Part shown: piece after piece, positions 1 through 64,000 of the stretch
How positions within the stretch are numbered: position 1 is the first letter of the stretch
Layout: each line of letters starts with the position of its first letter
Assembly (NCBI GenBank): GCA_020725425.1
Contig: DYFA01000061.1
Coordinates: forward strand, 59,330-123,329
DNA from: Aneurinibacillus sp.
GTDB lineage: Bacteria > Bacillota > UBA5301 > DYFA01
Length of the DNA stretch: 64,000 bases
Direction of reading: 5' to 3'
Made by a program: the position numbers and the translations under genes
The notes under the pieces: model-generated
The model's database searches: none
What the model saw: only the letters and a program-made list of their open reading frames with translations
What the model was told of the DNA's origin: nothing

Positions 1-1
1 C

Positions 2-160
2 CGGCTCAAGCACCTGGGCTGGATGAAGCCCGCCGACCGGCTCGCCAAGTTCGACCGGTACAAAAGGCTGGATCCACAGGGGGCGTACGGGGTCCCGGAG
101 CAGTACCTGTCGATTCTGGATCCCAAGCCGAACCTCGTCCCCTGGCGGGAGAAGGAGTGA
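2..160 (+). CDS. C-terminal end of an unrecognised protein (5' truncated by window edge)
   Basis: An open frame runs from base 2 to a TGA at 158-160 and gives the last 52 residues of a protein ending LVPWREKE. The composition (Lys, Asp, Pro, aromatic residues) looks like genuine coding sequence, and the frame contains motifs such as YGVPEQYLSILDPKPN. I do not recognise the family from this short tail. It is too short for the ORF track. Confidence 0.5.
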   Translation, partial: RLKHLGWMKPADRLAKFDRYKRLDPQGAYGVPEQYLSILDPKPNLVPWREKE

Positions 161-211
161 CTCAGGCCGGGGGTCCTGCCGGCTGGATTGGCGGCCGCGG
201 CCGACGGCTTG

Positions 212-434
212 ACCCCGGTGGCCTCCCAGCCAACCCCCCTGGCCAGAGAAACTCGCCGGTCCCACTGCCGATTTCCAGGAGGCTCCCCTTCTCCGGGGCG
301 AAGTGGGCACCATCGTCTTTGAGCTGAACACCGGGATGCTGCAGCAGGACTGGGAGCCGTTCCGGATTCCCGTGGAGCTTTCGGCCCTCGAGGGCTGGAC
401 CGGACAGAATCGGATGCTCGTCCTGACTCCCTAG
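212..434 (+). pseudogene. Orphan C-terminal protein fragment
   Basis: After a TGA near base 210, an uninterrupted frame runs to TAG at 432-434 and encodes a protein-like tail (EVGTIVFELNTGM, then FRIPVEL). No ATG with a ribosome site begins it; the only internal candidate starts are GTG 303 and an ATG. It looks like the surviving 3' end of a gene. Its stop overlaps the stop of the convergent collagen-like gene within a single CTAG. It may instead be a chance frame. Confidence 0.3.
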
Positions 435-1000
435 CCCTGGGCATTGAACCGGATGTCCAGGGTGGTAGGCTCGCCGGGCCTCGCCGAAATGAACCCTACC
501 CGGGCAAACCTCGAGAGGTTGGGCCCGACGAAGGTGTAGCCCTCACGCGGCCCAATGGGCACGCCAGCGTCCGACGGGAAGACCGTCCAGCTCAGGCCGT
601 CGGGACTCGTCTCCAGCCGCACCCCAGCCAAAGCCGTCCCAGTGTTGATCGGCGTAAAGGTGTAGCTGCCGTACTGCCCTACTGGGCGTACCGCAGTGGA
701 GTTCCAGGTGTCTCCCGTCATTACCGATTCCGAGTCATACACGAAGACCCGCAGGATGGAGACGGTGCCGGTGGGACCGGGCGGACCCGGGGGTCCAGGG
801 GGGCCGGCCGGACCCGGGGGGCCGGGAGGACCAGGAGGGCCGGGGGCGCCGGTCGAGATCAGAGTGCCGGTGAACCCGCAGGGAAACAGGCTGTAGAAGA
901 AGAAGTAATCAGAGGGAGTCGGATCCTCAACCGTGAGGACCATCTGCCGGAAGCGCTTCCACAGCTCTCGCCAATATTCAAAGGGCATGCAAGCCGCCAT
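431..1000 (-). CDS. Collagen-like repeat protein with DUF6385-like C-terminal domain, putative spore-surface protein
   Basis: This 189-residue protein begins at the ATG complementary to 998-1000, behind a GGGGAGG site; the longer ORF-track frame is an upstream extension through the neighbouring gene. Residues 1-45 are a non-collagenous head rich in aromatics, about residues 51-78 are nine uninterrupted Gly-X-Y triplets dominated by GPP, and about 85-189 resemble the DUF6385 domain (SPDGLSW, a late FARVGFISARPG). Such chimeras occur in spore-forming Peptococcaceae, and short GPP tracts recall exosporium BclA-type filaments. There is no signal peptide, which fits assembly onto the spore from the mother cell. 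The function is inferred from architecture. Confidence 0.75.
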   Translation of the reverse strand: MAACMPFEYWRELWKRFRQMVLTVEDPTPSDYFFFYSLFPCGFTGTLISTGAPGPPGPPGPPGPAGPPGPPGPPGPTGTVSILRVFVYDSESVMTGDTWNSTAVRPVGQYGSYTFTPINTGTALAGVRLETSPDGLSWTVFPSDAGVPIGPREGYTFVGPNLSRFARVGFISARPGEPTTLDIRFNAQG

Positions 1001-1142
1001 GGCGGTTCCTCCCCGGTCACCGCGGCTTGAGGTTCTCCTACAACCTATGGGAGGTTCGAGCGAACCGCACCGGGACATAACTCCCCGGACCGGCGAATCC
1101 CCATGGAGCCAGTCCGGCACCCCTGCCGGGCGCACCAGCAAT

Positions 1143-1168
1143 GGAGCCTGGCCGAAGGGCCAGGCTCC
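1143..1168 (-). terminator. Hairpin downstream of the CAP-domain gene
   Basis: A perfect 11-bp inverted repeat (GGAGCCTGGCC / GGCCAGGCTCC) with a 4-base loop lies about 40 bp beyond the stop of the minus-strand CAP gene. It lacks a strong T tract, so termination is likely but not certain. Confidence 0.5.
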
Positions 1169-1206
1169 GAAGCCATGGATACCCGGGGTGAGGGTGGTTG
1201 GCGAGG

Positions 1207-1815
1207 CTAGCGGCCGATGAATTCCTGCGCCGCCATGATCCCGCCGTACTTGTCCGGGACGACGCCGATCCCCACGTCGGTGAAGCCGGGATCCAGCATG
1301 TTCTGCCGGTGAGTCGGGCTCGCCAGGAGTTGCAGGTGAGCCCGGGTCACGCTGCGCGCTTCCACGATGTTCTCCCCTACCCCGTAGCGGTAGGTGATTC
1401 CGGCCTTCCGCACCATTTCCGGCGGCCAGCCGAGGGTGGGCGAGCGGTGGCTGAAGTAGTTGTTGGTAACCATGTCCTGCGCCTTCATCCTGGCCACTGC
1501 GGTCAGGCCGTCGTGGACTGCCAGAGGCTTCACGCCGTTCTGCACCCGGGCCTGGTTCAGCAGGTCGAGCAACTGCTGCTCCTGTGCGGTCAAGCCCGTC
1601 GAGGGAGCTGGCGAAGGGCTGGGGGACGGCGCAGGCGCCGGAGACGGAGTCGGTGCTGGAACCGGAGCCGGGTTGGGCGTCAAACTCCCCGGGTTGAATA
1701 GCCAGTTGGGTCTCTGGTTCCAGGACCAGGCCAGCGCTGGCCCAGCGGCCAGCGTCAGGACGAGAGCAACTGCCAGAATGAAGGTCAAGGCAAAGCAAAG
1801 CGACCTCTTCTGCAC
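1207..1815 (-). CDS. Secreted CAP/SCP-domain protein (YkwD type)
   Basis: This 202-residue protein starts with GTG (complement of 1813-1815), preceded at seven bases by GGAGG. Residues 1-29 are a typical Sec signal peptide ending ALA-W. A Pro/Ala/Ser linker (about 45-75) follows, then a CAP domain from about 78 to the end with the family pattern NQARVQNGVKPL, HRSPT, YGVGENI, SPTHRQNML and VGIGVV. The two conserved His residues and the Glu of GENI are present. YkwD-like CAP proteins of sporulating Firmicutes are extracellular, some of them spore-associated, with no agreed activity. It is divergent from the Cys-rich gene at 2011. Confidence 0.9.
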   Translation of the reverse strand: MQKRSLCFALTFILAVALVLTLAAGPALAWSWNQRPNWLFNPGSLTPNPAPVPAPTPSPAPAPSPSPSPAPSTGLTAQEQQLLDLLNQARVQNGVKPLAVHDGLTAVARMKAQDMVTNNYFSHRSPTLGWPPEMVRKAGITYRYGVGENIVEARSVTRAHLQLLASPTHRQNMLDPGFTDVGIGVVPDKYGGIMAAQEFIGR

Positions 1816-2010
1816 TCGGTTTCCTCCTTATCGAATTCCTGTCACCTCACCCAACCTTATCGTAGTGCGAATCACCACCCGCTACAAAATGCAATGCTTG
1901 CCTGGTCAGGCGAATACAGGAAGGCGATGGCGGAGCCAAGATGAGACAAGTTTCCTAAAGCGTCCCTCTCCTGCCGTCCATAACCTGTACCGGAAAGGAG
2001 GTTGTACGTT

Positions 2011-2619
2011 ATGTCTGAAGCTCAAATCCAGCAGATCTTCCCGGGGCCGTGCCCGCCGGAAGGGTGCCCGCCGCCGACGGAGATCGTCTGCATCCGGACC
2101 GAGAAGGTCTACGACTTCTGCTTCCAGCAGGACACCACGACCCAGTGCGCTACCCTTCCCGCGGCTACCTGCGGTCCGCCCTTCACCTGTACGGTCACCA
2201 ACGTGACCTGCACGGCCGGCACCCCTGTGCCGACGGGTGTCGACGGCTTCTCCACCGTCTCCGTGGCGGTTACCGTCACCTACACGGTCACCGGAGTGGA
2301 CACCGTAACAGGGCTCCCCTGCACGACCGGACCTCAGACCTTCGTCTTCACCAAGACCGTCGTCCTGTGCGCGCCTACCGGGACCTTCGTCGACTGCAGC
2401 GAGACCACGGTGAGCTGCGGCGCCTGCACGTTAGTTGTCCCGCAAACGGGGCTGCCTCAAATCTGCTGCGCCTTCAACATCTGCCTCATCATCGAGTCGC
2501 TGGCTCAAGTCAAGCTCTTGGTCCCGGCCTACGGGTTCTGCACGCCGGCGCCGTGTCGGACGGGCGGTTTCCCGCCGTGCCCGCCGTCCCCGCTTTTCCC
2601 GCCGCAGTGCGAACTGTAG
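2011..2619 (+). CDS. Cysteine-rich putative spore-coat or exosporium protein
   Basis: The ATG at 2011 has an AAAGGAGG site nine bases upstream and is preferred to the in-frame TTG at 2002, which lies directly on that site. The 202-residue product holds about twenty Cys, Thr/Val-rich beta-prone stretches and a Pro-rich C-terminus (FPPCPPSP). The segment CIRTEKVYDFCFQ resembles the opening of domains found in clostridial coat proteins. There is no signal peptide or membrane segment. High Cys content without export suggests disulfide cross-linking in the spore shell. The role is inferred, partly from the spore-surface candidates beside it. Confidence 0.6.
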   Translation: MSEAQIQQIFPGPCPPEGCPPPTEIVCIRTEKVYDFCFQQDTTTQCATLPAATCGPPFTCTVTNVTCTAGTPVPTGVDGFSTVSVAVTVTYTVTGVDTVTGLPCTTGPQTFVFTKTVVLCAPTGTFVDCSETTVSCGACTLVVPQTGLPQICCAFNICLIIESLAQVKLLVPAYGFCTPAPCRTGGFPPCPPSPLFPPQCEL

Positions 2620-2651
2620 ACTGAGCCGGCTCATGCGTCGCGCTACTGCCG

Positions 2652-2682
2652 GGAGGCCTGCGCTGCAGGCCTCCTCGCTTTT
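2652..2682 (+). terminator. Intrinsic terminator after the Cys-rich gene
   Basis: A 10-bp perfect stem (GGAGGCCTGC / GCAGGCCTCC) with a GCT loop is followed by TCGCTTTT, about 33 bp past the stop at 2619. Confidence 0.75.
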
Positions 2683-2789
2683 GGCCCCCTTCCCGGCGCG
2701 CCGCCGGTAGAAGGTCCGTCCTGGAGAGCGCTTCCTCCCGCCTCGGCGACCATGGTTACCCAGGGAAAGAGGGCCAAGAAGTCGAATTG

Positions 2790-3072
2790 ATGGGCAGGAG
2801 CAAGACATACAAGCCGTACAACCCGGATCAACTGTTTCTTCTCCCTCCGTCCTTGAAGGACTGGCTGCCTGAGGGCCACTTGGCCTACTTCGCCCAGTGC
2901 GTGGGCGTTCGCTCGTCGAGGAAGATCGCCCGCCGGATCATTGTCGGGGAGACGAACTGCCGCTAAGACGCATGGCATACAGGCTTACATCCCGCCGGAC
3001 AAGCAAAGGCACAACGAACCCCACGTTCCAGCGCCCCGGGGGCGAACGCCAAAGGGCCTTTCTGCTGCCTAA
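2790..3072 (+). pseudogene. Decayed IS1182-family transposase
   Basis: The ATG at 2790 opens a frame whose first 40 residues match the N-terminus of IS1182-type transposases (KTYKPYNPDQLFLLPPSLKDW, then LPEGHLAYFA). Homology is then lost and a TAA occurs at 2964. A second block at 2971-3072, in another frame, reads HGIQAYIPPDKQRH and RGRTPKGLSAA, which belong to the middle and C-terminal part of the same family. The core with the DDE residues is deleted. This is a dead remnant; its terminal inverted repeats were not found. Confidence 0.8.
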
Positions 3073-3142
3073 CATCAACCCCTCCACCAAATCGGGGCAA
3101 CTCCACCTGAGGGCTTGCAGGACCTGACGCGAAGGTTTCAGC

Positions 3143-3172
3143 TTGACAGTCCCTTGCCCGCCGGGGTACAAT
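3143..3172 (+). promoter_or_regulatory. Sigma-A-type promoter
   Basis: TTGACA at 3143-3148 and TACAAT at 3167-3172 are separated by 18 bp. No gene-sized ORF with a ribosome site follows, and the next strong signal is the terminator hairpin at 3303. Confidence 0.7.
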
Positions 3173-3178
3173 TACACG

Positions 3179-3335
3179 AGGTTGGAAATGGTGGTTACCG
3201 GTTGTTGACCGTTCCGGTGCAAAGGCTGGGGAACCAGTCTGGTAATGACGAGAGTAAGGAAATCGTCCCCACCGAAGTACGATCTTATGCTGTGCAGAGG
3301 GAAAGGGTGTCAGCGGTCGGCTGGCACCCTTCTTT
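3179..3335 (+). ncRNA. Candidate non-coding transcript between promoter and terminator
   Basis: About 155 bases lie between the promoter at 3143-3172 and the hairpin at 3303-3335. They can form local hairpins, for example CTGG-GGAA-CCAG and GACGA...TCGTC, with possible GGTGG...CCACC closure. No ribosome site plus ORF is convincing. I compared the sequence by eye with TPP, cobalamin, GEMM, FMN and T-box consensus features and found no match. It may be a small RNA or the leader of a lost gene. Confidence 0.4.
3303..3335 (+). terminator. Intrinsic terminator hairpin
   Basis: A 12-bp stem with one G-U pair (AAGGGTGTCAGC / GCTGGCACCCTT) and a GGTCG loop is followed by CTTT. The putative group II intron 5' end begins two bases later. 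Confidence 0.65.
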
Positions 3336-3336
3336 G

Positions 3337-3460
3337 GTGCGCCCGGCACGGGCGCACGACTGACGGGTGAAAGTCCCGTACGCCCGAGTTCGACAGTTGC
3401 TGAGCACACGAACTCGCCGAAACGCCGATCAGAAACGAGTTTGGGGCCGTTTCTCCGAAA
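3337..3460 (+). mobile_element. 5' fragment of a group II intron (ribozyme domain I)
   Basis: From 3337 the sequence begins GTGCGCCCGGCACGGGCGCA and continues GGGTGAAAGTCCCGT. Both are hallmarks of the 5' end of bacterial group II introns. A GAGTTCG...CGAACTC helix follows. No reverse-transcriptase ORF and no domain V (GAGCCG...GTTC) is present before the next gene, so only the 5' part survives. The right-hand limit is uncertain. Its position immediately after a terminator hairpin is like the insertion preference described for group IIC introns. Confidence 0.55.
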
Positions 3461-3657
3461 GGCCGCGTGTACCCGGCCCTCTGGAACGGCCCCGAGGTTC
3501 CGGCACGCGGCTCCACGAGGAACCCTTCTTCGTCCGCGGAGTTGTCGGTCCAGGCCAGTTCGGTTTGCCGGTGCCCCCTGCCGGGGCTGGCGCGTCATAC
3601 GCCCTCTCCCCCCGGGGCATACCAATCCCGACAGCCTGGAGTGGGAGGGGACGGCGC

Positions 3658-4635
3658 TTGGAAGCGTATCTCGGGATCGACGTGGGGTCGGTCAGCACCA
3701 ACCTGGCGCTGGTGGACGAGGATGGGCGGGTCTGCGAAACCTTGTACCTGCGGACGCAGGGGAAGCCCGTCCAGGTGGTGCAGGAGGGGCTGCGCACCCT
3801 GGGGCAGGCGGTCCCCGCTGGGGTACGGGTCGCGGGGGCGGGGTCGACGGGCAGCGCCCGTCAGCTCGTCGGGGTGGTGATCGGCGCCGACGTGGTCAAG
3901 AACGAGATCACCGCCCACGCCGTCGCCGCCCTCCACCTTGCCCCGGACGTGCGGACGGTCTTCGAGATCGGCGGGCAGGACTCGAAGATCATCATCCTCC
4001 GGGACGGTATCGTAGTGGACTTCGCCATGAACACCGTCTGCGCCGCCGGCACTGGCTCCTTCCTCGACCACCAGGCGAGCCGCCTGGGCGTCCCGATCGA
4101 GCGCTTCGGCGACCTGGCGCTGGCCGCCCGGAATCCCGTGCGAATCGCCGGCCGGTGCGGAGTCTTCGCCGAGTCGGACATGATCCACAAGCAGCAGGAG
4201 GGGCACCGCCTCGAGGACATCATCGCCGGCCTGTGCGAGGCGCTCGTCCGCAACTATCTGAATAACGTAGGAAAGGGGAAGGACATCCGTCCGCCGGTCT
4301 ACTTCCAGGGCGGGGTGGCGGCCAACGCCGGGCTGCGGTGGGCCTTCGAGAGGGCGCTGGGCTATCCGGTGACGGTCCCGGAACACCACAAGGTGATGGG
4401 GGCCATCGGGGCAGCGCTTCTGGCGCGGGAGGCGATGCTCCGGGATCGGCGGGAGACGTCCTTCCGGGGCTGGGCGGTGAGCGAGGTGGAGTGCACCACC
4501 GGAAGCTTCGAGTGCCAGGGGTGCCCCAACCGCTGCGAGGTCGTCCAGGTGTGGCTCGCGGGAGAGATCATCGCCCGGTGGGGGGACCGGTGCGGGAAAT
4601 GGAGCAACCTGCCGGTGGCCCTCCCGGCTGGGTGA
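3658..4635 (+). CDS. ATP-dependent acyl-CoA dehydratase activase (BcrAD/BadFG/HgdC family)
   Basis: The start chosen is TTG 3658, seven bases behind GGGAGGGG; the upstream part of the track ORF runs through intron remains. The 325-residue protein has the ASKHA ATPase motifs GIDVGSVSTN (6-15), GAGSTGSAR (60-68) and EIGGQDSK (103-110). Cys128 (NTVCAAGTG) and Cys167 (GRCGVF) match the two Cys per monomer that hold the bridging [4Fe-4S] cluster in HgdC. Such activators inject one electron, driven by ATP, into 2-hydroxyacyl-CoA dehydratases or benzoyl-CoA reductases. It is longer than HgdC (about 260) and ends with CQGCPNRC and a GDRCGKW motif, the point where giant activase-DUF2229 fusions continue. 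No dehydratase is encoded nearby. Confidence 0.88.
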   Translation: MEAYLGIDVGSVSTNLALVDEDGRVCETLYLRTQGKPVQVVQEGLRTLGQAVPAGVRVAGAGSTGSARQLVGVVIGADVVKNEITAHAVAALHLAPDVRTVFEIGGQDSKIIILRDGIVVDFAMNTVCAAGTGSFLDHQASRLGVPIERFGDLALAARNPVRIAGRCGVFAESDMIHKQQEGHRLEDIIAGLCEALVRNYLNNVGKGKDIRPPVYFQGGVAANAGLRWAFERALGYPVTVPEHHKVMGAIGAALLAREAMLRDRRETSFRGWAVSEVECTTGSFECQGCPNRCEVVQVWLAGEIIARWGDRCGKWSNLPVALPAG

Positions 4636-4716
4636 TCCCCTTTCATAATGGGAAAAGGGTTTGGCTGGACCAACGCCGAAACATGCCTCGGCAACCAGGG
4701 GAGGAGAGGCGAGCGC

Positions 4717-5658
4717 ATGAAGGCGGAGATGAAGATCTTTGCGGGCACTTCTGTGCCGGAATTGGCGGAGGAGGTCGCCCGCGTCTTTGGCACCAGCCTG
4801 GGCAAGGTTAACATCAAGCGGTTCTCCTGCGGCGAGATCTACGTGCGGTTCGCTGAAACCGTGCGAGGCGACGACGTGTACGTCGTCCAGTCGGTCTGTC
4901 CGCCGGTCAATGAGAACCTCGTGGAACTGCTCCTCATGATCGACGCCCTGAAGCGCGCCTCGGCCGGGCGGATCAACGCCGTGATCCCTCACTACGGCTA
5001 TGCCCGGCAAGAGCGGAAGGAGGCCCCCCGGGAGCCCATTTCCGCCCGCATGATCGCTGACGTGCTCCAGACGGTCGGCGTCCACCGGATCATCACCATC
5101 GACCTGCATGCCCCGGCCATCCAGGGCTTCTTCGATATCCCGGTGGACCATCTGACCGCCCTGCCGCTCCTCGCCGACTACTTCCGGAAGAAGCGCATCG
5201 AGAACGGCGTAGTGGCGGCCCTGGACGCCGGGGGGATCAAGACCGCGGAGAAGCTGGCGAGCCGCTTGAACCTGCCGCTGGTGGCGATGTACAAGCGCCA
5301 TCCGGCGCACAACGTGGCCGAGGTGACCCACGTGATCGGAGACGTCGAAGGGAAGGTGCCGATCATCGTGGAGGACATGATCGACACCGGCGGGACGCTG
5401 GTCGAGGGCGTCAAGGCCCTGCTGGACCACGGTGCCCAGCCGGAAATCCACGTCGCCGCCACCCACCCCGTCTTCTCCGGGCCGATCGCCGAGCGCCTGG
5501 CCCACCCGGCGATCAAGGAGGTGGTGGTGACCAACACGATCCCCATTGCCCCGGAGAAGAGGCTGCCGAAGGTGACTGTGATCTCCATCGCGCCGCTGGT
5601 GGCGGCGGCTGTCAGCCGGGTCCACGAGGAGACTTCGGTGAGCGAGCTGTTCGTGTGA
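4717..5658 (+). CDS. prs: Ribose-phosphate pyrophosphokinase (PRPP synthetase)
   Basis: This cytosolic enzyme makes PRPP from ribose-5-phosphate and ATP for nucleotide, His and Trp synthesis. The ATG at 4717 has GAGGAGAGG upstream and gives 313 residues, normal for the family; the track start at 4648 lacks a ribosome site. The flexible-loop motif YARQERK (95-101), the metal site DLHAPAIQGFFDIPVDH (129-145) and the PRPP loop VEDMIDTGGTL are present. The loops differ slightly from the canonical YARQDRK and DDMIDTGGT, so it may be a second paralogue beside the housekeeping prs. Downstream is a good terminator. Confidence 0.92.
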   Translation: MKAEMKIFAGTSVPELAEEVARVFGTSLGKVNIKRFSCGEIYVRFAETVRGDDVYVVQSVCPPVNENLVELLLMIDALKRASAGRINAVIPHYGYARQERKEAPREPISARMIADVLQTVGVHRIITIDLHAPAIQGFFDIPVDHLTALPLLADYFRKKRIENGVVAALDAGGIKTAEKLASRLNLPLVAMYKRHPAHNVAEVTHVIGDVEGKVPIIVEDMIDTGGTLVEGVKALLDHGAQPEIHVAATHPVFSGPIAERLAHPAIKEVVVTNTIPIAPEKRLPKVTVISIAPLVAAAVSRVHEETSVSELFV

Positions 5659-5688
5659 GCGCGGGCAACGCGCTTGTAACGAAATCTT

Positions 5689-5721
5689 AACCCGGCGGCC
5701 ACGCCGGGTTCATTTCTTTCT
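5689..5721 (+). terminator. Terminator of prs
   Basis: The 9-bp perfect stem AACCCGGCG / CGCCGGGTT with a GCCA loop is followed by CATTTCTTTCT, 31 bp after the prs stop. Confidence 0.8.
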
Positions 5722-5768
5722 GGTAGGGTTAGGGTGAAGACGGAAGAGTGGTAAAGGAGGCAGATATA

Positions 5769-6599
5769 GTGAAGAGACTGATCCTTCCCTTGGCAGTCCT
5801 AGCCCTGCTGGTTCTGTTAGCAGCATTAGTCCTCCCGCCGGGCGGCGGCGCAGTCGAACAGGCCCAGGCGGAGAGCCTCTCGGGCAAGCTGGTCCTCGCC
5901 GGTTCCACCTCCGTCCAGCCGCTGGCGGAGGAACTGGCCGAAGAGTTCAGGGCGAAGTATCCGCGGGTCCGCATTCAGGTCCAGGGTGGCGGGTCCTCCG
6001 CTGGGATCGCGGCCGCCCGGAGCGGGGCGGCCGACATCGGCACCAGCTCCCGGGAACTCAAGCCAGAGGAGAGAGGTCTCCATGAGGTCACGATCGCCCT
6101 GGACGGGATTGCCATCGTCGTGCATCCCAAGAACCCGGTGACCGGCCTTACCCTGGAGCAGGTCCGCCGCATCTACACCGGAGAGATCACCGACTGGAAG
6201 CAGGTGGGTGGACCGGCCGCGCCGATCATGGTGGTGACCCGGGAGGCGGGATCCGGGACCCGGGGCGCCTTCGAGGACCTGGTGATGGGGGGGAGGCGCA
6301 TCTCCACCAAGGCGATCGTCCAGGGATCCACCGGGGCGGTGCGGAGCAGTGTCGCCCAGGCCGCCGGAGCGATCGGGTACATCTCCCTCGGCGCCCTCGA
6401 CCGGACGGTGAAGGCGGTGCCCCTCGACGGCGTCCGCCCGACCGGGGATAACGTCAAGAACAGGACCTACAAGCTCGCCCGCCCCTTTCTCTTCCTGACC
6501 AGGGAGGCGCCGAAGGGGCTCGCCAAAGCCTTCATCGACTTCGTCCTGAGTAAGGAGGGGCAGCGGGTCGTGGCGGCCGAGTTCATCCCCGTCAAGTAG
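5769..6599 (+). CDS. pstS: PstS-like phosphate-binding protein
   Basis: GTG 5769, eight bases behind AAAGGAGG, is preferred to the track ATG. The 276-residue product has a membrane-spanning signal (about 3-24) and then the periplasmic-binding fold of PstS: AGSTSVQPL, GGGSSAGIAAARSGAADIGTSSR, EAGSGTRGAFEDL and GAIGYISLG are the phosphate-contact segments. Its job is extracellular phosphate capture for a PstCAB importer. No pstCAB or phoU follows, so it is an orphan here. There is no lipobox Cys after the signal; it is either released or anchored by the uncleaved helix. Confidence 0.88.
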   Translation: MKRLILPLAVLALLVLLAALVLPPGGGAVEQAQAESLSGKLVLAGSTSVQPLAEELAEEFRAKYPRVRIQVQGGGSSAGIAAARSGAADIGTSSRELKPEERGLHEVTIALDGIAIVVHPKNPVTGLTLEQVRRIYTGEITDWKQVGGPAAPIMVVTREAGSGTRGAFEDLVMGGRRISTKAIVQGSTGAVRSSVAQAAGAIGYISLGALDRTVKAVPLDGVRPTGDNVKNRTYKLARPFLFLTREAPKGLAKAFIDFVLSKEGQRVVAAEFIPVK

Positions 6600-6604
6600 C
6601 AGAA

Positions 6605-6632
6605 GCTGCCCCGAACGTGCTTGCGGGGCAGC
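6605..6632. terminator. Bidirectional hairpin between convergent pstS and sleB-like genes
   Basis: The 9-bp stem GCTGCCCCG / CGGGGCAGC with a ten-base loop sits in the 42-bp gap between the two convergent stops. A short pyrimidine stretch follows on the plus strand. Confidence 0.55.
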
Positions 6633-6641
6633 CTCTTCCGT

Positions 6642-7289
6642 CTACCGGGAGAAGATGTGGTTTCCGATCTGGACGATGACCGGGCGGCTCCAGACGAAGG
6701 CGTTGGCGGTCTTGGCCGGAGCGAAGAAGAAGAGCGCCCCTCCGCTCGGGTCCCAGCCGCGCAACGCGTCCCGGGCGGCCGCATAGGCCGACGAGGTCGG
6801 CGGGTTCCAGAACCACCCGTTGGAGACCGGCTCGAAGGCGTCCGGCTCGAAGATCACCCCGCGGACCGAGTCGGGGAAGCGGCCCGACTGGACCCGGTTG
6901 ATTACGACGGCCGCTACCGCCACCTTTCCGGCATACGGCTCGTCGCCGGCCTCCGCCTGCACCAGGTGGGCCATAAGGTCCAGGTCGCCCGGGCGAAGGG
7001 CGATCCGCGTGCCCGGGTCTGCCGCCGGTCGAGCCGGCTGGACTCGCCGTCCAGGAGCCGGAGCCGCCGTGGGAGCGGAAGCCGCTGTGCCGCTTCCCGA
7101 GGTCTCTTTGACCGCCGGGCGCAGGAAGTCCGCCGCCGGCACCTGCAGGTCGGGAGCATCCGCCAAGCCGGGCTCAGGACCTTCGGAGTAGCCTGTCGCC
7201 AACGCCGGAGCCCCCAGAGTGGCGGCCAGGATCAAGCCGGCGAAGAAGCCGACTGTACCCCGCCACAACCGGTGTTCGGTGAAGAGCAT
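6642..7289 (-). CDS. sleB: Spore cortex-lytic / cell-wall hydrolase, SleB catalytic-domain type
   Basis: The ATG complementary to 7287-7289 follows AAAGGAGG and gives 215 residues; the longer track ORF is an artefact. A signal peptide (1-31, ending ALA) and an Ala/Pro-rich linker precede a Hydrolase_2 domain (about 105-215) with the family hallmark LVQAEAGDEPYAGKVAVAAV, NRVQSGRFPDSV and ALFFFAPA. The Glu in QAEAG is the expected catalytic residue of this lytic transglycosylase group. The N-terminal peptidoglycan-binding repeat of B. subtilis SleB is missing, so it could equally be called a CwlJ/SleB-like hydrolase. Likely role: cortex breakdown at germination or wall turnover. Confidence 0.82.
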   Translation of the reverse strand: MLFTEHRLWRGTVGFFAGLILAATLGAPALATGYSEGPEPGLADAPDLQVPAADFLRPAVKETSGSGTAASAPTAAPAPGRRVQPARPAADPGTRIALRPGDLDLMAHLVQAEAGDEPYAGKVAVAAVVINRVQSGRFPDSVRGVIFEPDAFEPVSNGWFWNPPTSSAYAAARDALRGWDPSGGALFFFAPAKTANAFVWSRPVIVQIGNHIFSR

Positions 7290-7343
7290 GAGCAACCTCC
7301 TTTCTCCCTCGATAGTCCGCCGGCTTCGGCAGCCGGCCTTGCC

Positions 7344-7372
7344 ATTATACCCGGCGCGCCTTCCCGTGTCAG
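7344..7372 (-). promoter_or_regulatory. Promoter of the sleB-like gene
   Basis: Read on the minus strand, CTGACA (7372-7367), a 17-bp spacer and TATAAT (7349-7344) lie 55 bp upstream of the start codon. This is a housekeeping-type promoter, unlike the sigma-G control usual for sleB. Nothing else was recognised in the gene-free stretch 7290-7606. Confidence 0.6.
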
Positions 7373-7606
7373 CCCGGATGACCCGGTTTTGGGTTGCCAG
7401 AGGCGGCCTGAGGTCAAGGGAATCGGATATGCGGCCCAGATACGCATTATCCGTCCGGGAAACGCCAGTCCGCCCGCGGGTGGGTAAGCGTGCTTCCAGA
7501 GGGGGCGGTTCCCAGTCGAGGGGGGAAGCCGGGCCCGAAAGGAATAGGTAGAGGCGGAAAGAATACAATTAGACGGGCTTGCGGGGCCAAGCGGGGGGTG
7601 CGCCGG

Positions 7607-7906
7607 ATGTTGAACGGTTGGCTCGCGCCGCGGCGGCGGGCGGCAGCTCTGGTTCTGTTGACGCTCCTCTGCGCCGTCGGGCTGGTGGGCTGGGCATATC
7701 TTTTGGCCCGGCTCTACGCTGAAGCCCCGATTGTCGCCTTCGGCCGGGTCGCGCCGCAACTGGAGCGCCTCACTGCTCTCCTCGCCGCCTACCTCGCGGC
7801 CGGCGCGCTGCTCCTCCTCCTGACCATCCGGCTGGGCTGGCTGGCCGGGCGGGAGATCGTGCGGGGCCGAAGGAAGCGGGAGGCCGAACGCCTGCTTGAG
7901 AATTGA
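7607..7906 (+). CDS. Small two-helix membrane protein, unknown function
   Basis: The frame from ATG 7607 encodes 99 residues with hydrophobic segments at about 11-36 and 55-78 and a strongly basic C-terminal tail (REIVRGRRKREAERLLEN). The ribosome site is weak (GCGGGGGG). The stop overlaps the TTG start of the PHP gene by several bases, so the two are translationally linked. I do not recognise a family; an earlier start is possible. Confidence 0.6.
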   Translation: MLNGWLAPRRRAAALVLLTLLCAVGLVGWAYLLARLYAEAPIVAFGRVAPQLERLTALLAAYLAAGALLLLLTIRLGWLAGREIVRGRRKREAERLLEN

Positions 7907-8792
7907 CCTTCACACCCACACGACCGCCTCCGACGGCAGCGACACCCCTGCGGGGCTAGTGCGCAAGGCGGAGCGCCTCGGGTTGTTGGCGGTGGCGATC
8001 ACTGACCACGACACGGTGGACGGGCTGGAGGAGGCGCTCGCCGCCGGGGAGGCAGCGTCGGCTGCCCAGGCTGGACAAGCGGCGGTTCCGGTGGCCGTGA
8101 TCCCGGGGATTGAGCTTACCACCGACACCGCTACCTGTGAAGTGCACGTTCTGGGGCTGTACCTGCGCCACCCGCACCCGCCGTTGCTGGCCCGGCTGGA
8201 CGCCATCCGGGAGGAGCGGATCGCCCGCGCCCGCGCCATGGTGCAGAAGCTGCAGCAACTGGGGGTGCCTCTGGAGTGGGAGACGGTCTGGGAAACCGCC
8301 TCGACCCGGGGCTTCATCGGACGGAGTCAGATCTTCCGGGCGATGAAGGAACAGCGGTTGATACCGCCGGGACGAGGCCGGGAGGCTTTTGACTACTACT
8401 TCAGCAAAGGCGGGGCGGCCTACGTCCCCCACTCCTATCTCGACCCGGAGGAGGCCATCGAGCTGATCCTGGGGGCGGGGGGCGTGCCGGTGCTGGCCCA
8501 TCCCGGCCGCCTGGTGGCCGGGACTGCGTCGGGCGACGACCTGGTCAAGGAGTTGACGGAGAAGGGGCTGATGGGCCTCGAGGTGTACTATCCGACGCAC
8601 AGCGCAGGGGAGACGGCCCACTTCCTGCAGCTGGCGGAGCGGCTTGGGCTGATTCCCACCGGAGGGACTGACTATCACGGCCGCTTCGGGGCGGCCGGAG
8701 TGGCGCTGGGCAGCTACAGCCCGCCCGCGTCCACCCTGCCCAGGCTGCGCGAGGCCGCGGCGAGCCTACGCCGCATCCATGGAGGAGAGTGA
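7896..8792 (+). CDS. PHP-domain phosphoesterase (RNase AM / YciV-like)
   Basis: TTG 7896 is followed at once by the PHP signature RIDLHTHTTASDGSDTP, and DHDTVDGL, AHPGRL and GTDYHG complete the metal-binding set. At 298 residues it matches the YciV/TrpH family, cytosolic Mn-dependent enzymes that hydrolyse 3',5'-nucleoside bisphosphates or trim RNA 5' ends. The start overlaps the preceding small membrane gene, and the stop overlaps the next gene region. Residues 51-67 hold a copy of the in-frame GEAASAAQ-type insertion found in other genes of this window, placed in a surface loop before PGIELTT. Confidence 0.87.
   Translation: MRIDLHTHTTASDGSDTPAGLVRKAERLGLLAVAITDHDTVDGLEEALAAGEAASAAQAGQAAVPVAVIPGIELTTDTATCEVHVLGLYLRHPHPPLLARLDAIREERIARARAMVQKLQQLGVPLEWETVWETASTRGFIGRSQIFRAMKEQRLIPPGRGREAFDYYFSKGGAAYVPHSYLDPEEAIELILGAGGVPVLAHPGRLVAGTASGDDLVKELTEKGLMGLEVYYPTHSAGETAHFLQLAERLGLIPTGGTDYHGRFGAAGVALGSYSPPASTLPRLREAAASLRRIHGGE
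8046..8096 (+). repeat. In-frame Ala/Gln/Pro-rich dispersed element, copy A
   Basis: Encodes GEAASAAQAGQAAVPVA inside the PHP phosphoesterase. The DNA contains the hairpin GGCAGC-GTCG-GCTGCC, equivalent to the hairpin in copies B and D but with different, compensating bases. Confidence 0.55.
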
Positions 8793-8797
8793 CGACG

Positions 8798-9232
8798 ATG
8801 GACAAGCGACTGTACCGTTCACGGGACGACCGGGTGATCGCCGGGGTCTGCGGGGGGCTGGCCGAGTACCTGAAGATTGACGCCAACCTGGTCCGCCTGG
8901 TCTGGGCGCTTTTTTCGTTCCCGGGGGCCATCGGGCTCCCCCTTTACATCCTGGCCTGGATTCTGGTCCCCGAGGCGCCGGGCCGGTGGGTGCAGTGGCA
9001 TCCGGCCGGCGACGAAACCGGCGAGGCGGCGTCAGCCGCCCAGCCAGGGCAGGCGATGGCTCCGGCGTCGGGTGAGCAACGCGGCCGGTGGGCCGGGGCG
9101 ATCCTCCTCATCCTGGGAGCACTGTTTCTTCTGGAGAACCTGCTGCCCTGGTTCCATCTCGGCCGTCTCTGGCCGGTGGCGCTGATCGTCGTGGGCGTGG
9201 CGCTCCTGGTGCGGGGCCGGCGGCCGGAATAG
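8798..9232 (+). CDS. PspC-domain membrane protein
   Basis: ATG 8798 lies 12 bases behind GGAGGA; an in-frame GTG at 8789 is the alternative. The 144-residue protein opens with a textbook PspC domain (LYRSRDDRVIAGVCGGLAEYL, then a membrane helix LVWALFSFPGAIGLPLYILAWIL). A linker containing repeat copy B follows, then two more hydrophobic segments with a LiaI/LiaF-like pattern (GAILLILGALFLLENLLPW, ALIVVGVALLVRGR). PspC-type proteins act in envelope-stress sensing with PspA or LiaF partners. The next gene is LiaF-like, which supports an envelope-stress module. Confidence 0.85.
   Translation: MDKRLYRSRDDRVIAGVCGGLAEYLKIDANLVRLVWALFSFPGAIGLPLYILAWILVPEAPGRWVQWHPAGDETGEAASAAQPGQAMAPASGEQRGRWAGAILLILGALFLLENLLPWFHLGRLWPVALIVVGVALLVRGRRPE
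9020..9070 (+). repeat. In-frame Ala/Gln/Pro-rich dispersed element, copy B
   Basis: Encodes GEAASAAQPGQAMAPAS in the linker of the PspC protein. The hairpin is GGCGGC-GTCA-GCCGCC, followed by CAGCCAGGGCAGGCG, which is close to copy C. Confidence 0.6.
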
Positions 9233-9244
9233 GAGGGGGAGGCG

Positions 9245-9722
9245 GTGGGGCGCCGGGAGGGCGGCAGCCGGGGACGTCTCGGCGGGGCTGTGCTCATCCT
9301 GCTCGGAGTGATCCTTCTCCTGGCCAACCTGGGCTACCTGACTGTAGAGACCTGGGAGGCCCTGGCCCGCTTCTGGCCGGTTCTTTTGATGCTGGCCGGC
9401 CTCGACCTGCTCATCCGGGGAAATCGCCTCGGCTGGGTGGCGCCGGCGCTGGTTCTTTTGCTCGGGGCGGTGCTCCTCCTCAGCACGCTGGGGCCGACCC
9501 GGCGGGAGTGGGAGCTGCCGGGGCCCTGGCCGTCCAGGCGGGTCGGGGCGCTCCTCCGGGTGCGCTCCCTGGACCGGCGGGACCTGCTCTACCGCCCGGC
9601 GTGCCTCTGGACCTCGAACTCGAGGGCGGCGGGGGCCGGCTCGACCTCGAGGGACGGCGGCGGCCCAGATCGAGGTGGAGGTCGTGGGGGCTATCGGGCG
9701 GTTATCGGTGGAGGTACGCTAA
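9245..9722 (+). pseudogene. LiaF-like membrane protein with two frameshifts
   Basis: GTG 9245 follows AGGAGGGGGAGG. The first frame encodes a basic N-terminus and two to three membrane segments (AVLILLGVILLLANLGYL, FWPVLLMLAGLDLLI, LVLLLGAVLLLSTLG), the usual LiaF/DUF5668 opening. The expected beta-rich domain is split: VPLDLELEGGGGRLDLEG lies in a second frame and AQIEVEVVGAIGRLSVEVR, ending at TAA 9720-9722, in the third. Restoring one G/C base near 9595 and one G near 9652 would rejoin all three parts. Both lesions sit in G/C runs, so they may be sequencing errors rather than true decay. Confidence 0.7.
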
Positions 9723-9756
9723 CTGGCGAGCGGTGCAACGGAAAGGGGTGTCGCTC

Positions 9757-10353
9757 ATGCGGGCTACGGAGCGGTGGCTCTTCGCGGTGTTGGGTATCTT
9801 CTCGGTCTATGCCCTGATCAGCGGGCAGTTCGCCTGGCGGGAGATGCGTCACGTGCGCACCGAACTGCGGCGGCTGGGAGAGGAAGTGGCAGTGCTGAAA
9901 GAACGGCAGGTCGCCCTGGGTGAGGAGTTCGAGGGGCTGGGGACTCCAGTCACGCTGTACTTCCTCAAGGAGACGCCGACCGCCCTCCAACTGGGGACCG
10001 AGAAGCGGCGCCTCTTCGGGGCGGACCTGCCTCATCTCGCCCTGGCGGAGCTCATCCGCGGGCCGGCGCCGGGCAGCAGCTTGCGGCCGGTCCTACCCCG
10101 GGACACCACCCTGAACTCGGTCAAGATCAGGGGTGGAGTGGCCTACGCCGACTTCGGGGCCGGGGTGACGCGGCTCAACGTGGGGAGCGAGGGCGAGGCC
10201 ATGGTGGTCGCCGCCATCGTCAACACGCTGACCCAGTTTCCCGGGGTGAACCGGGTCCAGATCCTGGTGAACGGGGCCCGGGTGGAGTCGCTCGCCGGCC
10301 ATGTGGACGTCTCCGCGCCGCTCTCTCGCAATGAAACCGTAGTGGCCCGCTAG
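9757..10353 (+). CDS. GerMN-domain protein (sporulation/germination)
   Basis: ATG 9757 has GAAAGGGG upstream; the track ORF beginning at 9088 is a different frame. The 198-residue protein has an N-terminal membrane anchor (8-26), a short coiled segment (34-62) and a GerMN domain (about 66-175) with TLYFLKE, LAELIRGP, LPRDTTLNSVKIRGGVAYADFG and NTLTQFPGVNRVQILVNG. GerMN domains occur in GerM and in spore-envelope proteins between the forespore membranes. It is the last gene of the PHP-PspC-LiaF-like run. Confidence 0.88.
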   Translation: MRATERWLFAVLGIFSVYALISGQFAWREMRHVRTELRRLGEEVAVLKERQVALGEEFEGLGTPVTLYFLKETPTALQLGTEKRRLFGADLPHLALAELIRGPAPGSSLRPVLPRDTTLNSVKIRGGVAYADFGAGVTRLNVGSEGEAMVVAAIVNTLTQFPGVNRVQILVNGARVESLAGHVDVSAPLSRNETVVAR

Positions 10354-10403
10354 AGGCGGCCTGCCGAGGCGGCAAGACGCAGCGCCCCGCCGGGCGCCAA
10401 AGT

Positions 10404-10457
10404 TTGGCGAGGCAGGAATCACCAGCCCTCCGCCGAAATTTATTGGCGACGCAGGAA
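10404..10457 (+). repeat. Paired 15-bp direct repeat upstream of the BMP operon
   Basis: TTGGCGAGGCAGGAA (10404-10418) and TTGGCGACGCAGGAA (10443-10457) differ at one base and are 39 bp apart in the 232-bp leader of the substrate-binding gene. This may be an operator pair or part of a dispersed intergenic repeat. Confidence 0.45.
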
Positions 10458-10585
10458 GTAGCGGAGCAGGACTCCTTGGTCAGGGTTGTGTGCAGGACAG
10501 CGGGTGGGGGTGATAGAGGCTCACCGCGGGACGCAGCCCGTCCAACCGTCCTCAAATCGATGCGGGAGAAAGGGGATCAACCTGA

Positions 10586-11599
10586 ATGAAGCGGACCGTC
10601 TTGTTCCTCCTGGTCTGCGCTTTGGTTCTCAGCCTGATCGGCGCGGTCGGCGCGGCTCCCAAGTACAAGGTGGCGATGGTCACCGACATCGGCGGGCTCG
10701 GCGACCAGTCCTTCAACGACGCGGCCTATCGCGGCCTGCAGCGGGCGGCCAAGGAGCTCGGGGTCGAGATCAAGGTCGTCGAGTCCAAGAAGATGGACGA
10801 CTATGAGACCAACCTCTCCAACCTGGCCGACCAGAAGTTTGACGAGATCTGGGCGATCGGCTTCCTTATGACCGACGCCTTGAAGAACGTGGCCAAGCGT
10901 TACCCGAACACCAAGTTCGGCATTATCGACTCCGTGGTGGACGCCCCCAACGTCATGTCGGTCGTCTTCAAGGAAGAGGAGGGTTCCTTCCTCCAGGGCG
11001 TCCTGGCCGGCAAGATGACCAAGTCCAACATCATCGGGTACATCGGCGGCATGGAGTTCCCCTTGATCATCAAATTCGAGTCGGGGTTTATCGCCGGCGT
11101 GAGGTCGGTCAACCCGAAGGCGCGGGTGCTGGTCGGCTACACCGGCAAGTTCGACGACCCCGGCAAGGGCAAGGAGCTGGCCATGACCCAGTTCAGCCAG
11201 GGCGCGGACATCATCTACCACGCCTCGGGCGCCTGCGGCATTGGCGTGATCGAGGCAGCCAAGGAGAAGAAGCTCCTCGCCATCGGCGTTGACTCCGACC
11301 AGTCCCACCTCGCCCCCGCGGCCGTGCTCTCCTCGATGCTCAAACGGGTGGACACCGGCGTCTTCATGGGCGCCAAGGCGCTCGTCGAGGGCAACTGGAA
11401 GAGCGGCACGGTGGTCCTCGGCCTGAAGGAGGACGGCGTGGGCACCGGCTTCGGCATCGACCGTTTCCCCAAAGACGGCGTGAAAGTCCCCGCGGATGTC
11501 CGGAAGCTTCATGACAAGGCAGTCGACCTGATCAAGTCCGGCAAGCTGGTCGTTCCGTCCACCCGGGAGGAGGTCGCGAAGTTCAAGTTCACGCTCTAG
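10586..11599 (+). CDS. BMP-family nucleoside ABC transporter, substrate-binding protein
   Basis: The 337-residue protein starts at ATG 10586, behind GAGAAAGGGG. It has an export signal (1-23) and the Bmp fold: VAMVTDIGGLGDQSFNDAAYRGL, WAIGFLMTDALKNVA, FKEEEGSFLQGVLAG and GVDSDQSHLAP. In this family (Med/BmpA, B. subtilis NupN) the protein binds purine nucleosides outside the cell. The signal ends LIGAVGAAPK without a lipobox Cys, unlike most Firmicute members, so anchoring is unclear. It is the first of four genes: binding protein, double ATPase and two permeases. Confidence 0.93.
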   Translation: MKRTVLFLLVCALVLSLIGAVGAAPKYKVAMVTDIGGLGDQSFNDAAYRGLQRAAKELGVEIKVVESKKMDDYETNLSNLADQKFDEIWAIGFLMTDALKNVAKRYPNTKFGIIDSVVDAPNVMSVVFKEEEGSFLQGVLAGKMTKSNIIGYIGGMEFPLIIKFESGFIAGVRSVNPKARVLVGYTGKFDDPGKGKELAMTQFSQGADIIYHASGACGIGVIEAAKEKKLLAIGVDSDQSHLAPAAVLSSMLKRVDTGVFMGAKALVEGNWKSGTVVLGLKEDGVGTGFGIDRFPKDGVKVPADVRKLHDKAVDLIKSGKLVVPSTREEVAKFKFTL

Positions 11600-11627
11600 C
11601 GATGGCAGGGCGATAGGTTCGTGCTGC

Positions 11628-11660
11628 TAGGTGCGAGGGTCGTTCGGACCTTCGCACCTA
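11628..11660 (+). promoter_or_regulatory. Strong intercistronic hairpin between binding-protein and ATPase genes
   Basis: A 14-bp stem with one G-U pair (TAGGTGCGAGGGTC / GGACCTTCGCACCTA) closes a five-base loop 28 bp after the bmp stop. There is no T tract. Such structures often stabilise the upstream mRNA and lower expression of the downstream transporter genes. Confidence 0.5.
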
Positions 11661-11689
11661 GCTGTGTCGACGGCTCTGGAGGTGAGCCC

Positions 11690-13246
11690 GTGGAACCGAT
11701 TGTGCGGCTGGTCGGCATCACCAAGCGCTTTCCCGGCGTCCTGGCAAACGACGGGATCGACCTGGAGATCACCCCGGGGACAATCCACGCGCTGCTCGGG
11801 GAGAACGGGGCGGGCAAGACCACCCTGATGAACATCCTCTACGGCCTGTACCAGCCAGACTCCGGAGAGGTCTTCATCCGCGGGCAGAAGGTGCGGGTCA
11901 CCGACCCCAACGTGGCCATCCGGCGCGGCATCGGAATGGTCCACCAGCACTTCATGCTCATCCCGCCCTTCACCGTGGCGGAGAACATCGTCCTCGGGAG
12001 CGAACCGCGGCGGGGAGTGAGCCTCGACCTGAAACGGGCGGTGGCGGCGGTCGAGGAGCTGTCCGCCCGGTACGGGCTTAAGGTGGATCCCCTGGCCCGG
12101 GTGGAGAGCATCTCCGTCGGGATGCAGCAACGGGTGGAGATTCTGAAGGCTCTGTACCGGGGGGCGGAGGTGCTGATCCTGGATGAACCGACGGCGGTGC
12201 TCACGCCGCAGGAAGTCCGGGAGCTGAAGGTGATCCTCGACTCCCTGGCGGCCCAGGGCAAGGCGATCATCTTCATCACCCACAAGCTCAAGGAAATCAT
12301 GGCGATGGCCCAGGTGGTGACGGTCATCCGGCGCGGCCGGGTGGTCAAGACGCTGCCCACTTCCGAGACCACCCCGGCCGAGCTGGCCAGTCTGATGGTG
12401 GGGCGGGAGGTGATCCTCGAGGTGGAGAAGGGACCGTCCCGGCCGGGGGAGGAGGTCCTCCGCCTCGAGAACGTCACCGCCAACAACAACCGGCGCCTGC
12501 CGGCGCTGCGGGGAGTCGACCTGACGGTCCGCCGGGGCGAGATCCTCGGGATCGCCGGGGTCGACGGCAACGGGCAGAGCGAGCTGGTCGAGGTCCTGAC
12601 GGGATTGCGCCCGGCGACCGGGGGGCGGGTCTTCCTGAAAGGCAAGGAGGTCACTCGGACCAGGACCCGCCAGCGGATCCGGGCCGGCCTGGGGCATATC
12701 CCGGAAGACCGGCACAAGCGGGGCCTCATCCTCGACTTCTCCGTGGCGGAGAACCTGATCCTGGCCACCTACGACCGGCGGCCCTTCGCTTCGGGGATCA
12801 ACCTGAACCAGGGCGAGGTGCGCAAGCACGCGGAGCGGCTGGTCAGGGAGTTCGACGTCCGGACCCCCTCCACCGAGACGGCCGCCCGCTCGCTCTCCGG
12901 CGGCAACCAGCAGAAGGTCATCGTGGCCCGGGAGATCGACCGCGACCCGGACGTGTTGATCGCCGCTCAACCCACCCGGGGCCTGGATGTCGGAGCGATC
13001 GAGTTCGTGCACGAGCGGTTGGTGGCGGAGCGCGACCGGGGGAAGGCGGTGCTCCTGGTCTCGTTCGAGCTGGACGAGATCCTGTCCCTCTCGGACCGCA
13101 TCGCGGTGATGTACGAAGGCCGGGTGGTCGCGGTCCTGCCGGCCGGGGAAGCCAGCGAGGACATCCTGGGTTTGCTCATGAGCGGGGCGGCGCGCTCCGC
13201 CGACGAGGCCCGGGCCGCCGTGGAAGGAGGCAACCGTGTTGGCTGA
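11690..13246 (+). CDS. Nucleoside ABC transporter, duplicated ATPase subunit
   Basis: GTG 11690 lies seven bases behind TGGAGGTGAG; the track start is upstream of the hairpin and has no ribosome site. The 518-residue protein carries two ABC domains, as in sugar/nucleoside importers (RbsA, NupO). Domain 1 has GENGAGKTT, SVGMQQRVEI and LILDEPTAVLTP. Domain 2 has GVDGNGQSEL, a degenerate Walker A, followed by LSGGNQQKVIVAREI and AAQPTRGLDVGA. The normal loss of Walker A quality in domain 2 is seen. The end overlaps the next permease by 11 bp. Confidence 0.94.
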   Translation: MEPIVRLVGITKRFPGVLANDGIDLEITPGTIHALLGENGAGKTTLMNILYGLYQPDSGEVFIRGQKVRVTDPNVAIRRGIGMVHQHFMLIPPFTVAENIVLGSEPRRGVSLDLKRAVAAVEELSARYGLKVDPLARVESISVGMQQRVEILKALYRGAEVLILDEPTAVLTPQEVRELKVILDSLAAQGKAIIFITHKLKEIMAMAQVVTVIRRGRVVKTLPTSETTPAELASLMVGREVILEVEKGPSRPGEEVLRLENVTANNNRRLPALRGVDLTVRRGEILGIAGVDGNGQSELVEVLTGLRPATGGRVFLKGKEVTRTRTRQRIRAGLGHIPEDRHKRGLILDFSVAENLILATYDRRPFASGINLNQGEVRKHAERLVREFDVRTPSTETAARSLSGGNQQKVIVAREIDRDPDVLIAAQPTRGLDVGAIEFVHERLVAERDRGKAVLLVSFELDEILSLSDRIAVMYEGRVVAVLPAGEASEDILGLLMSGAARSADEARAAVEGGNRVG

Positions 13247-14336
13247 GAGAGAACGCGCTTTCCGTCCTTTCCGCCTCGAGGGTCTGGAAAGGCTGTGGAT
13301 CGCCTTCGCGGCGGTGATGCTGGCACTCTTCCTGGGGGCCGGCTTCATCCTCTGGGCCGGCAAGTCGCCGCTCGTCGGCTATCAAGCGCTCTGGCAAGGA
13401 TCCTTCGGGAGCTTGCAGAACTTCGCCGAACTAACGGTCTCCATGACGCCGCTGGTCTTCACTGGTCTCTCCATTGCGGTGGCCTACCGGGCCGGCCTCT
13501 TCAACATCGGCGCCGAAGGCCAGTTCATCGTCGGGCAGATCGCCGGCGCCTGGGCCGGGGCGGCGTCGGTCTTCACCGGCTGGCCCATGTGGGCGCATCT
13601 GCCGGTGACGCTGCTTGCGGGTTTCCTGGCGGGAGGGCTCTGGGCAGCCGTCCCGGGCCTGCTCAAGGCCTACCGGGGCGTCCACGAGGTCATCAACACC
13701 ATCATGATGAACTGGATCGCTCTGTACTTCACCCACTGGCTGGTGATGGGCCCGCTGCGGGCGGATCCCATCGTTCCCCGGACCAAGGACATCCTCCCCT
13801 CGGCCATGCTGTGGCGGTTCCTGCTCCCCAGCCGGGCCAATCTGGGCATCGTCGTGGCGCTCCTGGTGGCGCTGGCGGTCTGGTACCTCATGTGGAAGAC
13901 CACCGTGGGCTACGGCATCCGGGCGGTGGGTTACAACCCCTCGGCCGCCGAGTACGCGGGTATCCCGGTGGCCAGGCACCTGCTTTTGGCGATGATCATC
14001 TCGGGGGGGTTGGCAGGGCTCGGCGGGGCGGTCTGGGTCTCCGGAGTGCAGCTCAAGTTTCTCGACATCTTCACCTTCACCGGCTACGGCTTCGACGGGA
14101 TCGCGGTCGCCCTCCTCGGGAACAACCATCCCCTCGGTGTCGTGGGAGGAGCGTTCCTCTTCGGCATCTTCGCCCGGGGCGCTCAGCTGATGCAATCCGT
14201 GGCCGACATCCCCAAGGAGATCATCAGCGTCGTGACGGCGGTGGTCATCATCCTGGTGGCGGCGGACCAGATCATCCGCGGCCTCGGCCGTCGGCGGTCC
14301 TCCCGCCGGGCGAAGGAGGTGGCCGCCCATGTCTGA
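13236..14336 (+). CDS. Nucleoside ABC transporter permease 1
   Basis: GTG 13236 sits behind GGAAGGAGG and inside the end of the ATPase gene. The 366-residue membrane protein belongs to the BPD_transp_2 (NupP/YufP) family: long hydrophobic segments, GLFNIGAEGQFIVGQIAGA, VHEVINTIMMNWIALY and GIAVALLGNNHPLGVVGGAFLFG are typical. It pairs with the next gene to form the inner-membrane channel. The C-terminus is highly basic (RRRSSRRAKE). Confidence 0.93.
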   Translation: MLAERERAFRPFRLEGLERLWIAFAAVMLALFLGAGFILWAGKSPLVGYQALWQGSFGSLQNFAELTVSMTPLVFTGLSIAVAYRAGLFNIGAEGQFIVGQIAGAWAGAASVFTGWPMWAHLPVTLLAGFLAGGLWAAVPGLLKAYRGVHEVINTIMMNWIALYFTHWLVMGPLRADPIVPRTKDILPSAMLWRFLLPSRANLGIVVALLVALAVWYLMWKTTVGYGIRAVGYNPSAAEYAGIPVARHLLLAMIISGGLAGLGGAVWVSGVQLKFLDIFTFTGYGFDGIAVALLGNNHPLGVVGGAFLFGIFARGAQLMQSVADIPKEIISVVTAVVIILVAADQIIRGLGRRRSSRRAKEVAAHV

Positions 14337-15318
14337 TTTCTGGAGTTCGCTCACCCTCCTCTTCCAGGTCGGGCTTTTCGTCTCGGCCCTTCGGGCGGCG
14401 ACGCCCCTGATCTTTGCCGCCCTCGGCGGGGTTTTCTCCGAGCGGTCCGGCGTGGTGAACATCGCCCTGGATGGCATCATGCTCGTCGGAGCCTTCATGG
14501 CGGTGATGGGCTCCTACTTCTTGAAGGACCCCTGGCTGGGCCTCCTGATCGCCCTGGTCTCCGGGGCGCTCTTCGCCCTGCTCTTCGGGGTGATCGTGAT
14601 CCGCTACCGTGCCGACCAGGTCGTCACCGGCGTGGCCTTCAACATGCTGGCTCTGGGCTTGACCGGCTTCCTCCTGCGGCTGATCTTCCACCACGCCGGC
14701 CAGTCGCCGATGGTGGCCAAGCTGCCGGACTGGGTCATCCCCTTCAACCGGTTTCCGGGGCTCTCCCGTTTCCCGGCGCTGCAGAGCTTCGTCGACCGGT
14801 GGATCCAGCCAGTCCTCGGGCAGCACACCCCGCCCGTGTACCTCGCGATCGCCGCGGCTTTCCTGGCGCACTACGTCCTTTTCCGGACCCCCTTCGGCCT
14901 GCGGTTGCGGGCGGTCGGAGAGCACCCGCGGGCGGCGGACACCGTCGGGGTCAACGTGTACGCGATGCGCTACCTCGCCGTGGGCCTCTCGGGGGCTCTG
15001 GCCGGCCTAGGCGGTGCTACCCTGTCACTGGGTCTGCTCTCCTCGTTCATCGAGAACATGACCTCGGGGCGGGGCTTCATCGCTCTGGCAGCGATGATCT
15101 TCGGCAAGTGGACGCCGCTCGGGGCGCTCGGGGCCTGTCTGCTCTTCGGGTTCTTCGACGCGCTGCAGATGCTCGGCCAGACGCTCGGGTTCCGGGTGCC
15201 GCGGGAGTTCTTCCTGATGTTGCCCTACCTCTTGACTATGGCGGTCCTGGCCGGAGTCATCGGCCGGGCCACTCCGCCGGCGGCGGACGGGAAGCCCTAC
15301 GACAAGAGCCACGCATAG
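14329..15318 (+). CDS. Nucleoside ABC transporter permease 2
   Basis: ATG 14329 overlaps the preceding stop by eight bases. The 329-residue protein is the second BPD_transp_2 permease (NupQ/YufQ type) with SGVVNIALDGIMLVGAF, DQVVTGVAFNMLALG and FIALAAMIFGKWTPLGALGACLLFGFFDALQM. The nearly universal order binding protein, ATPase, P, Q supports a purine nucleoside importer. Confidence 0.93.
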   Translation: MSDFWSSLTLLFQVGLFVSALRAATPLIFAALGGVFSERSGVVNIALDGIMLVGAFMAVMGSYFLKDPWLGLLIALVSGALFALLFGVIVIRYRADQVVTGVAFNMLALGLTGFLLRLIFHHAGQSPMVAKLPDWVIPFNRFPGLSRFPALQSFVDRWIQPVLGQHTPPVYLAIAAAFLAHYVLFRTPFGLRLRAVGEHPRAADTVGVNVYAMRYLAVGLSGALAGLGGATLSLGLLSSFIENMTSGRGFIALAAMIFGKWTPLGALGACLLFGFFDALQMLGQTLGFRVPREFFLMLPYLLTMAVLAGVIGRATPPAADGKPYDKSHA

Positions 15319-15376
15319 GCGTGAAAAGGAGATTGCCTCCCGCGCACCGAAGTTAACCAGTCCGGGGGAGAAACGC

Positions 15377-17281
15377 ATGGGGACGGCAGCGGTTGCGCGG
15401 TGGTGGGACAGACTACTGGCTCTGGGACGTTCGCCCGAAGCGCTGATGGCGACCGCCCAGCGGCTCGCGTCCCGCGGCCGCCTGCAGGAGGCGATCCGCC
15501 TCGCCCGGAGCGCCACGCGCCGCGAGCCCCGCAACGCCAAGCTCCAAAGCGACCTGGGGGACCTCCTGTACCGGAGCGGGCAGAAACTCCTCGCCGCAGA
15601 GGCTTATGCCGCCGCCATCACGGTTGACCCGTCGTACGCTCCGGCCTATCGCGCCTACATCGCTGTTCGCCAGGAAGAGCACGAACTGGAGCAGGCCCGC
15701 AAGTTCCTGTCGTCCGTCGTGGCCCAGGCAGGGGATGACCCCACCCCCCTGAACTACGTGGGCGTGGTGGATTACCTCTTGGGCCGGACGGAGGAGGCGG
15801 TGGCGGTCTGGCAGTCCATCGTCCAGAACCATCCGCGCTATGGCGTGGCCCACTCCAACCTCGGGGTGGCCTACCAGCACCAGGGGAAGTTCGATCAGGC
15901 CTTGCTCGAGTATAAGCTCGCCATCGAGTTGGACCCGCGCGGGGCGATCGGCGCTTACAACAACATCGCCGAGATCTATATGAACCGAGGTGAGCTGGAG
16001 GAGGCCATCCAGTACTTCATCCTGGCGGTGGAGCTCGATCCCGACTCGGCGGCGGTGCCCCTGGCCAACCTCGGCGCCTGCTATGCCGGGCTGGGGCGGC
16101 GGGAGGAAGCAATCCGGGCCTACGAGGAGAGCCTCAAGAAAACCCCCGGGATGACCAACCAGGACATCCGGATGGAGGTCCTGACCGCCCTGGCCAAGCT
16201 GTACCTCGAAATTCACCGGGTGGCGGAGGCGCGGGCCGCCTGCGAGGCGGCGTTGCAGCGGTCACCTCGGAGCGTGGACGCCCTGGCCACCCTCGGCCAG
16301 ATCCAGTTCCAGGAGGGGCAGTACGAGGCGGCGGTGGAGACTTTCCGGAAAGCGCTGGCGGTCAACCCCATGACCCTGCGCAACCTGATGGTGCACCGTC
16401 TGATGGCTCTGGCCTACTACAAGATGGGCCACTTCGACAAGGCGGCGGCGGAGTACAGGCGGGCCAACGCCTGGCACCCCGACCGCATCTTCGGCACCAA
16501 ACAGTTGGCCGGCGGGGGTGCCGTCAGTCCCGAGCAGATGGTAGCCACCTGCCAGGCGAAGCTGGCGGAACGGCCCGACGACCCGGAACTCCACAAAGAG
16601 GCGGCGGAAGCGCTGTTCCAGATGGGTTGCCTGGAAGAGGCCATCGAGGAGTATCGGGCGGCGCTGGAGAGACTCCCCGAAGACCTGGAACTCCTCTGCC
16701 GGCTCGGGACAGTCTACTACGCCGACGACCAGTACCTTCCAGCAGTCGCCTGCTTCTCCCGGGCCGCGGAGCGCAACCCGATGTACGCCCCCGCCCACCT
16801 AGGGCTGGGCTTGATGCACCTGCTCCGAGGCTCGGTCGACGCGGCCATCAACAAATTCGCCTGGGCGATCACTCTCGATCCCCAGTCGGCGGAGGCGTAC
16901 AACTTCCTGGGGAACGCCTACCGGCAGAAAGGGGAGCTGGAACGGGCGGCGGAGGCCTACCTCCAGGCGATCGCCCTGCAACCCTCGTATGCCCAGGCCC
17001 AGAACAACCTCGGGCTAACCTATCTGGAGCTGGGCCGGCCGAAAGAGGCGATCGAACAGTTCCGCCGGGCGCTTGAGACCTTCCCCGATTACGTGCCGGC
17101 CCTCTGCAACCTCGGGCGGGCGCATCTGGCCCTGGGGAACACCGAGGCGGCGCGCTCCGCCTGGAACCAGGCGCTGGCCATCAACCCCCACAACCCGGTG
17201 GCTCAGAGTCTTCTGGCCGAGGTGTCGGCAGGGGAACCGGCAGCCGCTGCGGCGGAGGAAGGGGATGGCCATGGACGGTAG
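15377..17281 (+). CDS. Large tetratricopeptide-repeat protein
   Basis: ATG 15377 has GGGGGAG upstream. The 634 residues are almost entirely TPR units (about fourteen), recognisable by repeats such as PLNYVGVVDYLLGRTEEAV, AHSNLGVAYQHQGKFDQAL, AYNFLGNAYRQKGELERAA and AQNNLGLTYLELGRPKEAI. There is no signal peptide or membrane helix, so it is a cytosolic scaffold. The last codons overlap the start of the GGDEF gene, so the two are co-translated; a partner role in that signalling or replication-like cluster is inferred only from position. Confidence 0.9.
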   Translation: MGTAAVARWWDRLLALGRSPEALMATAQRLASRGRLQEAIRLARSATRREPRNAKLQSDLGDLLYRSGQKLLAAEAYAAAITVDPSYAPAYRAYIAVRQEEHELEQARKFLSSVVAQAGDDPTPLNYVGVVDYLLGRTEEAVAVWQSIVQNHPRYGVAHSNLGVAYQHQGKFDQALLEYKLAIELDPRGAIGAYNNIAEIYMNRGELEEAIQYFILAVELDPDSAAVPLANLGACYAGLGRREEAIRAYEESLKKTPGMTNQDIRMEVLTALAKLYLEIHRVAEARAACEAALQRSPRSVDALATLGQIQFQEGQYEAAVETFRKALAVNPMTLRNLMVHRLMALAYYKMGHFDKAAAEYRRANAWHPDRIFGTKQLAGGGAVSPEQMVATCQAKLAERPDDPELHKEAAEALFQMGCLEEAIEEYRAALERLPEDLELLCRLGTVYYADDQYLPAVACFSRAAERNPMYAPAHLGLGLMHLLRGSVDAAINKFAWAITLDPQSAEAYNFLGNAYRQKGELERAAEAYLQAIALQPSYAQAQNNLGLTYLELGRPKEAIEQFRRALETFPDYVPALCNLGRAHLALGNTEAARSAWNQALAINPHNPVAQSLLAEVSAGEPAAAAAEEGDGHGR

Positions 17282-18674
17282 GCGCAAGGGCTCGGCCCTC
17301 GCCACGCGGCTCTACCTCGTGTTGTTCTACGCGGCGCTGGCCCTGATCGCCTGGAAGGGGCCGAACTTCGAGAATTCCCTGCTGTTCATCGCCGTCATAC
17401 CGATTGTAGTGGCGGCCCTGGCCGGCGGGGTGCGGCAGGCGCTCCTCCAGGCGGCGGTGGCGACCGCCCTGGCGTGGTTTATGGGGGCCATCCGCCCCTT
17501 CCGGGTGTGGGTCAACGTGGCGGTGGTCCAGACTGCGCTCTTCTGGGCCACCGCCGTGGTCACGGGGGTGGCGCAGGGGCGTTACCAGGCCGATTTGCGG
17601 CGGCGGGTCGTCCAGACGGAGGAGGCGAGGGAGCAGGTCAAAGCGCTGCAGGCCAAGGTGGACCAGCTTAACACCGAGCTCAACAAGAGCATCTTCGACA
17701 TCCTGGCGATCTACGAGTTCACCACGGTCCTCGGCAGCACCCTCCACCTGAACGAGATCTTCAACATGATGGTCGACACCATCATGCGCGTCGTGCGGTA
17801 TGACGCTTGTTACCTGGCGCTGGTCAACGAGACGGGGCATTTCGAGATCAAAGTGGCCCGGGCGTTCACCCCCGAACAGCTCGAACAGTTCGCTCAGACC
17901 CGCATCGGGGAAGGGATCAGCGGCCGGGTGCTGCAGAGCGCTCAGCCGCTGATCGTGCCGGACCTCGGGAGCCAGGGGTGGAGCGACGCCTACCGGGGAA
18001 CCCCATACCGGTCCATGCTCTCCCTGCCGCTGGTCATTCAAGGAGGGGCGATCGGAGTTCTCAACCTGTTCAAGAAGGAAGTCAACGCCTTCACCCAGGA
18101 CGACCTGCGGGTGCTGTTCATCGTCGCCAACCAGTGCGCCTTCGCGGTCCAGAACGGAAAGCTGTATGAGGAGATGGCGCGGCTGGCCATCACGGACGGG
18201 CTCACCGGCCTGTATAACCACCGCTACTTCTGCTCCTGCATCGAAGAGGCGGTGGACCGGGCGAACCGGACCGGGCGGCCGGCGTCGATGATCATGGTGG
18301 ACGCCGACGAGTTCAAGGCCGTCAACGACAGGTACGGACACCAGCGAGGCGACGTCGTGTTGCAGCAGATGGCCCAGCTCATCCAGCAGAGTGTGCGGGA
18401 GAGCGACCTGGTCGCCCGGTACGGAGGAGAGGAGTTCGCGGTCGTCCTGCCGGATACCGGCCCCCGGGAAGCGATGGCGGTGGCCCGCCGCATTCACCAG
18501 GCGGTGGCGGAGCACGATTTCGACGGTCTCCGCCTGACGGTCAGCGTCGGGGTGGCGACCTACCCCTCGCCGCGGATCCGCAACAAGGATGAGTTGATCA
18601 GCATGGCGGACGAGTTCGCCTACCAGGCCAAGGAGCTGGGGCGGAACCGGATTTGCAGCGAGGGGGCGCGGTGA
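17265..18674 (+). CDS. Membrane-bound GAF-GGDEF diguanylate cyclase
   Basis: ATG 17265 follows GGAGGAAGGGG and lies within the end of the TPR gene. The 469-residue protein has an N-terminal membrane region with three to four helices (about 12-105), a coiled linker (110-145), a GAF domain (about 150-295) and a GGDEF domain (about 305-465). The signature RYGGEEF is intact, and RESD five residues upstream is the c-di-GMP inhibitory I-site, so an active, product-inhibited cyclase is expected. The metal-binding Asp in MVDADEFKAVND is present. The stop overlaps the next start as TGATG. Confidence 0.92.
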   Translation: MAMDGRRKGSALATRLYLVLFYAALALIAWKGPNFENSLLFIAVIPIVVAALAGGVRQALLQAAVATALAWFMGAIRPFRVWVNVAVVQTALFWATAVVTGVAQGRYQADLRRRVVQTEEAREQVKALQAKVDQLNTELNKSIFDILAIYEFTTVLGSTLHLNEIFNMMVDTIMRVVRYDACYLALVNETGHFEIKVARAFTPEQLEQFAQTRIGEGISGRVLQSAQPLIVPDLGSQGWSDAYRGTPYRSMLSLPLVIQGGAIGVLNLFKKEVNAFTQDDLRVLFIVANQCAFAVQNGKLYEEMARLAITDGLTGLYNHRYFCSCIEEAVDRANRTGRPASMIMVDADEFKAVNDRYGHQRGDVVLQQMAQLIQQSVRESDLVARYGGEEFAVVLPDTGPREAMAVARRIHQAVAEHDFDGLRLTVSVGVATYPSPRIRNKDELISMADEFAYQAKELGRNRICSEGAR

Positions 18675-19654
18675 TGGCCGCCTTCTCCGGGTTGCAGGGC
18701 CAGGCCTTGCCGCTATTCCTCGGCCGGGGGACCGCCGCGCTGTTAACTGCCGCCCCCCCCGCTCCTGCCGGAGCGGCGCACGCCGCTCAGCCCGGGGAAG
18801 CGTCGACGGAGGGCCTGGACGATCTGGCCCGGCGCCTCTGGGAGGAACTGCTCCACCGGCTCGACAGCGGGGAGACCCGTCTGTACGAGGAAGACCTGGC
18901 CGCCTCGTTGTCCATCGCCTCAACTGCCCTGAGTCCGGCGTTCCAGGCGCTGCGGCTAGCCGGGTTGGTGGACTGGGAAGGGCCCTATCTCTATCTTCAT
19001 CCCCGGTGCTCCCCGGTCCCGGCTCCGGACTCGTCGCCGGAGGTCGCCGCCGAGGACTTGGCCGAGGTGTACCAGGCCATCCAGGAGGTGACCGGGAAAA
19101 CGTTCAGTTCGGCACAGGAAGACCGGATACGGGAGTGGCTGGCCGTCCTGGGCCTTCAGGATGTCCTGGACGAGATCAAGCTTTGCCGGCAGAGAGGGCC
19201 TTGCCGGCTCAATCAGGTCACCTTTGCCCTGGACAGGGCGTGCAACCGCCGTAGGCGCATCAGCCCCTTCGGCCCGCTTGACGGCCACGGCGTCCTCCCC
19301 GCCCCCGCGGGAGGAGCGTCAGCTCTCCAGCCAGGCCAGGCGACGGCTCCGGCGGCTTCGCCGACCGCCAACGCCGGGGCGTACGAGCCGGTCTCTCCGG
19401 AGATAATCGAGACCTGGGTGGCGGCTCACCCGGACCTGTACGCCGGCTCCCCGCCAGGCCCTCCCCCTGCGCCTCCGCACGAAAGCCGGCCGGCGTCCTG
19501 GGCCAGCGCCTATGAGCCGGTGCCGCCGGAGGTGGTCCGCCGGTGGGCGGAGGCTTTTGCGGCCGAATACGAAGAGTTCCGCCGGGAATACCGCCGCTTG
19601 GCTGAACGCGCCAAGGGCAAGCCGTCCCGGCGGCGCTCTCCCCGTCTGCCTTAA
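18674..19654 (+). CDS. DnaD-like winged-helix protein with low-complexity inserts
   Basis: ATG 18674 overlaps the GGDEF stop. The 326 residues show a probable winged helix (about 55-115, LYEEDLAASLSIASTALSPAFQAL), a helical block resembling the DnaB_2/DnaD C-terminal domain (about 130-190, VTGKTFSSAQEDRIREWL), and a tail with a repeated motif AYEPV.PE....W at about 237 and 281. Two copies of the dispersed in-frame element (C and D) sit in its linkers. The neighbour is a DnaB-type helicase, so a helicase-loading role is plausible. The DnaD assignment rests on pattern only. Confidence 0.6.
   Translation: MAAFSGLQGQALPLFLGRGTAALLTAAPPAPAGAAHAAQPGEASTEGLDDLARRLWEELLHRLDSGETRLYEEDLAASLSIASTALSPAFQALRLAGLVDWEGPYLYLHPRCSPVPAPDSSPEVAAEDLAEVYQAIQEVTGKTFSSAQEDRIREWLAVLGLQDVLDEIKLCRQRGPCRLNQVTFALDRACNRRRRISPFGPLDGHGVLPAPAGGASALQPGQATAPAASPTANAGAYEPVSPEIIETWVAAHPDLYAGSPPGPPPAPPHESRPASWASAYEPVPPEVVRRWAEAFAAEYEEFRREYRRLAERAKGKPSRRRSPRLP
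18761..18808 (+). repeat. In-frame Ala/Gln/Pro-rich dispersed element, copy D
   Basis: Encodes APAGAAHAAQPGEAST. The DNA contains the 7-bp stem GAGCGGC-GCAC-GCCGCTC at the position homologous to the hairpins of copies A and B. Confidence 0.5.
19301..19360 (+). repeat. In-frame Ala/Gln/Pro-rich dispersed element, copy C
   Basis: Encodes APAGGASALQPGQATAPAAS, a second copy within the same DnaD-like gene as copy D. The core GAGC-GTCA-GCTC hairpin is followed by CAGCCAGGCCAGGCG as in copy B. Confidence 0.55.
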
Positions 19655-19667
19655 GGAGGTTTGAGGC

Positions 19668-21080
19668 GTGGCTCAGCGTCCCCTGGAAGCAGCCCGAGAT
19701 TCCGGTTTGGCGAGCGTTCCGTGCGACCTGGAGGGGGAACGCCGCATCCTCGGCATTCTGATCCGTCACCCCAAGAGCATCGACGCCTGCATCGACCGGT
19801 TGCGTGACCACCACTTCTACGACGCCGCCCACCGGCTCATCTTCCGCGTCATCCAGCGGCTCTACCGCGAGAGCGGGCGCATCTCCTACACTCAGATCTA
19901 TAACGTGCTGAGCCGGGAGAACCTCCTCCCCAACCCGAAGGAGGTGCTCCTCTCCCTCACGGAGTCTTTCCTCTCCCGAGCAGAGCTCGCGCCGAGCATC
20001 GAGTCGGTGATCGACGCCTACGCCCGCCGCCGGCTGCTGGAGGCGGCTCAGACTCTAGAGGAACTGGTCTACCGGGCCGGCGACTCCCCCACGGCCACCC
20101 TCCAGGCCCGGGCGCAGGAGCTGATCTTGGCGGCCACCCGGATGGAGGAAGGCTCCGACGATGTCAAGCCGCTGAGCCAGGTGCTGCTCCGGGTTCATGC
20201 GCGCCTGGAAGAGCGCAAGGAAGGCAAGATCGATTCCTACGGCCTGCCAGTAATGTACCAGCCGATCGACGGCATCACCGCGGGCTTCAAGAAGAAGGAC
20301 CTGATCATCCTGGCCGGCCGGCCCTCGATGGGCAAGACCAGCCTGGCCCTGAACATGGCGGTCAACGTGGCCCGGCGCCACAAGCCGGTCCTGATCTTTT
20401 CCCTGGAAATGGACGACGAGCAGATCGGAGACCGGCTGGTGTTAGGGGAATGCTTCCGGCTCCGCCGGCCCAACGGGGAGTATGAGATCACGGCGCAGGA
20501 CTACGCCGTTCCAGTCAAGCTCGATGACGAGAAGTTCGACAAGATCGGCTCCATCTTCAACGACCTGTACTCCCTCCCCGTGTACCTTGTGGACAAGCGG
20601 GGCCTCTCGGTCTCGGACATCAAGGCCAAGGCCCGCAAGGTGGCCGCTGAGCTGGCCAGCCAGGGTCAGACTCTGGCCCTGATCATCATCGACTACCTCC
20701 AGTTGATTCAGCCGCCGGTCGAGACCAACAAGAACTGGGCTCTGGTGGTGGGAGAGATCGTGCGGGAGATCCGCGATCTCGCCGGCGAGCTGGACCTGCC
20801 GATCATTCTCCTCTCCCAACTCAACCGGAGCGTCGAGCAGCGCCCCGACCGACGGCCTCAGCTTTCCGACCTGCGGGACTCGGGGAACATCGAGGAGTTC
20901 GCTGACGTGGTCATGTTCATCTACCGCCGGGAGTACTACTTCCGTGACGAGCCGGAGTCGAGGGGGAAGGCCGAGGTGATCGTGGCCAAGAACCGGAAAG
21001 GCCCGACTGCCACGGCGACCCTGAGCTTCATTCCCGAGTTCACCCGGTTCGTCGATCTGGCCAAAGAGGAGCAGGGCTGA
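19668..21080 (+). CDS. DnaB-type replicative helicase paralogue
   Basis: GTG 19668 follows TAAGGAGGT. The 470-residue protein has the DnaB N-terminal domain (about 18-120) and the RecA-like C-terminal domain with Walker A GRPSMGKT (about 222-229), Walker B LALIIIDYLQL, LSQLNRSVEQRPDRRP and a terminal RKGPTATATL. The usual DLRESGAIEQDADVV appears here as DLRDSGNIEEFADVV, and there is an insertion around GEYEITAQDYAVPVK. Helicase activity (5'-3' unwinding as a hexamer) is likely. Its place beside a DnaD-like gene and away from rplI suggests a second, specialised DnaB. Confidence 0.85.
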   Translation: MAQRPLEAARDSGLASVPCDLEGERRILGILIRHPKSIDACIDRLRDHHFYDAAHRLIFRVIQRLYRESGRISYTQIYNVLSRENLLPNPKEVLLSLTESFLSRAELAPSIESVIDAYARRRLLEAAQTLEELVYRAGDSPTATLQARAQELILAATRMEEGSDDVKPLSQVLLRVHARLEERKEGKIDSYGLPVMYQPIDGITAGFKKKDLIILAGRPSMGKTSLALNMAVNVARRHKPVLIFSLEMDDEQIGDRLVLGECFRLRRPNGEYEITAQDYAVPVKLDDEKFDKIGSIFNDLYSLPVYLVDKRGLSVSDIKAKARKVAAELASQGQTLALIIIDYLQLIQPPVETNKNWALVVGEIVREIRDLAGELDLPIILLSQLNRSVEQRPDRRPQLSDLRDSGNIEEFADVVMFIYRREYYFRDEPESRGKAEVIVAKNRKGPTATATLSFIPEFTRFVDLAKEEQG

Positions 21081-21307
21081 TGTCGTACTGCGACCGGGAC
21101 GGCCGGATACGGATCCTCTTCGCCGACGCCTACGACACCCTGGCCCGGCAGGGGATTATCACCGCCGGGCAGGCGGAGGCGGTGAAGGAGCTGGTGGACC
21201 GGCTCGAGGAGTTCACACCGGCTGAGCTGGAGTGCCGCCTGGCCGAGGTGTTCCCGGCGGGCCCGGCGGGGGATCCAGAGGACGGGAGCGCAGGCCAGGC
21301 GCCATGA
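21080..21307 (+). CDS. Small conserved-looking protein, unknown
   Basis: The ATG at 21080 overlaps the helicase stop (TGATG) and the stop overlaps the start of the radical SAM gene (ATGA), so it is translationally coupled on both sides. The 75 residues are acidic and helical (AGQAEAVKELVDRLEEFTPAELECRLAEV), without Cys motifs or membrane segments. No family is recognised. Confidence 0.6.
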   Translation: MSYCDRDGRIRILFADAYDTLARQGIITAGQAEAVKELVDRLEEFTPAELECRLAEVFPAGPAGDPEDGSAGQAP

Positions 21308-21903
21308 TCGCCTACCGCTTCAAAGACGCCTTGTACCTGAATATAACCAACCGCTGCACGAACGACTGCACCTTCTGTCTCCGCCGCCACCGGGAGGGCA
21401 TCGCCGGCCAGCGGCTGTGGCTTGAGGCGGAGCCGGAGGCGGGGGCGGTCCTGGCGGAGATCGGCGACCCGGCGCCCTACCGGGAGGTTGTGTTCTGCGG
21501 GTTCGGCGAGCCGCTTCTCCGCCTGGACGTGGTCAAGGAGGTGGCCGCCGCCCTCCGGCGGACATACCCGGGGCTGCGGCTGCGGGTGGACACGAATGGC
21601 CTGGCCAACCTGGTTTATGGCCGCAACATCGTTCCCGAGCTGGTGGGTCTGATCGACGCCGTGTCCATCAGCCTGAACGCCCCCACCGCCGGGGAGTACG
21701 AGCGGTTGTGCCGGCCCAGCCTGCCGGGGGCCTTTGAGGCTGTCCTGGACTTCACCCGGGAGGCGGTGCGGGCGGTTCCTGAAGTCACCCTCACCGCGGT
21801 GGCCCTGCCCGGCCTGGACCTGGAGGCCTGCCGCCGCCTCGCCGAGAGCCTGGGCGCCCGGTTTCGGGTACGCCCGTTCATCCGGGACGAAGAAGGAGTG
21901 TAG
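21304..21903 (+). CDS. Radical SAM protein, TatD-associated type
   Basis: ATG 21304 overlaps the previous stop. The 199-residue protein has the radical SAM cluster motif CTNDCTFC (Cys18, 22, 25), a GFGEPLLRLDVV SAM-binding segment and a DTNGLANL beta strand. Length and motifs match the short radical SAM family found fused to or beside TatD nucleases in Firmicutes. Here no tatD gene is adjacent, although yabE and rsmA, the genes that usually follow tatD, come next. The substrate is unknown. Confidence 0.82.
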   Translation: MIAYRFKDALYLNITNRCTNDCTFCLRRHREGIAGQRLWLEAEPEAGAVLAEIGDPAPYREVVFCGFGEPLLRLDVVKEVAAALRRTYPGLRLRVDTNGLANLVYGRNIVPELVGLIDAVSISLNAPTAGEYERLCRPSLPGAFEAVLDFTREAVRAVPEVTLTAVALPGLDLEACRRLAESLGARFRVRPFIRDEEGV

Positions 21904-21907
21904 AACG

Positions 21908-22120
21908 ATGACGAAGGCGACGCGGGACGACCGGGAGGAACTGGAGAGACTGCTCGAGGGGAAGGTGGTTGCCGCCGCCGACCTCCGAAAGGGGACGGTG
22001 CGGCTGACCTTCACTGACGGGACGCGCTTCGAGCGGGCGAAGACGTTCGAAGGTGAGATCGTCGCCACGCTGTTCGCGGCGGACGGAGGGACGATCGCCA
22101 CCGCCCGCATTTGGCCTTGA
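21908..22120 (+). CDS. Small acidic/basic protein, unknown
   Basis: The ATG at 21908, five bases after the radical SAM stop, encodes 70 residues with a regular strand pattern (GTVRLTFTDGTRFERAKTFEGEIVATLF), suggesting a small beta-barrel. The ribosome site is GAAGGAG in the end of the preceding gene. There is no recognised domain. Confidence 0.5.
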   Translation: MTKATRDDREELERLLEGKVVAAADLRKGTVRLTFTDGTRFERAKTFEGEIVATLFAADGGTIATARIWP

Positions 22121-22276
22121 GGCGGCCTCTTCAGCGGGCACGAGCGGTGAGCGGGGAACCCGTCCGGCAGACGCAGGAAATCCAGGCCGAGGGAAGGATG
22201 CAATTCTTCCGCCACATCCGGTATACTAATACACGCCAGAAAAGTTGTCCCAATTTCGTCCCAAGGAGTTGATGGG

Positions 22277-23347
22277 ATGGTCCGGACCATTCCGGAAGCC
22301 GGGGGACCAGGGGGGCGGGCGGCGGCGCGGCCTGCGGCCCGTACCCGGCGGTCTTCGGCTCCGAAGTGGCAGGCCAGGTTGGTAGCCTTCCTTGCGGTTC
22401 TGATACTTCTCTCAGCCAGTTTGGCCTGGGCCTTGACGCGTAAGGAAATCCAGCTGGTGGTGGACGGGCAGACCCGCCGCGTCGTCACCCATCGCCGGCT
22501 GGTGCGGGCTCTCTTGAGAGCCCACGGTATCCGTCTGGGCCCCGCGGACGAAGTCGTGCCTGGTCCAGCCAGCCCGTTGAAGCGCAGGATGCGCGTGGCC
22601 GTGTACCGCGCCGTGCCGATCACGGTGCAGGTCGACGGGCGCACCTTTGAGTTGCTTACGCCCAAGCAGACGGTCCGCGAGGCCCTGGTCGCGGCCGGCG
22701 TGGCCCTGGGGGAACACGACCGGGTTGAACCGTCCGCCACGGCCCCGGTGGCCTCCGGCCTGACTGTGGTGGTTCACCGCGTTGAGATCAAGGACGTCCA
22801 GCAACAGGTGGAGATCCCCTTCACCGTCCTCCGGAGACAGGACCCTGAACTGGAAAAGGGCCTCGAACGGGTGATCCGGGCGGGGGTCAAGGGGCTCAAG
22901 GAGCGCACTATCCGCGTGACCACGGAGGACGGGAAAGTAATCGCCAAGGCGCTCGTCGCGGAAAAGGTCCTTCGGGAACCCCAGCCGCAGCTTGTAGCGG
23001 TCGGCACGAAGAAGGTCGTGCGGACGCTGCGCACCTCCCGCGGCGAGTACCGTTACACCGAGCGGCGGGTCATGGTCGCCACGGCCTACGATCCCAGCCC
23101 CCGCTCCATCGGCCCCAAGGCGACCGGTTACACCTACCTCGGACTCAAGGCTCAATACGGAATCGTGGCGGTCGACCCGCGGGTTATTCCCCTCCGCAGC
23201 CGGCTCTACATCCCGGGCTACGGGGAGGCGCTGGCGGCGGACATCGGTGGGGCCATCAAGGGCAACCGCATTGACCTCTGTTTTGACACTTATGAGGAAG
23301 CAATCCGCTTTGGCCGGCGAAAGGTCGAGGTCTACGTCCTCGAGTAG
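22277..23347 (+). CDS. yabE: YabE-like cell-wall protein with DUF348, G5 and 3D domains
   Basis: ATG 22277 follows CAAGGAGTTG; an ATG five bases upstream is out of frame. The 356-residue protein has a basic N-terminus, a membrane helix (about 37-55), two DUF348 units (about 58-170), a G5 domain (about 175-255) and a C-terminal 3D domain with TAYDPSPRSIG, AVDPRVIPLRSRLYIPGYG and ADIGGAIKGNRIDLCF holding the three Asp that name it. This is the Firmicute counterpart of resuscitation-promoting factors, a probable peptidoglycan lytic enzyme. The order yabE-rsmA is conserved, but rnmV, which normally lies between, is missing. Confidence 0.9.
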   Translation: MVRTIPEAGGPGGRAAARPAARTRRSSAPKWQARLVAFLAVLILLSASLAWALTRKEIQLVVDGQTRRVVTHRRLVRALLRAHGIRLGPADEVVPGPASPLKRRMRVAVYRAVPITVQVDGRTFELLTPKQTVREALVAAGVALGEHDRVEPSATAPVASGLTVVVHRVEIKDVQQQVEIPFTVLRRQDPELEKGLERVIRAGVKGLKERTIRVTTEDGKVIAKALVAEKVLREPQPQLVAVGTKKVVRTLRTSRGEYRYTERRVMVATAYDPSPRSIGPKATGYTYLGLKAQYGIVAVDPRVIPLRSRLYIPGYGEALAADIGGAIKGNRIDLCFDTYEEAIRFGRRKVEVYVLE

Positions 23348-23384
23348 GACAGGCGGGGAGCGCCCGGGCGGGGGGATCCCCAAG

Positions 23385-24245
23385 TTGACCCGCCCACGCG
23401 CGGTGGCGCAGCTCCTGGCGCAGTTCGGCCTGCAGCCGCGCAAGCGGTTCGGCCAGAACTTCCTGATCGATGAGCACATCCTGAACAAGATCGTGCGGGC
23501 CGCAAGCCTCTCTCCCTCCGACGTGGTGCTCGAGGTGGGGGCGGGCCTCGGCACGCTCACGGCGGCCCTGGCGGCCCGGGCCGGGCGGGTGGTGGCGGTC
23601 GAACTCGACCGGGATCTCTTCTCCGTCCTGCGTTTCACCGTCGGCCGCCTGCCCAACGTCCGTCTGGTCCGGGGGGATATCCTGGACCTGCGGCTGGCCG
23701 AGCTTCTCCCGGACGACGCCCCTTCCTACAAGGCCGTGGCTAACCTGCCCTACTACATCACCAGCCCTGTCCTGCTCAAGTTCCTGACCGCCACCCGTCC
23801 CTGGGAGCGGCTCGTCTTCATGGTGCAGCGGGAAGTCGCCGACCGGCTGACGGCCAGGCCGGGGACCAAGGCCTACGGCTCGCTCACCGTGATTCTCCAG
23901 TTCTCCGCCGAGGCCACCGTCGTGGCCCGGGTGCCGCGAACCGCCTTCTATCCGGCCCCCGAGGTGGATTCCACCGTGGTGGCGCTCACCCCCCGGCCGA
24001 GCCCTCTGCCGCCCGGCCCGGAGCGCGACGTCTTCTTCCGTGTCGTCCGAGCCGCCTTCGGGCAGCGCCGGAAGACCCTGGCCAACGCCCTGGTGGGCGG
24101 CGGTTTTCCCGGTTCGGCGGTGAAGGCGGCGTTGGCGGAGGCCGGGCTGGATGGCGGCCGCCGGGGGGAAACCCTCAGCTTGGATGAGTTTGTGACGCTG
24201 TCCCGCTGTCTCTCCGTCCAAATCTTGTCGCCCGCCGGAGTTTGA
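23385..24245 (+). CDS. rsmA: 16S rRNA (adenine1518/1519-N6)-dimethyltransferase
   Basis: This enzyme dimethylates two adjacent adenines in the 3'-terminal hairpin of 16S rRNA using SAM. TTG 23385 gives 286 residues, normal for KsgA/RsmA; the track start lies inside yabE. The signature RFGQNFLID, SAM motif EVGAGLGTLT, VELDRD and catalytic NLPYYITSP are intact, as is FYPAPEVDSTVV. Kasugamycin resistance results from its loss in other bacteria. The GC-rich leader leaves the exact start a little uncertain. Confidence 0.93.
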   Translation: MTRPRAVAQLLAQFGLQPRKRFGQNFLIDEHILNKIVRAASLSPSDVVLEVGAGLGTLTAALAARAGRVVAVELDRDLFSVLRFTVGRLPNVRLVRGDILDLRLAELLPDDAPSYKAVANLPYYITSPVLLKFLTATRPWERLVFMVQREVADRLTARPGTKAYGSLTVILQFSAEATVVARVPRTAFYPAPEVDSTVVALTPRPSPLPPGPERDVFFRVVRAAFGQRRKTLANALVGGGFPGSAVKAALAEAGLDGGRRGETLSLDEFVTLSRCLSVQILSPAGV

Positions 24246-24270
24246 GAGTGCCTGGCAAATCCGTTATAAT
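24242..24270 (+). promoter_or_regulatory. Promoter of the YkuK-like gene
   Basis: TTGAGA (24242-24247), a 17-bp spacer and TATAAT (24265-24270) lie at the end of rsmA, 48 bp before the next start. Confidence 0.7.
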
Positions 24271-24318
24271 GGTTCGTGGAATTTGTTCTACCTCGGCGGA
24301 GAGAAAGAGGGACGGGGT

Positions 24319-24798
24319 TTGACGAAGGCGGAGTTCATGAGCCCGACCAGGGGGAGGCTCACTTTCGAGCAGCTTTTCCAGGATCTCATCGGCTACGTGT
24401 GCCAAGACCCGGAGGCACACTACCGCCTCATCATCGGCACCGACTCCCAGGCGCGCGAGGAGACGACCTTCGTGACCGCCATCATCATCCACCGGGCCGG
24501 GAAGGGCGCCCGCTATTACTACTCGCGGGAGCAGTCCCGCAGCGTCCGCAGCTTCCGGCAGCGCATTTTCTACGAGACGGCGAAAAGCCTGGAAGTCGCC
24601 GGTCGGCTGGCGGCGAAGCTCTCGGAGAATGGCCAATCGGACCTGGACATCGAGATCCACCTCGATGTAGGGGAAAACGGGCCGAGCCGGGACCTCATCC
24701 GCGAGGTGGTCGGCATGGTCACCGGCAGCGGCTTCGAGGCTCTCATCAAGCCGAATTCCTACGGAGCGTCCAAGGTCGCGGACAAATACACCAAGTAG
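24319..24798 (+). CDS. YkuK-family (DUF458) RNase H-like protein
   Basis: The 159-residue form from TTG 24319 is chosen because it lies behind AGAGGGACGGGG and includes the conserved AEFMSPTRGRLTFEQLF opening; ATG 24337 is the alternative. RLIIGTDSQAR, an acidic metal site typical of RNase H folds, DIEIHLDVGENGPSRDLIREVVGMV and IKPNSYGASKVADKYTK define DUF458. B. subtilis YkuK is of this family and has no established function. It has its own promoter. Confidence 0.85.
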   Translation: MTKAEFMSPTRGRLTFEQLFQDLIGYVCQDPEAHYRLIIGTDSQAREETTFVTAIIIHRAGKGARYYYSREQSRSVRSFRQRIFYETAKSLEVAGRLAAKLSENGQSDLDIEIHLDVGENGPSRDLIREVVGMVTGSGFEALIKPNSYGASKVADKYTK

Positions 24799-24852
24799 GG
24801 CCACTTTCCCCGCCTCCTCATAGAATGGGGGTTAGGGAAGGAGGCGCTGGCC

Positions 24853-25773
24853 ATGGCCGGAGAACTGCACCTCGTCGTCAACGGGCGGAGAGCCCTGGCG
24901 CGAGTGGCGCCCCGGCTGGCCGGCGATACGGTCATGGTTCCGGCCCGGGCCGCGGTCGAGAGCTGCGGGGGGACCGTCGAGTACCTCCCCGGCCCTCCCG
25001 CCCGGGTCGTGATTATGCTTGGCGGTTCCCGGAGCGAGGCGGTCGTGGGGGAAAACCAAGCCACCGCTGGGACCCGGCTGGTGCCTCTGCCGGCCCCGCC
25101 GGTTATAGTGGAGGACACGATGCTGGTGCCGGCGGAGGTCCTGCGGCCGCTGGGGATCGAGGTGGAAGTAGCTGAGCCGGCCCGGGCCTGCCTTTGCGGC
25201 TGCCGTGACTCCCGCCTGAGGGGGCGGCGCATCTTCCTCGATCCGGGCCACGGAGGCAGCGATCCGGGGGCCATCGGACCCGGCGGCACCCGGGAGGCCG
25301 CCGTCACGCTGGACGTGGCGCAGCAGACCGCCCGCCTGCTCGGGATGGCCGGCGCTGTCACCTCGCTCAGCCGCACCAGCGACCGGAAGGTCTCCCTGGA
25401 GAGGCGGCTAGCCGCTGCCGAGACCCGACGGACGGAGGTTTTCCTCTCGATCCACGCCAACTCGTTCACCGACCAGCGGGCCCGCGGGACGGAGACCTAC
25501 TATTACGAGACGTGGGAGAGCCAGAAGCTGGCCTCGGCGGTCCAGCAGGAGTTGGTGGAGGAACTGGGCTTGGCCGACCGCGGGGTGAAGGAGGCCTCGT
25601 ACTACGTCCTCCGCCATGCCCGCATGCCGGCTTGCCTGACCGAACTGGCGTTTCTTTCCAGCCCTGACGAAGAGGCGCTCCTGGCCGATGCCTGGTTCAG
25701 GCTGAGAGCGGCCCTGGCCCTTTTCCGGGGTATCAGGACCTTCATGGACAGCGCTGCGGCGCGCCTCGCCTGA
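24853..25773 (+). CDS. N-acetylmuramoyl-L-alanine amidase with copper-amine-oxidase-like N-terminal domain
   Basis: ATG 24853 follows GGAAGGAGG. Residues 1-105 resemble the CuAO_N1 domain common in Firmicute wall proteins (VMVPARAAVESCGG, TMLVPAEVLRPLGIEVE). A Cys-rich link ACLCGCRDS precedes an Amidase_3 domain (about 125-300) with zinc-site motifs FLDPGHGGSDPGA, SIHANSF and TELAFLSSPDEE. It should cleave the amide between MurNAc and L-Ala. There is no signal peptide or membrane anchor, which is odd for a wall enzyme and suggests release by lysis, mother-cell use or a misassigned start. Confidence 0.87.
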   Translation: MAGELHLVVNGRRALARVAPRLAGDTVMVPARAAVESCGGTVEYLPGPPARVVIMLGGSRSEAVVGENQATAGTRLVPLPAPPVIVEDTMLVPAEVLRPLGIEVEVAEPARACLCGCRDSRLRGRRIFLDPGHGGSDPGAIGPGGTREAAVTLDVAQQTARLLGMAGAVTSLSRTSDRKVSLERRLAAAETRRTEVFLSIHANSFTDQRARGTETYYYETWESQKLASAVQQELVEELGLADRGVKEASYYVLRHARMPACLTELAFLSSPDEEALLADAWFRLRAALALFRGIRTFMDSAAARLA

Positions 25774-25783
25774 GCTCCGTTTC

Positions 25784-25812
25784 TTGACCCTGTGGACAAC
25801 CTAAGGTATACT
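25784..25812 (+). promoter_or_regulatory. Promoter of veg
   Basis: TTGACC (25784-25789), a 17-bp spacer and TATACT (25807-25812). The veg promoter is also a strong sigma-A promoter in B. subtilis. Confidence 0.8.
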
Positions 25813-25851
25813 GGGACCCGGGGAAGGCGACCATACAAAGAGGTGATATGG

Positions 25852-26124
25852 TTGCCCAAAGGGTTGGCACGAACCAACGTGCTTGACCTGATTCGCGAGG
25901 ACCTGGATTCGTACGTGGGGAAGCAGGTTATCGTGCGGGCCAATCGCGGCCGCCGTAAAGTCGACGAGGTCGAAGGAATCCTCGAGCATACTTACCCCAG
26001 GCTGTTTGTCGTCACACCGCTGGATCGAACCCCCTTCAAGCGGCACTCCTACACCTACTGTGACGTGCTGACCTCCAGCGTCGAAGTGATGCACAACGGC
26101 GCGCGGATCGGCTACACCAAGTGA
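25852..26124 (+). CDS. veg: Veg protein
   Basis: TTG 25852, six bases behind AGAGGTGAT, gives 90 residues matching Veg (DUF1021): LDLIREDLDSYVGKQVIVRANRGRRKV, GILEHTYPRLFVV and SYTYCDVLTSSVEV. In B. subtilis Veg stimulates biofilm matrix genes by antagonising SinR and lies between yabG and sspF near rsmA. The same neighbourhood with yabE and rsmA is seen here. Confidence 0.93.
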   Translation: MPKGLARTNVLDLIREDLDSYVGKQVIVRANRGRRKVDEVEGILEHTYPRLFVVTPLDRTPFKRHSYTYCDVLTSSVEVMHNGARIGYTK

Positions 26125-26209
26125 CGATGACAGGAGACGGACTTCCGTTCCAAGCACGGCGCCTTCCCCTTTCCGGGAGTTCGACGGCGGCCCGCCGCTG
26201 GAATAGGGG

Positions 26210-26344
26210 AAGATCGCTAAGAGGTTCAGGGTCTGGCAGGTGGGATCGCCCACCTGCAACGAGAGTTGCCGTCCTGAAGGACGCAAGTCGGGTTGCTGGC
26301 CTACTCGGAGGCGAGCCAGAGCCTGATGATACGTTAGCGATCTT
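26210..26344. ncRNA. Highly structured RNA candidate, family unknown
   Basis: A perfect 11-bp outer stem (AAGATCGCTAA / TTAGCGATCTT) encloses a second 12-bp stem with one mismatch (TCAGGGTCTGGC / GCCAGAGCCTGA). Inside are hairpins CAGGTGGG-ATCG-CCCACCTG, CAAC-GAGA-GTTG (a GNRA loop) and CGTCC-TGAA-GGACG. This compact 135-base multibranch fold fills the gene-free interval between veg and the atp terminator. No ORF fits. I could not match it to a known riboswitch, 6S, SRP, RNase P or tmRNA. The strand is undecided. Confidence 0.55.
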
Positions 26345-26373
26345 CCGCTTTGTAGAATATCCCCCTTGCCCCC

Positions 26374-26429
26374 AAAATAAACGCAGGCCGGCTGGCTCTC
26401 CGCTCTGGAAAATTCAACCGGCCCGCGTT
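26374..26429 (-). terminator. Terminator of the truncated atp operon
   Basis: On the minus strand AACGC-GGCCGG pairs with CCGGCC-GCGTT around one mismatch, and the hairpin is followed by TTTATTTT, 23 bp beyond the atpF stop. It shows that the operon truly ends after atpF. Confidence 0.75.
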
Positions 26430-26451
26430 GAATTTGTCGTCGCTGGCACCT

Positions 26452-26973
26452 TCAGGACTTGATGTTCATCGCCGAGTCGAGCTGGTCCACGCAGGACCGC
26501 ACGATGCGCTCGTTGTCCTCCACTGTGATGACCCGGTCCAACAGTTTGCTGGTGGCGAAGACCGTCAGGTTGGCGATCTCGCTCCGGATGTCCATCAAGA
26601 CCTTTTCTTTCTCTTTCTGAATATCGGCCCGGGCCCGCTGGAAGATCTTCAACGCCTCCTGCTCCGCCTGTTCGACCATCTCGCGCTTGAGCTCTTCGCC
26701 CTGCTTGGTGGCCTGAGCCAGCAGGTTGTCCGCATCCTGCTTGGCGTTGGCCATCATCCGCTGGTACTCGGCGAGCAGGTTCTCGGCCTCTTTCTTGGTT
26801 GCCGCGGCCTGCGCCAGCGAGTTTTCGATGAACGACTCACGCCGGGCCAGGATGTCCGATACCGGCTTGAACAAGACTTTATAGAGCAGGTAGACCACGA
26901 TGCCTACGTTTACGGCTTGAAAGATAAAGGTGGGAATGTGGAACGGAGAGATGCCACCGCCTTCAGCCGACAT
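26452..26973 (-). CDS. atpF: F-type ATP synthase subunit b
   Basis: The ATG complementary to 26971-26973 follows AGGAGGGGGG. The 173-residue protein has one N-terminal membrane helix (about 11-30, FIFQAVNVGIVVYLLYKVLF) and a long charged alpha-helix (35-165), the peripheral stalk that ties F1 to Fo through the delta subunit. The sequence is typical (FKPVSDILARRESFIENSL). It is the last gene of the cluster: no atpHAGDC follows, only a terminator. Confidence 0.92.
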   Translation of the reverse strand: MSAEGGGISPFHIPTFIFQAVNVGIVVYLLYKVLFKPVSDILARRESFIENSLAQAAATKKEAENLLAEYQRMMANAKQDADNLLAQATKQGEELKREMVEQAEQEALKIFQRARADIQKEKEKVLMDIRSEIANLTVFATSKLLDRVITVEDNERIVRSCVDQLDSAMNIKS

Positions 26974-27061
26974 TTCCGTGCCCCCCTCCTGCCGGAAAAT
27001 CCCTGAGCGCCGTGCGCCGGAAGGGTTGCCGGGGGATCCCCCGGCAACCCGGAGCGCCCCT

Positions 27062-27292
27062 CTACTTGATCTTGGTCCACATCAGGATGGCCATAACAAA
27101 GGTAAACAGAGTCAGAGCTTCCATCATGGCCAGGGCCAGAAGGAGCGTCGTGCGGATATCGCCGGCCACCTCCGGCTGGCGCGACATCCCCTCCATAGCC
27201 TTCCCGGTCGCAAAAGCCTGACCTATGGCTGAAGAAATCGCCACTAGGGCGAGGGTGATGCCGACCGGCAGCAGAGTAAGTGCCAGATTCAT
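27062..27292 (-). CDS. atpE: F-type ATP synthase subunit c
   Basis: This 76-residue hairpin protein has two membrane helices joined by the polar loop SRQPE. The ion-carrying Glu is in [12 protein letters not shown]. The helix-1 Gln of Na+ rings is kept ([11 protein letters not shown]), but the ES/ET pair after the Glu is EA here, so proton use is the likelier reading. The proteolipid forms the rotor ring. Confidence 0.93.
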
Positions 27293-27327
27293 TCATTTCT
27301 CCCCCCTTTCCAAAGCAACAGCGAGAA

Positions 27328-28026
27328 CTAGTGCCCCTTGAGGATTCCTGTGAGGTAGCTGGTGGTGAGCAAGGTGAAGACGAATGCTTGCACCAGACCC
27401 ATGAGCGCGCCGAGAATCATGACCGGTGTCGGGAGGAAGAGCGGCGCCAGGATGAAAAGCACCGTGACTACCATCTTTTCCCCGAACATGTTTCCGAACA
27501 ACCGGATGGCCAGGGTGAAGGGTCTCATCAGCTCCTCGATCAGGGTCAACGGGGCCATGATCGGCGAGGGTGAGGTGTAATGGTGGATGTAGTGCTTGAG
27601 CCCCTTTTTCTTGGCCCCGATAACGTGCACCGTCAGGATGGCGAAGGCCCCCAGGCCGAACGTGGTCGAGAAGTCGGTGACCGGCGGGAGCATGTTAGGA
27701 ATGAGCCAGGACAGGTTGAGCGTCATCACCGCAATGAACATGCCGCCGATGAACCAGAGGTACTTGCGGCCCTCCCGGCCGAACGCCGGTTCGAGCAGGC
27801 CGTAGATAAACTCGACGAGCATCTCGAGCACGGACTGGAGCTTGCTCGGCTTGTTTTCCGAGAGCCGGCGGGTGGCGAGGTAACACAGGATCACCACGAT
27901 CCCCCAGATGATCCAGGTGTTGGCCACAGTCGAGGTGAGCCACGGAAGGCCGAACACGGGTTTCCGGTCGAAGTGCGAAAGGATGTTCGCCAGCTCGTGC
28001 ATTTTTTCCGGAGTCATGAAATTCAT
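27328..28026 (-). CDS. atpB: F-type ATP synthase subunit a
   Basis: This 232-residue membrane protein with five to six helices has the family signature EELMRPFTLAIRLFGNMFGEKM; the Arg in AIRLFGN is the essential stator residue facing the c ring. LVQAFVFTLLTTSYL near the C-terminus is also typical. Start codon ATG complementary to 28024-28026. Confidence 0.94.
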   Translation of the reverse strand: MNFMTPEKMHELANILSHFDRKPVFGLPWLTSTVANTWIIWGIVVILCYLATRRLSENKPSKLQSVLEMLVEFIYGLLEPAFGREGRKYLWFIGGMFIAVMTLNLSWLIPNMLPPVTDFSTTFGLGAFAILTVHVIGAKKKGLKHYIHHYTSPSPIMAPLTLIEELMRPFTLAIRLFGNMFGEKMVVTVLFILAPLFLPTPVMILGALMGLVQAFVFTLLTTSYLTGILKGH

Positions 28027-28035
28027 GCCCTGCCC

Positions 28036-28380
28036 TCACTCCTTTTTCTTGCCGGGGTTCTGGCCCCGGCGAACCCGGGCTTTCTTAAAGTAGAGGCGCC
28101 GCAGGTTCATCGCCCGCTGGTATACGGGGGAGACTTCCTCGTGTTCGACGAAGTCCGTCTCCTTCATACTGGTCAAAGTCTCGTAGAGACTCTTGAAAGC
28201 CACGACCGTCCCGAGCACAATCCCTGACACCAAGAAGAGGGGCGTCGTCTTGTACCGGTGATCGAGCCAGTTGCCCAGCCAAGCTCCTCCGCCTACGGCA
28301 AAGACCAGCGTGAAGCCAAAAGACAGAGCGACGTTGCCATACTTTGCGAATAGGTAGAGGTCGTTCTGCTTCCGGGCCAC
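28036..28380 (-). CDS. AtpZ/AtpI-family accessory protein
   Basis: GTG complementary to 28378-28380, behind GGAGGAAGG, gives 114 residues; the longer track ORF has no ribosome site. Two membrane segments (about 15-36 and 45-68) with GGGAWLGNWLDHRYKTTPLF match AtpZ/AtpI proteins, which assist c-ring assembly or cation uptake and begin many atp operons. Tail: basic, RRGQNPGKKK. Confidence 0.8.
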   Translation of the reverse strand: MARKQNDLYLFAKYGNVALSFGFTLVFAVGGGAWLGNWLDHRYKTTPLFLVSGIVLGTVVAFKSLYETLTSMKETDFVEHEEVSPVYQRAMNLRRLYFKKARVRRGQNPGKKKE

Positions 28381-28562
28381 GTTGCACCTTCCTCCGGACA
28401 GGCCCGCCGAGTCGGTTTCCGTTTTAGAGCTAGAAGTAGTGATGTTATATTCGTCCTGGGCCGGCCAACTCCTCCCGAATCGCGTTGCCGGTCTGCGATT
28501 ATTTTTCATAAATTCCGCCAAAAACGGGCTGGAGTCCGGGTTACGGCGGATAGCGCCTCTCC

Positions 28563-28591
28563 TTGACGGGGCAGGGTAATTCTGCTAATCT
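28563..28591 (+). promoter_or_regulatory. Promoter of purA
   Basis: TTGACG (28563-28568), a 17-bp spacer and TAATCT (28586-28591), 26 bp upstream of the start codon. Confidence 0.6.
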
Positions 28592-28617
28592 GGTCGTGTT
28601 CAAAAGGGGTGGTGGCG

Positions 28618-29913
28618 ATGCCGGCGGTCGTGGTGGTAGGCACGCAGTGGGGCGACGAGGGCAAGGGCAAGGTGACCGACCTCCTGGCCTCCGAGGCGGA
28701 GCTGGTCGTCCGGTACGCCGGCGGCAGCAACGCCGGACACACCGTGATCATCGACGGACAGTTGTTCAAGCTCCACCTCATCCCCTCGGGCATCCTCTCT
28801 CCGGGGACGACCTGCCTGATCGGGAACGGCGTGGTGCTCGACCCGGCCTGGCTGCTCCGGGAGGCGGAGGAGCTGCAGAGCCGCGGGGTGAGCCTGGAAG
28901 GGCTGCGGATCAGCGAGCGGGCCCAGGTGGTCATGCCCTGGCACACGCTTCTGGACGAGCTGGAGGAGAGAGAGAGGCGGCCCGAGGACCGGATCGGCAC
29001 CACTGGCCGGGGTATCGGACCGTGCTACGTGGACAAGGTGGCCCGCCTGGGTATCCGGGTCGCGGATCTGGTGGATCCGGAGGCGCTGGCGGACCGGCTG
29101 GACGCCGTCCTCCCCGCGAAGAACCGGCTGTTGCAGAAGGTTTATGACCATCCCGGCTTCGACCGGGAAGCAGTGCTGGCGGAGTACCGGGGATACGCCG
29201 AACGGATCCGGCCCTACGTCGTCGACGGGGCGGCGCTGGTCCGCCGGGCGCTGGACGAGGGGCGGCGGGTTCTGTTCGAGGGCGCCCAGGGGGCGCTGCT
29301 CGACCTGGATCATGGGACTTACCCCTTCGTCACCTCCTCGTCCACTGTGGCCGGGGGGGCGTGTACCGGCGCCGGCGTGGGGCCGGGGAGTATCGACCGG
29401 GTGGTGGGGGTGGCCAAGGCGTACACCAGCCGGGTCGGGCGGGGGCCTTTCCCGACGGAGCTGCCGGACGAGACGGGCGACCTCATCCGGGAGAAGGGGC
29501 ACGAGTACGGGACGACCACGGGCCGGCCGCGGCGGGTCGGCTGGTTCGACGCCGTCATTGTGCGCCACGCCGTCCGGGTGAACGGAGTCGACCTGCTCGC
29601 CGTGATGTCCCTGGACGTGCTGGCGGGGCTGTCGACGGTGCGCCTGTGCACTGCCTACCGGTACCGGGGACGCCAGCTTCCCGACTTCCCGGCCGACCTG
29701 CGGGTCTTGAGCGAGTGCGAGCCGGTCTACGAGGAGTTGCCGGGCTGGGAGGGGGAGCTCTCGGGCTGCCAGAGCCTGGGCGAGCTGCCGGAGAATGCCC
29801 GCCGCTACCTGAACCGTCTGAGCGAGCTGACCGGCGCCCCGTTGGGCCTGGTCTCCCTCGGGCGGGAGCGCCACGAGACCATCGCGCTGACGCCGATCTA
29901 CACCCGGCGGTAG
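28618..29913 (+). CDS. purA: Adenylosuccinate synthetase
   Basis: It joins IMP and Asp with GTP hydrolysis, the first committed step to AMP. ATG 28618 is chosen because MPAVVVVGTQWGDEGKGK aligns with the family N-terminus; two in-frame GTGs lie just upstream. The 431 residues include GNGVVLDP, TTGRGIGPCYVDKVARLGIR, EGAQGALLDLDHGTYPFVTSS and TTGRPRRVGWFD. It stands alone with its own promoter and is followed by tRNA genes. Confidence 0.95.
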   Translation: MPAVVVVGTQWGDEGKGKVTDLLASEAELVVRYAGGSNAGHTVIIDGQLFKLHLIPSGILSPGTTCLIGNGVVLDPAWLLREAEELQSRGVSLEGLRISERAQVVMPWHTLLDELEERERRPEDRIGTTGRGIGPCYVDKVARLGIRVADLVDPEALADRLDAVLPAKNRLLQKVYDHPGFDREAVLAEYRGYAERIRPYVVDGAALVRRALDEGRRVLFEGAQGALLDLDHGTYPFVTSSSTVAGGACTGAGVGPGSIDRVVGVAKAYTSRVGRGPFPTELPDETGDLIREKGHEYGTTTGRPRRVGWFDAVIVRHAVRVNGVDLLAVMSLDVLAGLSTVRLCTAYRYRGRQLPDFPADLRVLSECEPVYEELPGWEGELSGCQSLGELPENARRYLNRLSELTGAPLGLVSLGRERHETIALTPIYTRR

Positions 29914-29931
29914 GGCGGCGGGCACACTCTG

Positions 29932-29961
29932 TTGACAACGGAAAGCCCGCCAAGGTACAAT
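29932..29961 (+). promoter_or_regulatory. Promoter of the tRNA-Lys/tRNA-Glu pair
   Basis: TTGACA (29932-29937), 18-bp spacer, TACAAT (29956-29961); the tRNA starts 15 bp later. Confidence 0.8.
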
Positions 29962-29975
29962 TAAGTGGTCCTGAT

Positions 29976-30051
29976 GAGCCATTAGCTCAGTTGGTAGAGC
30001 ACCGGACTTTTAATCCGGGTGTCCCGAGTTCGAGTCTCGGATGGCTCACCA
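29976..30051 (+). tRNA. tRNA-Lys (anticodon TTT)
   Basis: A complete cloverleaf with acceptor GAGCCAT / ATGGCTC, anticodon arm CCGGA-CTTTTAA-TCCGG, T arm with GTTCGAGTC and encoded CCA. Confidence 0.97.
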
Positions 30052-30060
30052 TTCTTATCT

Positions 30061-30136
30061 GCCCCCATCGTCTAGAGGCCTAGGACACCGGCCCTTCAAG
30101 CCGGCGGCACGGGTTCGAATCCCGTTGGGGGTACCA
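30061..30136 (+). tRNA. tRNA-Glu (anticodon TTC)
   Basis: Acceptor GCCCCCA / TGGGGGT with G-U at the first pair, anticodon arm CCGGC-CCTTCAA-GCCGG, T loop GTTCGAATC, encoded CCA. Nine bases after tRNA-Lys, so probably co-transcribed. Confidence 0.96.
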
Positions 30137-30192
30137 CTTTGCCCAGAGCGGCGACACCCGACCCGCGCCATCCGCCAAGGGGAGCCTGCGTG

Positions 30193-30221
30193 TTGACATC
30201 GCATACCGCCAGTGGTACAAT
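30193..30221 (+). promoter_or_regulatory. Promoter of tRNA-Val
   Basis: TTGACA (30193-30198), 17-bp spacer and TACAAT (30216-30221), 13 bp before the tRNA. Confidence 0.8.
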
Positions 30222-30234
30222 TGACAATGCTCTC

Positions 30235-30311
30235 GGTCGCATAGCTCAGTTGGTTAGAGCGCTACGCTCACATCGTAGAGGTCCTTGGTTCGAATCCAAG
30301 TGCGACCACCA
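30235..30311 (+). tRNA. tRNA-Val (anticodon CAC), integration target of the element
   Basis: A complete 77-base cloverleaf: acceptor GGTCGCA / TGCGACC, anticodon arm CTACG-CTCACAT-CGTAG, T loop GTTCGAATC, encoded CCA. Its 3' half (from 30266) is duplicated at 37743-37788, so the integrated element has rebuilt the end of the tRNA gene. Confidence 0.97.
30266..30311 (+). repeat. attL core (46-bp direct repeat, within tRNA-Val)
   Basis: Identical to 37743-37788. It begins GCTCACATCGTAGAGG and ends with the CCACCA of the tRNA; the sequences diverge immediately outside on both sides. Confidence 0.95.
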
Positions 30312-30323
30312 CCGAAAAAGCCC

Positions 30324-30356
30324 TCCCGGAGCCGGTTTCAAGGCCCCGGGATTTTT
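30324..30356 (+). terminator. Element-borne terminator after tRNA-Val
   Basis: TCCCGG...CCGGGA closes an imperfect hairpin followed by TTTTTCG, starting 12 bp after the tRNA CCA. It overlaps the last codons of the integrase gene on the other strand and replaces the native terminator now displaced to 37801. Confidence 0.6.
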
Positions 30357-31630
30357 CGTGTCTTGGCGCTTTTGGCCCCTACTGTAGCCAAACTGTAGCC
30401 AATCTCCGTAAGCTCCGCGGTGAACTGGTCCATGGCCCGGGCCGCCTTCTCGTCCTGGCCGGGCATCAGGTGGCCGTACAGGTCTAGCGTGATGCGGATG
30501 TTCTCGTGGCCCAGGCGCCGGGAGACGGACATCACGTCAACCCCCTGAGCGAGGAGCAGGGCGGCGTGAGTATGCCGGAAGGTGTGCAACTTGACCCCGG
30601 CGAGAAGCTTTTCGGCGGCGGCCTGGGCGTCCGTCCGGGTGGCGCCCGCCTTCTCATACTCTTCAGCCGCCAGCCGGCGGGCGTTTCGTATGACCCGGCC
30701 GAGGTCCCGGCCGTCTACGTTCGTGCGGCGCAGCATCCCCCCTTTCTCGTTGGTGAAGACGAGCCCGGTATTCTCCCAGGCGGCGCCGGCCCGCAACCGT
30801 TCCTCTGCCTGGCGGCGGCGCTGGCGGTGTAGGGCTTCGAGGGCGGCCTGCGGGAGCGCGATGGTGCGCTGGGCGGCCTTGGTTTTGACGGGACCGATGA
30901 AGACTTGGCCGTTCTCTTCGTGCAGGGCCTGGCGGATCGTGATGGCGCCCTTCGAGAGGTCCACCGCATCCCAGGGAAGCCCCAGCCATTCTCCCGGCCT
31001 GCACCCGGTATTGAGGGCGAGAATGAAGCCGTCCTCCAGCCGCTCACCCCGCGCGCCCTCCAGGAACCAGCGGACCTCCTCCGGCGTCATGAAGCGGGCT
31101 TCATGGCGGCCGGGCGAGCGCTTCGCCGCAAGCTTCGCTGGGTTGCGGGGGATGAGCCCTTTCGCGACGGCGTCTTCGAGCGCTGAGCGCAGGATCGAAG
31201 CCACGTCGAAGACGGTGCGGGGCGCCAGGCCCTGCTCGTCGAGCTTCGCGTACAGGGCGTTGATGCGCCGGTAATCCAGGTCCCGGAGGCGCAGGCTCCC
31301 CAAGAACGGGATGACGTGTTTTTCAAGGTTGAACCGGTATCGCAGGAAGGTGCCGGAGCGCACCTGGCCCTTCTTTGTCAGGAGCCAGTCTGTAAGGTGC
31401 TCCTGGACGGTGATTCTCTCGGGCTTCACGGGCAGGCCCTGAAGCGCGTCCTGCTGGAGCTTCAGGAGCTTCTCCTGCGCTTCTTTCTTCGTTCGGCCGT
31501 AGACCGTCACCCGCTGGCGCTTCCCGTCCGGGCCGTACCCCATGCTGAGCGAGCCGGTCCACACGCCGTCGGCCCGCTGGAAGACGGCTCCTTCCCCACG
31601 GCCGCGGCGCTTCTTTGACTCCTTAGCCAT
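30338..31630 (-). CDS. int: Tyrosine site-specific integrase
   Basis: The 430-residue protein starts at the ATG complementary to 31628-31630, behind AAGGAGA. It has an AP2-like arm-binding domain (about 1-60, basic, GRGEGAVFQRADGVWTGSL), a SAM-like core-binding domain (about 70-165) and a catalytic domain (about 175-415). The catalytic residues are present: Arg in NTGCRPGEWL, Lys in VKTKAAQRT, H-R in HTFRHTHAALLL, His in LGHENI and Tyr in LDLYGHL. It catalyses insertion at tRNA-Val. The gene end lies next to attL, and its final codons include one arm-type repeat pair. Confidence 0.95.
   Translation of the reverse strand: MAKESKKRRGRGEGAVFQRADGVWTGSLSMGYGPDGKRQRVTVYGRTKKEAQEKLLKLQQDALQGLPVKPERITVQEHLTDWLLTKKGQVRSGTFLRYRFNLEKHVIPFLGSLRLRDLDYRRINALYAKLDEQGLAPRTVFDVASILRSALEDAVAKGLIPRNPAKLAAKRSPGRHEARFMTPEEVRWFLEGARGERLEDGFILALNTGCRPGEWLGLPWDAVDLSKGAITIRQALHEENGQVFIGPVKTKAAQRTIALPQAALEALHRQRRRQAEERLRAGAAWENTGLVFTNEKGGMLRRTNVDGRDLGRVIRNARRLAAEEYEKAGATRTDAQAAAEKLLAGVKLHTFRHTHAALLLAQGVDVMSVSRRLGHENIRITLDLYGHLMPGQDEKAARAMDQFTAELTEIGYSLATVGAKSAKTRKIPGP
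30381..30402 (+). repeat. Arm-type integrase site pair near attL
   Basis: Two tandem copies of CTGTAGCCAA with an 11-bp period, identical over 22 bp to 37604-37625 near attR and in the same orientation. Placement inside both ends fits integrase arm-binding sites. Confidence 0.65.
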
Positions 31631-32216
31631 TCGCGCCTCTCTCCTTTCCCAACTGCTTTTGCACGTTCTGCGCCATAGCTGCCGTCCAGTACCAGTCGGG
31701 CGATTCGGGCAGCCAACCCTGCTTCACTGCGTCCTGATAGCGGCCGTAGGCTTCCGGGGAACGCCATGGAGCGAAGGCGAGGTAGCCGTCAAGATCACGG
31801 CAGTCGCGCCCCGTCTCGCGGCGGGCGCGGTAGTCCGCGGCCAGGACGACGGCGGCAACCGGATCGAGATCGGGCCAGCCGGCGCGCAGCCACGCGATCC
31901 ATCGGGCGTGCTCCTGTGTCAACTCCCATTGCCAGGAACGCCCCTTGCTCCGCGCGGCGCACTCTGCCATGGTCGCCAGGATCCGCGCGTCGTCTTCGGG
32001 ATCGTTCTCCGGGCCGGGCCGCCACGGCCCCGACGCGTCAGGCGGGAGAAGTTCCCGCACCACGGAGCGGATGGTCCGCTCGCTGGGCGCCTTGTCTGGA
32101 AACCGGTGATCCACCTCCCGCCAAATCTCGGCGGCGTTCGTGTATCCGCCTTCCCGAACCATGCGGTGAATCTCTCGATAGACTTCCGGATCGATGCGCC
32201 GCTGTCGTTTTGCCAT
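31623..32216 (-). CDS. Element protein of unknown function, possible regulator
   Basis: The 197-residue product starts at the ATG complementary to 32214-32216 and overlaps the integrase start by eight bases. The N-terminus (about 1-60, DPEVYREIHRMVREGGYTNAAEIWREVDHRF, then SERTIRSVVREL) looks like a helix-turn-helix region. The rest is Trp-rich and helical with no known domain. Its position at the divergent control region matches that of the master repressor in PICIs, but it lacks a clear XRE signature. Confidence 0.6.
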   Translation of the reverse strand: MAKRQRRIDPEVYREIHRMVREGGYTNAAEIWREVDHRFPDKAPSERTIRSVVRELLPPDASGPWRPGPENDPEDDARILATMAECAARSKGRSWQWELTQEHARWIAWLRAGWPDLDPVAAVVLAADYRARRETGRDCRDLDGYLAFAPWRSPEAYGRYQDAVKQGWLPESPDWYWTAAMAQNVQKQLGKERGANG

Positions 32217-32230
32217 CGGTGCCCTCCTTG

Positions 32231-32257
32231 TTGCCGAAGATTGCCGGAATGTTGCCG
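32231..32257. promoter_or_regulatory. Triple TTGCCG repeat in the divergent control region
   Basis: TTGCCG occurs at 32231, 32241 and 32252, one helical turn apart, immediately upstream of the leftward operon. This fits an operator or iteron for an element-encoded protein. The rest of 32217-32345 holds an AT-richer stretch (CTATCATTATACC) suited to promoters. Confidence 0.45.
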
Positions 32258-32345
32258 ATTGATGTATTTACCTACCACTTGGCTTCCGCTATCATTATAC
32301 CGGCGAACGGGAACGGACGCAATCATTTCTGGAGGTGGATACACC

Positions 32346-32549
32346 TTGAAGCGAGAGGAACTGGTCGGAGACGGCCTACTCGGGGTGGAGGAGGCGGCTG
32401 ATTTCTTGGGTGTGCGCCGGTCGCTGCTATATGTCCTGATGGGCCGCCGGGAGCTCCCGTGGACCAAGATCGGTCGCCGGCGGCTGATTCCCCGCCGGGC
32501 GCTGGTGGAACTGGCGGCCCGGGAGCTTCGGGGCGGGGACCACGAGTAA
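32346..32549 (+). CDS. Excisionase-family helix-turn-helix protein
   Basis: TTG 32346 lies seven bases behind TCTGGAGGTGG; the longer track ORF crosses the control region. The 67 residues (GLLGVEEAADFLGVRRSLLYVLMG, then WTKIGRRRLIPRRALVEL) match the excise/HTH_17 family, which bend DNA and steer integrase towards excision. It is the first rightward gene, as xis or alpA-like genes are in satellites. Confidence 0.82.
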   Translation: MKREELVGDGLLGVEEAADFLGVRRSLLYVLMGRRELPWTKIGRRRLIPRRALVELAARELRGGDHE

Positions 32550-32611
32550 TCTGCCCCTTCGGGGAAACGGAGCGGCCCGGGTCGCCAGCCCGGGCCAGGA
32601 GGGTGAGAAAC

Positions 32612-32917
32612 ATGACTTCCACCTGTAGCTTATCACAGATCCGACTCACAAGAGCCTACCGATTGCCCCGGTGGCTCGATTCGAACGCCGATGCGCTCCG
32701 GGCGACGAATGACGACCTCTCGGATTTCGACGACCTCGAGCTGGCCAACGAGGCGTTCCGGGTGCGCCAGGCCCTCGCCAATCTTGGCCCTGGGGCACCA
32801 CAGCTCGTCTTCATCGGCCGAAGGCGACTCCCGGCCCGGGACTGGCTTCTGCTGCGACTCGCCGCGATTCGGCGGGAGCGGCAAGCCCGATGGAGGGAGG
32901 CGGCGGCGGCGTGGTAG
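32612..32917 (+). CDS. Small element protein, unknown
   Basis: ATG 32612 behind AGGAGGGTGAG gives 101 residues. The middle is acidic (NDDLSDFDDLELANEAFRVRQAL) and the C-terminus Arg-rich (RRERQARWREAAAAW). No domain is recognised. It overlaps the start region of the RepA-like gene and is probably coupled to it. Confidence 0.55.
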   Translation: MTSTCSLSQIRLTRAYRLPRWLDSNADALRATNDDLSDFDDLELANEAFRVRQALANLGPGAPQLVFIGRRRLPARDWLLLRLAAIRRERQARWREAAAAW

Positions 32918-34551
32918 ACCGTGCCCTTTTGGTCGAGGCAGGCATTGTCCCTCCCCCGCCACCGAGGCGACAAAAGGAGACGCCGGCCCCGGCAGAAGAG
33001 GCCGCCCCAGAGGAGCAGGGTGATGAACCCAGGCCCCTCCTGGTGCGGCTGGCGGACGTGGAACCCCAGGCCGTAAGCTGGCTCTGGGAACCGTACATCC
33101 CCAAGGGCAAGCCGACCATCTTGGAAGGCGACCCCGCGGTGGGTAAAACCTGGCTGGCGCTGACCCTGGCCGCCATTGTAAGCCGAGGCGACCCGTTCCC
33201 CGGCCCTGACGGCGTGCCGAGGGAGCGGCGGAAGCCCGCCAGCGTGGTCTACTTATCCGCCGAAGACGGCTTGGCCGACACCCTGCGGCCCCGGCTGGAC
33301 GCGGCGGGGGCAGACGTGAGCCGAGTGTGGGCTCTCACCGGGCAGATGGCCGAGGGCGAGGAGAAGTCTATCACCCTGGCGGATCTCGGAGTCCTGGAGG
33401 CGGCGCTGGCGTCCGTGCGCCCCGCCCTGGTGATTGTGGATCCGATTCAAGCCTACCTGGGCGGCGGGGTGGACATGCACCGGGCAAATGAGGTACGCCC
33501 CGTCCTGGCTGGCCTTGCAACCCTGGCGGAGAAATACGGCGCAGCGGCGCTCCTCATCCGGCACTTGGGCAAGGCGCCGCAGGACAGGGCCATCTACCGG
33601 GGGCTGGGCTCTATTGACTTCGCCGCGGCGGCTCGAAGCATCCTCCTCGCCGGCAAAGACCCTAACGACGAATCCCGGCGAGTATTGGCCCACGTCAAAA
33701 GCTCCCTGGCCCCTCTCGGCCCGTCTATAGCCTACACGCTAGGCCCCGACGGCTTCACCTGGTGCGGCGTGTCGGACGTGACCGCCGAGGCGCTGTTGGT
33801 CTCGCCCAGAAGCGAAGAGGAGAAGACCGCAATCGAGGAAGCAGGTGACTTCCTGCGCGAGGCCCTGGCCGATGGCCCGCGTCCCACCAGGGAGATTTTC
33901 GCCGAAGCCCGGAAGCTGGGCGTCACGGAGAAAACCCTTTACCGAGCGAAGGCCCGCCTGGGCGTCGAGGCCCGCAAAGATGGCGACCTAAACAAAAAGG
34001 GGCAGCGGGCATGGCGGTGGCACCTGTGCGAAGAGCCCGATGAGCAAGATAGCCAAGGCCCGCCTGAAGAAGGGAGGACCCTAAGCGTACTTGGGTTGAC
34101 CACCTTGACCACCTTGCCTCAAAGCCAGTCCCAGAACGGCTTTCAAGGCACGGAGCAAGATGGCCACATGACCATCTTCCCTAACGCCCCTCAAACCAGC
34201 TCCCAGAGCGGCTTGGAAGGAAGATGGCCAAGATGGCCAAGTGAAATACGCTTAGAGGGACCGGGCCGCGAAGAGGCCGCCGCCACCCAAGGTGCTCATG
34301 ATGATCGTCTTGACGAATCCCCCCTAAGAACACCCAATGAGCATCTTGGCTCCCTGCCTCCAAAGCCCGATGAAGAGGTGAACCCCATGACAGAATTGAC
34401 TAGATTGACACAATTCACCCCAAGAAGTGATTCTGTCAATAGTGTCAATTCTGTCACGCCCTCCTTGGCTCCCGGGCCGGGGAAGGTCGCCGCCTTGGAA
34501 GGCATTCCGGACCTCCAAGAGGACGACAACCTCGAGGGGGTGGACTTCTGA
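32911..34551 (+). CDS. RepA-like AAA ATPase/helicase of the element
   Basis: GTG 32911 has GGAGGGAGG ten bases upstream; ATG 32890 is an alternative start. The roughly 546-residue protein has a RecA-like AAA_25 domain (about 50-300) with Walker A GDPAVGKTW, VYLSAEDGL, Walker B LVIVDPIQAY and IRHLGKAPQDRAIYRGLGS. This is the architecture of RSF1010 RepA-type replicative helicases. A winged helix follows (about 310-360, PTREIFAEARKLGVTEKTLYRAKARLG). The last 180 residues are low complexity (TTLTTLP, SQSQNG, NSVNSV), and their DNA is packed with direct and inverted repeats that could be the origin. Confidence 0.82.
   Translation: MVDRALLVEAGIVPPPPPRRQKETPAPAEEAAPEEQGDEPRPLLVRLADVEPQAVSWLWEPYIPKGKPTILEGDPAVGKTWLALTLAAIVSRGDPFPGPDGVPRERRKPASVVYLSAEDGLADTLRPRLDAAGADVSRVWALTGQMAEGEEKSITLADLGVLEAALASVRPALVIVDPIQAYLGGGVDMHRANEVRPVLAGLATLAEKYGAAALLIRHLGKAPQDRAIYRGLGSIDFAAAARSILLAGKDPNDESRRVLAHVKSSLAPLGPSIAYTLGPDGFTWCGVSDVTAEALLVSPRSEEEKTAIEEAGDFLREALADGPRPTREIFAEARKLGVTEKTLYRAKARLGVEARKDGDLNKKGQRAWRWHLCEEPDEQDSQGPPEEGRTLSVLGLTTLTTLPQSQSQNGFQGTEQDGHMTIFPNAPQTSSQSGLEGRWPRWPSEIRLEGPGREEAAATQGAHDDRLDESPLRTPNEHLGSLPPKPDEEVNPMTELTRLTQFTPRSDSVNSVNSVTPSLAPGPGKVAALEGIPDLQEDDNLEGVDF
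34096..34456 (+). repeat. Cluster of direct and inverted repeats inside the rep gene, possible origin
   Basis: Contains tandem TTGACCACC (34096, 34105), the inverted pair AAGATGG/CCATCTT (34157-34178), tandem AAGATGGCC (34221 onwards) and a roughly 70-bp imperfect palindrome (34388-34456) built from TTGACA/TGTCAAT motifs. A segment with CCCAGA.CGGCTT is also duplicated. The stretch is visibly less GC-rich than its surroundings. Confidence 0.55.
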
Positions 34552-34928
34552 TGGACGCGCCCACTCTCTTCCGGAAGCTCCGTGAAGCCGGCTGCGAACT
34601 TCGGGCCGAGGGAGAGCGGCTGAAAGTGCGCGCCCCCAAGGGGTTCCTGACGCCCGACCTGCGGGCGCTGATTGAGCAGCACAAGCCCGAACTGCTGCGG
34701 CTGCTTAGCCCGGCCCGGGGGGCCCGCCCGGTCAGTCTGCCGGCGTCCCTTTGGTGGGACGGGATGTGCCTTGCGTGTGGCGCTGGCCAGTGGTGGCTGT
34801 CCATCTACGGCGCGCTGATCTGCGCCACCTGCCACCGGCCGGCGGCTACCTGGCTGGTGGAGCGGCTGGTCGGCCAGGACGAAGCGGCCCGCCTGGCCCT
34901 GGCCCGGGAGGAGGCGAATCGCCGATGA
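34551..34928 (+). CDS. TubC-N-like docking domain plus zinc-ribbon protein
   Basis: The ATG at 34551 overlaps the rep stop (TGATG). Residues 1-55 (LFRKLREAGCELRAEGERLKVRAPKGFLTPDLRALIEQHKPELL) match the TubC N-terminal fold, which often appears at the start of phage and plasmid primase-like proteins. Residues about 72-105 hold CLACG and CATCH, a probable zinc ribbon. A DNA-replication accessory role is inferred. Confidence 0.65.
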   Translation: MDAPTLFRKLREAGCELRAEGERLKVRAPKGFLTPDLRALIEQHKPELLRLLSPARGARPVSLPASLWWDGMCLACGAGQWWLSIYGALICATCHRPAATWLVERLVGQDEAARLALAREEANRR

Positions 34929-35128
34929 AGATCATCGAGGTGAAACTGCGCCGTTGCACGTTGGCCTTGACCGAAGCCGAACTTCTGAGCCTCTTGGCCG
35001 CCGACATGACCCTGTGGCGGCGGGCGCTGGAACGCGGCAAGGCGCTTCGGCGAAGCCGGGCGAAGGAAGCTCGGCTGGGGTGGGCCCCCGGGGCTTCGGC
35101 GCAACCAGGAAGGGAGGGTAGGCCATGA
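34925..35128 (+). CDS. Small basic element protein
   Basis: 67 residues; its ATG overlaps the previous stop (ATGA). A short beta/helix start (KIIEVKLRRCTLALTEAELLSLL) is followed by an Arg-rich tail. No family is recognised. Confidence 0.5.
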   Translation: MKIIEVKLRRCTLALTEAELLSLLAADMTLWRRALERGKALRRSRAKEARLGWAPGASAQPGREGRP

Positions 35129-35217
35129 AGGCGTTGTTGGTCGCCTGCCGGGTTATGACAGCCATAGGCGCCGTGGTGGCAGTGGTGGTCATGGTGGCCG
35201 CGGTGTGGGCGCGGTGA
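35125..35217 (+). CDS. 30-residue single-helix membrane peptide
   Basis: The ATG at 35125 overlaps the preceding stop (ATGA) and follows GGGAGGG. Met-Lys is followed by one hydrophobic helix (GAVVAVVVMVAAVW) and a stop at 35215-35217. It is below the ORF-track cutoff. It could be a toxin-like, holin-like or regulatory micropeptide. Confidence 0.45.
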   Translation: MKALLVACRVMTAIGAVVAVVVMVAAVWAR

Positions 35218-35348
35218 CGAAAAGCCCTTGCGTAAGCCCAGCTAGGGGGAGGGGGGCCGCGTTTTCCAGCGTTCCGGCTCTGGGGACCGGCCGGCCAGGC
35301 TTCTTCAGGCGGGCGAGGGTAAAGCATAATTAAAAGTTATGGGAGGGG

Positions 35349-35672
35349 ATGGAAACGCCTATGAATGCCGGTCCCAAACCACCGAAGGGGCTGTCTTCGG
35401 AGGCCCGGCGCTGGTGGAAGCGGGTGGTGTCGGAGTTCGCAGTGGACGACACTTCCGGGCTGATGCTCTTGCAACAGGCGCTGGAGGCTTTCGACCGGGT
35501 TCGGCAGGCCCAGGCCGTGTTGAAGACGGAGGGGCTGATCGTGACAAACCCTGCGACCGGCGCCCGGCACGTGCACCCGGCGGCGAAGATCGAGCAGGAC
35601 GCCCGCATGGCGCTGCTGCGCTACTGGAGAGCGCTTGGACTGGACATCGAGCCCCCAGGAGGGAGGAAGTAG
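35349..35672 (+). CDS. P27-family phage terminase small subunit
   Basis: The ATG at 35349 follows GGGAGGGG. The 107-residue protein matches Terminase_4/P27: PPKGLSSEARRWWKRVVSEFAVDDTSGLMLLQQALEAFDRVRQAQAVLK and HPAAKIEQDARMALLRYWRALGLD. Small terminases recognise pac/cos and recruit the large subunit. No large terminase is present, so this lone terS may redirect a helper phage's packaging machinery, as in PICIs. Confidence 0.88.
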   Translation: METPMNAGPKPPKGLSSEARRWWKRVVSEFAVDDTSGLMLLQQALEAFDRVRQAQAVLKTEGLIVTNPATGARHVHPAAKIEQDARMALLRYWRALGLDIEPPGGRK

Positions 35673-35674
35673 CC

Positions 35675-36130
35675 ATGGCGACCGTGAGGCGCCGGCGCCG
35701 GGTGAAGCGCCGGGATGAACTGACAGACGGCGAATTCTGGGACCTGATGCTAGATCGCAAGTGGCGGGAAGGGAGCTCCTTCGAATCCCCCTTCCTGCGA
35801 AAAGCGGCCTGGCTGGCGCACCGGGAGGAGTTGCTGGAAGGGCATGTCGGAGAGGGAGTCCGGCCCGGCGCCTGGTGGGAGTACGACGCGCCGGGGCAGC
35901 CCCTGATCCTCACTGACGGGCGGGAGGAAGGCCATCTTGCGGCCCTGGTGAGATTGGGGGAAGCCACCCCGGGGGAAGTCCGCCAATTCCTGCGTGAGCA
36001 TGCGCTGAGGTTCGGAAGTCCCCAGGAGCGCGAGGATCTCTTCCGGTTTCATCCAGACGAAAAGGTGCGGTATGAGCATGAGAAGCGGCTCATCGAAGCC
36101 TTGGAAAAGAAAGGGAGAATGCAGAAATGA
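35675..36130 (+). CDS. Element protein, unknown (151 aa)
   Basis: ATG 35675 lies two bases after the terS stop, behind GGGAGGAAG. The N-terminus is very basic (MATVRRRRRVKRRDEL) and the rest is charged and helical, ending EHEKRLIEALEKKGRMQK. No domain is recognised. Coupling to terS suggests a packaging or helper-interaction role. A 16-codon frame starting at ATG 36127 overlaps its stop. Confidence 0.6.
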   Translation: MATVRRRRRVKRRDELTDGEFWDLMLDRKWREGSSFESPFLRKAAWLAHREELLEGHVGEGVRPGAWWEYDAPGQPLILTDGREEGHLAALVRLGEATPGEVRQFLREHALRFGSPQEREDLFRFHPDEKVRYEHEKRLIEALEKKGRMQK

Positions 36131-36229
36131 GCGATCCGACCTACGCCAGGCTTTGCGCGCGCGCCGGCGAGTTTTGATAAGGGGGGGTGCAGCGCCGCCC
36201 CCGAGGCAGGAGGAAAGGAGGAGCACGTC

Positions 36230-36493
36230 ATGCCTGACTCGACAGCCCGCAAGAAGGGCTACCCGGGAGCCCCTTACTGGGAGCGGGAGGCGCCCGCTGA
36301 GGTCTGGACCGACCGCCTAGCCCTGGCCTACTACCCCACGGCCGGCAAGCTCCAGGTGGCAGCCGCTTTCCGGGACCGGACCACGGGTGAGAAGCGGCGG
36401 GGCAAGACCGTGACCCTGGACCAGGAGGATCTGGCTCTCCACCCTGAGGCCCGGGAACTTCTGGCCCGCGTCTTGGAGGAGTGGGGAGGGTGA
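36230..36493 (+). CDS. Small element protein, unknown (87 aa)
   Basis: ATG 36230 lies behind GGAAAGGAGG. The product has a two-strand pattern (KLQVAAAFRDRTTGEKRRGKTVTLDQEDL) and an acidic helical end. A GGGGGG...CGCCCCC hairpin lies just upstream. No family is recognised. Confidence 0.55.
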   Translation: MPDSTARKKGYPGAPYWEREAPAEVWTDRLALAYYPTAGKLQVAAAFRDRTTGEKRRGKTVTLDQEDLALHPEARELLARVLEEWGG

Positions 36494-36494
36494 C

Positions 36495-36569
36495 ATGCCC
36501 CGAGGCCCGGGCATGAAGGACTGGAGCGGGGCGCGTGGAAAAACGAAGGAACGGAGGTTTTTAACGTGA
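36495..36569 (+). CDS. Possible 24-residue basic peptide
   Basis: ATG 36495 follows GTGGGGAGGG and runs to TGA 36567, overlapping the next gene's GTG. The peptide is basic (MKDWSGARGKTKERRF). Existence is doubtful. Confidence 0.25.
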   Translation: MPRGPGMKDWSGARGKTKERRFLT

Positions 36570-36781
36570 GCGAGCGAGTCTACGGCATGTATGCGCTGGA
36601 CAGGGAGACCTTGCAGCGCGTGTTCTGGCTTTTGGACTGGGCGGAGGCCAACGTAGGCCTGGAGAAGGAGCCTCTCCTGCGGGACTTGCAGGCCAGGTTA
36701 GCCAAGACGTTCTTGCGGGTGGGCGATGCCGAACCCCTGCCGGAAGTCCTGACCGTGGCGGGTGATGGCGGTGCCGTTTAG
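36566..36781 (+). CDS. Small element protein, unknown (71 aa)
   Basis: GTG 36566 follows CGGAGGTTT. A helical acidic protein (MYALDRETLQRVFWLLDWAEANVGL) with no recognised domain; the end overlaps the next gene. Confidence 0.5.
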   Translation: MSERVYGMYALDRETLQRVFWLLDWAEANVGLEKEPLLRDLQARLAKTFLRVGDAEPLPEVLTVAGDGGAV

Positions 36782-37091
36782 GGATCCTGAGAAAAGGCGG
36801 GAGTATCACCGTGAATACTCCCGGCTGCGGCGGGTTTGTCAAACCCCGGGCCAAACCCCGCTCCCCTCCGAGTTCAGACTGCAGACGGCCCGGGACGTCA
36901 TCACACTCCTGGCCGAGCAGGTCGAGGCGGTGCGGCGGGACACAGAGGCGGGAACGCTGGAAAAGGCCAGGTGCATAGGGTACCTTGCCGCCGTAGCCCT
37001 GAAGGCCGTGGAGGCGGCGAACCTTGAGGCCCGGATAGAGGCCCTGGAGCGGGCAATCCAGGAGAAGGGGAGTGTTGCGAGGTGGGCCTGA
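36765..37091 (+). CDS. Small charged element protein (108 aa)
   Basis: ATG 36765 (GTG 36762 is an alternative) overlaps the preceding gene. The opening AVPFRDPEKRREYHREYSRLRR is typical of small phage proteins near packaging genes, and the rest is a long amphipathic helix (AEQVEAVRRDTEAGTLEKARCIG, AIQEKG). Confidence 0.5.
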   Translation: MAVPFRDPEKRREYHREYSRLRRVCQTPGQTPLPSEFRLQTARDVITLLAEQVEAVRRDTEAGTLEKARCIGYLAAVALKAVEAANLEARIEALERAIQEKGSVARWA

Positions 37092-37318
37092 AAGACCGCC
37101 TGAGGCGGCTTGAGAAGAACGCGCAATGCCTGCGGCAAGACCGCTGCCTCGGGTGCGGCGGAAGGCACGCGAGGACGTTGGTTGACTTCCTGCTGTGGGC
37201 CGAAGGAAAAGGCGACGAGCCGGCTTGCACTTGCCAAAAGTGCGGCTGCGGCGGGTTTGTCCGCAAATTGCACTCTGTTGGCACCGGAAACTCAAGGTTG
37301 GGAAATTTCCCAACCTGA
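37082..37318 (+). CDS. Small zinc-ribbon-like protein (78 aa)
   Basis: GTG 37082 overlaps the previous stop. Cys pairs CLGCG and CTCQKCGC suggest a zinc site. The C-terminus runs into the first 29-bp repeat and the palindrome, so the last 20 residues may be repeat-derived. Confidence 0.45.
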   Translation: MGLKDRLRRLEKNAQCLRQDRCLGCGGRHARTLVDFLLWAEGKGDEPACTCQKCGCGGFVRKLHSVGTGNSRLGNFPT

Positions 37319-37351
37319 AATGTTTGTCCGCAAATTGCACTCTGTTGGCAC
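37256..37351. repeat. Twin 29-bp direct repeats flanking a 22-bp perfect palindrome
   Basis: TTTGTCCGCAAATTGCACTC and its continuation occur at 37256-37284 and 37323-37351. Between them lies the perfect palindrome centred on GGGAAATTTCCC (37295-37316). The stretch 37319-37600 carries no gene I can support. Confidence 0.75.
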
Positions 37352-37603
37352 TGCGCCCGAGCCACGCCCCGACCGCTGCGAGACCCAGAATTGGTTCCTG
37401 TGAGGCGATAAGGCGAGCGGGAGGAGAAATATATACGCCCAGACCAATGACCCAGGGCCCCCTGGCATACCGGGTGGGTGGTGTTATACCCCCGCCCCGG
37501 ATACCCCCGAGGCACCTTCGCGCGCTCGTGGTCGCTGATTATCCCTCGCCGCAGCGGCCCCTCACGCCAGGGAGCTTCCCATCGGCTTTCCGGAGGTTGA
37601 GTC

Positions 37604-37625
37604 ACTGTAGCCAAACTGTAGCCAA
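37604..37625 (+). repeat. Arm-type integrase site pair near attR
   Basis: Identical over 22 bp to 30381-30402: two CTGTAGCCAA units 11 bp apart, 117 bp inside the attR core. Confidence 0.65.
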
Positions 37626-37742
37626 ACGGGCGGAAAACGGCGGAAAATGGGGTACATACACGGAAGCATGCTATGGACCAAAACCCGCACCAGGAGCCAG
37701 TTATGAATGAAGGCGGACGGTGGCGGAAAGCACCGAGATGCA

Positions 37743-37788
37743 GCTCACATCGTAGAGGTCCTTGGTTCGAATCCAAGTGCGACCACCA
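37743..37788 (+). repeat. attR core (46-bp direct repeat, tRNA-Val 3' half)
   Basis: An exact copy of 30266-30311. The upstream half of the tRNA is absent here, so this is the displaced native 3' end. Confidence 0.95.
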
Positions 37789-37800
37789 TCCGCAATCCCA

Positions 37801-37826
37801 CCCGCCTGCACAGGCGGGCTTTTCTC
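37801..37826 (+). terminator. Native tRNA-Val terminator, displaced by integration
   Basis: CCCGCCT-GCAC-AGGCGGG followed by CTTTTCTCG lies 12 bp after the attR core, the distance expected for the terminator of the original tRNA-Val gene. Confidence 0.75.
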
Positions 37827-37867
37827 GTTTGCAGGAGATTCCCGGCCTTCGTCAAACTACGAATGGA

Positions 37868-37893
37868 ATACCTGGTAAATGATATACCTGGTA
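37868..37893. promoter_or_regulatory. Twin TACCTGGTA palindromes upstream of the V-ATPase operon
   Basis: ATACCTGGTA at 37868-37877 and 37884-37893, 16 bp apart, each contains the palindrome TACC-T-GGTA. They lie 57 bp before the first operon gene and could be a regulator's operator. Confidence 0.5.
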
Positions 37894-37949
37894 TCGGTTC
37901 GGTGCCCACGAATCGGGGCAGAACGTCCACGTGCGACGGAGGTATCGTC

Positions 37950-38276
37950 ATGGCTCTGGAGACGCTGCGCCTCCTGCGCGAGGCCGAGGATGCCGCCCTC
38001 CGTACTGTCGAGGAAGCGCGGCGGCAGGCGGCGGAGACAGTCCAGCAGGCACAAAGAGAAGCGACCCGACTGGTTCAGGAGGCTCGGGAGCGCGCCCAGG
38101 CCGAGGCCCGGCAGATGCTCCAGGCCGCCGAGGCCGAGCGCGTCAGGCGGCGGAACGAGGCCGCGGCCGAAGCCGAGCAGGAAGCAGCAGCCCTCCGCCG
38201 CCGGGCCGAGAACCGGTTGGCGGACGCAGCAGCACTGGTCGTAGAGAGGATTGTGCACCGCGATGGCCGTCGTTGA
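37950..38276 (+). CDS. V-type ATPase subunit H/G (peripheral stalk)
   Basis: ATG 37950 lies behind GGAGG. The 108 residues form one long Ala/Glu/Arg coiled coil (LLREAEDAALRTVEEARRQAAETVQ and onwards), the bacterial G/H-type stator subunit that pairs with subunit E. First gene of the order H-I-K-E-C-F-A-B-D. Confidence 0.85.
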   Translation: MALETLRLLREAEDAALRTVEEARRQAAETVQQAQREATRLVQEARERAQAEARQMLQAAEAERVRRRNEAAAEAEQEAAALRRRAENRLADAAALVVERIVHRDGRR

Positions 38277-40290
38277 AATGCGCCGGGTGACCATCCTCGG
38301 TCACCAGTCGTTGCACGAGGCGGTTCTGCGGGAGCTCCAGACGCTGGGGACGGTCCAGGTGGACGACGTTCGCCAGGCGCTGCAGCCCGAGGAGCGGGAA
38401 GCGCTGTTTCCGGAGAACGGTACAGCCGGCTCTCCGGCGGAGGATGGCCAGGTCTCCCGGGACCGCCGGGCTGACGCCCACCTCGACACTCAGACGGCGC
38501 AGGTACAGCGCGCCCTTGACCTGCTCGACCGGTTCTTCCGGCCGAAGAAGGGCGTGATCGAGACCTTCGCCGGGATTCGCTTTCCCTTGTCGGAAAAGGA
38601 ATACCGTGAAAGAGCCCAGGCCACCCAGAGGATCGCCGAACTGGTGGCCCGGGCGAGGGACCTTGACGAGCGGCTGACCAGCCTGCAGGCCAGGGAAGCG
38701 GAGCTTAAGAGCCGCCTGGGGTTGCTCCGGCCGTGGAGCGACTTGGATGTGCCGCGCGAGGAGCTCCGCGACACCCGCCTGTTCCGCATCGTCACCGGGC
38801 AGGTGAGCGCCGGGGCGAGCGAGAGCCTCGGCGAGGAGCTGGCCGCGGCTTCACCGGCGGCCGGATACGAGGTGGTGGGCCAGAACCGGGAGGCCCTGCT
38901 GGTTGTTCTCTACTACCCCAAAGCGGACGAGGAGAGGGTTCTGTCGGTCGCCCGCAGTCACGACTGGACGGCGGTGACGCTGCCGGAGTTCGCGGGGACG
39001 GTGACCGACGAGATCGCGAGGGTGGAGAGCGCCCTCGACGAAATCGTCCCGGAGAGGCAGCGGCTCATCGCCGCAGTGGAGCAACTGCTCTCGGAACGGC
39101 TGACCCTCTATGCCCGCTACGAGCACCTGCGCAACGAACAGGTCAAGGAGGAGGCGAAGGAACGGCTCGGCTACACGGAGCGGCTCTTCCTATTGCGCGG
39201 CTGGACACGCCGGCGGGACGTGGCCCGGCTCCGCCAGGCCATGGAGCGCCTTTCCCCCGCGGTGGTGGTCGAGGACGAGGCTCCGGCGCCGGGTGAGGCC
39301 TACCCGGTCGACTTGGAGAATCCGCCGCTCGTCCGGCCGTTCGAAGTCGTGACGAGGGTGGCCGGGCTTCCTGCAGCCGGGGCACTCGATCCAAGCCCCT
39401 ACCTGGCGCCGTTCTTCTTCATCTTCTTCGGCTTGATGCTCGGAGACGCCGGATACGGCATTCTCCTCATGGTCGGCGGGTTGTGGCTGGTCAAGCGGGC
39501 CCGGGCCGTGGGGCTCGGCCGCCAGTTGATGTACCTCCTCTCCTTGTGCGGCGTTTCCACCTTCCTGGCCGGGATGCTGACCGGCTCCTGGTTCGGCAAC
39601 CTCTTCGGCATCCCGCCGCTCTGGTTCGACCCGCTGAAGAACCCGGTGAAGATGCTGGTGCTGTCGGTGGCCCTCGGGGTGGTGCAGATCTTCACGGCCC
39701 TGGGGATCAAGGCGTATGACAACATCCGCAAGGGGAACGCCTTGGACGCCCTGTACGACCAGGGATTCTGGCTTGTCTTCCTGAGCGGCCTCATCCTCAT
39801 GCTGGTCAGCGCGGCTGGCGGGGGGCTCGCCGCGCTGGCTCAACCCGCCAGGTACCTCGCCCTCGCCGGAGCCGTGGCCCTGGTCCTGACGCAGGGGAGG
39901 AGCAAGAGGAACATCCTGGCGCGCCTCGGTGCGGGGGTGCTCTCGCTCTACGGCGTGAGCGGTTACCTTTCAGACGTGTTATCCTATTCCCGATTGCTGG
40001 CGCTAGGGCTGTCCGGCACGGTGATCGCTATGGTTCTCAACTTCGGGGCCAACCTGATCAGGGGTGTGCCGGTGATCGGCTGGCTCCTCATGGCGGTCAT
40101 CCTCGTGGCGGGCCACCTCTTCGACCTGCTCATCAGCGCGGTTGGGGCGTACGTCCACGCCAGCCGGTTGCAGTACGTCGAGTTCTTCACCAAGTTCTTT
40201 GAAGCCGGGGGCAAACCGTTCAAACCGTTGACCGAAGGCCACCGCCACCTGCTCATCGAGCCGGAAGCGGCGCCTTCGGAAAGACAGTAG
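38263..40290 (+). CDS. ntpI: V-type ATPase subunit I (a-subunit)
   Basis: The ATG at 38263 overlaps the previous gene. The 675-residue protein has a soluble N-terminal half (about 1-350, coiled coils) and a C-terminal membrane half with about seven to eight helices (from about 375: PFFFIFFGLMLGDAGYGILLM). VLSYSRLLALGLSGTVIAMVLN carries the stator Arg that faces the K ring. It forms the ion path with NtpK. Confidence 0.94.
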   Translation: MAVVEMRRVTILGHQSLHEAVLRELQTLGTVQVDDVRQALQPEEREALFPENGTAGSPAEDGQVSRDRRADAHLDTQTAQVQRALDLLDRFFRPKKGVIETFAGIRFPLSEKEYRERAQATQRIAELVARARDLDERLTSLQAREAELKSRLGLLRPWSDLDVPREELRDTRLFRIVTGQVSAGASESLGEELAAASPAAGYEVVGQNREALLVVLYYPKADEERVLSVARSHDWTAVTLPEFAGTVTDEIARVESALDEIVPERQRLIAAVEQLLSERLTLYARYEHLRNEQVKEEAKERLGYTERLFLLRGWTRRRDVARLRQAMERLSPAVVVEDEAPAPGEAYPVDLENPPLVRPFEVVTRVAGLPAAGALDPSPYLAPFFFIFFGLMLGDAGYGILLMVGGLWLVKRARAVGLGRQLMYLLSLCGVSTFLAGMLTGSWFGNLFGIPPLWFDPLKNPVKMLVLSVALGVVQIFTALGIKAYDNIRKGNALDALYDQGFWLVFLSGLILMLVSAAGGGLAALAQPARYLALAGAVALVLTQGRSKRNILARLGAGVLSLYGVSGYLSDVLSYSRLLALGLSGTVIAMVLNFGANLIRGVPVIGWLLMAVILVAGHLFDLLISAVGAYVHASRLQYVEFFTKFFEAGGKPFKPLTEGHRHLLIEPEAAPSERQ

Positions 40291-40305
40291 AGGAGGTTTT
40301 GGTGA

Positions 40306-40788
<483 letters not shown>

Positions 40789-40798
40789 GGTGGGCGAG

Positions 40799-41398
40799 AT
40801 GTCCAACCTGGACAGGTTGCGAGAGACGCTGGCCGGAGAGGCGGCCGGCCAGGCGGCGGAGATCCGGGCCGAGGCGGAGCGCCGGGCGGCTGAGATTCGC
40901 GCCGAGGCCGGGGTGCAGGCGGAACGCCTGCGGGCCGAGGCGGTGAGGGCGGCGCAGCGGGAGATCGAGTTGCGCCAGCGGCAGTCGGCCGCCGAGGAGC
41001 GGCTCCTCCGGCGGCAGGCGCTCCTTGAGGCCAAAGCGGAACTGGTCGGGCGGGCGATGACGATTGCCCTCGAGAAGCTGGCGGACCTGCCCGAAGAGCA
41101 GTACCGCGCCCTCCTTTCCCGGCTGATCGAGGAGAATGCGCCGGACGGACAGGTGACGGTGGTGCTGAACCGCCGGGACCAGGCCCGCCTGGGAGAAGGT
41201 TTTGTCAAGCAGGTGGCCGGGAACCTGGCGGCCCGGGGGCGCCGGGTGGAACTGGTCCTGTCGCCTGCGGCGGAGGAGCTGGCCGGGGGAGTCAAGCTGG
41301 TCGGACGGGACTTCGAGGTCGACTGCTCACTCGAACGCCTGCTGGAGTTGGCGGCCGAGGCGGTCGAACCCGAGGTGGCCAAGGTGCTCTTTGGCTAG
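40799..41398 (+). CDS. ntpE: V-type ATPase subunit E
   Basis: 199 residues from ATG 40799 (an in-frame GTG at 40790 is possible). The N-terminal half is a charged Ala/Glu/Arg coiled coil (AAEIRAEAERRAAEIRAEAG), and the C-terminal half has the E-subunit head (DGQVTVVLNRRDQARLGEGFV, GVKLVGRDFEVDCSLERLL). Stator partner of subunit H/G. Confidence 0.88.
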   Translation: MSNLDRLRETLAGEAAGQAAEIRAEAERRAAEIRAEAGVQAERLRAEAVRAAQREIELRQRQSAAEERLLRRQALLEAKAELVGRAMTIALEKLADLPEEQYRALLSRLIEENAPDGQVTVVLNRRDQARLGEGFVKQVAGNLAARGRRVELVLSPAAEELAGGVKLVGRDFEVDCSLERLLELAAEAVEPEVAKVLFG

Positions 41399-41411
41399 CG
41401 GGAGGTGTGCC

Positions 41412-42557
41412 GTGACCCTGGCGGATATGCGCTTTGCTCACGCGGTGGCCCGGATCCGGGTGCTGGAGCAGCGGCTGCTGGACCGGGGGCGCCTGGAGCG
41501 GTTGCTGGAGGCGGCCGACGCCGGTGAAGTCCTTCACCTTCTGGCAGAGACGGAGTACGGGGCGGCAGCGGCGGCCGTCAAAGGGGGCCAGGACTACGAG
41601 CACGCCCTGGCCGCCGAGCTACAGCGCGTCTACGCCCTGGTCAAGTCGTTCTCGCCCGAACCCAGGCTCCTCGAGGCCTGGGCGGCCCGCCACACCTTCC
41701 ACAACCTGAAGGCGGTGTTGAAGGCGGCGCTGCGGGGCGAGGCGGCGGAGGAGGGGACCCTCTCCCCGCTGGGGGCGATGGACCGGGGGCGGCTGGAGGC
41801 GGTGGCCGCCGAGGCGGTGGGTGAAGGGGCCGCCCGGCCCGGCCAAGCGGCCGCCCCGGTGGCGGTTTCCCTGCCAACGGTTCCCGCCGGGCCGCCGCAG
41901 GTGCGGGTGGGAGGAACGGTCGGCGAACGGGTGGCCGGCCCGGAGGTCGAGGGGTACGTAACCCGGGCGGCGAAGACGGCGGTGGCGGCGTACCGGTCCT
42001 TCGGGGGTCCCGAGGAGATCGACCAGGCAGTGGACCGCGCCTATCAGGAGTACCTGCTCGCCCTGGCCCGCGTCCCGGGGGCGGAGTTCCTGCGGGGCTG
42101 GGTGGAGCGGTGGACCGACCTGGCCAACCTCCGCACGTTCCTCCGTTTCGCCCTGGCGGGACGCGACGCCGGCACCCTGCTCCGGGCGCTTCTGCCGGGT
42201 GGAGCAGTCCCGGTGGAGCGGCTGGTGGAGGCGTATGAGAGCGCCCCGGCTCCCCGGGCGAGACTTGAGGCCCTGCAGGTTCTGGCGGCGCGGACGCCGT
42301 ACGGCGGGCTGGTCAGCGAGGGTATATCCCGGTTTGAAGCTGAGGGGCTGCTTCACGGCTTCGAACGGCTGATGGACCTGTACCTCCTCGACTACCTGCG
42401 CCGGGCCAAGCGCGAGACCTTCGGCCTGGCCCCCGTGTGGGCGTACCTGATGGCGAAAGAGCAGGAGGTGCGTCTGTTGCGCCTGATCCTGGTGGGAAAG
42501 AGCGCCGGTCTGTCCCCGGAACGGCTGAGGGAGCGCATGTCCGATGTCTACGCCTAG
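41412..42557 (+). CDS. ntpC: V-type ATPase subunit C (d-type, rotor-ring cap)
   Basis: GTG 41412 behind GGGAGGTGTG gives 381 residues. The family features FAHAVARIRVLEQRLL, LAETEYGAAAA, ERWTDLANLRTFLRFALAGRD and AYLMAKEQEVRLLRLILVGK are present. It is some 40-60 residues longer than usual because of an Ala/Pro/Gly-rich insertion (about 137-175) that contains copy E of the dispersed element. Confidence 0.9.
   Translation: MTLADMRFAHAVARIRVLEQRLLDRGRLERLLEAADAGEVLHLLAETEYGAAAAAVKGGQDYEHALAAELQRVYALVKSFSPEPRLLEAWAARHTFHNLKAVLKAALRGEAAEEGTLSPLGAMDRGRLEAVAAEAVGEGAARPGQAAAPVAVSLPTVPAGPPQVRVGGTVGERVAGPEVEGYVTRAAKTAVAAYRSFGGPEEIDQAVDRAYQEYLLALARVPGAEFLRGWVERWTDLANLRTFLRFALAGRDAGTLLRALLPGGAVPVERLVEAYESAPAPRARLEALQVLAARTPYGGLVSEGISRFEAEGLLHGFERLMDLYLLDYLRRAKRETFGLAPVWAYLMAKEQEVRLLRLILVGKSAGLSPERLRERMSDVYA
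41820..41867 (+). repeat. In-frame Ala/Gln/Pro-rich dispersed element, copy E (diverged)
   Basis: Encodes GEGAARPGQAAAPVAV within ntpC. The GEGAA..PGQA.AP core matches copies A-C, but the first hairpin is shortened; GGCCGC and GCGGCC arms surround the core instead. Confidence 0.4.
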
Positions 42558-42873
42558 AATTGCGGTCCTGGGCGACCGGGCGTCGGTCCTGGGATTCAAG
42601 GTCCTGGGGTTCGACGCCGTGGTGGCGGAGGGTCCCGAGGCTGCCCGGGCGGCGCTGGCGCGCCTCGTGCAGCAGGGCTATGCCGTGATTTACGTTGTGG
42701 AAGCGACCGCCGCCGGGATGCTCGACGCCATCGCCGAGTACGCCGACCGGTCTCTGCCAGCCATCGTGCTAATCCCGGGGAGCCGGGGCAGCCTCGGCCT
42801 CGGTCTCGCCAAGATGAAGCGGGCCGTGGAAAAGGCGGTCGGAGCGGACATTCTGTTCGGGAAAGAGGGATGA
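42544..42873 (+). CDS. ntpF: V-type ATPase subunit F
   Basis: 109 residues with an alternating beta/alpha fold ([50 protein letters not shown]). It sits in the central shaft with D and regulates coupling. Overlaps the neighbours on both sides. Confidence 0.92.
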
Positions 42874-44645
42874 GCGTGGGCGGAAGGATCGTCAAGGTCT
42901 CGGGCCCGCTGGTGGTGGCCGAGGGGCTCCCTGAAGCCCGGATGTACGACGTGGTCCGGGTCAGCGAGGCCGGGTTGATCGGCGAGATCATCGAGGTGCG
43001 CGGGGACCGGGTCAGCATCCAGGTGTATGAAGAGACCGCCGGCCTGGGACCCGGAGAGCCCGTGGTCACCACGGGCGAGCCGCTCTCGGTGGAGCTGGCT
43101 CCGGGCCTCGTCGAGTCGATCTTTGACGGGATCCAGCGCCCGCTGAACGTGATCCGGGAACGGCACGGCGACCGTATCCAGCGGGGGGTGGACGCCACGC
43201 CTCTCGACCGGACGCGGCGCTGGCTGTTCGCGCCCCGGGTCAAGGCCGGCGACCAGGTGGTTCCGGGGGACATCCTCGGAACCGTGCAGGAGACGAAGAT
43301 CGTCGAGCACCGCATCCTGGTGCCGCCGGGAGTCTCGGGCAGGGTGGTCGAGGCTGCGGCCGGCGAGTTCACCATCACCGACCCGGTCGCCGTGGTGGAG
43401 CGGGCTGACGGCTCCCGGGTCGAGGTGGCGATGCTCCAGCGGTGGCCGGTGCGGAAAGGCCGCCCGGTGGCGGAGAAGCTGGCTCCGACCGAGCCGTTGC
43501 TCACCGGGCAGCGGATCATCGACACCTTCTTCCCGGTGGCCAAGGGCGGCACGGCCTGCGTCCCCGGCCCCTTCGGCTCGGGCAAGACGGTCGTCCAGCA
43601 CCAGCTGGCCAAGTGGCCCGACGCCGACCTCATCGTCTACGTGGGCTGCGGCGAGCGGGGCAACGAGATGACCGACGTCCTGATGGAGTTCCCCGAACTC
43701 CGGGACCCCAAGTCGGGCGAGCCGCTGATGAAACGGACGGTCCTTATCGCCAACACTTCCGACATGCCGGTGGCGGCCCGGGAGGCCTCCATCTACACGG
43801 GCATCACGATCGCCGAGTACTTCCGGGACATGGGGTACTCGGTGGCGCTGATGGCCGACTCCACCTCCCGCTGGGCGGAGGCGCTGCGGGAGATGTCCGG
43901 AAGGCTGGAGGAGATGCCAGGCGAGGAGGGGTACCCGGCCTACCTCGGGTCGCGCCTCGCCGAGTTCTACGAGCGGGCCGGGAAGGCGAAGGTCCTGGGG
44001 AGCGACGGACGCCTCGGGGCACTCACCGTCGTGGGCGCGGTCTCGCCGCCCGGCGGCGACCTCTCGGAGCCGGTCACCCAGAACACGCTGCGGGTGGTGA
44101 AGGTCTTCTGGGGCCTCGACGCCAACCTGGCGTACCGGCGCCACTTCCCCGCCATCAACTGGCTCATCAGCTACTCGCTCTACGTGGACCAGGTCGACGC
44201 CTTCCTTCGGGAGCAGTACGGCGAGGAGGCGGTCGGGTTGCGGCAGGAGGCCATGGCGCTCCTGCAGGAGGAGGCATCGCTGGAAGAGATTGTGCGTCTG
44301 GTCGGAGTCGACGCCCTCTCGGCGGCGGACCGGCTGACTCTGGAGGCGGCGCGGAGCGTCCGGGAAGACTTCCTCCACCAGAACGCCTTCCACGAGGTCG
44401 ACACCTACACGTCGCTCGAAAAGCAGATCCGGCTGCTCGGCGCGGTGCTGGCCTGGTACCGGGAGGCCAAGGAGGCCCTGGCGGCTGGAGCCGCTCTGGA
44501 GAAGCTGTTGAAGCTGCCGGTCCGGGAGGCTATCGCCCGGGCCAGGTACCTGCCGGAGCACGACGCTGAGGCCTTCGCCCGGTTGCGGGCGGAGATCGCC
44601 TCCCAGGTGGCAGCGGTCAGGGAGGAGGGCGAGGTGGTTGCTTAA
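42870..44645 (+). CDS. ntpA: V-type ATPase catalytic subunit A
   Basis: 591 residues, starting ATGAGCGTG over the previous stop. The beta barrel [16 protein letters not shown], the A-type bulge domain, P-loop [17 protein letters not shown] (about 229), [13 protein letters not shown] and the [14 protein letters not shown] motif are intact. It hydrolyses or makes ATP in the A3B3 head. Confidence 0.96.
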
Positions 44646-46032
44646 GGAGTACCGGACGGTCCGGGAAGTCGCCGGACCCTTGATGCTGGTCGAAGGGGTC
44701 GAGGGGGCCAAGTACGGGGAACTCGTCGAGATTGAAGCCCGGGAGGGCGACCAGCGGCGCGGGCGGGTGCTGGAAGTCAGTGGTGACCACGCCCTGGTGC
44801 AGCTCTTCGAGGGGTCGGCCGGGATCAACCTGGGCCAGGCCAAGGTGCGGTTTCTGGGTCGCGGGATCGAGCTGGCGGTGGCCCCCGACATCCTCGGCGG
44901 CGTGTACGACGGGCTGGGGCGGCCGCGGGGCAACACGCCGCGCCTTGTGGCGGAGCGGCGGATGGACATCAACGGCCTGCCGATCAACCCCTGGGCCCGG
45001 GACTACCCGAACGAGTTCATCCAGACCGGGATCTCGACCATCGACGGCTTGAACACCCTGGTGCGCGGGCAGAAGCTCCCGGTCTTCTCCGGCGCCGGCC
45101 TGCCCCATGCCCAGATCGCGGCGCAGATCGCCCGCCAGGCGAAGGTCCTCGGGGCGGAGGAAAAATTCGCCGTGGTCTTCGGGGCGATGGGGATCACCTT
45201 CGAGGAAGCCAACTTCTTCATGGAGGACTTCCGGGCGACGGGGGCGCTGGAGCGTTCAGTGCTCTTCATCAACCTGGCCAACGACCCGGCGATCGAGCGG
45301 ATCGCTACCCCCCGGATGGCCCTGACCTGCGCCGAGTACCTGGCTTACGACCTCGACATGCACGTTCTGGTCATCCTGAGCGACATGACGAACTACTGCG
45401 AGGCGCTCCGGGAGGTCTCGGCGGCCCGCAGAGAGGTCCCCGGCCGGCGGGGCTACCCCGGCTACCTCTACACCGACCTGGCCACCATCTACGAGCGAGC
45501 CGGCCGGATCAAGGAGCGGAAGGGGTCGATCACCCTGATCCCCATCCTCACCATGCCGGAAGACGACCTGACCCACCCGATCCCCGACCTGACCGGATAC
45601 ATCACCGAAGGGCAGATCATCCTCAGCCGGGAGCTGCACCGCAAGGGCATCTATCCGCCGGTCAACGTCCTGCCCTCCCTCTCCCGACTGAAAGACAAAG
45701 GGATCGGCCCGGGCAAGACCCGGGAGGACCACGCCGACACCATGAATCAGCTCTACGCCGCCTACGCCCGGGGCAAGGAGGCCAAGGAGCTGGCGGTCAT
45801 CCTCGGCGAGGCGGCCCTGAGCGAGACCGACAAGCTCTTCGCCAAGTTCGCCGACGCCTTCGAGGACCGGTACGTCCGGCAGGGGCCGCGGGAGGACCGC
45901 TCGATCGACCAGACCCTGGACCTGGGCTGGGAACTCCTGGCGATGCTCCCGCGGGCCGAACTGAAGCGCATCCGGGACGAGTTCCTGGCCAAGTACCTGC
46001 CAACCCCGGCGGACTCGACAGCCGCCCAGTAA
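44638..46032 (+). CDS. ntpB: V-type ATPase subunit B
   Basis: 464 residues from TTG 44638, overlapping the A stop, with GAGG just upstream. It lacks a P-loop, as B subunits do ([18 protein letters not shown]), and has [39 protein letters not shown] and the Arg-finger segment [17 protein letters not shown] region. Confidence 0.96.
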
Positions 46033-46054
46033 CGCGACGCAAGGAGAGTCTCGC

Positions 46055-46696
46055 ATGGAACTGCGGGTCAATCCCAACCGCATGCAGCTTCTACGGCTCC
46101 GGGTGCGCCTCAAGACGGCGCGCCGGGGCCACAAGATGCTGAAGGACAAGCGGGACGAGTTGATGCGGCGCTTTCTCGATCTGGTGCGGCAGAACAAGGA
46201 GTTGCGCCAGGTGGTGGAGGAGCGGCTGGGCCGGGCGGCCGGCCAGCTTCTGATGGCGACAGCCAGCGCCTCGCCCGCGGTCATCGAGGAGGCGCTGGCC
46301 TTCCCGAAACAAAAGCTCGACCTGAGGGTGAAGAAAGACAACATCATGGGCGTGCGCGTGGCCCGGTTCGACTTCTCGTGGGGTGGCGCCGGGGGGGAGG
46401 CCGACCTTTACCCTTACGGCCCGGCCCACACCCCGGCGGATCTGGACGCGGCCATCAAGACCCTGAGCGAGACCCTCCCTGACCTCTTGCGGCTGGCGGA
46501 GATCGAGAAGGCGGCGGAGCTTCTCGCCGTCGAGGTGGAGAAGACCCGCCGCCGGGTGAACGCCCTGGAATACGTCCTGATCCCGAAACTCGAGGAGACG
46601 ATCAAGTACATCACGATGAAGCTGGACGAGGCCGAACGGGGGAACCTGACCCGCCTGATGAAGATCAAGCAGATGGTGCATGAGGCTGAGGCGTAG
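46055..46696 (+). CDS. ntpD: V-type ATPase subunit D
   Basis: 213 residues; ATG 46055 follows AAGGAGAG. The antiparallel coiled-coil shaft is clear: NPNRMQLLRLRVRLKTARRGHKMLKDKRDELMRRF at the start and RRRVNALEYVLIPKLEETIKYI near the end. Last gene of the operon, convergent with the metal-transport operon 13 bp away. Confidence 0.95.
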   Translation: MELRVNPNRMQLLRLRVRLKTARRGHKMLKDKRDELMRRFLDLVRQNKELRQVVEERLGRAAGQLLMATASASPAVIEEALAFPKQKLDLRVKKDNIMGVRVARFDFSWGGAGGEADLYPYGPAHTPADLDAAIKTLSETLPDLLRLAEIEKAAELLAVEVEKTRRRVNALEYVLIPKLEETIKYITMKLDEAERGNLTRLMKIKQMVHEAEA

Positions 46697-46709
46697 GGAA
46701 AGCCGAGGC

Positions 46710-47480
46710 TTACAGCCCGAGTTGCCGGGCGTTGTACTGGAGGACGTCGATCAGGGTCCTGGTCCCGTCCTTCCCGGGGAAGTTGATCAGCAGGGCGTGA
46801 GGGATTCCGGCCTCCACCGCGATGCTGGCGCCCTGGGAGTTGTGCCAGTTGTCGACCACCAGCTCGGGGCGCCTCTGCAGCAGCTCCGCCAGCTTGGCCG
46901 GAGTCAACTCCTCTCCCCCGCCGAAGGTCCCGACCACTCTCAGGCCCAACCACTCGGCGTACCGCACCAGGAACTTGTGGACCACGGCCCTCCGGCCGGC
47001 CAGGCCCTTGGCCTTCGCCTGAGCGAGGATGTCAGCCGCCGCTGCATCCAGGGCCTTCTCCCACTGCTCTTCTCGGGCCTCGGTTCCGAGCACCGCCGCT
47101 ACCTTTCTCGCTTGCTCCTTCAGGGTCTCGGGCACGTTGTCGGTGACGACCTGGATCAGCCTGGAGTCCGGGATGGCCGCCGCCTTCTGCAGCTTTCGCA
47201 CGAAGGGTTCGTAGCCTGCCCAGAAGAGGTAATCCGCCTCCAGAGCCTGCTTGATGTCGCCCGGCTGGAAGTCGTACTCGGGCGGGTGCCTCAGGTCGAC
47301 CGGCGCCAGCACGGCCACCCTCGGAGCGCCGGCCGCCTCGACAATCGCGGCTACCCAGGACGTGGAGGCGACGACGGTGGGAACCCCGGCCCCCAGAGCG
47401 CCGGAGGCCGCACCGGCCAGCAAACAGAGAGCCATTGCCGTCAAGAAGACGGCCACCAGAGGCTGGAAGATCCTTTTCAT
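46710..47480 (-). CDS. znuA: Zinc/manganese-type ABC transporter, substrate-binding protein
   Basis: 256 residues starting at the ATG complementary to 47478-47480. An export signal (1-29) precedes a cluster-A-I/TroA-like fold with VASTSWVAAIVEAAG, HPPEYDFQPGDI and VVDNWHNSQGASIAVEAGI. A single strong His site (RHPPEY) replaces the usual D.HEYEP, and the His-rich loop of ZnuA is missing, so the metal is uncertain. No lipobox. Last gene of its operon. Confidence 0.82.
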   Translation of the reverse strand: MKRIFQPLVAVFLTAMALCLLAGAASGALGAGVPTVVASTSWVAAIVEAAGAPRVAVLAPVDLRHPPEYDFQPGDIKQALEADYLFWAGYEPFVRKLQKAAAIPDSRLIQVVTDNVPETLKEQARKVAAVLGTEAREEQWEKALDAAAADILAQAKAKGLAGRRAVVHKFLVRYAEWLGLRVVGTFGGGEELTPAKLAELLQRRPELVVDNWHNSQGASIAVEAGIPHALLINFPGKDGTRTLIDVLQYNARQLGL

Positions 47481-47520
47481 TCCACTCCACCTGCTTTCTA
47501 TTGTCTTCTATCCTCCTCTT

Positions 47521-48363
47521 CTAGGCGCTGGTCCGCGCCGCAGAAGATGACCGAAGCCTCCAGATGGACCGCACCCCCTGGCTGGCGGCTAAGACGAGCA
47601 CCCCCGCCATGGCCACGCTGGCGCTGATCGGGAGGTCCCACTGGAGCGAGGCCACGATCCCCAGCGTGCTCGAGATCAGTCCGAAGAAAGAGGACAGGAC
47701 CAGGGCGTGTTTGAGGTTCCTCGCCAGAGGCAGCGCGGCCATGGCGGGCAGCATGAGCAGGGCGTCCACCATGAGCGCCCCGACCAGCTTCAGGCAGGCT
47801 CCGATGGCCAGCCCGAGCAGGGCCAGCACCGCGTAACGGAAGGCAGACGCCCGGACTCCCAGGGCCGCCGCCAGTTCCTGGTCGAAAAGCATCAGGTTCA
47901 GTTCCCAGTACCACAACCCCAGCACCGCCAGGACTCCCGCTCCGAACAGCGAGAGCACCGCCAGGTCCCGCGGCGTGAGCGTCAGAATGCTCCCGGTGAA
48001 GATGGAGAAGGCCTCCATCGCCGGAACGTCGGCCTTATACAGGAGCAGGAAGGCGGCGGCCAGACTCCCGGTCATGAAGAGGGAGCTGGTCTGTCCCACG
48101 TCCAGCTTCACCCAGTCCGCAACCGGCCCGAAGAGGAGGGAGCCGCCGGCGATGAACGTCATCCCGGCCAGGAAGGGGTCGACCCCGCCCGCCAGGCCCG
48201 CCGCCGCTCCCAAAAGCCCCAGGTGCATGAGGGTGAAACGGAGACCGGCCAGGTTCAGCGCCAGCGCCGCCACCCCCACGGGCGACAGGGCGAGGGAGGC
48301 CACGATCAGGCCGGTGGCGGCTCTCAGCATGAAGGGCAGGAGCAGGAGTGAGAGGCCTGTCAT
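47521..48363 (-). CDS. znuB: Metal ABC transporter permease (ZnuB/ABC-3 type)
   Basis: 280 residues from the ATG complementary to 48361-48363, overlapping the ATPase stop (ATGA). About eight membrane segments, with ELNLMLFDQELAAALGVRA and LVGALMVDALLMLPAMAAL typical of the ABC-3 family. Confidence 0.88.
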   Translation of the reverse strand: MTGLSLLLLPFMLRAATGLIVASLALSPVGVAALALNLAGLRFTLMHLGLLGAAAGLAGGVDPFLAGMTFIAGGSLLFGPVADWVKLDVGQTSSLFMTGSLAAAFLLLYKADVPAMEAFSIFTGSILTLTPRDLAVLSLFGAGVLAVLGLWYWELNLMLFDQELAAALGVRASAFRYAVLALLGLAIGACLKLVGALMVDALLMLPAMAALPLARNLKHALVLSSFFGLISSTLGIVASLQWDLPISASVAMAGVLVLAASQGVRSIWRLRSSSAARTSA

Positions 48364-49043
48364 GGCTCGGTGACGATGCGGCCGGCCTTGAGGGTCACTA
48401 TCCGGCTGCAGCTTTCCGCCAGCAGTTGATGGTCGTGACTGATCACTAGGAAGGTTATGCCCCTGACCCGATTGAGCGCCCCCGCCAGGGCCAGGAACGC
48501 CGCCTGCGATTCTCGGTCCAGAAAGGTTGTCGGTTCGTCCATCAGCACGAGCCTCGGCTCTCTCACCACGGCCCGGCCGAGAGCCACCCTCTGCCGGAGT
48601 CCGCCGGAAAGGTCGCGGAGGTCGGTGTTCCGGTAGGCGGTGAGGCCCAGCCGCTCCAGCACCTCTTCCACCGCCTGTCGGTCGGCGAGGGACGGCCGCC
48701 GCCACCCCGCGAACCCCTTGCCCCATCTCCCCACCAGCACGGAGTCGAAGACCGACATCGGGAGGCGGCCGGAACCGCTCCCCTGCGGAACGTAGCCAAC
48801 CTGGCGTCGGGCCGCGCGGAGGGACGCCGGGCGACTGCTTGACCCCCCCAACACCTCGACCAGGCCCCGGGCCGGCTTCAGGAAGCCGAGGATCAGGCGG
48901 AGGAGCGTGGTCTTGCCCGCTCCGTTGGGGCCGGCCACGCCAAGGAACTCCCCCTCGGCGACCTCCAGGTTGGCGCCGTCGAACACGGGCCTGCCGGGGT
49001 AGCCGGCCGCCACCTCGACGAGCCGGACGCACGGCTTACCCAT
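48360..49043 (-). CDS. znuC: Metal ABC transporter ATPase
   Basis: 227 residues with Walker A GPNGAGKTT, Q-loop VGYVPQG, signature LSGGLRQRVALGRA, Walker B LVLMDEPT and switch His in ISHDHQ. It overlaps the methyltransferase upstream by eight bases and the permease downstream by four. Confidence 0.93.
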   Translation of the reverse strand: MGKPCVRLVEVAAGYPGRPVFDGANLEVAEGEFLGVAGPNGAGKTTLLRLILGFLKPARGLVEVLGGSSSRPASLRAARRQVGYVPQGSGSGRLPMSVFDSVLVGRWGKGFAGWRRPSLADRQAVEEVLERLGLTAYRNTDLRDLSGGLRQRVALGRAVVREPRLVLMDEPTTFLDRESQAAFLALAGALNRVRGITFLVISHDHQLLAESCSRIVTLKAGRIVTEP

Positions 49044-49656
49044 GGTTCTTGACCCCCGCGACCAGGTAGAAGTTCTCCGTCTCCCAGGCTTCCGTAACCT
49101 CGAACCCGGCGGCCCGGACTAGGTCGGCCACCTCCGCCGCCGGCTCGAGGAGGTCGTTCCGGATGGCCGTACAGGGAGAGCTCGAGTGGATACGGTTGAC
49201 GAAGGCCCGGCCGCCGAAGTGGCAAATCGCCAGCCGGGCGCCCGGGGCGGCCACCCGGTGGAGCTCCTCCAGGGTGCCGCGCCGGTCCTCGAAGTGGGGA
49301 TAAACGCCGTTGCAGACGATCGCGTCGACGGTCGCGTCGGGCAGCGGAAGCCGGCGGGCGTCAGTCCGGAGAAAGGTCACCGCGGCGAGGCGAGAGTGCT
49401 TGGCGGCGGACCTTTTCAGCATCTCCCGGGAGAGGTCGCAGGCGATGATCTCCGCGGGGCCAAACCCGGCCAAGTGGGGGATCAGCGACCCCGTCCCGCT
49501 GCCCACATCCAGCACCCGGTCGCCCTCCCTGATCCGCAGGACGGAGAGCAGCCGGTGGAGGAGATCCGGCGCGGGCGGCGCCGCCAGGGAGTCCCAGGCG
49601 CTCGCAAGCTCGTCGAAGAAGCGTTCTTTCAACCGGAGTGCCATCCCGCCGGCCAT
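49036..49656 (-). CDS. Class I SAM-dependent methyltransferase
   Basis: The ATG complementary to 49654-49656, behind GGAGGG, gives 206 residues; the track extension upstream is not supported. Motif I VLDVGSGTGSLIPHL, IIACDLSREML, FLRTDARRLPLPDATVDAIVCNGVYPHF and the late ELHRVAAPGARLAICHF define a UbiE/Methyltransf_11 protein. It leads the metal ABC operon. Co-transcription suggests a small-molecule (perhaps metallophore or metal-linked) substrate, but this is unproven. Confidence 0.82.
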   Translation of the reverse strand: MAGGMALRLKERFFDELASAWDSLAAPPAPDLLHRLLSVLRIREGDRVLDVGSGTGSLIPHLAGFGPAEIIACDLSREMLKRSAAKHSRLAAVTFLRTDARRLPLPDATVDAIVCNGVYPHFEDRRGTLEELHRVAAPGARLAICHFGGRAFVNRIHSSSPCTAIRNDLLEPAAEVADLVRAAGFEVTEAWETENFYLVAGVKNHG

Positions 49657-49876
49657 CGGTGCTTCCCTCCGCTTCCGCTCCGTGCTACCGGGAACGCCTT
49701 TCAACCCCATCCTGTAGCACGAATTCTCTGGTAGTGCCACTATGTTTCGGCGGGCTCCGCCTTTTTCCTTCCTCCGAGCAGAGTCCCCGCCGCTCATTTT
49801 CCAGCAGAATCCTCGCCTCCGGCCGCCCCGATGGTCTCACACTATCAGCGGAGCGCGACGGAAGGAGGGTCTCCTC

Positions 49877-50491
49877 TTGACCAGGAACACGCCATTCACG
49901 AAGGACTGGTTGCTGCTCGGGATGGCCACCGGCATGGCGGCTTCCGCAGCCAAATCGCTGGTCAATTACGCCCTGGACAGGACCCGCGTGCCCACCATCC
50001 AGCACGGCACCCTGGCCGGCAACATCGTGATGGGGAAGCGGGAAAGGCTGGGGGGACTTCTTCCCGGCGGGGCGCCGCGCACCTCGGGCGAGCGGGCGGC
50101 CGGCTACCTGGCGGACACAATCGCCGGGGCAGCCTGCGGCGTGGCGCTCTCATACGTCTATGCCAAGACCCCGCCCGGCAACGAGACGATCAAGGGAATA
50201 CTCGGCGGAGCGGTCATGGGAACTGTAACGCTGGCGCTGGGCAACCAACTGAGAGTCAAGGGCTTCCGCAACCTATCCCCGGGACAGGTAACCTCGATGC
50301 TGGCGACCAGCGCCCTTTTCGGGGGCCTGGAGGGGTGGGTCATCGGCCGGTACGGGGCCAAGCTCGCGCCACAATCCCATCCGCTGCCGGTGAAGAACGT
50401 GACGGACCGGGAGTGTGAACAGGGCCGTCTGGCTCCGGCAGGGCGGGCGGCCAGACCGCTCGATGCGGGGCTGTCCCCGACGCTGTACTGA
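49877..50491 (+). CDS. Glycine/alanine-rich membrane protein, unknown
   Basis: TTG 49877 follows GAAGGAGG and gives 204 residues. Segments of moderate hydrophobicity (LLLGMATGMAASAAKSLVNYAL, TIAGAACGVALSYVYA, ILGGAVMGTVTLALG, SALFGGLEGWVIGRYG) suggest three or four membrane helices. No named family is recognised. It is six bases upstream of nuoA but may not belong functionally. A GGCGG-GCT-CCGCC-TTTTT hairpin at 49749-49766 precedes it on the same strand. Confidence 0.6.
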   Translation: MTRNTPFTKDWLLLGMATGMAASAAKSLVNYALDRTRVPTIQHGTLAGNIVMGKRERLGGLLPGGAPRTSGERAAGYLADTIAGAACGVALSYVYAKTPPGNETIKGILGGAVMGTVTLALGNQLRVKGFRNLSPGQVTSMLATSALFGGLEGWVIGRYGAKLAPQSHPLPVKNVTDRECEQGRLAPAGRAARPLDAGLSPTLY

Positions 50492-50497
50492 ACCGGG

Positions 50498-50872
50498 GTG
50501 GGGTTCGTGACGCCTGACGCGGTCGCCTACGTTCGGCTTGGCGTCTTCATGTTCTGGACGGTCCTCTTCACGCTGGCCGCCCTGGTGATGGCGCGGCTGC
50601 TCCGGCGGAACCGGCCCAACCCGGTGAAGCTCTCGACCTACGAGTCGGGCCTGGTGACCCGGGGGGAAACGTGGGTGCGGTTCAAGACCAGCTACTACCT
50701 GTACGCCCTGGCGTTCGTCATCTTCGACCTGGAGACCCTCTTCCTCTATCCCTGGGCCGTGGCATTCCGCCGGCTCGGGGGCTTCGCCGCCTGGGAGGCG
50801 CTGCTCTTTGTCGTGACCCTGTTGCTCGGGTTGGGCTACGCGTGGCGGGAGGGGGCGCTGGAGTGGAAATAG
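50498..50872 (+). CDS. nuoA: NADH-quinone oxidoreductase-like subunit A
   Basis: GTG 50498 (GTG 50507 possible). 124 residues, three membrane helices, with [47 protein letters not shown], the strongly conserved loop of NuoA. First gene of a complex I operon A-B-CD-H-I-J-K-L-M-N. Confidence 0.94.
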
Positions 50873-51363
50873 GGCAGCCGCCACCGCAGGGCGAAGGGGT
50901 GGCCCGGAACGTCCGCTTCACTACCCTGGACAACCTGGTGAAGTGGGCCCGCTCGTCCTCCCTCTGGCCGCTCACCTTCGGTCCGGCCTGCTGCGCCATC
51001 GAGATGATGGGGGCCAGCATGGCCAAGTCGGACCTCGACCGGCTGGGGGTCTTCTTCCGCCCTTCGCCGCGCCAGGCCGACGTGATGATCGTTGCGGGGA
51101 CGATCACCCAGAAGATGGTTCCGGTCATGAAACGCCTGTACGAGCAGATGGCCGAACCGAAGTACGTGATCGCCATGGGGAGCTGCGCCATCGGGGGCGG
51201 CCCCTTCGCCGAATCGTACTCCGTCTTGCGCGGGGTCGACGAGGTCCTTCCGGTGGACGTTTACGTTCCCGGCTGCCCTCCGCGCCCGGAGGGGCTCATC
51301 TACGGCATCATGAAGCTCCAGGAGGCCATCCGCCGGGGTGAGACCAGGGGGGAGAAGGGATGA
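50863..51363 (+). CDS. nuoB: Complex I subunit B (N2 cluster)
   Basis: GTG 50863 overlaps nuoA; the track start is upstream in the wrong place. 166 residues with the tandem CC in [21 protein letters not shown] and [13 protein letters not shown] that hold the terminal 4Fe-4S cluster. Confidence 0.95.
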
Positions 51364-52934
51364 CCCCGGCGGCCACCCGTGACGCGGGCGCCAAACGCGA
51401 GGCCCTGGCGGGCGCCTTTCCCGGGCTGGCGGCAGCGGAGGAACACGGCGTGCTCGTGGTGGACGCACCGCCCGGGCAGGCGCAGGACGTGCTCGGTTAT
51501 CTGAAGGAGGCGTGGGGTCTCAACCAGCTCACCGATCTGACCGCGGTGGATTACCCGGAGAGGCGGAGCTTCGCCGTGGTGTACCGCCTCAGCCGGGTGC
51601 CGGAATACGACACCGCGGTGGTCAAGGTCTCTCTGCCCCGGGCGCATCCGGAACTCCCGAGCGCCGCCGGGCGGTGGGCCAACGCCGACTGGCTGGAACG
51701 GGAAGTCTTCGACCTCTTCGGCGTGAACTTCCCCGGCCACCCCCACCTGCGCCGCATCCTCACCTGGGAGGGGTTCCCGGGGCACCCTCTGCGGAAGGAC
51801 TGGGAGGTCGCCGCGGAGCTGTCCGAGGGGATCGAGGAACGAGAGGAGGAGCTGACGATCAACGTCGGCCCCCAACACCCCTCGACTCACGGCGTCTTCC
51901 GCTTCAAGGTGCGCCTGGACGGCGAGACCATCGTCGAACTGGACCCCGTCATCGGGTACGTCCACCGGGGGATGGAGAAGCTCCTGGAGTCCCGGGCCTG
52001 GCACCAGATCATCCCGTACACCGACCGGTTCGACTATCTCGCCTCCATGTTCAACAACCAGGCCTACGTGATGGCGGTCGAGCGGCTGGCCGGGATCGAG
52101 GTTCCCGAACGGGCCGAATACCTCCGGGTCATCGCCTGCGAGCTGAACCGGATCGCCTCGCATCTCGTGGCGATCGGCGCCTACGGCCTGGACGTCGGAG
52201 CGCTCACCCCGATCCTGTACACCTTCCGGGAGCGGGAAAAGATCTACGACCTGATGGAGATGCTCTGCGGGGCGCGGATGCTCTACTCCTACTTCCGCAT
52301 CGGGGGCCTGGGGTACGACGTGCCCGAGGCGTTCTGGGACCGTCTCCCGGCTTTCCTCGCCGAGATGCCGCGGCGGATCGACGAGTACGAGGAGTTGCTC
52401 ACAGGGAACGAGATCTTCCTCGCCCGCACCCGGGGAGTGGGCGTCCTGACCGGCGGCCACGCCATCGACCACGGCGTCACCGGGCCGAACCTGCGGGCCA
52501 GCGGGGTGCCGTACGACTTGCGCCGGGCCGACCCGTACTCCCTCTACTCCGCCTTCGACTTCGAGGTGGTCACCGGCGAGCGGGGCGACTCCTACGAGCG
52601 GTACCTGGTGCGGGTGCGGGAGATGCGGGAGAGCCTGAAGATCCTGGAACAGGCCGCCCGGGCGTGCCCGCGGGAAGGCCCGGTGCTGGCCAAGGTGCCG
52701 AAAATCCTGAAACCGCCGCCCGGGGAGGTCTACGCCCATGTGGAGTCACCCCGGGGCGAGGTCGGCTGCTACCTCGTGTCGGACGGGCGCCCCCAGCCCT
52801 ACCGTTTCCGCTGGCGCTCGCCCTCCTTCAACCACCTCTCGGTCCTGCGGGAACTGGTCAAGGGAGCCAAGGTCGCCGACCTGATCGCCGTCTTCGGCTC
52901 GATCGACGTCATCGGGGCGGAGGTGGACCGCTGA
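51360..52934 (+). CDS. nuoCD: Fused complex I subunit C/D
   Basis: 524 residues, starting over the nuoB stop (ATGA). Residues about 20-150 are NuoC ([58 protein letters not shown]). About 160-524 are NuoD ([62 protein letters not shown], and [11 protein letters not shown] at the end). Fused CD is known from enterobacteria and scattered others; most Firmicutes have separate genes. Confidence 0.95.
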
Positions 52935-53917
52935 TGCCGGCGGGATGGCCCCGGGTCATCCTCTACGCCTCCCTCGCCAGCCTGGTGGTGCTGGGCCTGG
53001 TTTCGGGGATCGTGCTCTTTTTGGTCTACCTCGAACGGCGGGTCCTCGGGCGGCTGCAGGCCCGCATCGGCCCGAACCGGGTCGGACCCTGGGGTCTCCT
53101 GCAAACCACCGCCGACGCCCTGAAGCTCCTCACCAAGGAGGACATCGTCCCGGCCGAGGCGGATCGGATTCTCTTCGTCCTGGCGCCGCTGGTGGTCTTT
53201 TTCGGCGCGGCGATGGCCTTCGCCGTCGTCCCGGCCGGCCCGCGACTCGTTCTGGTGGACCTGGGGGTGGGGGTCCTGTTCGTCGTCGGGATGGGGTCCC
53301 TCGCCATGCTCGGCTACCTCATGGCCGGCTGGGCCTCACACAGCAAGTACTCGCTCCTCGGCGGGATGCGGGCTGTGGCGCAACTGGTCAGCTACGAGCT
53401 GCCGCTGACCCTGGCCCTGCTCGGGGTAGTGATCCTGTCGGGCTCCCTCGCCGCCACCCGGATCGTCGAGGTCCAGCGCCACGGGTGGTTCATCCTGCTC
53501 CAGCCCCTCGGCTTCTTCATCTACTTTACGGCCGGCCTGGCGGAGATCAACCGCTCCCCCTTCGACCTGCCGGAGGGCGAGTCGGAGCTGGTCGGCGGCT
53601 ATCACACCGAGTACTCCGGCATGCGCTGGGCCCTTTTCTTCCTGGCGGAGTATGCCGGGGTCTTCTCGCTCTCCGCCCTGGCGGCCACCCTCTACCTGGG
53701 CGGGTGGCTCGGCCCGTGGTTGCCGGGGCCGGTCTGGCTCCTGCTCAAAACCTTCGCTCTGGTGTTCGCCATCATTTGGCTCCGGGGAACGTGGCTGCGC
53801 CCCCGCCTCGACCAGTTGCTGAGCTTTTCCTGGAAGTTCCTCCTGCCACTCTCCCTGGTGAATCTGGCCTTCACCGCGGCGGAGGTCTACTTCCTGCGCT
53901 GGTTGGGGGTGGCGTGA
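52934..53917 (+). CDS. nuoH: Complex I subunit H
   Basis: 327 residues; ATG overlaps the preceding stop (TGATG). Eight membrane helices, with ERRVLGRLQARIGPNRVGPWGLLQTTADALKLLTKED, GLAEINRSPFDLPEGESELVGGYHTEYSGMRW, the quinone-site signature. Confidence 0.95.
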   Translation: MPAGWPRVILYASLASLVVLGLVSGIVLFLVYLERRVLGRLQARIGPNRVGPWGLLQTTADALKLLTKEDIVPAEADRILFVLAPLVVFFGAAMAFAVVPAGPRLVLVDLGVGVLFVVGMGSLAMLGYLMAGWASHSKYSLLGGMRAVAQLVSYELPLTLALLGVVILSGSLAATRIVEVQRHGWFILLQPLGFFIYFTAGLAEINRSPFDLPEGESELVGGYHTEYSGMRWALFFLAEYAGVFSLSALAATLYLGGWLGPWLPGPVWLLLKTFALVFAIIWLRGTWLRPRLDQLLSFSWKFLLPLSLVNLAFTAAEVYFLRWLGVA

Positions 53918-53943
53918 TCTGAGGATCTCAGAGGCGGTGGAGG

Positions 53944-54342
53944 ATGTCTAAAGGCAAGGGGCTGGTGAAAGGGCTCCGGCGGACCCTGCAGACTTTTTTC
54001 GCCAAGCCGGTCACCGTGGAGTACCCGAGGGTGAAGCCGGCGGTTGACCCGCGCTACCGGGGCGCCTTCGCCTTCGATCCGGAGAAGTGCATCGCCTGCG
54101 AACTCTGTGCCCGGGCCTGCCCGAACAGAGTCATCCGCCTTAAGTGGGAGAAGGGCGAAGGCAGCGGGGCCGGCAAGCGCCGGGTCACCGAGTACCGGAT
54201 GGAACCGGGGCTGTGCCTGTTCTGCGGGCTGTGCGCCGAAGCCTGCCCCACCAAGGCGCTGGCCATGACGCCCCGGTATGAGCTGGCGACGCGGCGGCGG
54301 GAGGAAGCCGGCCTGGTAGCGTTCGGCCGGCAGGAGAGATGA
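53944..54342 (+). CDS. nuoI: Complex I subunit I (two 4Fe-4S clusters)
   Basis: 132 residues; ATG 53944 follows AGGCGGTGGAGG. Two ferredoxin motifs CIACELCARACP and CLFCGLCAEACP. In an enzyme without NuoEFG this subunit is a likely docking point for ferredoxin or another electron donor. Confidence 0.94.
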   Translation: MSKGKGLVKGLRRTLQTFFAKPVTVEYPRVKPAVDPRYRGAFAFDPEKCIACELCARACPNRVIRLKWEKGEGSGAGKRRVTEYRMEPGLCLFCGLCAEACPTKALAMTPRYELATRRREEAGLVAFGRQER

Positions 54343-54824
54343 CGGCGGTCTTCTGGTTCCTGGCGGGGGTGACAGTCCTGGCGGCGGCGGGCGTGATGGC
54401 CCTGCCCAACGTCTTTCACGCCTCGCTCTGCTTCGCCTTGTCCTTCTTCGCCCTGGCGGGGGTCTACCTCACCCTCGGCGCCGAGTTCCTGGCGGCGATC
54501 CAAATCCTTATCTACACCGGGGCCATCGCCGTGATCATCGCCTTTGCCGTGATGCTCACCCCGCCCGCCATCGGCCATTCGAACCTCTCGAACCGCCAGC
54601 GCCTGTGGGCCGGCGCCGTCGCCTTGCTCGCCCTGGGTCTTCTGGCAGGGGGCCTCGTCCCGGTCCGCTGGCCGGAGCCCGGCCCGCTTCGGGCGACGAG
54701 CGCGGCCAGCCTGGGGGAGCTCATGCTGACCCGCTACGTGGTGCCCTTCGAGGTGGCCGGCTTCATCCTCCTGGTGGCCCTGATCGCCGCCATCACCGTC
54801 GCGAAGGGGGCGTTGAAGCCGTGA
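54339..54824 (+). CDS. nuoJ: Complex I subunit J
   Basis: 161 residues with five membrane helices, overlapping nuoI (ATGA). LGAEFLAAIQILIYTGAIAVIIAFAVML is the conserved pi-bulge helix region. Confidence 0.93.
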   Translation: MTAVFWFLAGVTVLAAAGVMALPNVFHASLCFALSFFALAGVYLTLGAEFLAAIQILIYTGAIAVIIAFAVMLTPPAIGHSNLSNRQRLWAGAVALLALGLLAGGLVPVRWPEPGPLRATSAASLGELMLTRYVVPFEVAGFILLVALIAAITVAKGALKP

Positions 54825-55129
54825 GCCCGCCGCTTCACCACTACCTCATCCTGGCGGCTGTCCTCTTCTGCCTGGGCCTCTACGGCGTACTGGCGAAGCG
54901 GAACGCCATCGTGGCGCTGATGTCGGTGGAGCTGATGCTCGCCGGAGTCAACCTCAACCTGGTGGCCTTCGACCGCTACCTCGGCTCCCGCTACCTGGGG
55001 CAGGTCTTCGCCCTGTTCACAGTGAGCGTGGCGGCGGCCGAGGCGGCGGTCGGCCTGGCGCTGGTCATCGCTCTGGCCCGGCGCCGGAACTCGGTGGACC
55101 TGTCGGAGTTCACGGACCTTTCAGGGTAG
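54821..55129 (+). CDS. nuoK: Complex I subunit K
   Basis: 102 residues from GTG 54821, overlapping nuoJ. Three helices with conserved Glu residues in ALMSVELMLAGVNLN and AAAEAAVGLALVIAL, parts of the proton path. Confidence 0.94.
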   Translation: MSPPLHHYLILAAVLFCLGLYGVLAKRNAIVALMSVELMLAGVNLNLVAFDRYLGSRYLGQVFALFTVSVAAAEAAVGLALVIALARRRNSVDLSEFTDLSG

Positions 55130-55138
55130 GAGGGCGGC

Positions 55139-57124
55139 ATGGGCGGCATCCCGGCACAACTCGGGAGAGAGTTCTGGCAGGCTCTGGCGTGGCCTTTGGG
55201 CGCGGCCGCCCCTGCTCCCGCCGCGCCTGCCCTGCTCGTGGTTCTCCCGGCCCTCGCCTTTGTCCTGGCGGGACTGAGCCTCCGCCGCCGCCCTGGTCTG
55301 GCGGCAGGGCTGGCGATCGCCGTGACAGCCTGGTCCCTCGTGGCTTCCGCCCGGCTCTTCCTGACCGTCCGGCTGCTTAATGGGGAACTGGTGGCCTCCT
55401 ACACCTGGGTGGCGGCTGGGGGGGTGCGCCTGGAGGCCGGGTTCGCCGTCAACCCGCTGACTGCGGCGATGCTTCTGGTGGTAGCGGCGGTGAGCCTGCT
55501 GGTGCAGGTCTACTCGACGGCCTACCTGGCGGGCGACCCGGGGTACAGCCGCTACTTCGCCTACCTCTCGTTCTTTACCGCAGCCATGTTCGGCCTGGTC
55601 CTCTCCCCCAACCTCTTCCAACTGTACGTGTTCTACGAGTTGGTCGGGCTCGCCTCGTTCCTGCTCATCGGCTTCTGGCACGAGGAACCGGGCCCGGTGG
55701 CGGCTGCCCGGAAAGCCTTCGTCACGACCCGCCTCGGCGACTTCGGCCTGCTGCTCGGGATTCTGCTCCTCTACTGGCATGCCCGGACCCTGGACTTCAC
55801 CCGGCTGGCTTGGCTGGCGCCCGAGCTCGACCCGGCCGTTCTCCGCCTGGTTGCCCTGCTCATCTTCGCCGGGGCGGCGGGCAAGTCGGCCCAGTTTCCG
55901 CTCCACGTCTGGCTCCCGGACGCCATGGCCGGTCCCACTCCGGTCTCCGCCCTCATCCACGCGGCCACGATGGTGGCGGCCGGAGTGTTCCTGGTGGCCC
56001 GGGCCTTCCCCCTCTTCGCCCCGGCGGTCGCCGGCCGCCTGCCGCTTCTGGTCGTCGCCGCCGCCGGGGCGGTGACCTCCTTCCTCGGGGCCACGGCTGC
56101 CACGGCCCAGGACGACGTCAAGCGGGTGCTGGCCTACTCCACCGTCTCCCAGCTCGGCCTCATGATGCTGGGACTGGGGGCCCAGAGCTCCACCGCCGCC
56201 GTCTTCCACCTGATCACTCACGCCTTCTTCAAGTCCCTGCTCTTCCTGGGGGCGGGAGCGGCCATCCGCCGCTGCCACCACGAGCAGGATATCTGGCGGA
56301 TGGGCGGCCTGGCCCGCCCCATGCCTCTCACCGCCCTGGCCTTCGCGGTCGGGGGGCTCTCCCTGGCGGGGGTCCCGCCGCTCTCCGGCTTCTACAGCAA
56401 GGACGCCATCCTCCTGGCCGTCCTGGAACAGGCCCGGGGCTCCCGGCCGCACGCGGCGTTCCTGACCGTGGGCCTCGCCGTCTCCGCCTTGACCGCCTTT
56501 TATCTGGCCCGCCTCTTCTTCCTGATCTTCACCGGCGCCCCTCAGGAGGAAGGCCCTGTTTCCCCAGGCCGAGCCCACCGGCCGGGCCCCGCCCCTCGAG
56601 AAGCGGCGGCCGCCCCGCCGGCGATGACCGTCCCCCTGCTCCTGCTCGCCGTGCCGGCTGCCGTCCTGGGATACTTCGGCCAACGTTTGCTGCCGGTGAA
56701 GGAGCACCTGAACCAGACCCTCGCCGGAGGAACGACTGCCCTGGCTCTGGCGGGGATCGGAGCCGCCTGGCTGCTCTACGGGCGCCGCCGTCCAGCCCGC
56801 GACCCGCTCGTCGCTGCGCTGGGCCCCGTCCACCGCCTCCTCCGCTCCGGCTACTACCTGGACGACCTTTACACCCGCCTCGGGAACTACCTGGTCCGGG
56901 GGTTGGCGGCGACCCTCCACCGGTTCGACCGCACCGCGGTGGACGGGCTCGTCAACGGGGTGGCCGGGGTCGTCCTCCTCTCCGGCCGGACCCTCCGGCG
57001 GGTGCAGGGCGGATGGGTGCAACGGTACCTGCTCTACCTGGTAGCCGCCGTCTTCCTGGCCCTGGCGGCCTGGCTCTGGCACGGCCTCGAACTTTACCCT
57101 GCAGGAGGGATGGGCCGATGGTGA
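55139..57124 (+). CDS. nuoL: Complex I subunit L (antiporter-like)
   Basis: 661 residues; ATG 55139 behind GTAGGAGGG. Multi-helix Mrp-like protein with YELVGLASFLLIGFWHEEP, AGKSAQFPLHVWLPDAMAGPTPVSALIHAATMVAAGV and the C-terminal amphipathic arm (YYLDDLYTRLGNYLVRGL). Key Glu and Lys of the ion channel are present. Confidence 0.94.
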   Translation: MGGIPAQLGREFWQALAWPLGAAAPAPAAPALLVVLPALAFVLAGLSLRRRPGLAAGLAIAVTAWSLVASARLFLTVRLLNGELVASYTWVAAGGVRLEAGFAVNPLTAAMLLVVAAVSLLVQVYSTAYLAGDPGYSRYFAYLSFFTAAMFGLVLSPNLFQLYVFYELVGLASFLLIGFWHEEPGPVAAARKAFVTTRLGDFGLLLGILLLYWHARTLDFTRLAWLAPELDPAVLRLVALLIFAGAAGKSAQFPLHVWLPDAMAGPTPVSALIHAATMVAAGVFLVARAFPLFAPAVAGRLPLLVVAAAGAVTSFLGATAATAQDDVKRVLAYSTVSQLGLMMLGLGAQSSTAAVFHLITHAFFKSLLFLGAGAAIRRCHHEQDIWRMGGLARPMPLTALAFAVGGLSLAGVPPLSGFYSKDAILLAVLEQARGSRPHAAFLTVGLAVSALTAFYLARLFFLIFTGAPQEEGPVSPGRAHRPGPAPREAAAAPPAMTVPLLLLAVPAAVLGYFGQRLLPVKEHLNQTLAGGTTALALAGIGAAWLLYGRRRPARDPLVAALGPVHRLLRSGYYLDDLYTRLGNYLVRGLAATLHRFDRTAVDGLVNGVAGVVLLSGRTLRRVQGGWVQRYLLYLVAAVFLALAAWLWHGLELYPAGGMGRW

Positions 57125-58575
57125 CGGCGATGGTCTTCGCTCCTCTGGCCGCCGCCTCTCTGCTGCTCCTCCTTCCGGCCAACCGGCGCCTGGCGATCAG
57201 GGTCGTGGCGGCCCTCGCCTCCGGGCTCTCCCTGGCACTCGCCGTGTACCTCTGTTTCGCCTACGACCAGCGCCTGGGGGGCGTCCAGTTCCTCACCCGC
57301 CTCCGCTGGATACCCGTCCTCGGCGCCTTCTACCTGGTCGGCGCCGACGGGATATCCCTCGCCATGGTGCTGCTCACCGCCCTGGTCCTCTTCGCCGGGG
57401 TCTTCGCTTCCTGGCGGATGGAGGAGCGGGACAAGGAATTCTTCGTGCTCCTTCTGGTCCTTGTAACCGGCGTCTTCGGGGTCTTCGTCTCCTTCGACCT
57501 CCTCCTCTTCCTCAGCTTCTACGAGCTGGCCGTTATTCCGATGTACCTCTTGATCGCCGTCTGGGGCTCCACGCGCAAGGAGTACGCCGCCTACAAGCTC
57601 ACGCTCTACCTGCTCGCCGGGTCGGTCCTGCTCATCCTCGGCGTCATCCTGGTCTACTTCTCGACCGGGATGCTCACCTTCGACTTCCTCGCCATCTCGG
57701 GTCTGCGCTTCGACCCCGCCTTGCAACGGCGCCTCTTCCCCTTTCTCTTCCTGGGCTTTGCGGTGCTGGTGCCGATGTGGCCCTTCCACACCTGGTCGCC
57801 GGACGGCCACGCGGCGGCCCCGACTGCCGTCTCCATGCTCCATGCCGGCGTCCTGATGAAGCTCGGGGCGTACGGCGTCATCCGCGTGGCTCTTACCCTC
57901 TTCCCGACGGCCGCCCGGGCCTGGTCGCCGCTCATCGCCGCCCTCTGCACCGTGAACATCCTCTACGGCGCCTACGTGGCCCTCGCCCAGAAGGACCTGA
58001 AGTACGTCATCGGCTATTCCTCGGTGAGCCACATGGGCTACGTCCTGCTCGGGATCGCCTCGTTCACTGCCGCCGGCCTGACCGGCGCCGTCTTCCAGAT
58101 GTTCTCCCACGGCGTCATGACGGGGCTCTTCTTCGCTCTGGTCGGCCACGTCTACGCCCAGGCGCACACCCGCGAGATCGCGGCCCTGGGGGGCTTGGCG
58201 AAGGCCATGCCGGTCGCCGCCACCACCTTTGCCATCGCCGCCCTGGCCTCTCTCGGTCTGCCGGGCCTCTCTTCCTTCGTCGCCGAGGTGCTGGTCTTCT
58301 TCGGGGCCTTCCGCCGCTTCCCGGCTCTGGCCGTCCTCGGTATAGCCGCCATCGTGGTCACGGCCTCCTACATTCTGCGCACAACCCAGCAGGTCTTTTT
58401 CGGCCCCCCTCAGGAGCGCTACGCCGGGGCGAAGGACGCTCGGACGGTGGACCTCGTGGGGCTCTTCCTGCTTCTCGGGGTGCTGGTCGGCTTCGGCCTT
58501 CTGCCCCAGCCGCTGGTAGGGCTGATCAGCACAGGCGTGCAGCCGCTCGTCACCCGCATGGGGGGGATGCCTTGA
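57118..58575 (+). CDS. nuoM: Complex I subunit M (antiporter-like)
   Basis: 485 residues; the ATG overlaps the nuoL stop. FYELAVIPMYLLIAVWGS, MWPFHTWSPDGHAAAPTAVSMLHAGVLMKLGAYG and KYVIGYSSVSHMGYVLLG are diagnostic. The track ORF starting at 55810 is an artefactual upstream extension. Confidence 0.95.
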   Translation: MVTAMVFAPLAAASLLLLLPANRRLAIRVVAALASGLSLALAVYLCFAYDQRLGGVQFLTRLRWIPVLGAFYLVGADGISLAMVLLTALVLFAGVFASWRMEERDKEFFVLLLVLVTGVFGVFVSFDLLLFLSFYELAVIPMYLLIAVWGSTRKEYAAYKLTLYLLAGSVLLILGVILVYFSTGMLTFDFLAISGLRFDPALQRRLFPFLFLGFAVLVPMWPFHTWSPDGHAAAPTAVSMLHAGVLMKLGAYGVIRVALTLFPTAARAWSPLIAALCTVNILYGAYVALAQKDLKYVIGYSSVSHMGYVLLGIASFTAAGLTGAVFQMFSHGVMTGLFFALVGHVYAQAHTREIAALGGLAKAMPVAATTFAIAALASLGLPGLSSFVAEVLVFFGAFRRFPALAVLGIAAIVVTASYILRTTQQVFFGPPQERYAGAKDARTVDLVGLFLLLGVLVGFGLLPQPLVGLISTGVQPLVTRMGGMP

Positions 58576-60044
58576 TGCACACCCGGTACCTCGCCCCCGA
58601 ACTGATCCTGGCGGTCACGGCCCTGCTGCTCCTGCTCCTGAAGGTGACAGGAAGGCGCCTCCCCGGACTCACCGCCTTCGCCTCCCTCTCTCTCCTCCTG
58701 GCCGGCTGGGCGCTCTGGCCGCTCCACGAGGAGAACCTCTCTTTCCTAGGCGGGACGTTTCTCCTGGACCCCCTGGCGTTCTACTTCAAGGCGCTCTTCC
58801 TCGGGACGGCGCTGCTCGCGTTCTGGGGGGCGGCCGGGTGGGTGCGGCGGAACCCCGAGACAGCCCCCGACTTCCACGCCCTCCTGCTTCTGGAGACGGC
58901 GGCCCTCATGCTGATGGTCTCGGCCGGGGAACTGATCTCCCTCTACCTGGCGCTCGAGGCCTCCGTCGTCACCTTCTTCACCCTGGCCGGCCTGCAACCG
59001 GAGCGGCCCGGCTCGCTCGAGGCGACACTGAAGTACGTGCTTTCGGCAGGTGTCTCGGCGGCCTTCCTCCTGTATGGAATGAGCTTCCTCTACGGCTTCA
59101 CCGGCACCACCAACCTGGAGGAGATCGGGGTGAGGCTCGGCGCCACCGCCTGGTCGCCGCTTCTCCTGCTCGCCGGCCTTTTTCTCTTGACCGGGTTCGG
59201 GTTCAAGCTGGCGATAGTGCCGTTCCACTTCTGGTCGCCGGATGTGTACGAGGCGGCGCCGACGCCGGTCGTGGCCTATCTCGCCGTCGCCTCGAAGGCC
59301 GCCGGGTTCGCCGTCGCCCTGCGGGTCTTCACCGTCGCCCTCGGCGCCCTGGCCGCGGGCTGGTCTTTCGTCTTTGCGGTGGTGGCGGCGGCGACGATCG
59401 TCTTCGGAAACTTGGCGGCGATTCCCCAGACCGATCTAAAGCGGCTTCTGGCCTATTCGAGCATCTCCCAGGCGGGATACCTGCTTCTGGGCCTTGCCGC
59501 CATGAGCCGGCCCGGCCTCTCCTCGGCCCTGTTTTACGCCGCCCTGTACACCCTCTCCAACCTCACCGCCTTCTTCGTAGTGGCGGCCTGGGAGGAGGCC
59601 TCCGGCCGGACCGACCTGGCCGGCTTCGGGGGACTGGCCCGCCGGGCGCCGTTCCTCGCCGCCGCCCTGCTCATCGCCCTCCTGTCCCTCGGAGGCATCC
59701 CCCCGCTCGCCGGGTTCATCGGCAAGCTGACTCTCTTCATGGCGGTGGTCGACGCGGGGCAGGTGTGGCTGGCGCTGATCGGCGCCGCGCTGAGTGTCGT
59801 CTCCGTCTACTACTACCTCAACGTGGCGCGGGTGATGTATGTAGAGCCGCCTGCCGCCCTGGCCGCCCCCGGCAGCCCCGCTCCGGCTCCGGCAGAACAA
59901 ACCAGTCCAGCCATCCTGGCCGGGGTTGCTCCCACCACCCTCCTGGCAATCGCCCTCTCCCTCCTGGGCACGCTACTCTTGGGCGTCTATCCGACGTGGC
60001 TCCTGCGGGCGGCCGACTGGGCAGCCCGCCTCTTCTGGGGATGA
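58575..60044 (+). CDS. nuoN: Complex I subunit N (antiporter-like)
   Basis: 489 residues; ATG 58575 overlaps the nuoM stop. LYLALEASVVTFFTLAGL, FKLAIVPFHFWSPDVYEAAPTPVVAYLAVASKAAG and LLAYSSISQAGYLLLGLA are typical. Last structural gene of the complex. Confidence 0.95.
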   Translation: MHTRYLAPELILAVTALLLLLLKVTGRRLPGLTAFASLSLLLAGWALWPLHEENLSFLGGTFLLDPLAFYFKALFLGTALLAFWGAAGWVRRNPETAPDFHALLLLETAALMLMVSAGELISLYLALEASVVTFFTLAGLQPERPGSLEATLKYVLSAGVSAAFLLYGMSFLYGFTGTTNLEEIGVRLGATAWSPLLLLAGLFLLTGFGFKLAIVPFHFWSPDVYEAAPTPVVAYLAVASKAAGFAVALRVFTVALGALAAGWSFVFAVVAAATIVFGNLAAIPQTDLKRLLAYSSISQAGYLLLGLAAMSRPGLSSALFYAALYTLSNLTAFFVVAAWEEASGRTDLAGFGGLARRAPFLAAALLIALLSLGGIPPLAGFIGKLTLFMAVVDAGQVWLALIGAALSVVSVYYYLNVARVMYVEPPAALAAPGSPAPAPAEQTSPAILAGVAPTTLLAIALSLLGTLLLGVYPTWLLRAADWAARLFWG

Positions 60045-60066
60045 GTTCCGGTCAAGGAGGTTGCAC

Positions 60067-60558
60067 GTGCGGGACGAACTGCGGACCGTGATCTCTCTGG
60101 CGCTCTCCCGGGACGGCTTCCGACAGATCCTGCGGGGCTCGCTCTTCCACGCCGAGGCGCTGTTCACCCAGGCGCTCTCGCTGGACGAGGACAACGCCTA
60201 CGCCCGGCTGGGGCTGGCCGAGGTGACCGCCTGCCGGGAGCAACTGGCGGCCGCCCTGCCGAAGTACCGGGAGGCCATCGAGCGGGCGCGCCCCGAAGAC
60301 CGGACGCAGTTTCTCGAAGCGTTCGTGGCGGCGCTGGTCCGGGCAGCCGTCAAGGCCCGGGACGAGGGGCGAAACAGCCGGGCTGAGCGCTACTTCCGCG
60401 AGGCGCTCCTCTTGACCTCCAACGACACCCTCCGCCTGGCCTGCCATGAGGCGTTGGCCGCCATCTGCGCCGACTCAGGCAGGAAGGAGGCGGCGGCCTG
60501 GCACTTCTCCCAGGCCCTCTCCGGTCTAGATCCTCTCGAACCCGAGCTTGATCCTTAG
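60067..60558 (+). CDS. Small TPR-type protein
   Basis: GTG 60067 lies six bases behind AAGGAGG. 163 residues with three to four TPR-like helix pairs (SLFHAEALFTQALSLDEDNAYARLGLAEV, KYREAIERARP, RAERYFREALLLTSND, EAAAWHFSQALSGLDP). It follows nuoN closely; a role as an assembly factor for the complex is possible but only positional. Confidence 0.7.
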   Translation: MRDELRTVISLALSRDGFRQILRGSLFHAEALFTQALSLDEDNAYARLGLAEVTACREQLAAALPKYREAIERARPEDRTQFLEAFVAALVRAAVKARDEGRNSRAERYFREALLLTSNDTLRLACHEALAAICADSGRKEAAAWHFSQALSGLDPLEPELDP

Positions 60559-60599
60559 CTCCTCCTGGTCCCCCCTATCATTGCCGGAGCCCGGGGGTT

Positions 60600-60620
60600 C
60601 CGCAGCGTCGCGGTATTTTT
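60600..60620 (+). terminator. Weak hairpin with T tract after the nuo-TPR operon
   Basis: CCGC-AGCGTC-GCGG is followed by TATTTTT, 41 bp past the TPR stop. The stem is short. Confidence 0.35.
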
Positions 60621-60739
60621 GTCAGGCCGTTGCCTTTCCAGGAGGAAAGATGAAGGTTTTGTCGAAGAATTGGCAAAACAGGAGCTCTACTTGTCGATAG
60701 AACGCGTATACTGGCTGTGACGGGGGGTGGTCGGTGAGC

Positions 60740-60916
60740 ATGCCGAGAAGATGCCTAATCTGTGGCAAGCCCGAACCCGCTGAACCCTTGGAGCCGGGGG
60801 AGGAGAGGCCCCGCGGGCGCGGCAAGCGCAACAAGCGCCCTTACGTCTGTGAGATCTGCAAAGCCAGAGTCCAGTACGAAGCTAAAGAAGGACAAAAGCT
60901 GCCGAAACCGATGTAA
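60740..60916 (+). CDS. Small zinc-ribbon protein (YlaI/DUF2197-like)
   Basis: ATG 60740 (GTG 60734 also in frame). 58 residues with two CXXC pairs, CLIC and CEIC, separated by a basic Pro-rich linker, and a KARVQYEAKEGQKLPKPM tail characteristic of the YlaI/DUF2197 family. Function unknown. Own terminator downstream. Confidence 0.72.
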   Translation: MPRRCLICGKPEPAEPLEPGEERPRGRGKRNKRPYVCEICKARVQYEAKEGQKLPKPM

Positions 60917-60946
60917 CTCTTTTTGAAGTGAATCCACTGCAAGCAG

Positions 60947-60972
60947 CCTGCTAGAGCGCTAGCAGGTTTTTT
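60947..60972 (+). terminator. Strong intrinsic terminator
   Basis: CCTGCTAG-AGCG-CTAGCAGG followed by six T, 31 bp after the zinc-ribbon gene. Confidence 0.9.
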
Positions 60973-61019
60973 CAGCCGCATTCGTGAACGCCTTCACAAG
61001 CTGCGAGGAGGGGGTTGCT

Positions 61020-61376
61020 GTGGGGAATGCTCAGGAAAAGGCCGAGCGGGGCGCGCCTCTTGGCCACCCGGTGGCCCGAGTGGTGACCGCGGGGGACATC
61101 AGTTCCCAGCTGCGCCAAGAGGCCGCCGCCAAGATCCGGAAACTGGTCGGTGACGCCGTGGAAGTGGTGTTTGAAGTCGACCCGGCCATCATCGGCGGAA
61201 TGGTGGTCCACCTGCCCGACCGGGTGATCGACCTGAGCCTGGCCGGCCGGTTCCGGAGTTACGGCCGGGCGGTTCAGGAGATCATCGGGAGCCATCTTCA
61301 AGCTCTGGAAGGCTGGGCCAGAGCCGAGGGGTCTCCGGCGCTCAGCGTTGCGGGGCTGGCGGCAGGAAAGGAGTAG
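61020..61376 (+). CDS. F-ATPase delta (OSCP) C-terminal-domain-like protein, copy 1
   Basis: GTG 61020 behind GAGGAGGGGG gives 118 residues. The pattern ARVVTAGDISSQLRQEAAAKIRKLVGDAVEVVFEVDPAIIGGMVVHLPDRVIDLSLAGRFRSY is that of the C-terminal domain of the ATP synthase delta subunit (usual form: D..LIGG..V.IGD.V.D.S....L). The N-terminal helical bundle that binds alpha is missing. The gene is not in an atp operon; it precedes a second similar gene. Confidence 0.7.
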   Translation: MGNAQEKAERGAPLGHPVARVVTAGDISSQLRQEAAAKIRKLVGDAVEVVFEVDPAIIGGMVVHLPDRVIDLSLAGRFRSYGRAVQEIIGSHLQALEGWARAEGSPALSVAGLAAGKE

Positions 61377-61382
61377 AGCGGC

Positions 61383-61892
61383 ATGGAGAACTGGCGGCGT
61401 CACATTGCCAAAGCCGAGGGCGTCACCGCAACCGTTCCGGAGTTGGCGGAGATGCGCCCGCTTTACCGGTCGGACCTGCGGGTGACGGTCCGCAGCGTCG
61501 AGCCGCTCTCTCCGGAGATCGTCAAGGCGATCGCCGACAAAGTGCGGCGGGCTTATCAGCGGGAGGTCCTGATCGAAGTCGAGCTCGATCCCTCCCTGCT
61601 CGGCGGGCTGGTGGTCATGATCGGCCACCGGGTCATCGACATGAGCCTGGCGACCCACCTGCGACGGATGTCCGCCCAGATCGCGCAACGCCTCGAGGAC
61701 GTGGTCAAGGAACTCGATCAGACCTGGGAGAGGCGCCTGAACACCCGGATGGAGGAGTTCGTGGCGGACATGCGCCGGCGGGTGCTTGAGCTCCCGGCGA
61801 GCGAGCCCGCCCCGTCGGCTGCCCGCGAGGTCGGCCTGAGCGCCGTTCCCGAGTCCGCCGAGGTCCTGGCGGCGGCTCCGGCCGAGACCTGA
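61383..61892 (+). CDS. F-ATPase delta (OSCP)-like protein with C-terminal coiled coil, copy 2
   Basis: ATG 61383 behind AAAGGAGTAG. 169 residues; about 38-100 repeat the delta signature (VTVRSVEPLSPEIVKAIADKVRRAYQREVLIEVELDPSLLGGLVVMIGHRVIDMSLATHLRRM). A charged helix follows (QRLEDVVKELDQTWERRLNTRMEEFVADMRRR), reminiscent of subunit b stalks, then an Ala/Pro-rich tail. The two genes may be co-translated partners that no longer serve F1. Confidence 0.7.
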   Translation: MENWRRHIAKAEGVTATVPELAEMRPLYRSDLRVTVRSVEPLSPEIVKAIADKVRRAYQREVLIEVELDPSLLGGLVVMIGHRVIDMSLATHLRRMSAQIAQRLEDVVKELDQTWERRLNTRMEEFVADMRRRVLELPASEPAPSAAREVGLSAVPESAEVLAAAPAET

Positions 61893-61926
61893 GCGCCGCG
61901 GCGTCACGCGACGGCGGGCCCGGCGG

Positions 61927-61955
61927 TTGACGGCCCCTCCCGGCGGTAGTATAAT
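61927..61955 (+). promoter_or_regulatory. Promoter of tRNA-Thr
   Basis: TTGACG (61927-61932), 17-bp spacer, TATAAT (61950-61955). Confidence 0.8.
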
Positions 61956-61995
61956 TAGGACTCGACAGCGCGGCGGTCTGCGTCTTTCCGCCTTG

Positions 61996-62071
61996 GCCGA
62001 TGTAGCTCAGCCGGTAGAGCAGCGCACTCGTAATGCGCAGGTCGTCGGTTCGAGTCCGACCATCGGCTCCA
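61996..62071 (+). tRNA. tRNA-Thr (anticodon CGT)
   Basis: Acceptor GCCGATG / CATCGGC, anticodon arm GCGCA-CTCGTAA-TGCGC, T loop GTTCGAGTC, discriminator T and encoded CCA. Confidence 0.97.
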
Positions 62072-62121
62072 GGTTTAGCAGGGGTTTCGGGAGCAGTGAG
62101 AGCACCCGGAACCCTTTTCTG

Positions 62122-62766
62122 TTATCGCAGCTCGAACTGGACCCGCACGACCTTCCCGATGATCTTCACCTGGCGCCGGGGGACCACAGCCGGGCGGAGC
62201 ATGGGATTCTCGGGCTGGAGCAGCCACTTGCCGTTGGTCCGGTGGAGCCGTCTCAGAATGGCCTCGTCGTCGTTCCCTACGAGCACTACGGCGATGTCTC
62301 CGTCCTCCACCTCCGGCTGCTTCCGGACGAGCACCAGGTCTCCGCCGTGGATGCGGGCGCCGGTCATGGCGTCACCCTTGACCCGCAGGAAGAAGTACTC
62401 TCCGTCCTGGACGTCCTCAGCGGGGACGGAAACGTGGCCTTCCACGCTATCGGCGGCAGGAACCGGCTCGCCGGCCCGGATCGCTCCGACCACGGGAAGG
62501 CGGAGCATCTCGTTCGGCGCGCCTGGAGAAGGGTAGCTGACGGGGGATTCGGCCGTCTGCCACGGGTCGCTCCGGCCGAGCAGGTAATCGAGGCTGACCC
62601 CGAAGTAATCGGCGAGCCTCTGAACCGCGGACATCTCCGGCGTCCGGTGGCCGGTTTCCCAGGAAGCCAGGGTGTTGCGCGAAATCCCCAGCGCGTCGGC
62701 CAGCTCCTTCTGCAGCAGCTGTCGCCCCTCCCGCAGTTCCTTTAGTCTTTTGCCAAGAACGGACAT
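62122..62766 (-). CDS. XRE repressor with catalytically dead S24 (LexA/CI-like) domain
   Basis: The ATG complementary to 62764-62766 follows GGAGCAGGGAG. 214 residues: an XRE helix-turn-helix (about 1-60, RQLLQKELADALGISRNTLASWETGHRTPE) and a C-terminal S24 domain (about 90-214) with LPVVGAIRAGEP. The usual nucleophile motif GDSM is GDAM, and the general-base Lys (T/S-L-K-R-L) is Arg in ILRRL. Self-cleavage should therefore be impossible, so SOS-type RecA induction is unlikely. It is divergent from a Cro-like gene and sits beside tRNA-Thr, suggestive of a prophage relic or domesticated switch. Confidence 0.88.
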   Translation of the reverse strand: MSVLGKRLKELREGRQLLQKELADALGISRNTLASWETGHRTPEMSAVQRLADYFGVSLDYLLGRSDPWQTAESPVSYPSPGAPNEMLRLPVVGAIRAGEPVPAADSVEGHVSVPAEDVQDGEYFFLRVKGDAMTGARIHGGDLVLVRKQPEVEDGDIAVVLVGNDDEAILRRLHRTNGKWLLQPENPMLRPAVVPRRQVKIIGKVVRVQFELR

Positions 62767-62807
62767 GCTCCCTGCTCCTTCTCTCCCAGCCAAATTCTAT
62801 AGTACAC

Positions 62808-62883
62808 TGTTGCAGCCGGCAACATATGTTGCATGCCGTCAACAAATTCGGGATAACCCCTTGACCTGTTGCCTCATGCAACA
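62808..62883. promoter_or_regulatory. Operators for the divergent repressor/Cro-like pair
   Basis: TGTTGC-N5-GCAACA occurs at 62808-62824 and 62867-62883, with the perfect palindrome GCAACATATGTTGC at 62819-62832 sharing a half-site. The left site covers the repressor's own promoter region (TTGCCG...TAGAAT on the minus strand); the right site fills the rightward promoter spacer. Confidence 0.8.
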
Positions 62884-62889
62884 TATAAT
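62861..62889 (+). promoter_or_regulatory. Promoter of the Cro-like gene with embedded operator
   Basis: TTGACC (62861-62866) and TATAAT (62884-62889) flank exactly 17 bp, which is the whole operator TGTTGC-CTCAT-GCAACA. Repressor binding must exclude RNA polymerase. Confidence 0.85.
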
Positions 62890-62935
62890 GGCAGTGAAGG
62901 TTTTTCCTGGATAGCCCTCAGGAGGAGGTCGACCT

Positions 62936-63202
62936 GTGCGGAAGGCACTGATTGAGACCCGCCGACGAGCGGGCCTTTCCCAAAAGGACGTGGCGGAAGC
63001 GGTCGGCATCTCCAGGTCGTTCTACACGTTGATCGAGCGAGGGACGCGCAATCCGTCGTTGCCTGTGGCATTGCGCATAGCCAGGTTCTTCGGCGCCGAT
63101 ACCAGGCAACTGTTCTGTCAGTCGGCGGCGCGCCCGGCGCCGCCGCAACACCGGGACCCGTCGGGCGCGCCGGTGCGCAACAGCCGGGCGGAGGACCGGT
63201 GA
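62936..63202 (+). CDS. XRE-family Cro-like regulator
   Basis: GTG 62936 lies behind AGGAGGTCGACC. 88 residues with an N-terminal helix-turn-helix (ALIETRRRAGLSQKDVAEAVGISRSFYTLIERGTRNPSLPVALRIARFF) and a Pro/Arg-rich tail. It is driven by the operator-embedded promoter and probably opposes the divergent repressor. Confidence 0.85.
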   Translation: MRKALIETRRRAGLSQKDVAEAVGISRSFYTLIERGTRNPSLPVALRIARFFGADTRQLFCQSAARPAPPQHRDPSGAPVRNSRAEDR

Positions 63203-63209
63203 AGTCTTT

Positions 63210-63437
63210 ATGGCGGAAGACCTGAAGGAGCTTGAACAGCTCCGCCAGAAGCTCAACCTGTTGCTGGACCGCCTGGACAAACTTAACGATCCGGAAGTAG
63301 TTCAATTGGCGCAGCAACTCGACCGGCTGATCATTGAGGAGATGAGAAAGAACCTGCCGGAAGACGGAATCCAGGAGGCCCCCTCTTCCGATCGCCCGGC
63401 GCCGGAGGAGACTACTGCGGTGTTGTGGCGGGAGTAG
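63210..63437 (+). CDS. Spo0E-like sporulation regulator
   Basis: 75 residues from ATG 63210, seven bases after the Cro-like stop. The first 55 residues match the short Spo0E hairpin (LEQLRQKLNLLLDRLDKLNDPEVVQLAQQLDRLIIEEM). The family SXXXD signature reads AQQLD here, keeping the Asp but not the Ser. Spo0E proteins dephosphorylate Spo0A-P. Association with the repressor pair is unusual. Confidence 0.6.
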   Translation: MAEDLKELEQLRQKLNLLLDRLDKLNDPEVVQLAQQLDRLIIEEMRKNLPEDGIQEAPSSDRPAPEETTAVLWRE

Positions 63438-63640
63438 TCCCTTGCCCACCCTGTGATCCCACCTCTGACTTCGTGCCAAATCCCGCGAGCCATTTCGTCC
63501 CTTTCGCGGCCACCATGTGTCCGAAAATTGACAATCGCTGTCCGAGAAGAGACAACATGCAGTATGCGGCAGGGTTCGCGGTTTGATGGGAATATTGGCA
63601 TAATTGCGAGTCCTGAAGACCGCGAAAGGAGCGAGACGGG

Positions 63641-64000
63641 ATGGATGAGCGGGGCGAAAGGCAGTCGGAGACGAGAGAGGTCTCGCGTCGAGAGTTTCTG
63701 AAGCTGGCCAGCGCCTTCGCCGTGGGGTTGGGCCTGGGCGATGCGCTGCCGCGCCTTCTGTACCTGGGCGAGGGGATGGTGGCGATCCCGGCGTCCGGCG
63801 GGTACCTCCTGGTGGACACCAAGAAGTGCGCCGGCTGTGTTTCGTGTATGCTGGCTTGTTCCCTGGTGCACGAGGGGAAGGAGAACCTGTCGCTGTCGCG
63901 GATCCAGGTTTTGCAGAACCCGTTCGGGCGGTATCCGGAGGACGTGAGCCAGGAGCAGTGTCGGCAGTGCAGCTACCCGGCGTGCGTGGAGGCGTGCCCG
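63641..64000 (+). CDS. Tat-exported 4Fe-4S ferredoxin-type subunit (3' truncated)
   Basis: ATG 63641 follows AAAGGAGCGAGACGGG. A twin-arginine motif SRREFLKLA (about 15-23) and a hydrophobic stretch precede 4Fe-4S motifs CAGCVSCMLAC and CRQCSYPACVEACP; the window ends at residue 120. This is the beginning of a DmsB/HybA-like electron-transfer subunit that would work outside the membrane with a molybdenum or tungsten oxidoreductase or a hydrogenase. The 200 bp upstream (63438-63640) show no gene. Confidence 0.85.
   Translation, partial: MDERGERQSETREVSRREFLKLASAFAVGLGLGDALPRLLYLGEGMVAIPASGGYLLVDTKKCAGCVSCMLACSLVHEGKENLSLSRIQVLQNPFGRYPEDVSQEQCRQCSYPACVEACP

Follow-up and report, generated by a model that had tools for sequence, protein, structure and literature searches.

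What, if anything, is encoded between the converging genes veg and atpF? In the window, the whole 64,000-nt stretch of DNA analysed here, veg (PF06257; 25831..26124, + strand, with an ORF that could start at 25792) ends at 26124 and the stop of the called atpF gene (26452..26973, - strand) lies at 26452. No credible gene was found in the interval between the two stops (26124-26452), as an earlier note, made from the sequence alone, had stated. That note placed a compact structured RNA of no recognizable class in the gap, at 26210-26344. Below we describe its fold, its relatives and its range, and we weigh what it may be for.

Fold of the element

The structured element is a four-armed fold of 137 nt at 26209-26345, defined by folding, by model searches and by the folds of its relatives, and given here in the sense of the veg strand (+), its putative strand. 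It therefore extends one base further on each side than first proposed. Its minimum free energy (26210-26344, +) was -74.5 kcal/mol against -46.7 +/- 4.0 for shuffled sequences (z -6.97; 0/200 as good), and the minus strand gave a z-score of -6.74. The computed fold contains both the two nested stems and the three internal hairpins that had been read by eye. The outer stem, P1, pairs GAAGAUCGCUAA (26209..26220, +) with UUAGCGAUCUUC (26334..26345, +); it is evident from the fold and from the arms of the inverted repeat around the element (26205-26220/26334-26349), and 7 of its 12 pairs covary across four families. The terminal stem is thus perfect, as the earlier note claimed, but has 12 rather than 11 pairs.

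P1 is followed by an internal loop. Its 5' side, GAGGU (26221..26225, +; ACCUC on the minus strand), is invariant in 4/4 families, and its 3' side, UGAUACG (26327..26333, +), reads UUUAACU, UGGACG and UUAACG in the relatives. P2 joins 26226..26237 to 26315..26326 (+) with a one-base mismatch (26231 and 26321), and covariation in 8/12 pairs supports the fold. Three arms lie within it, all on the + strand. P3 (26238..26255) is a 7-bp hairpin with the loop AUCG, of which 5/7 pairs covary. P4 (26256..26296) has a 5-bp base, internal loops and the tip loop UGAA; fold and covariation support its five outer pairs well, and the inner part is variable. Lastly, the segment 26297..26314 forms the P5 hairpin and the flanking U..GA of the four-way junction, again by fold and covariation. 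The GNRA loop reported earlier was not found, as neither the + strand loops (AUCG, UGAA and ACUCGG) nor their complements are GNRA.

Relatives and range in the phylum

A DNA-level search of 60 other genomes gave no relative of the element. Since the sequence is too diverged for such a search, structure models were needed. The class comprises seven genomes in our collection, all of which have veg. A covariance model (R1) built only from the window's copy of the element matched 3' of veg in genomes G001 (56.8 bits, E 6e-12) and G004 (28.6 bits, E 6e-5). A further relative, 3' of veg in G002, was first spotted by eye, and a model built without G002 (R3) recovered it in the correct register (47.1 bits, E 9e-10). 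The four genomes with the element belong to four different families of the one class, and each has a single copy at the junction of veg with the convergent atpF.

All four share one plan: P1 of 10-12 bp, the internal loop, P2 with a purine mismatch, and the four-way junction of P3, P4 and P5. The consensus of the loop is GAGGU opposite U-NN-(A)ACG/ACU. The heptamer AAGAGGU is identical at 7/7 bases in all four sequences, and the stems around it change. The fold of each of the three relatives had a shuffle z-score of -5 to -8. In a hand-made four-sequence alignment, with gaps filled by N and the variable interior trimmed, both-side changes occurred in 30/47 pairs (shuffle mean 12.5, sd 2.5; 0/500 reach 30), and 87.5% of cells pair, compared with 28-44% when partners were slid by 1-3 columns; because the structure guided the manual alignment, these counts are biased towards it, and independent support comes from the R1 and R3 searches. 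The covariation check on intergenic regions downstream of veg, which the earlier note had recommended, thus shows stems kept by compensatory changes, and with z-scores of about -7 in the window its central claim of a compact structured RNA holds. With independent homologs and both-side changes, this is a real, conserved family of structured RNAs, of which four members are known.

The note had named a MITE-like inverted repeat as its own alternative, and a DNA cruciform site is a related idea. Perfect 12-bp terminal repeats are what such elements would show, and the wobble pairs are so few that pairing is nearly symmetrical on both strands. However, MITE and REP-type repeats occur in several copies at variable locations, and here there is one copy per genome at a fixed place in four families. 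In addition, the internal hairpins and the junction covary, which neither transposition nor a simple cruciform requires. This reading is therefore largely refuted, and we regard it as very improbable.

How far does the family reach? A search of 399 phylum genomes from 267 genera with the covariance model from all four sequences (R2), under strict filters, gave no credible match beyond the four members. A pair of weak matches from this search (18.8 and 17.6 bits, in G264 and G047) was rejected: that in G047 lies inside a long coding frame, and the G264 match is truncated and lacks the GAGGU loop. Applied directly to the veg loci of 105 further genomes of the phylum and of three of a fifth family of the class, the same model found nothing credible. 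In this fifth family (G003, G005 and G006) veg is followed only by short, simple terminator-like hairpins; it either lost the element or never had it, the Veg tree being too weak to choose. Because veg is widespread (278/399 genomes) and the element occurs in four, the element is not an obligate partner of Veg. An atpF gene facing veg was seen at 7/112 veg loci, all seven from the class, although in most of the other loci the sequence past veg extends little beyond 1 kb. The junction that carries the element is thus a rearranged one, special to the class.

The ATP synthase genes of this genome are split. The operon at 26452-28521 (-) ends at atpF, and atpH is on another contig; at locus L144 atpA adjoins atpH. 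All seven genomes of the class have atpF facing veg and the full-length atpH on a different contig. At 61071-61679 (+), two additional segments lying close together match the C-terminal half of OSCP/atpH (PF00213); similar partial matches occur in the fifth family and on another contig of this genome. A comparison by eye of the conserved loop with the atpH leader for base pairing found nothing shared. Three tRNA genes stand in a row at 29976-30308 and are directly followed by an integrase-like frame (30338-31630, -); judged from the sequence, 29976-31630 is likely a tRNA-associated integrated element.

Strand and possible role

Two sets of observations lean in opposite directions on the strand. 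The first, wobble pairs and shuffle z-scores, leans to the atp strand. The aligned helices hold five A.C and no G.U pairs when read on the veg strand; on the atp strand the same five cells become G.U and none is A.C. A two-sided test on these five events gives p about 0.06, and the signal is weaker still if they share descent. The fraction of cells paired is 89.7% on the atp strand versus 87.5% on the veg strand, and the z-scores of the relatives are -6.3, -7.3 and -7.8 versus -5.3, -5.2 and -5.5. The second set, loop purines and downstream terminators, leans to the veg strand. Structured RNA usually has purine-rich unpaired bases and purine-purine mismatches. Read on the veg strand, the unpaired bases are purine-rich in 3/4 sequences, as scored against an approximate composition, and the mismatches are purine-purine. 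On balance, we slightly prefer the veg strand.

The terminators differ among the genomes. In G002 a hairpin with U6, and in G001 a GC hairpin with AAAUUUUU, follow the element on the veg strand only, and in G004 AGUUUUAU comes directly after P1 on that strand. P1 begins about 3 nt after the veg stop in G004, about 28 nt after it in G002, and about 84 and 98 nt after it in the other two. A location between the veg stop and a terminator on the veg strand fits G002 and G004. In G001 another terminator-like hairpin stands between the veg gene and the element. The hairpin downstream of the element in the window (26378..26424) is better on the other strand: there it is followed by UUUAUUUU and, from sequence and fold, is a probable terminator of the atp operon (-), which would end transcription before the element, while its + strand tail is the poorer UUGAAUUU. 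A promoter-like site, TTGACC-17-TATACT (25784..25812, +), lies upstream of veg, and the relatives have stronger promoter-like sites there than the window.

The position of the element, with a strongly promoted gene before it and a terminator after it, suggests that it belongs to the 3' part of the veg transcript. We favour, tentatively and at somewhat less than even probability, a structured noncoding RNA of ~137 nt that is made in this way and uses its internal loop as a recognition site. The strongly promoted veg transcript would run through the element and end at the terminator just downstream of it. P1 would close the element and shield its ends, and P2 would lead into the four-way junction of P3, P4 and P5. 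A protein or another RNA would recognise the invariant internal loop that separates P1 from P2 (GAGGU / (A)ACG), and the element may be released as a separate RNA. We infer the strand and co-transcription with veg from position and composition; release and binding by the loop are possible further steps.

The same RNA could instead come from the minus strand: a small RNA encoded downstream of the split atp operon, with its ACCUC pairing to the ribosome-binding sites of target mRNAs. On that strand the unpaired, invariant ACCUC (ACCUCUUG with P1) stands next to UUG and resembles an anti-Shine-Dalgarno sequence, and a U-rich stretch comes directly after P1 in 3/4. The G.U pairs, the higher paired fraction and the better z-scores of the relatives point the same way. 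However, in the window the strong terminator described above separates atpF from the element, and there is no good minus-strand promoter close to it. Furthermore, pyrimidines would dominate the unpaired bases and make up the mismatches (Y.Y), which is unusual in structured RNA, and five wobble events are few. We consider this reading from the atp strand possible but rather unlikely.

Alternatively, the element could be an elaborate 3' end, a terminator or exonuclease shield common to both convergent units and without a role beyond its own mRNA. Its location is always the veg/atpF junction, plain terminator hairpins occupy the equivalent spot in the fifth family, and G004 has a U-tract after P1 on either strand. 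Such a function seems unlikely, and somewhat more so than the atp-strand reading, since 3/4 genomes have a separate adjoining terminator, and a terminator can do without a four-way junction and without a five-base internal loop that stays invariant across families.

Lastly, the element could represent a functionally new class of structured RNA, either the RNA of a ribonucleoprotein with a dedicated partner, possibly Veg, or a new ribozyme, with the invariant loop below the four-way junction as the active part. The predicted model of Veg is a small basic barrel (pLDDT 79) with a weak likeness to Sm/Hfq-type folds, and the protein has an invariant basic stretch, A-N-x-G-R. Foldseek neighbours of the model include the Veg structure 3fb9 and, non-significantly (E 0.13 and up), archaeal Hfq and the RNase P protein Rpp29. 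These model-based likenesses make an RNA-binding Veg a lead only, and we judge a new functional class to be quite unlikely.

Comparison with known RNAs and meaning

In Rfam 15 no family reached its gathering score for the element on either strand, which agrees with the note's statement that no known riboswitch or housekeeping RNA matches. A loose scan (E up to 5) gave only a chance match to a microRNA model, far under cut-off, and the relatives had no match up to E = 1. Neither an Rfam hit nor a lack of conservation, which the note had listed among possible refutations, was observed. Twister-sister (RF02681) was absent from the matches in both scans. In its four-way form, a closing stem leads through an asymmetric internal loop into a second stem and then into a four-way junction. 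The element has a similar plan of stem, loop and junction, but the loop sequences differ. The sequence CUGAUGA, a hammerhead core, at 26323-26329 in the P2/loop region is not retained by the relatives, and a hammerhead was rejected. The element resembles 6S RNA (RF00013) in its long closing stem and as an abundant-type structured RNA, but 6S RNA is a rod with a central bubble, whereas the element has a four-way junction. A replaced 6S RNA was likewise rejected, the genome carrying its own elsewhere (its only match, on contig C64, 91.5 bits).

With orphan intergenic RNA motifs (PMC8632094, PMC6429828, PMC2864571) the element shares a conserved secondary structure, covariation and the lack of a known function, but it is absent from Rfam 15, has a very narrow range and is placed downstream of its gene, where two genes converge. 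Because of this position it is not a riboswitch-like leader. As in 3' UTR-derived small RNAs, a structured segment lies downstream of a strongly promoted gene and near a terminator; the element is far more structured than is usual for these. A literature search for veg together with noncoding RNA found nothing relevant.

The element is thus the first described member of a new RNA family of narrow distribution, confined to one class. The family is well supported, its fold is intricate and its loop invariant, and the lineage that carries it is represented by few genomes. Its members sit at a rearranged site, with the split ATP synthase genes facing veg, itself a gene of poorly understood function, and they give expression and binding tests a definite target.
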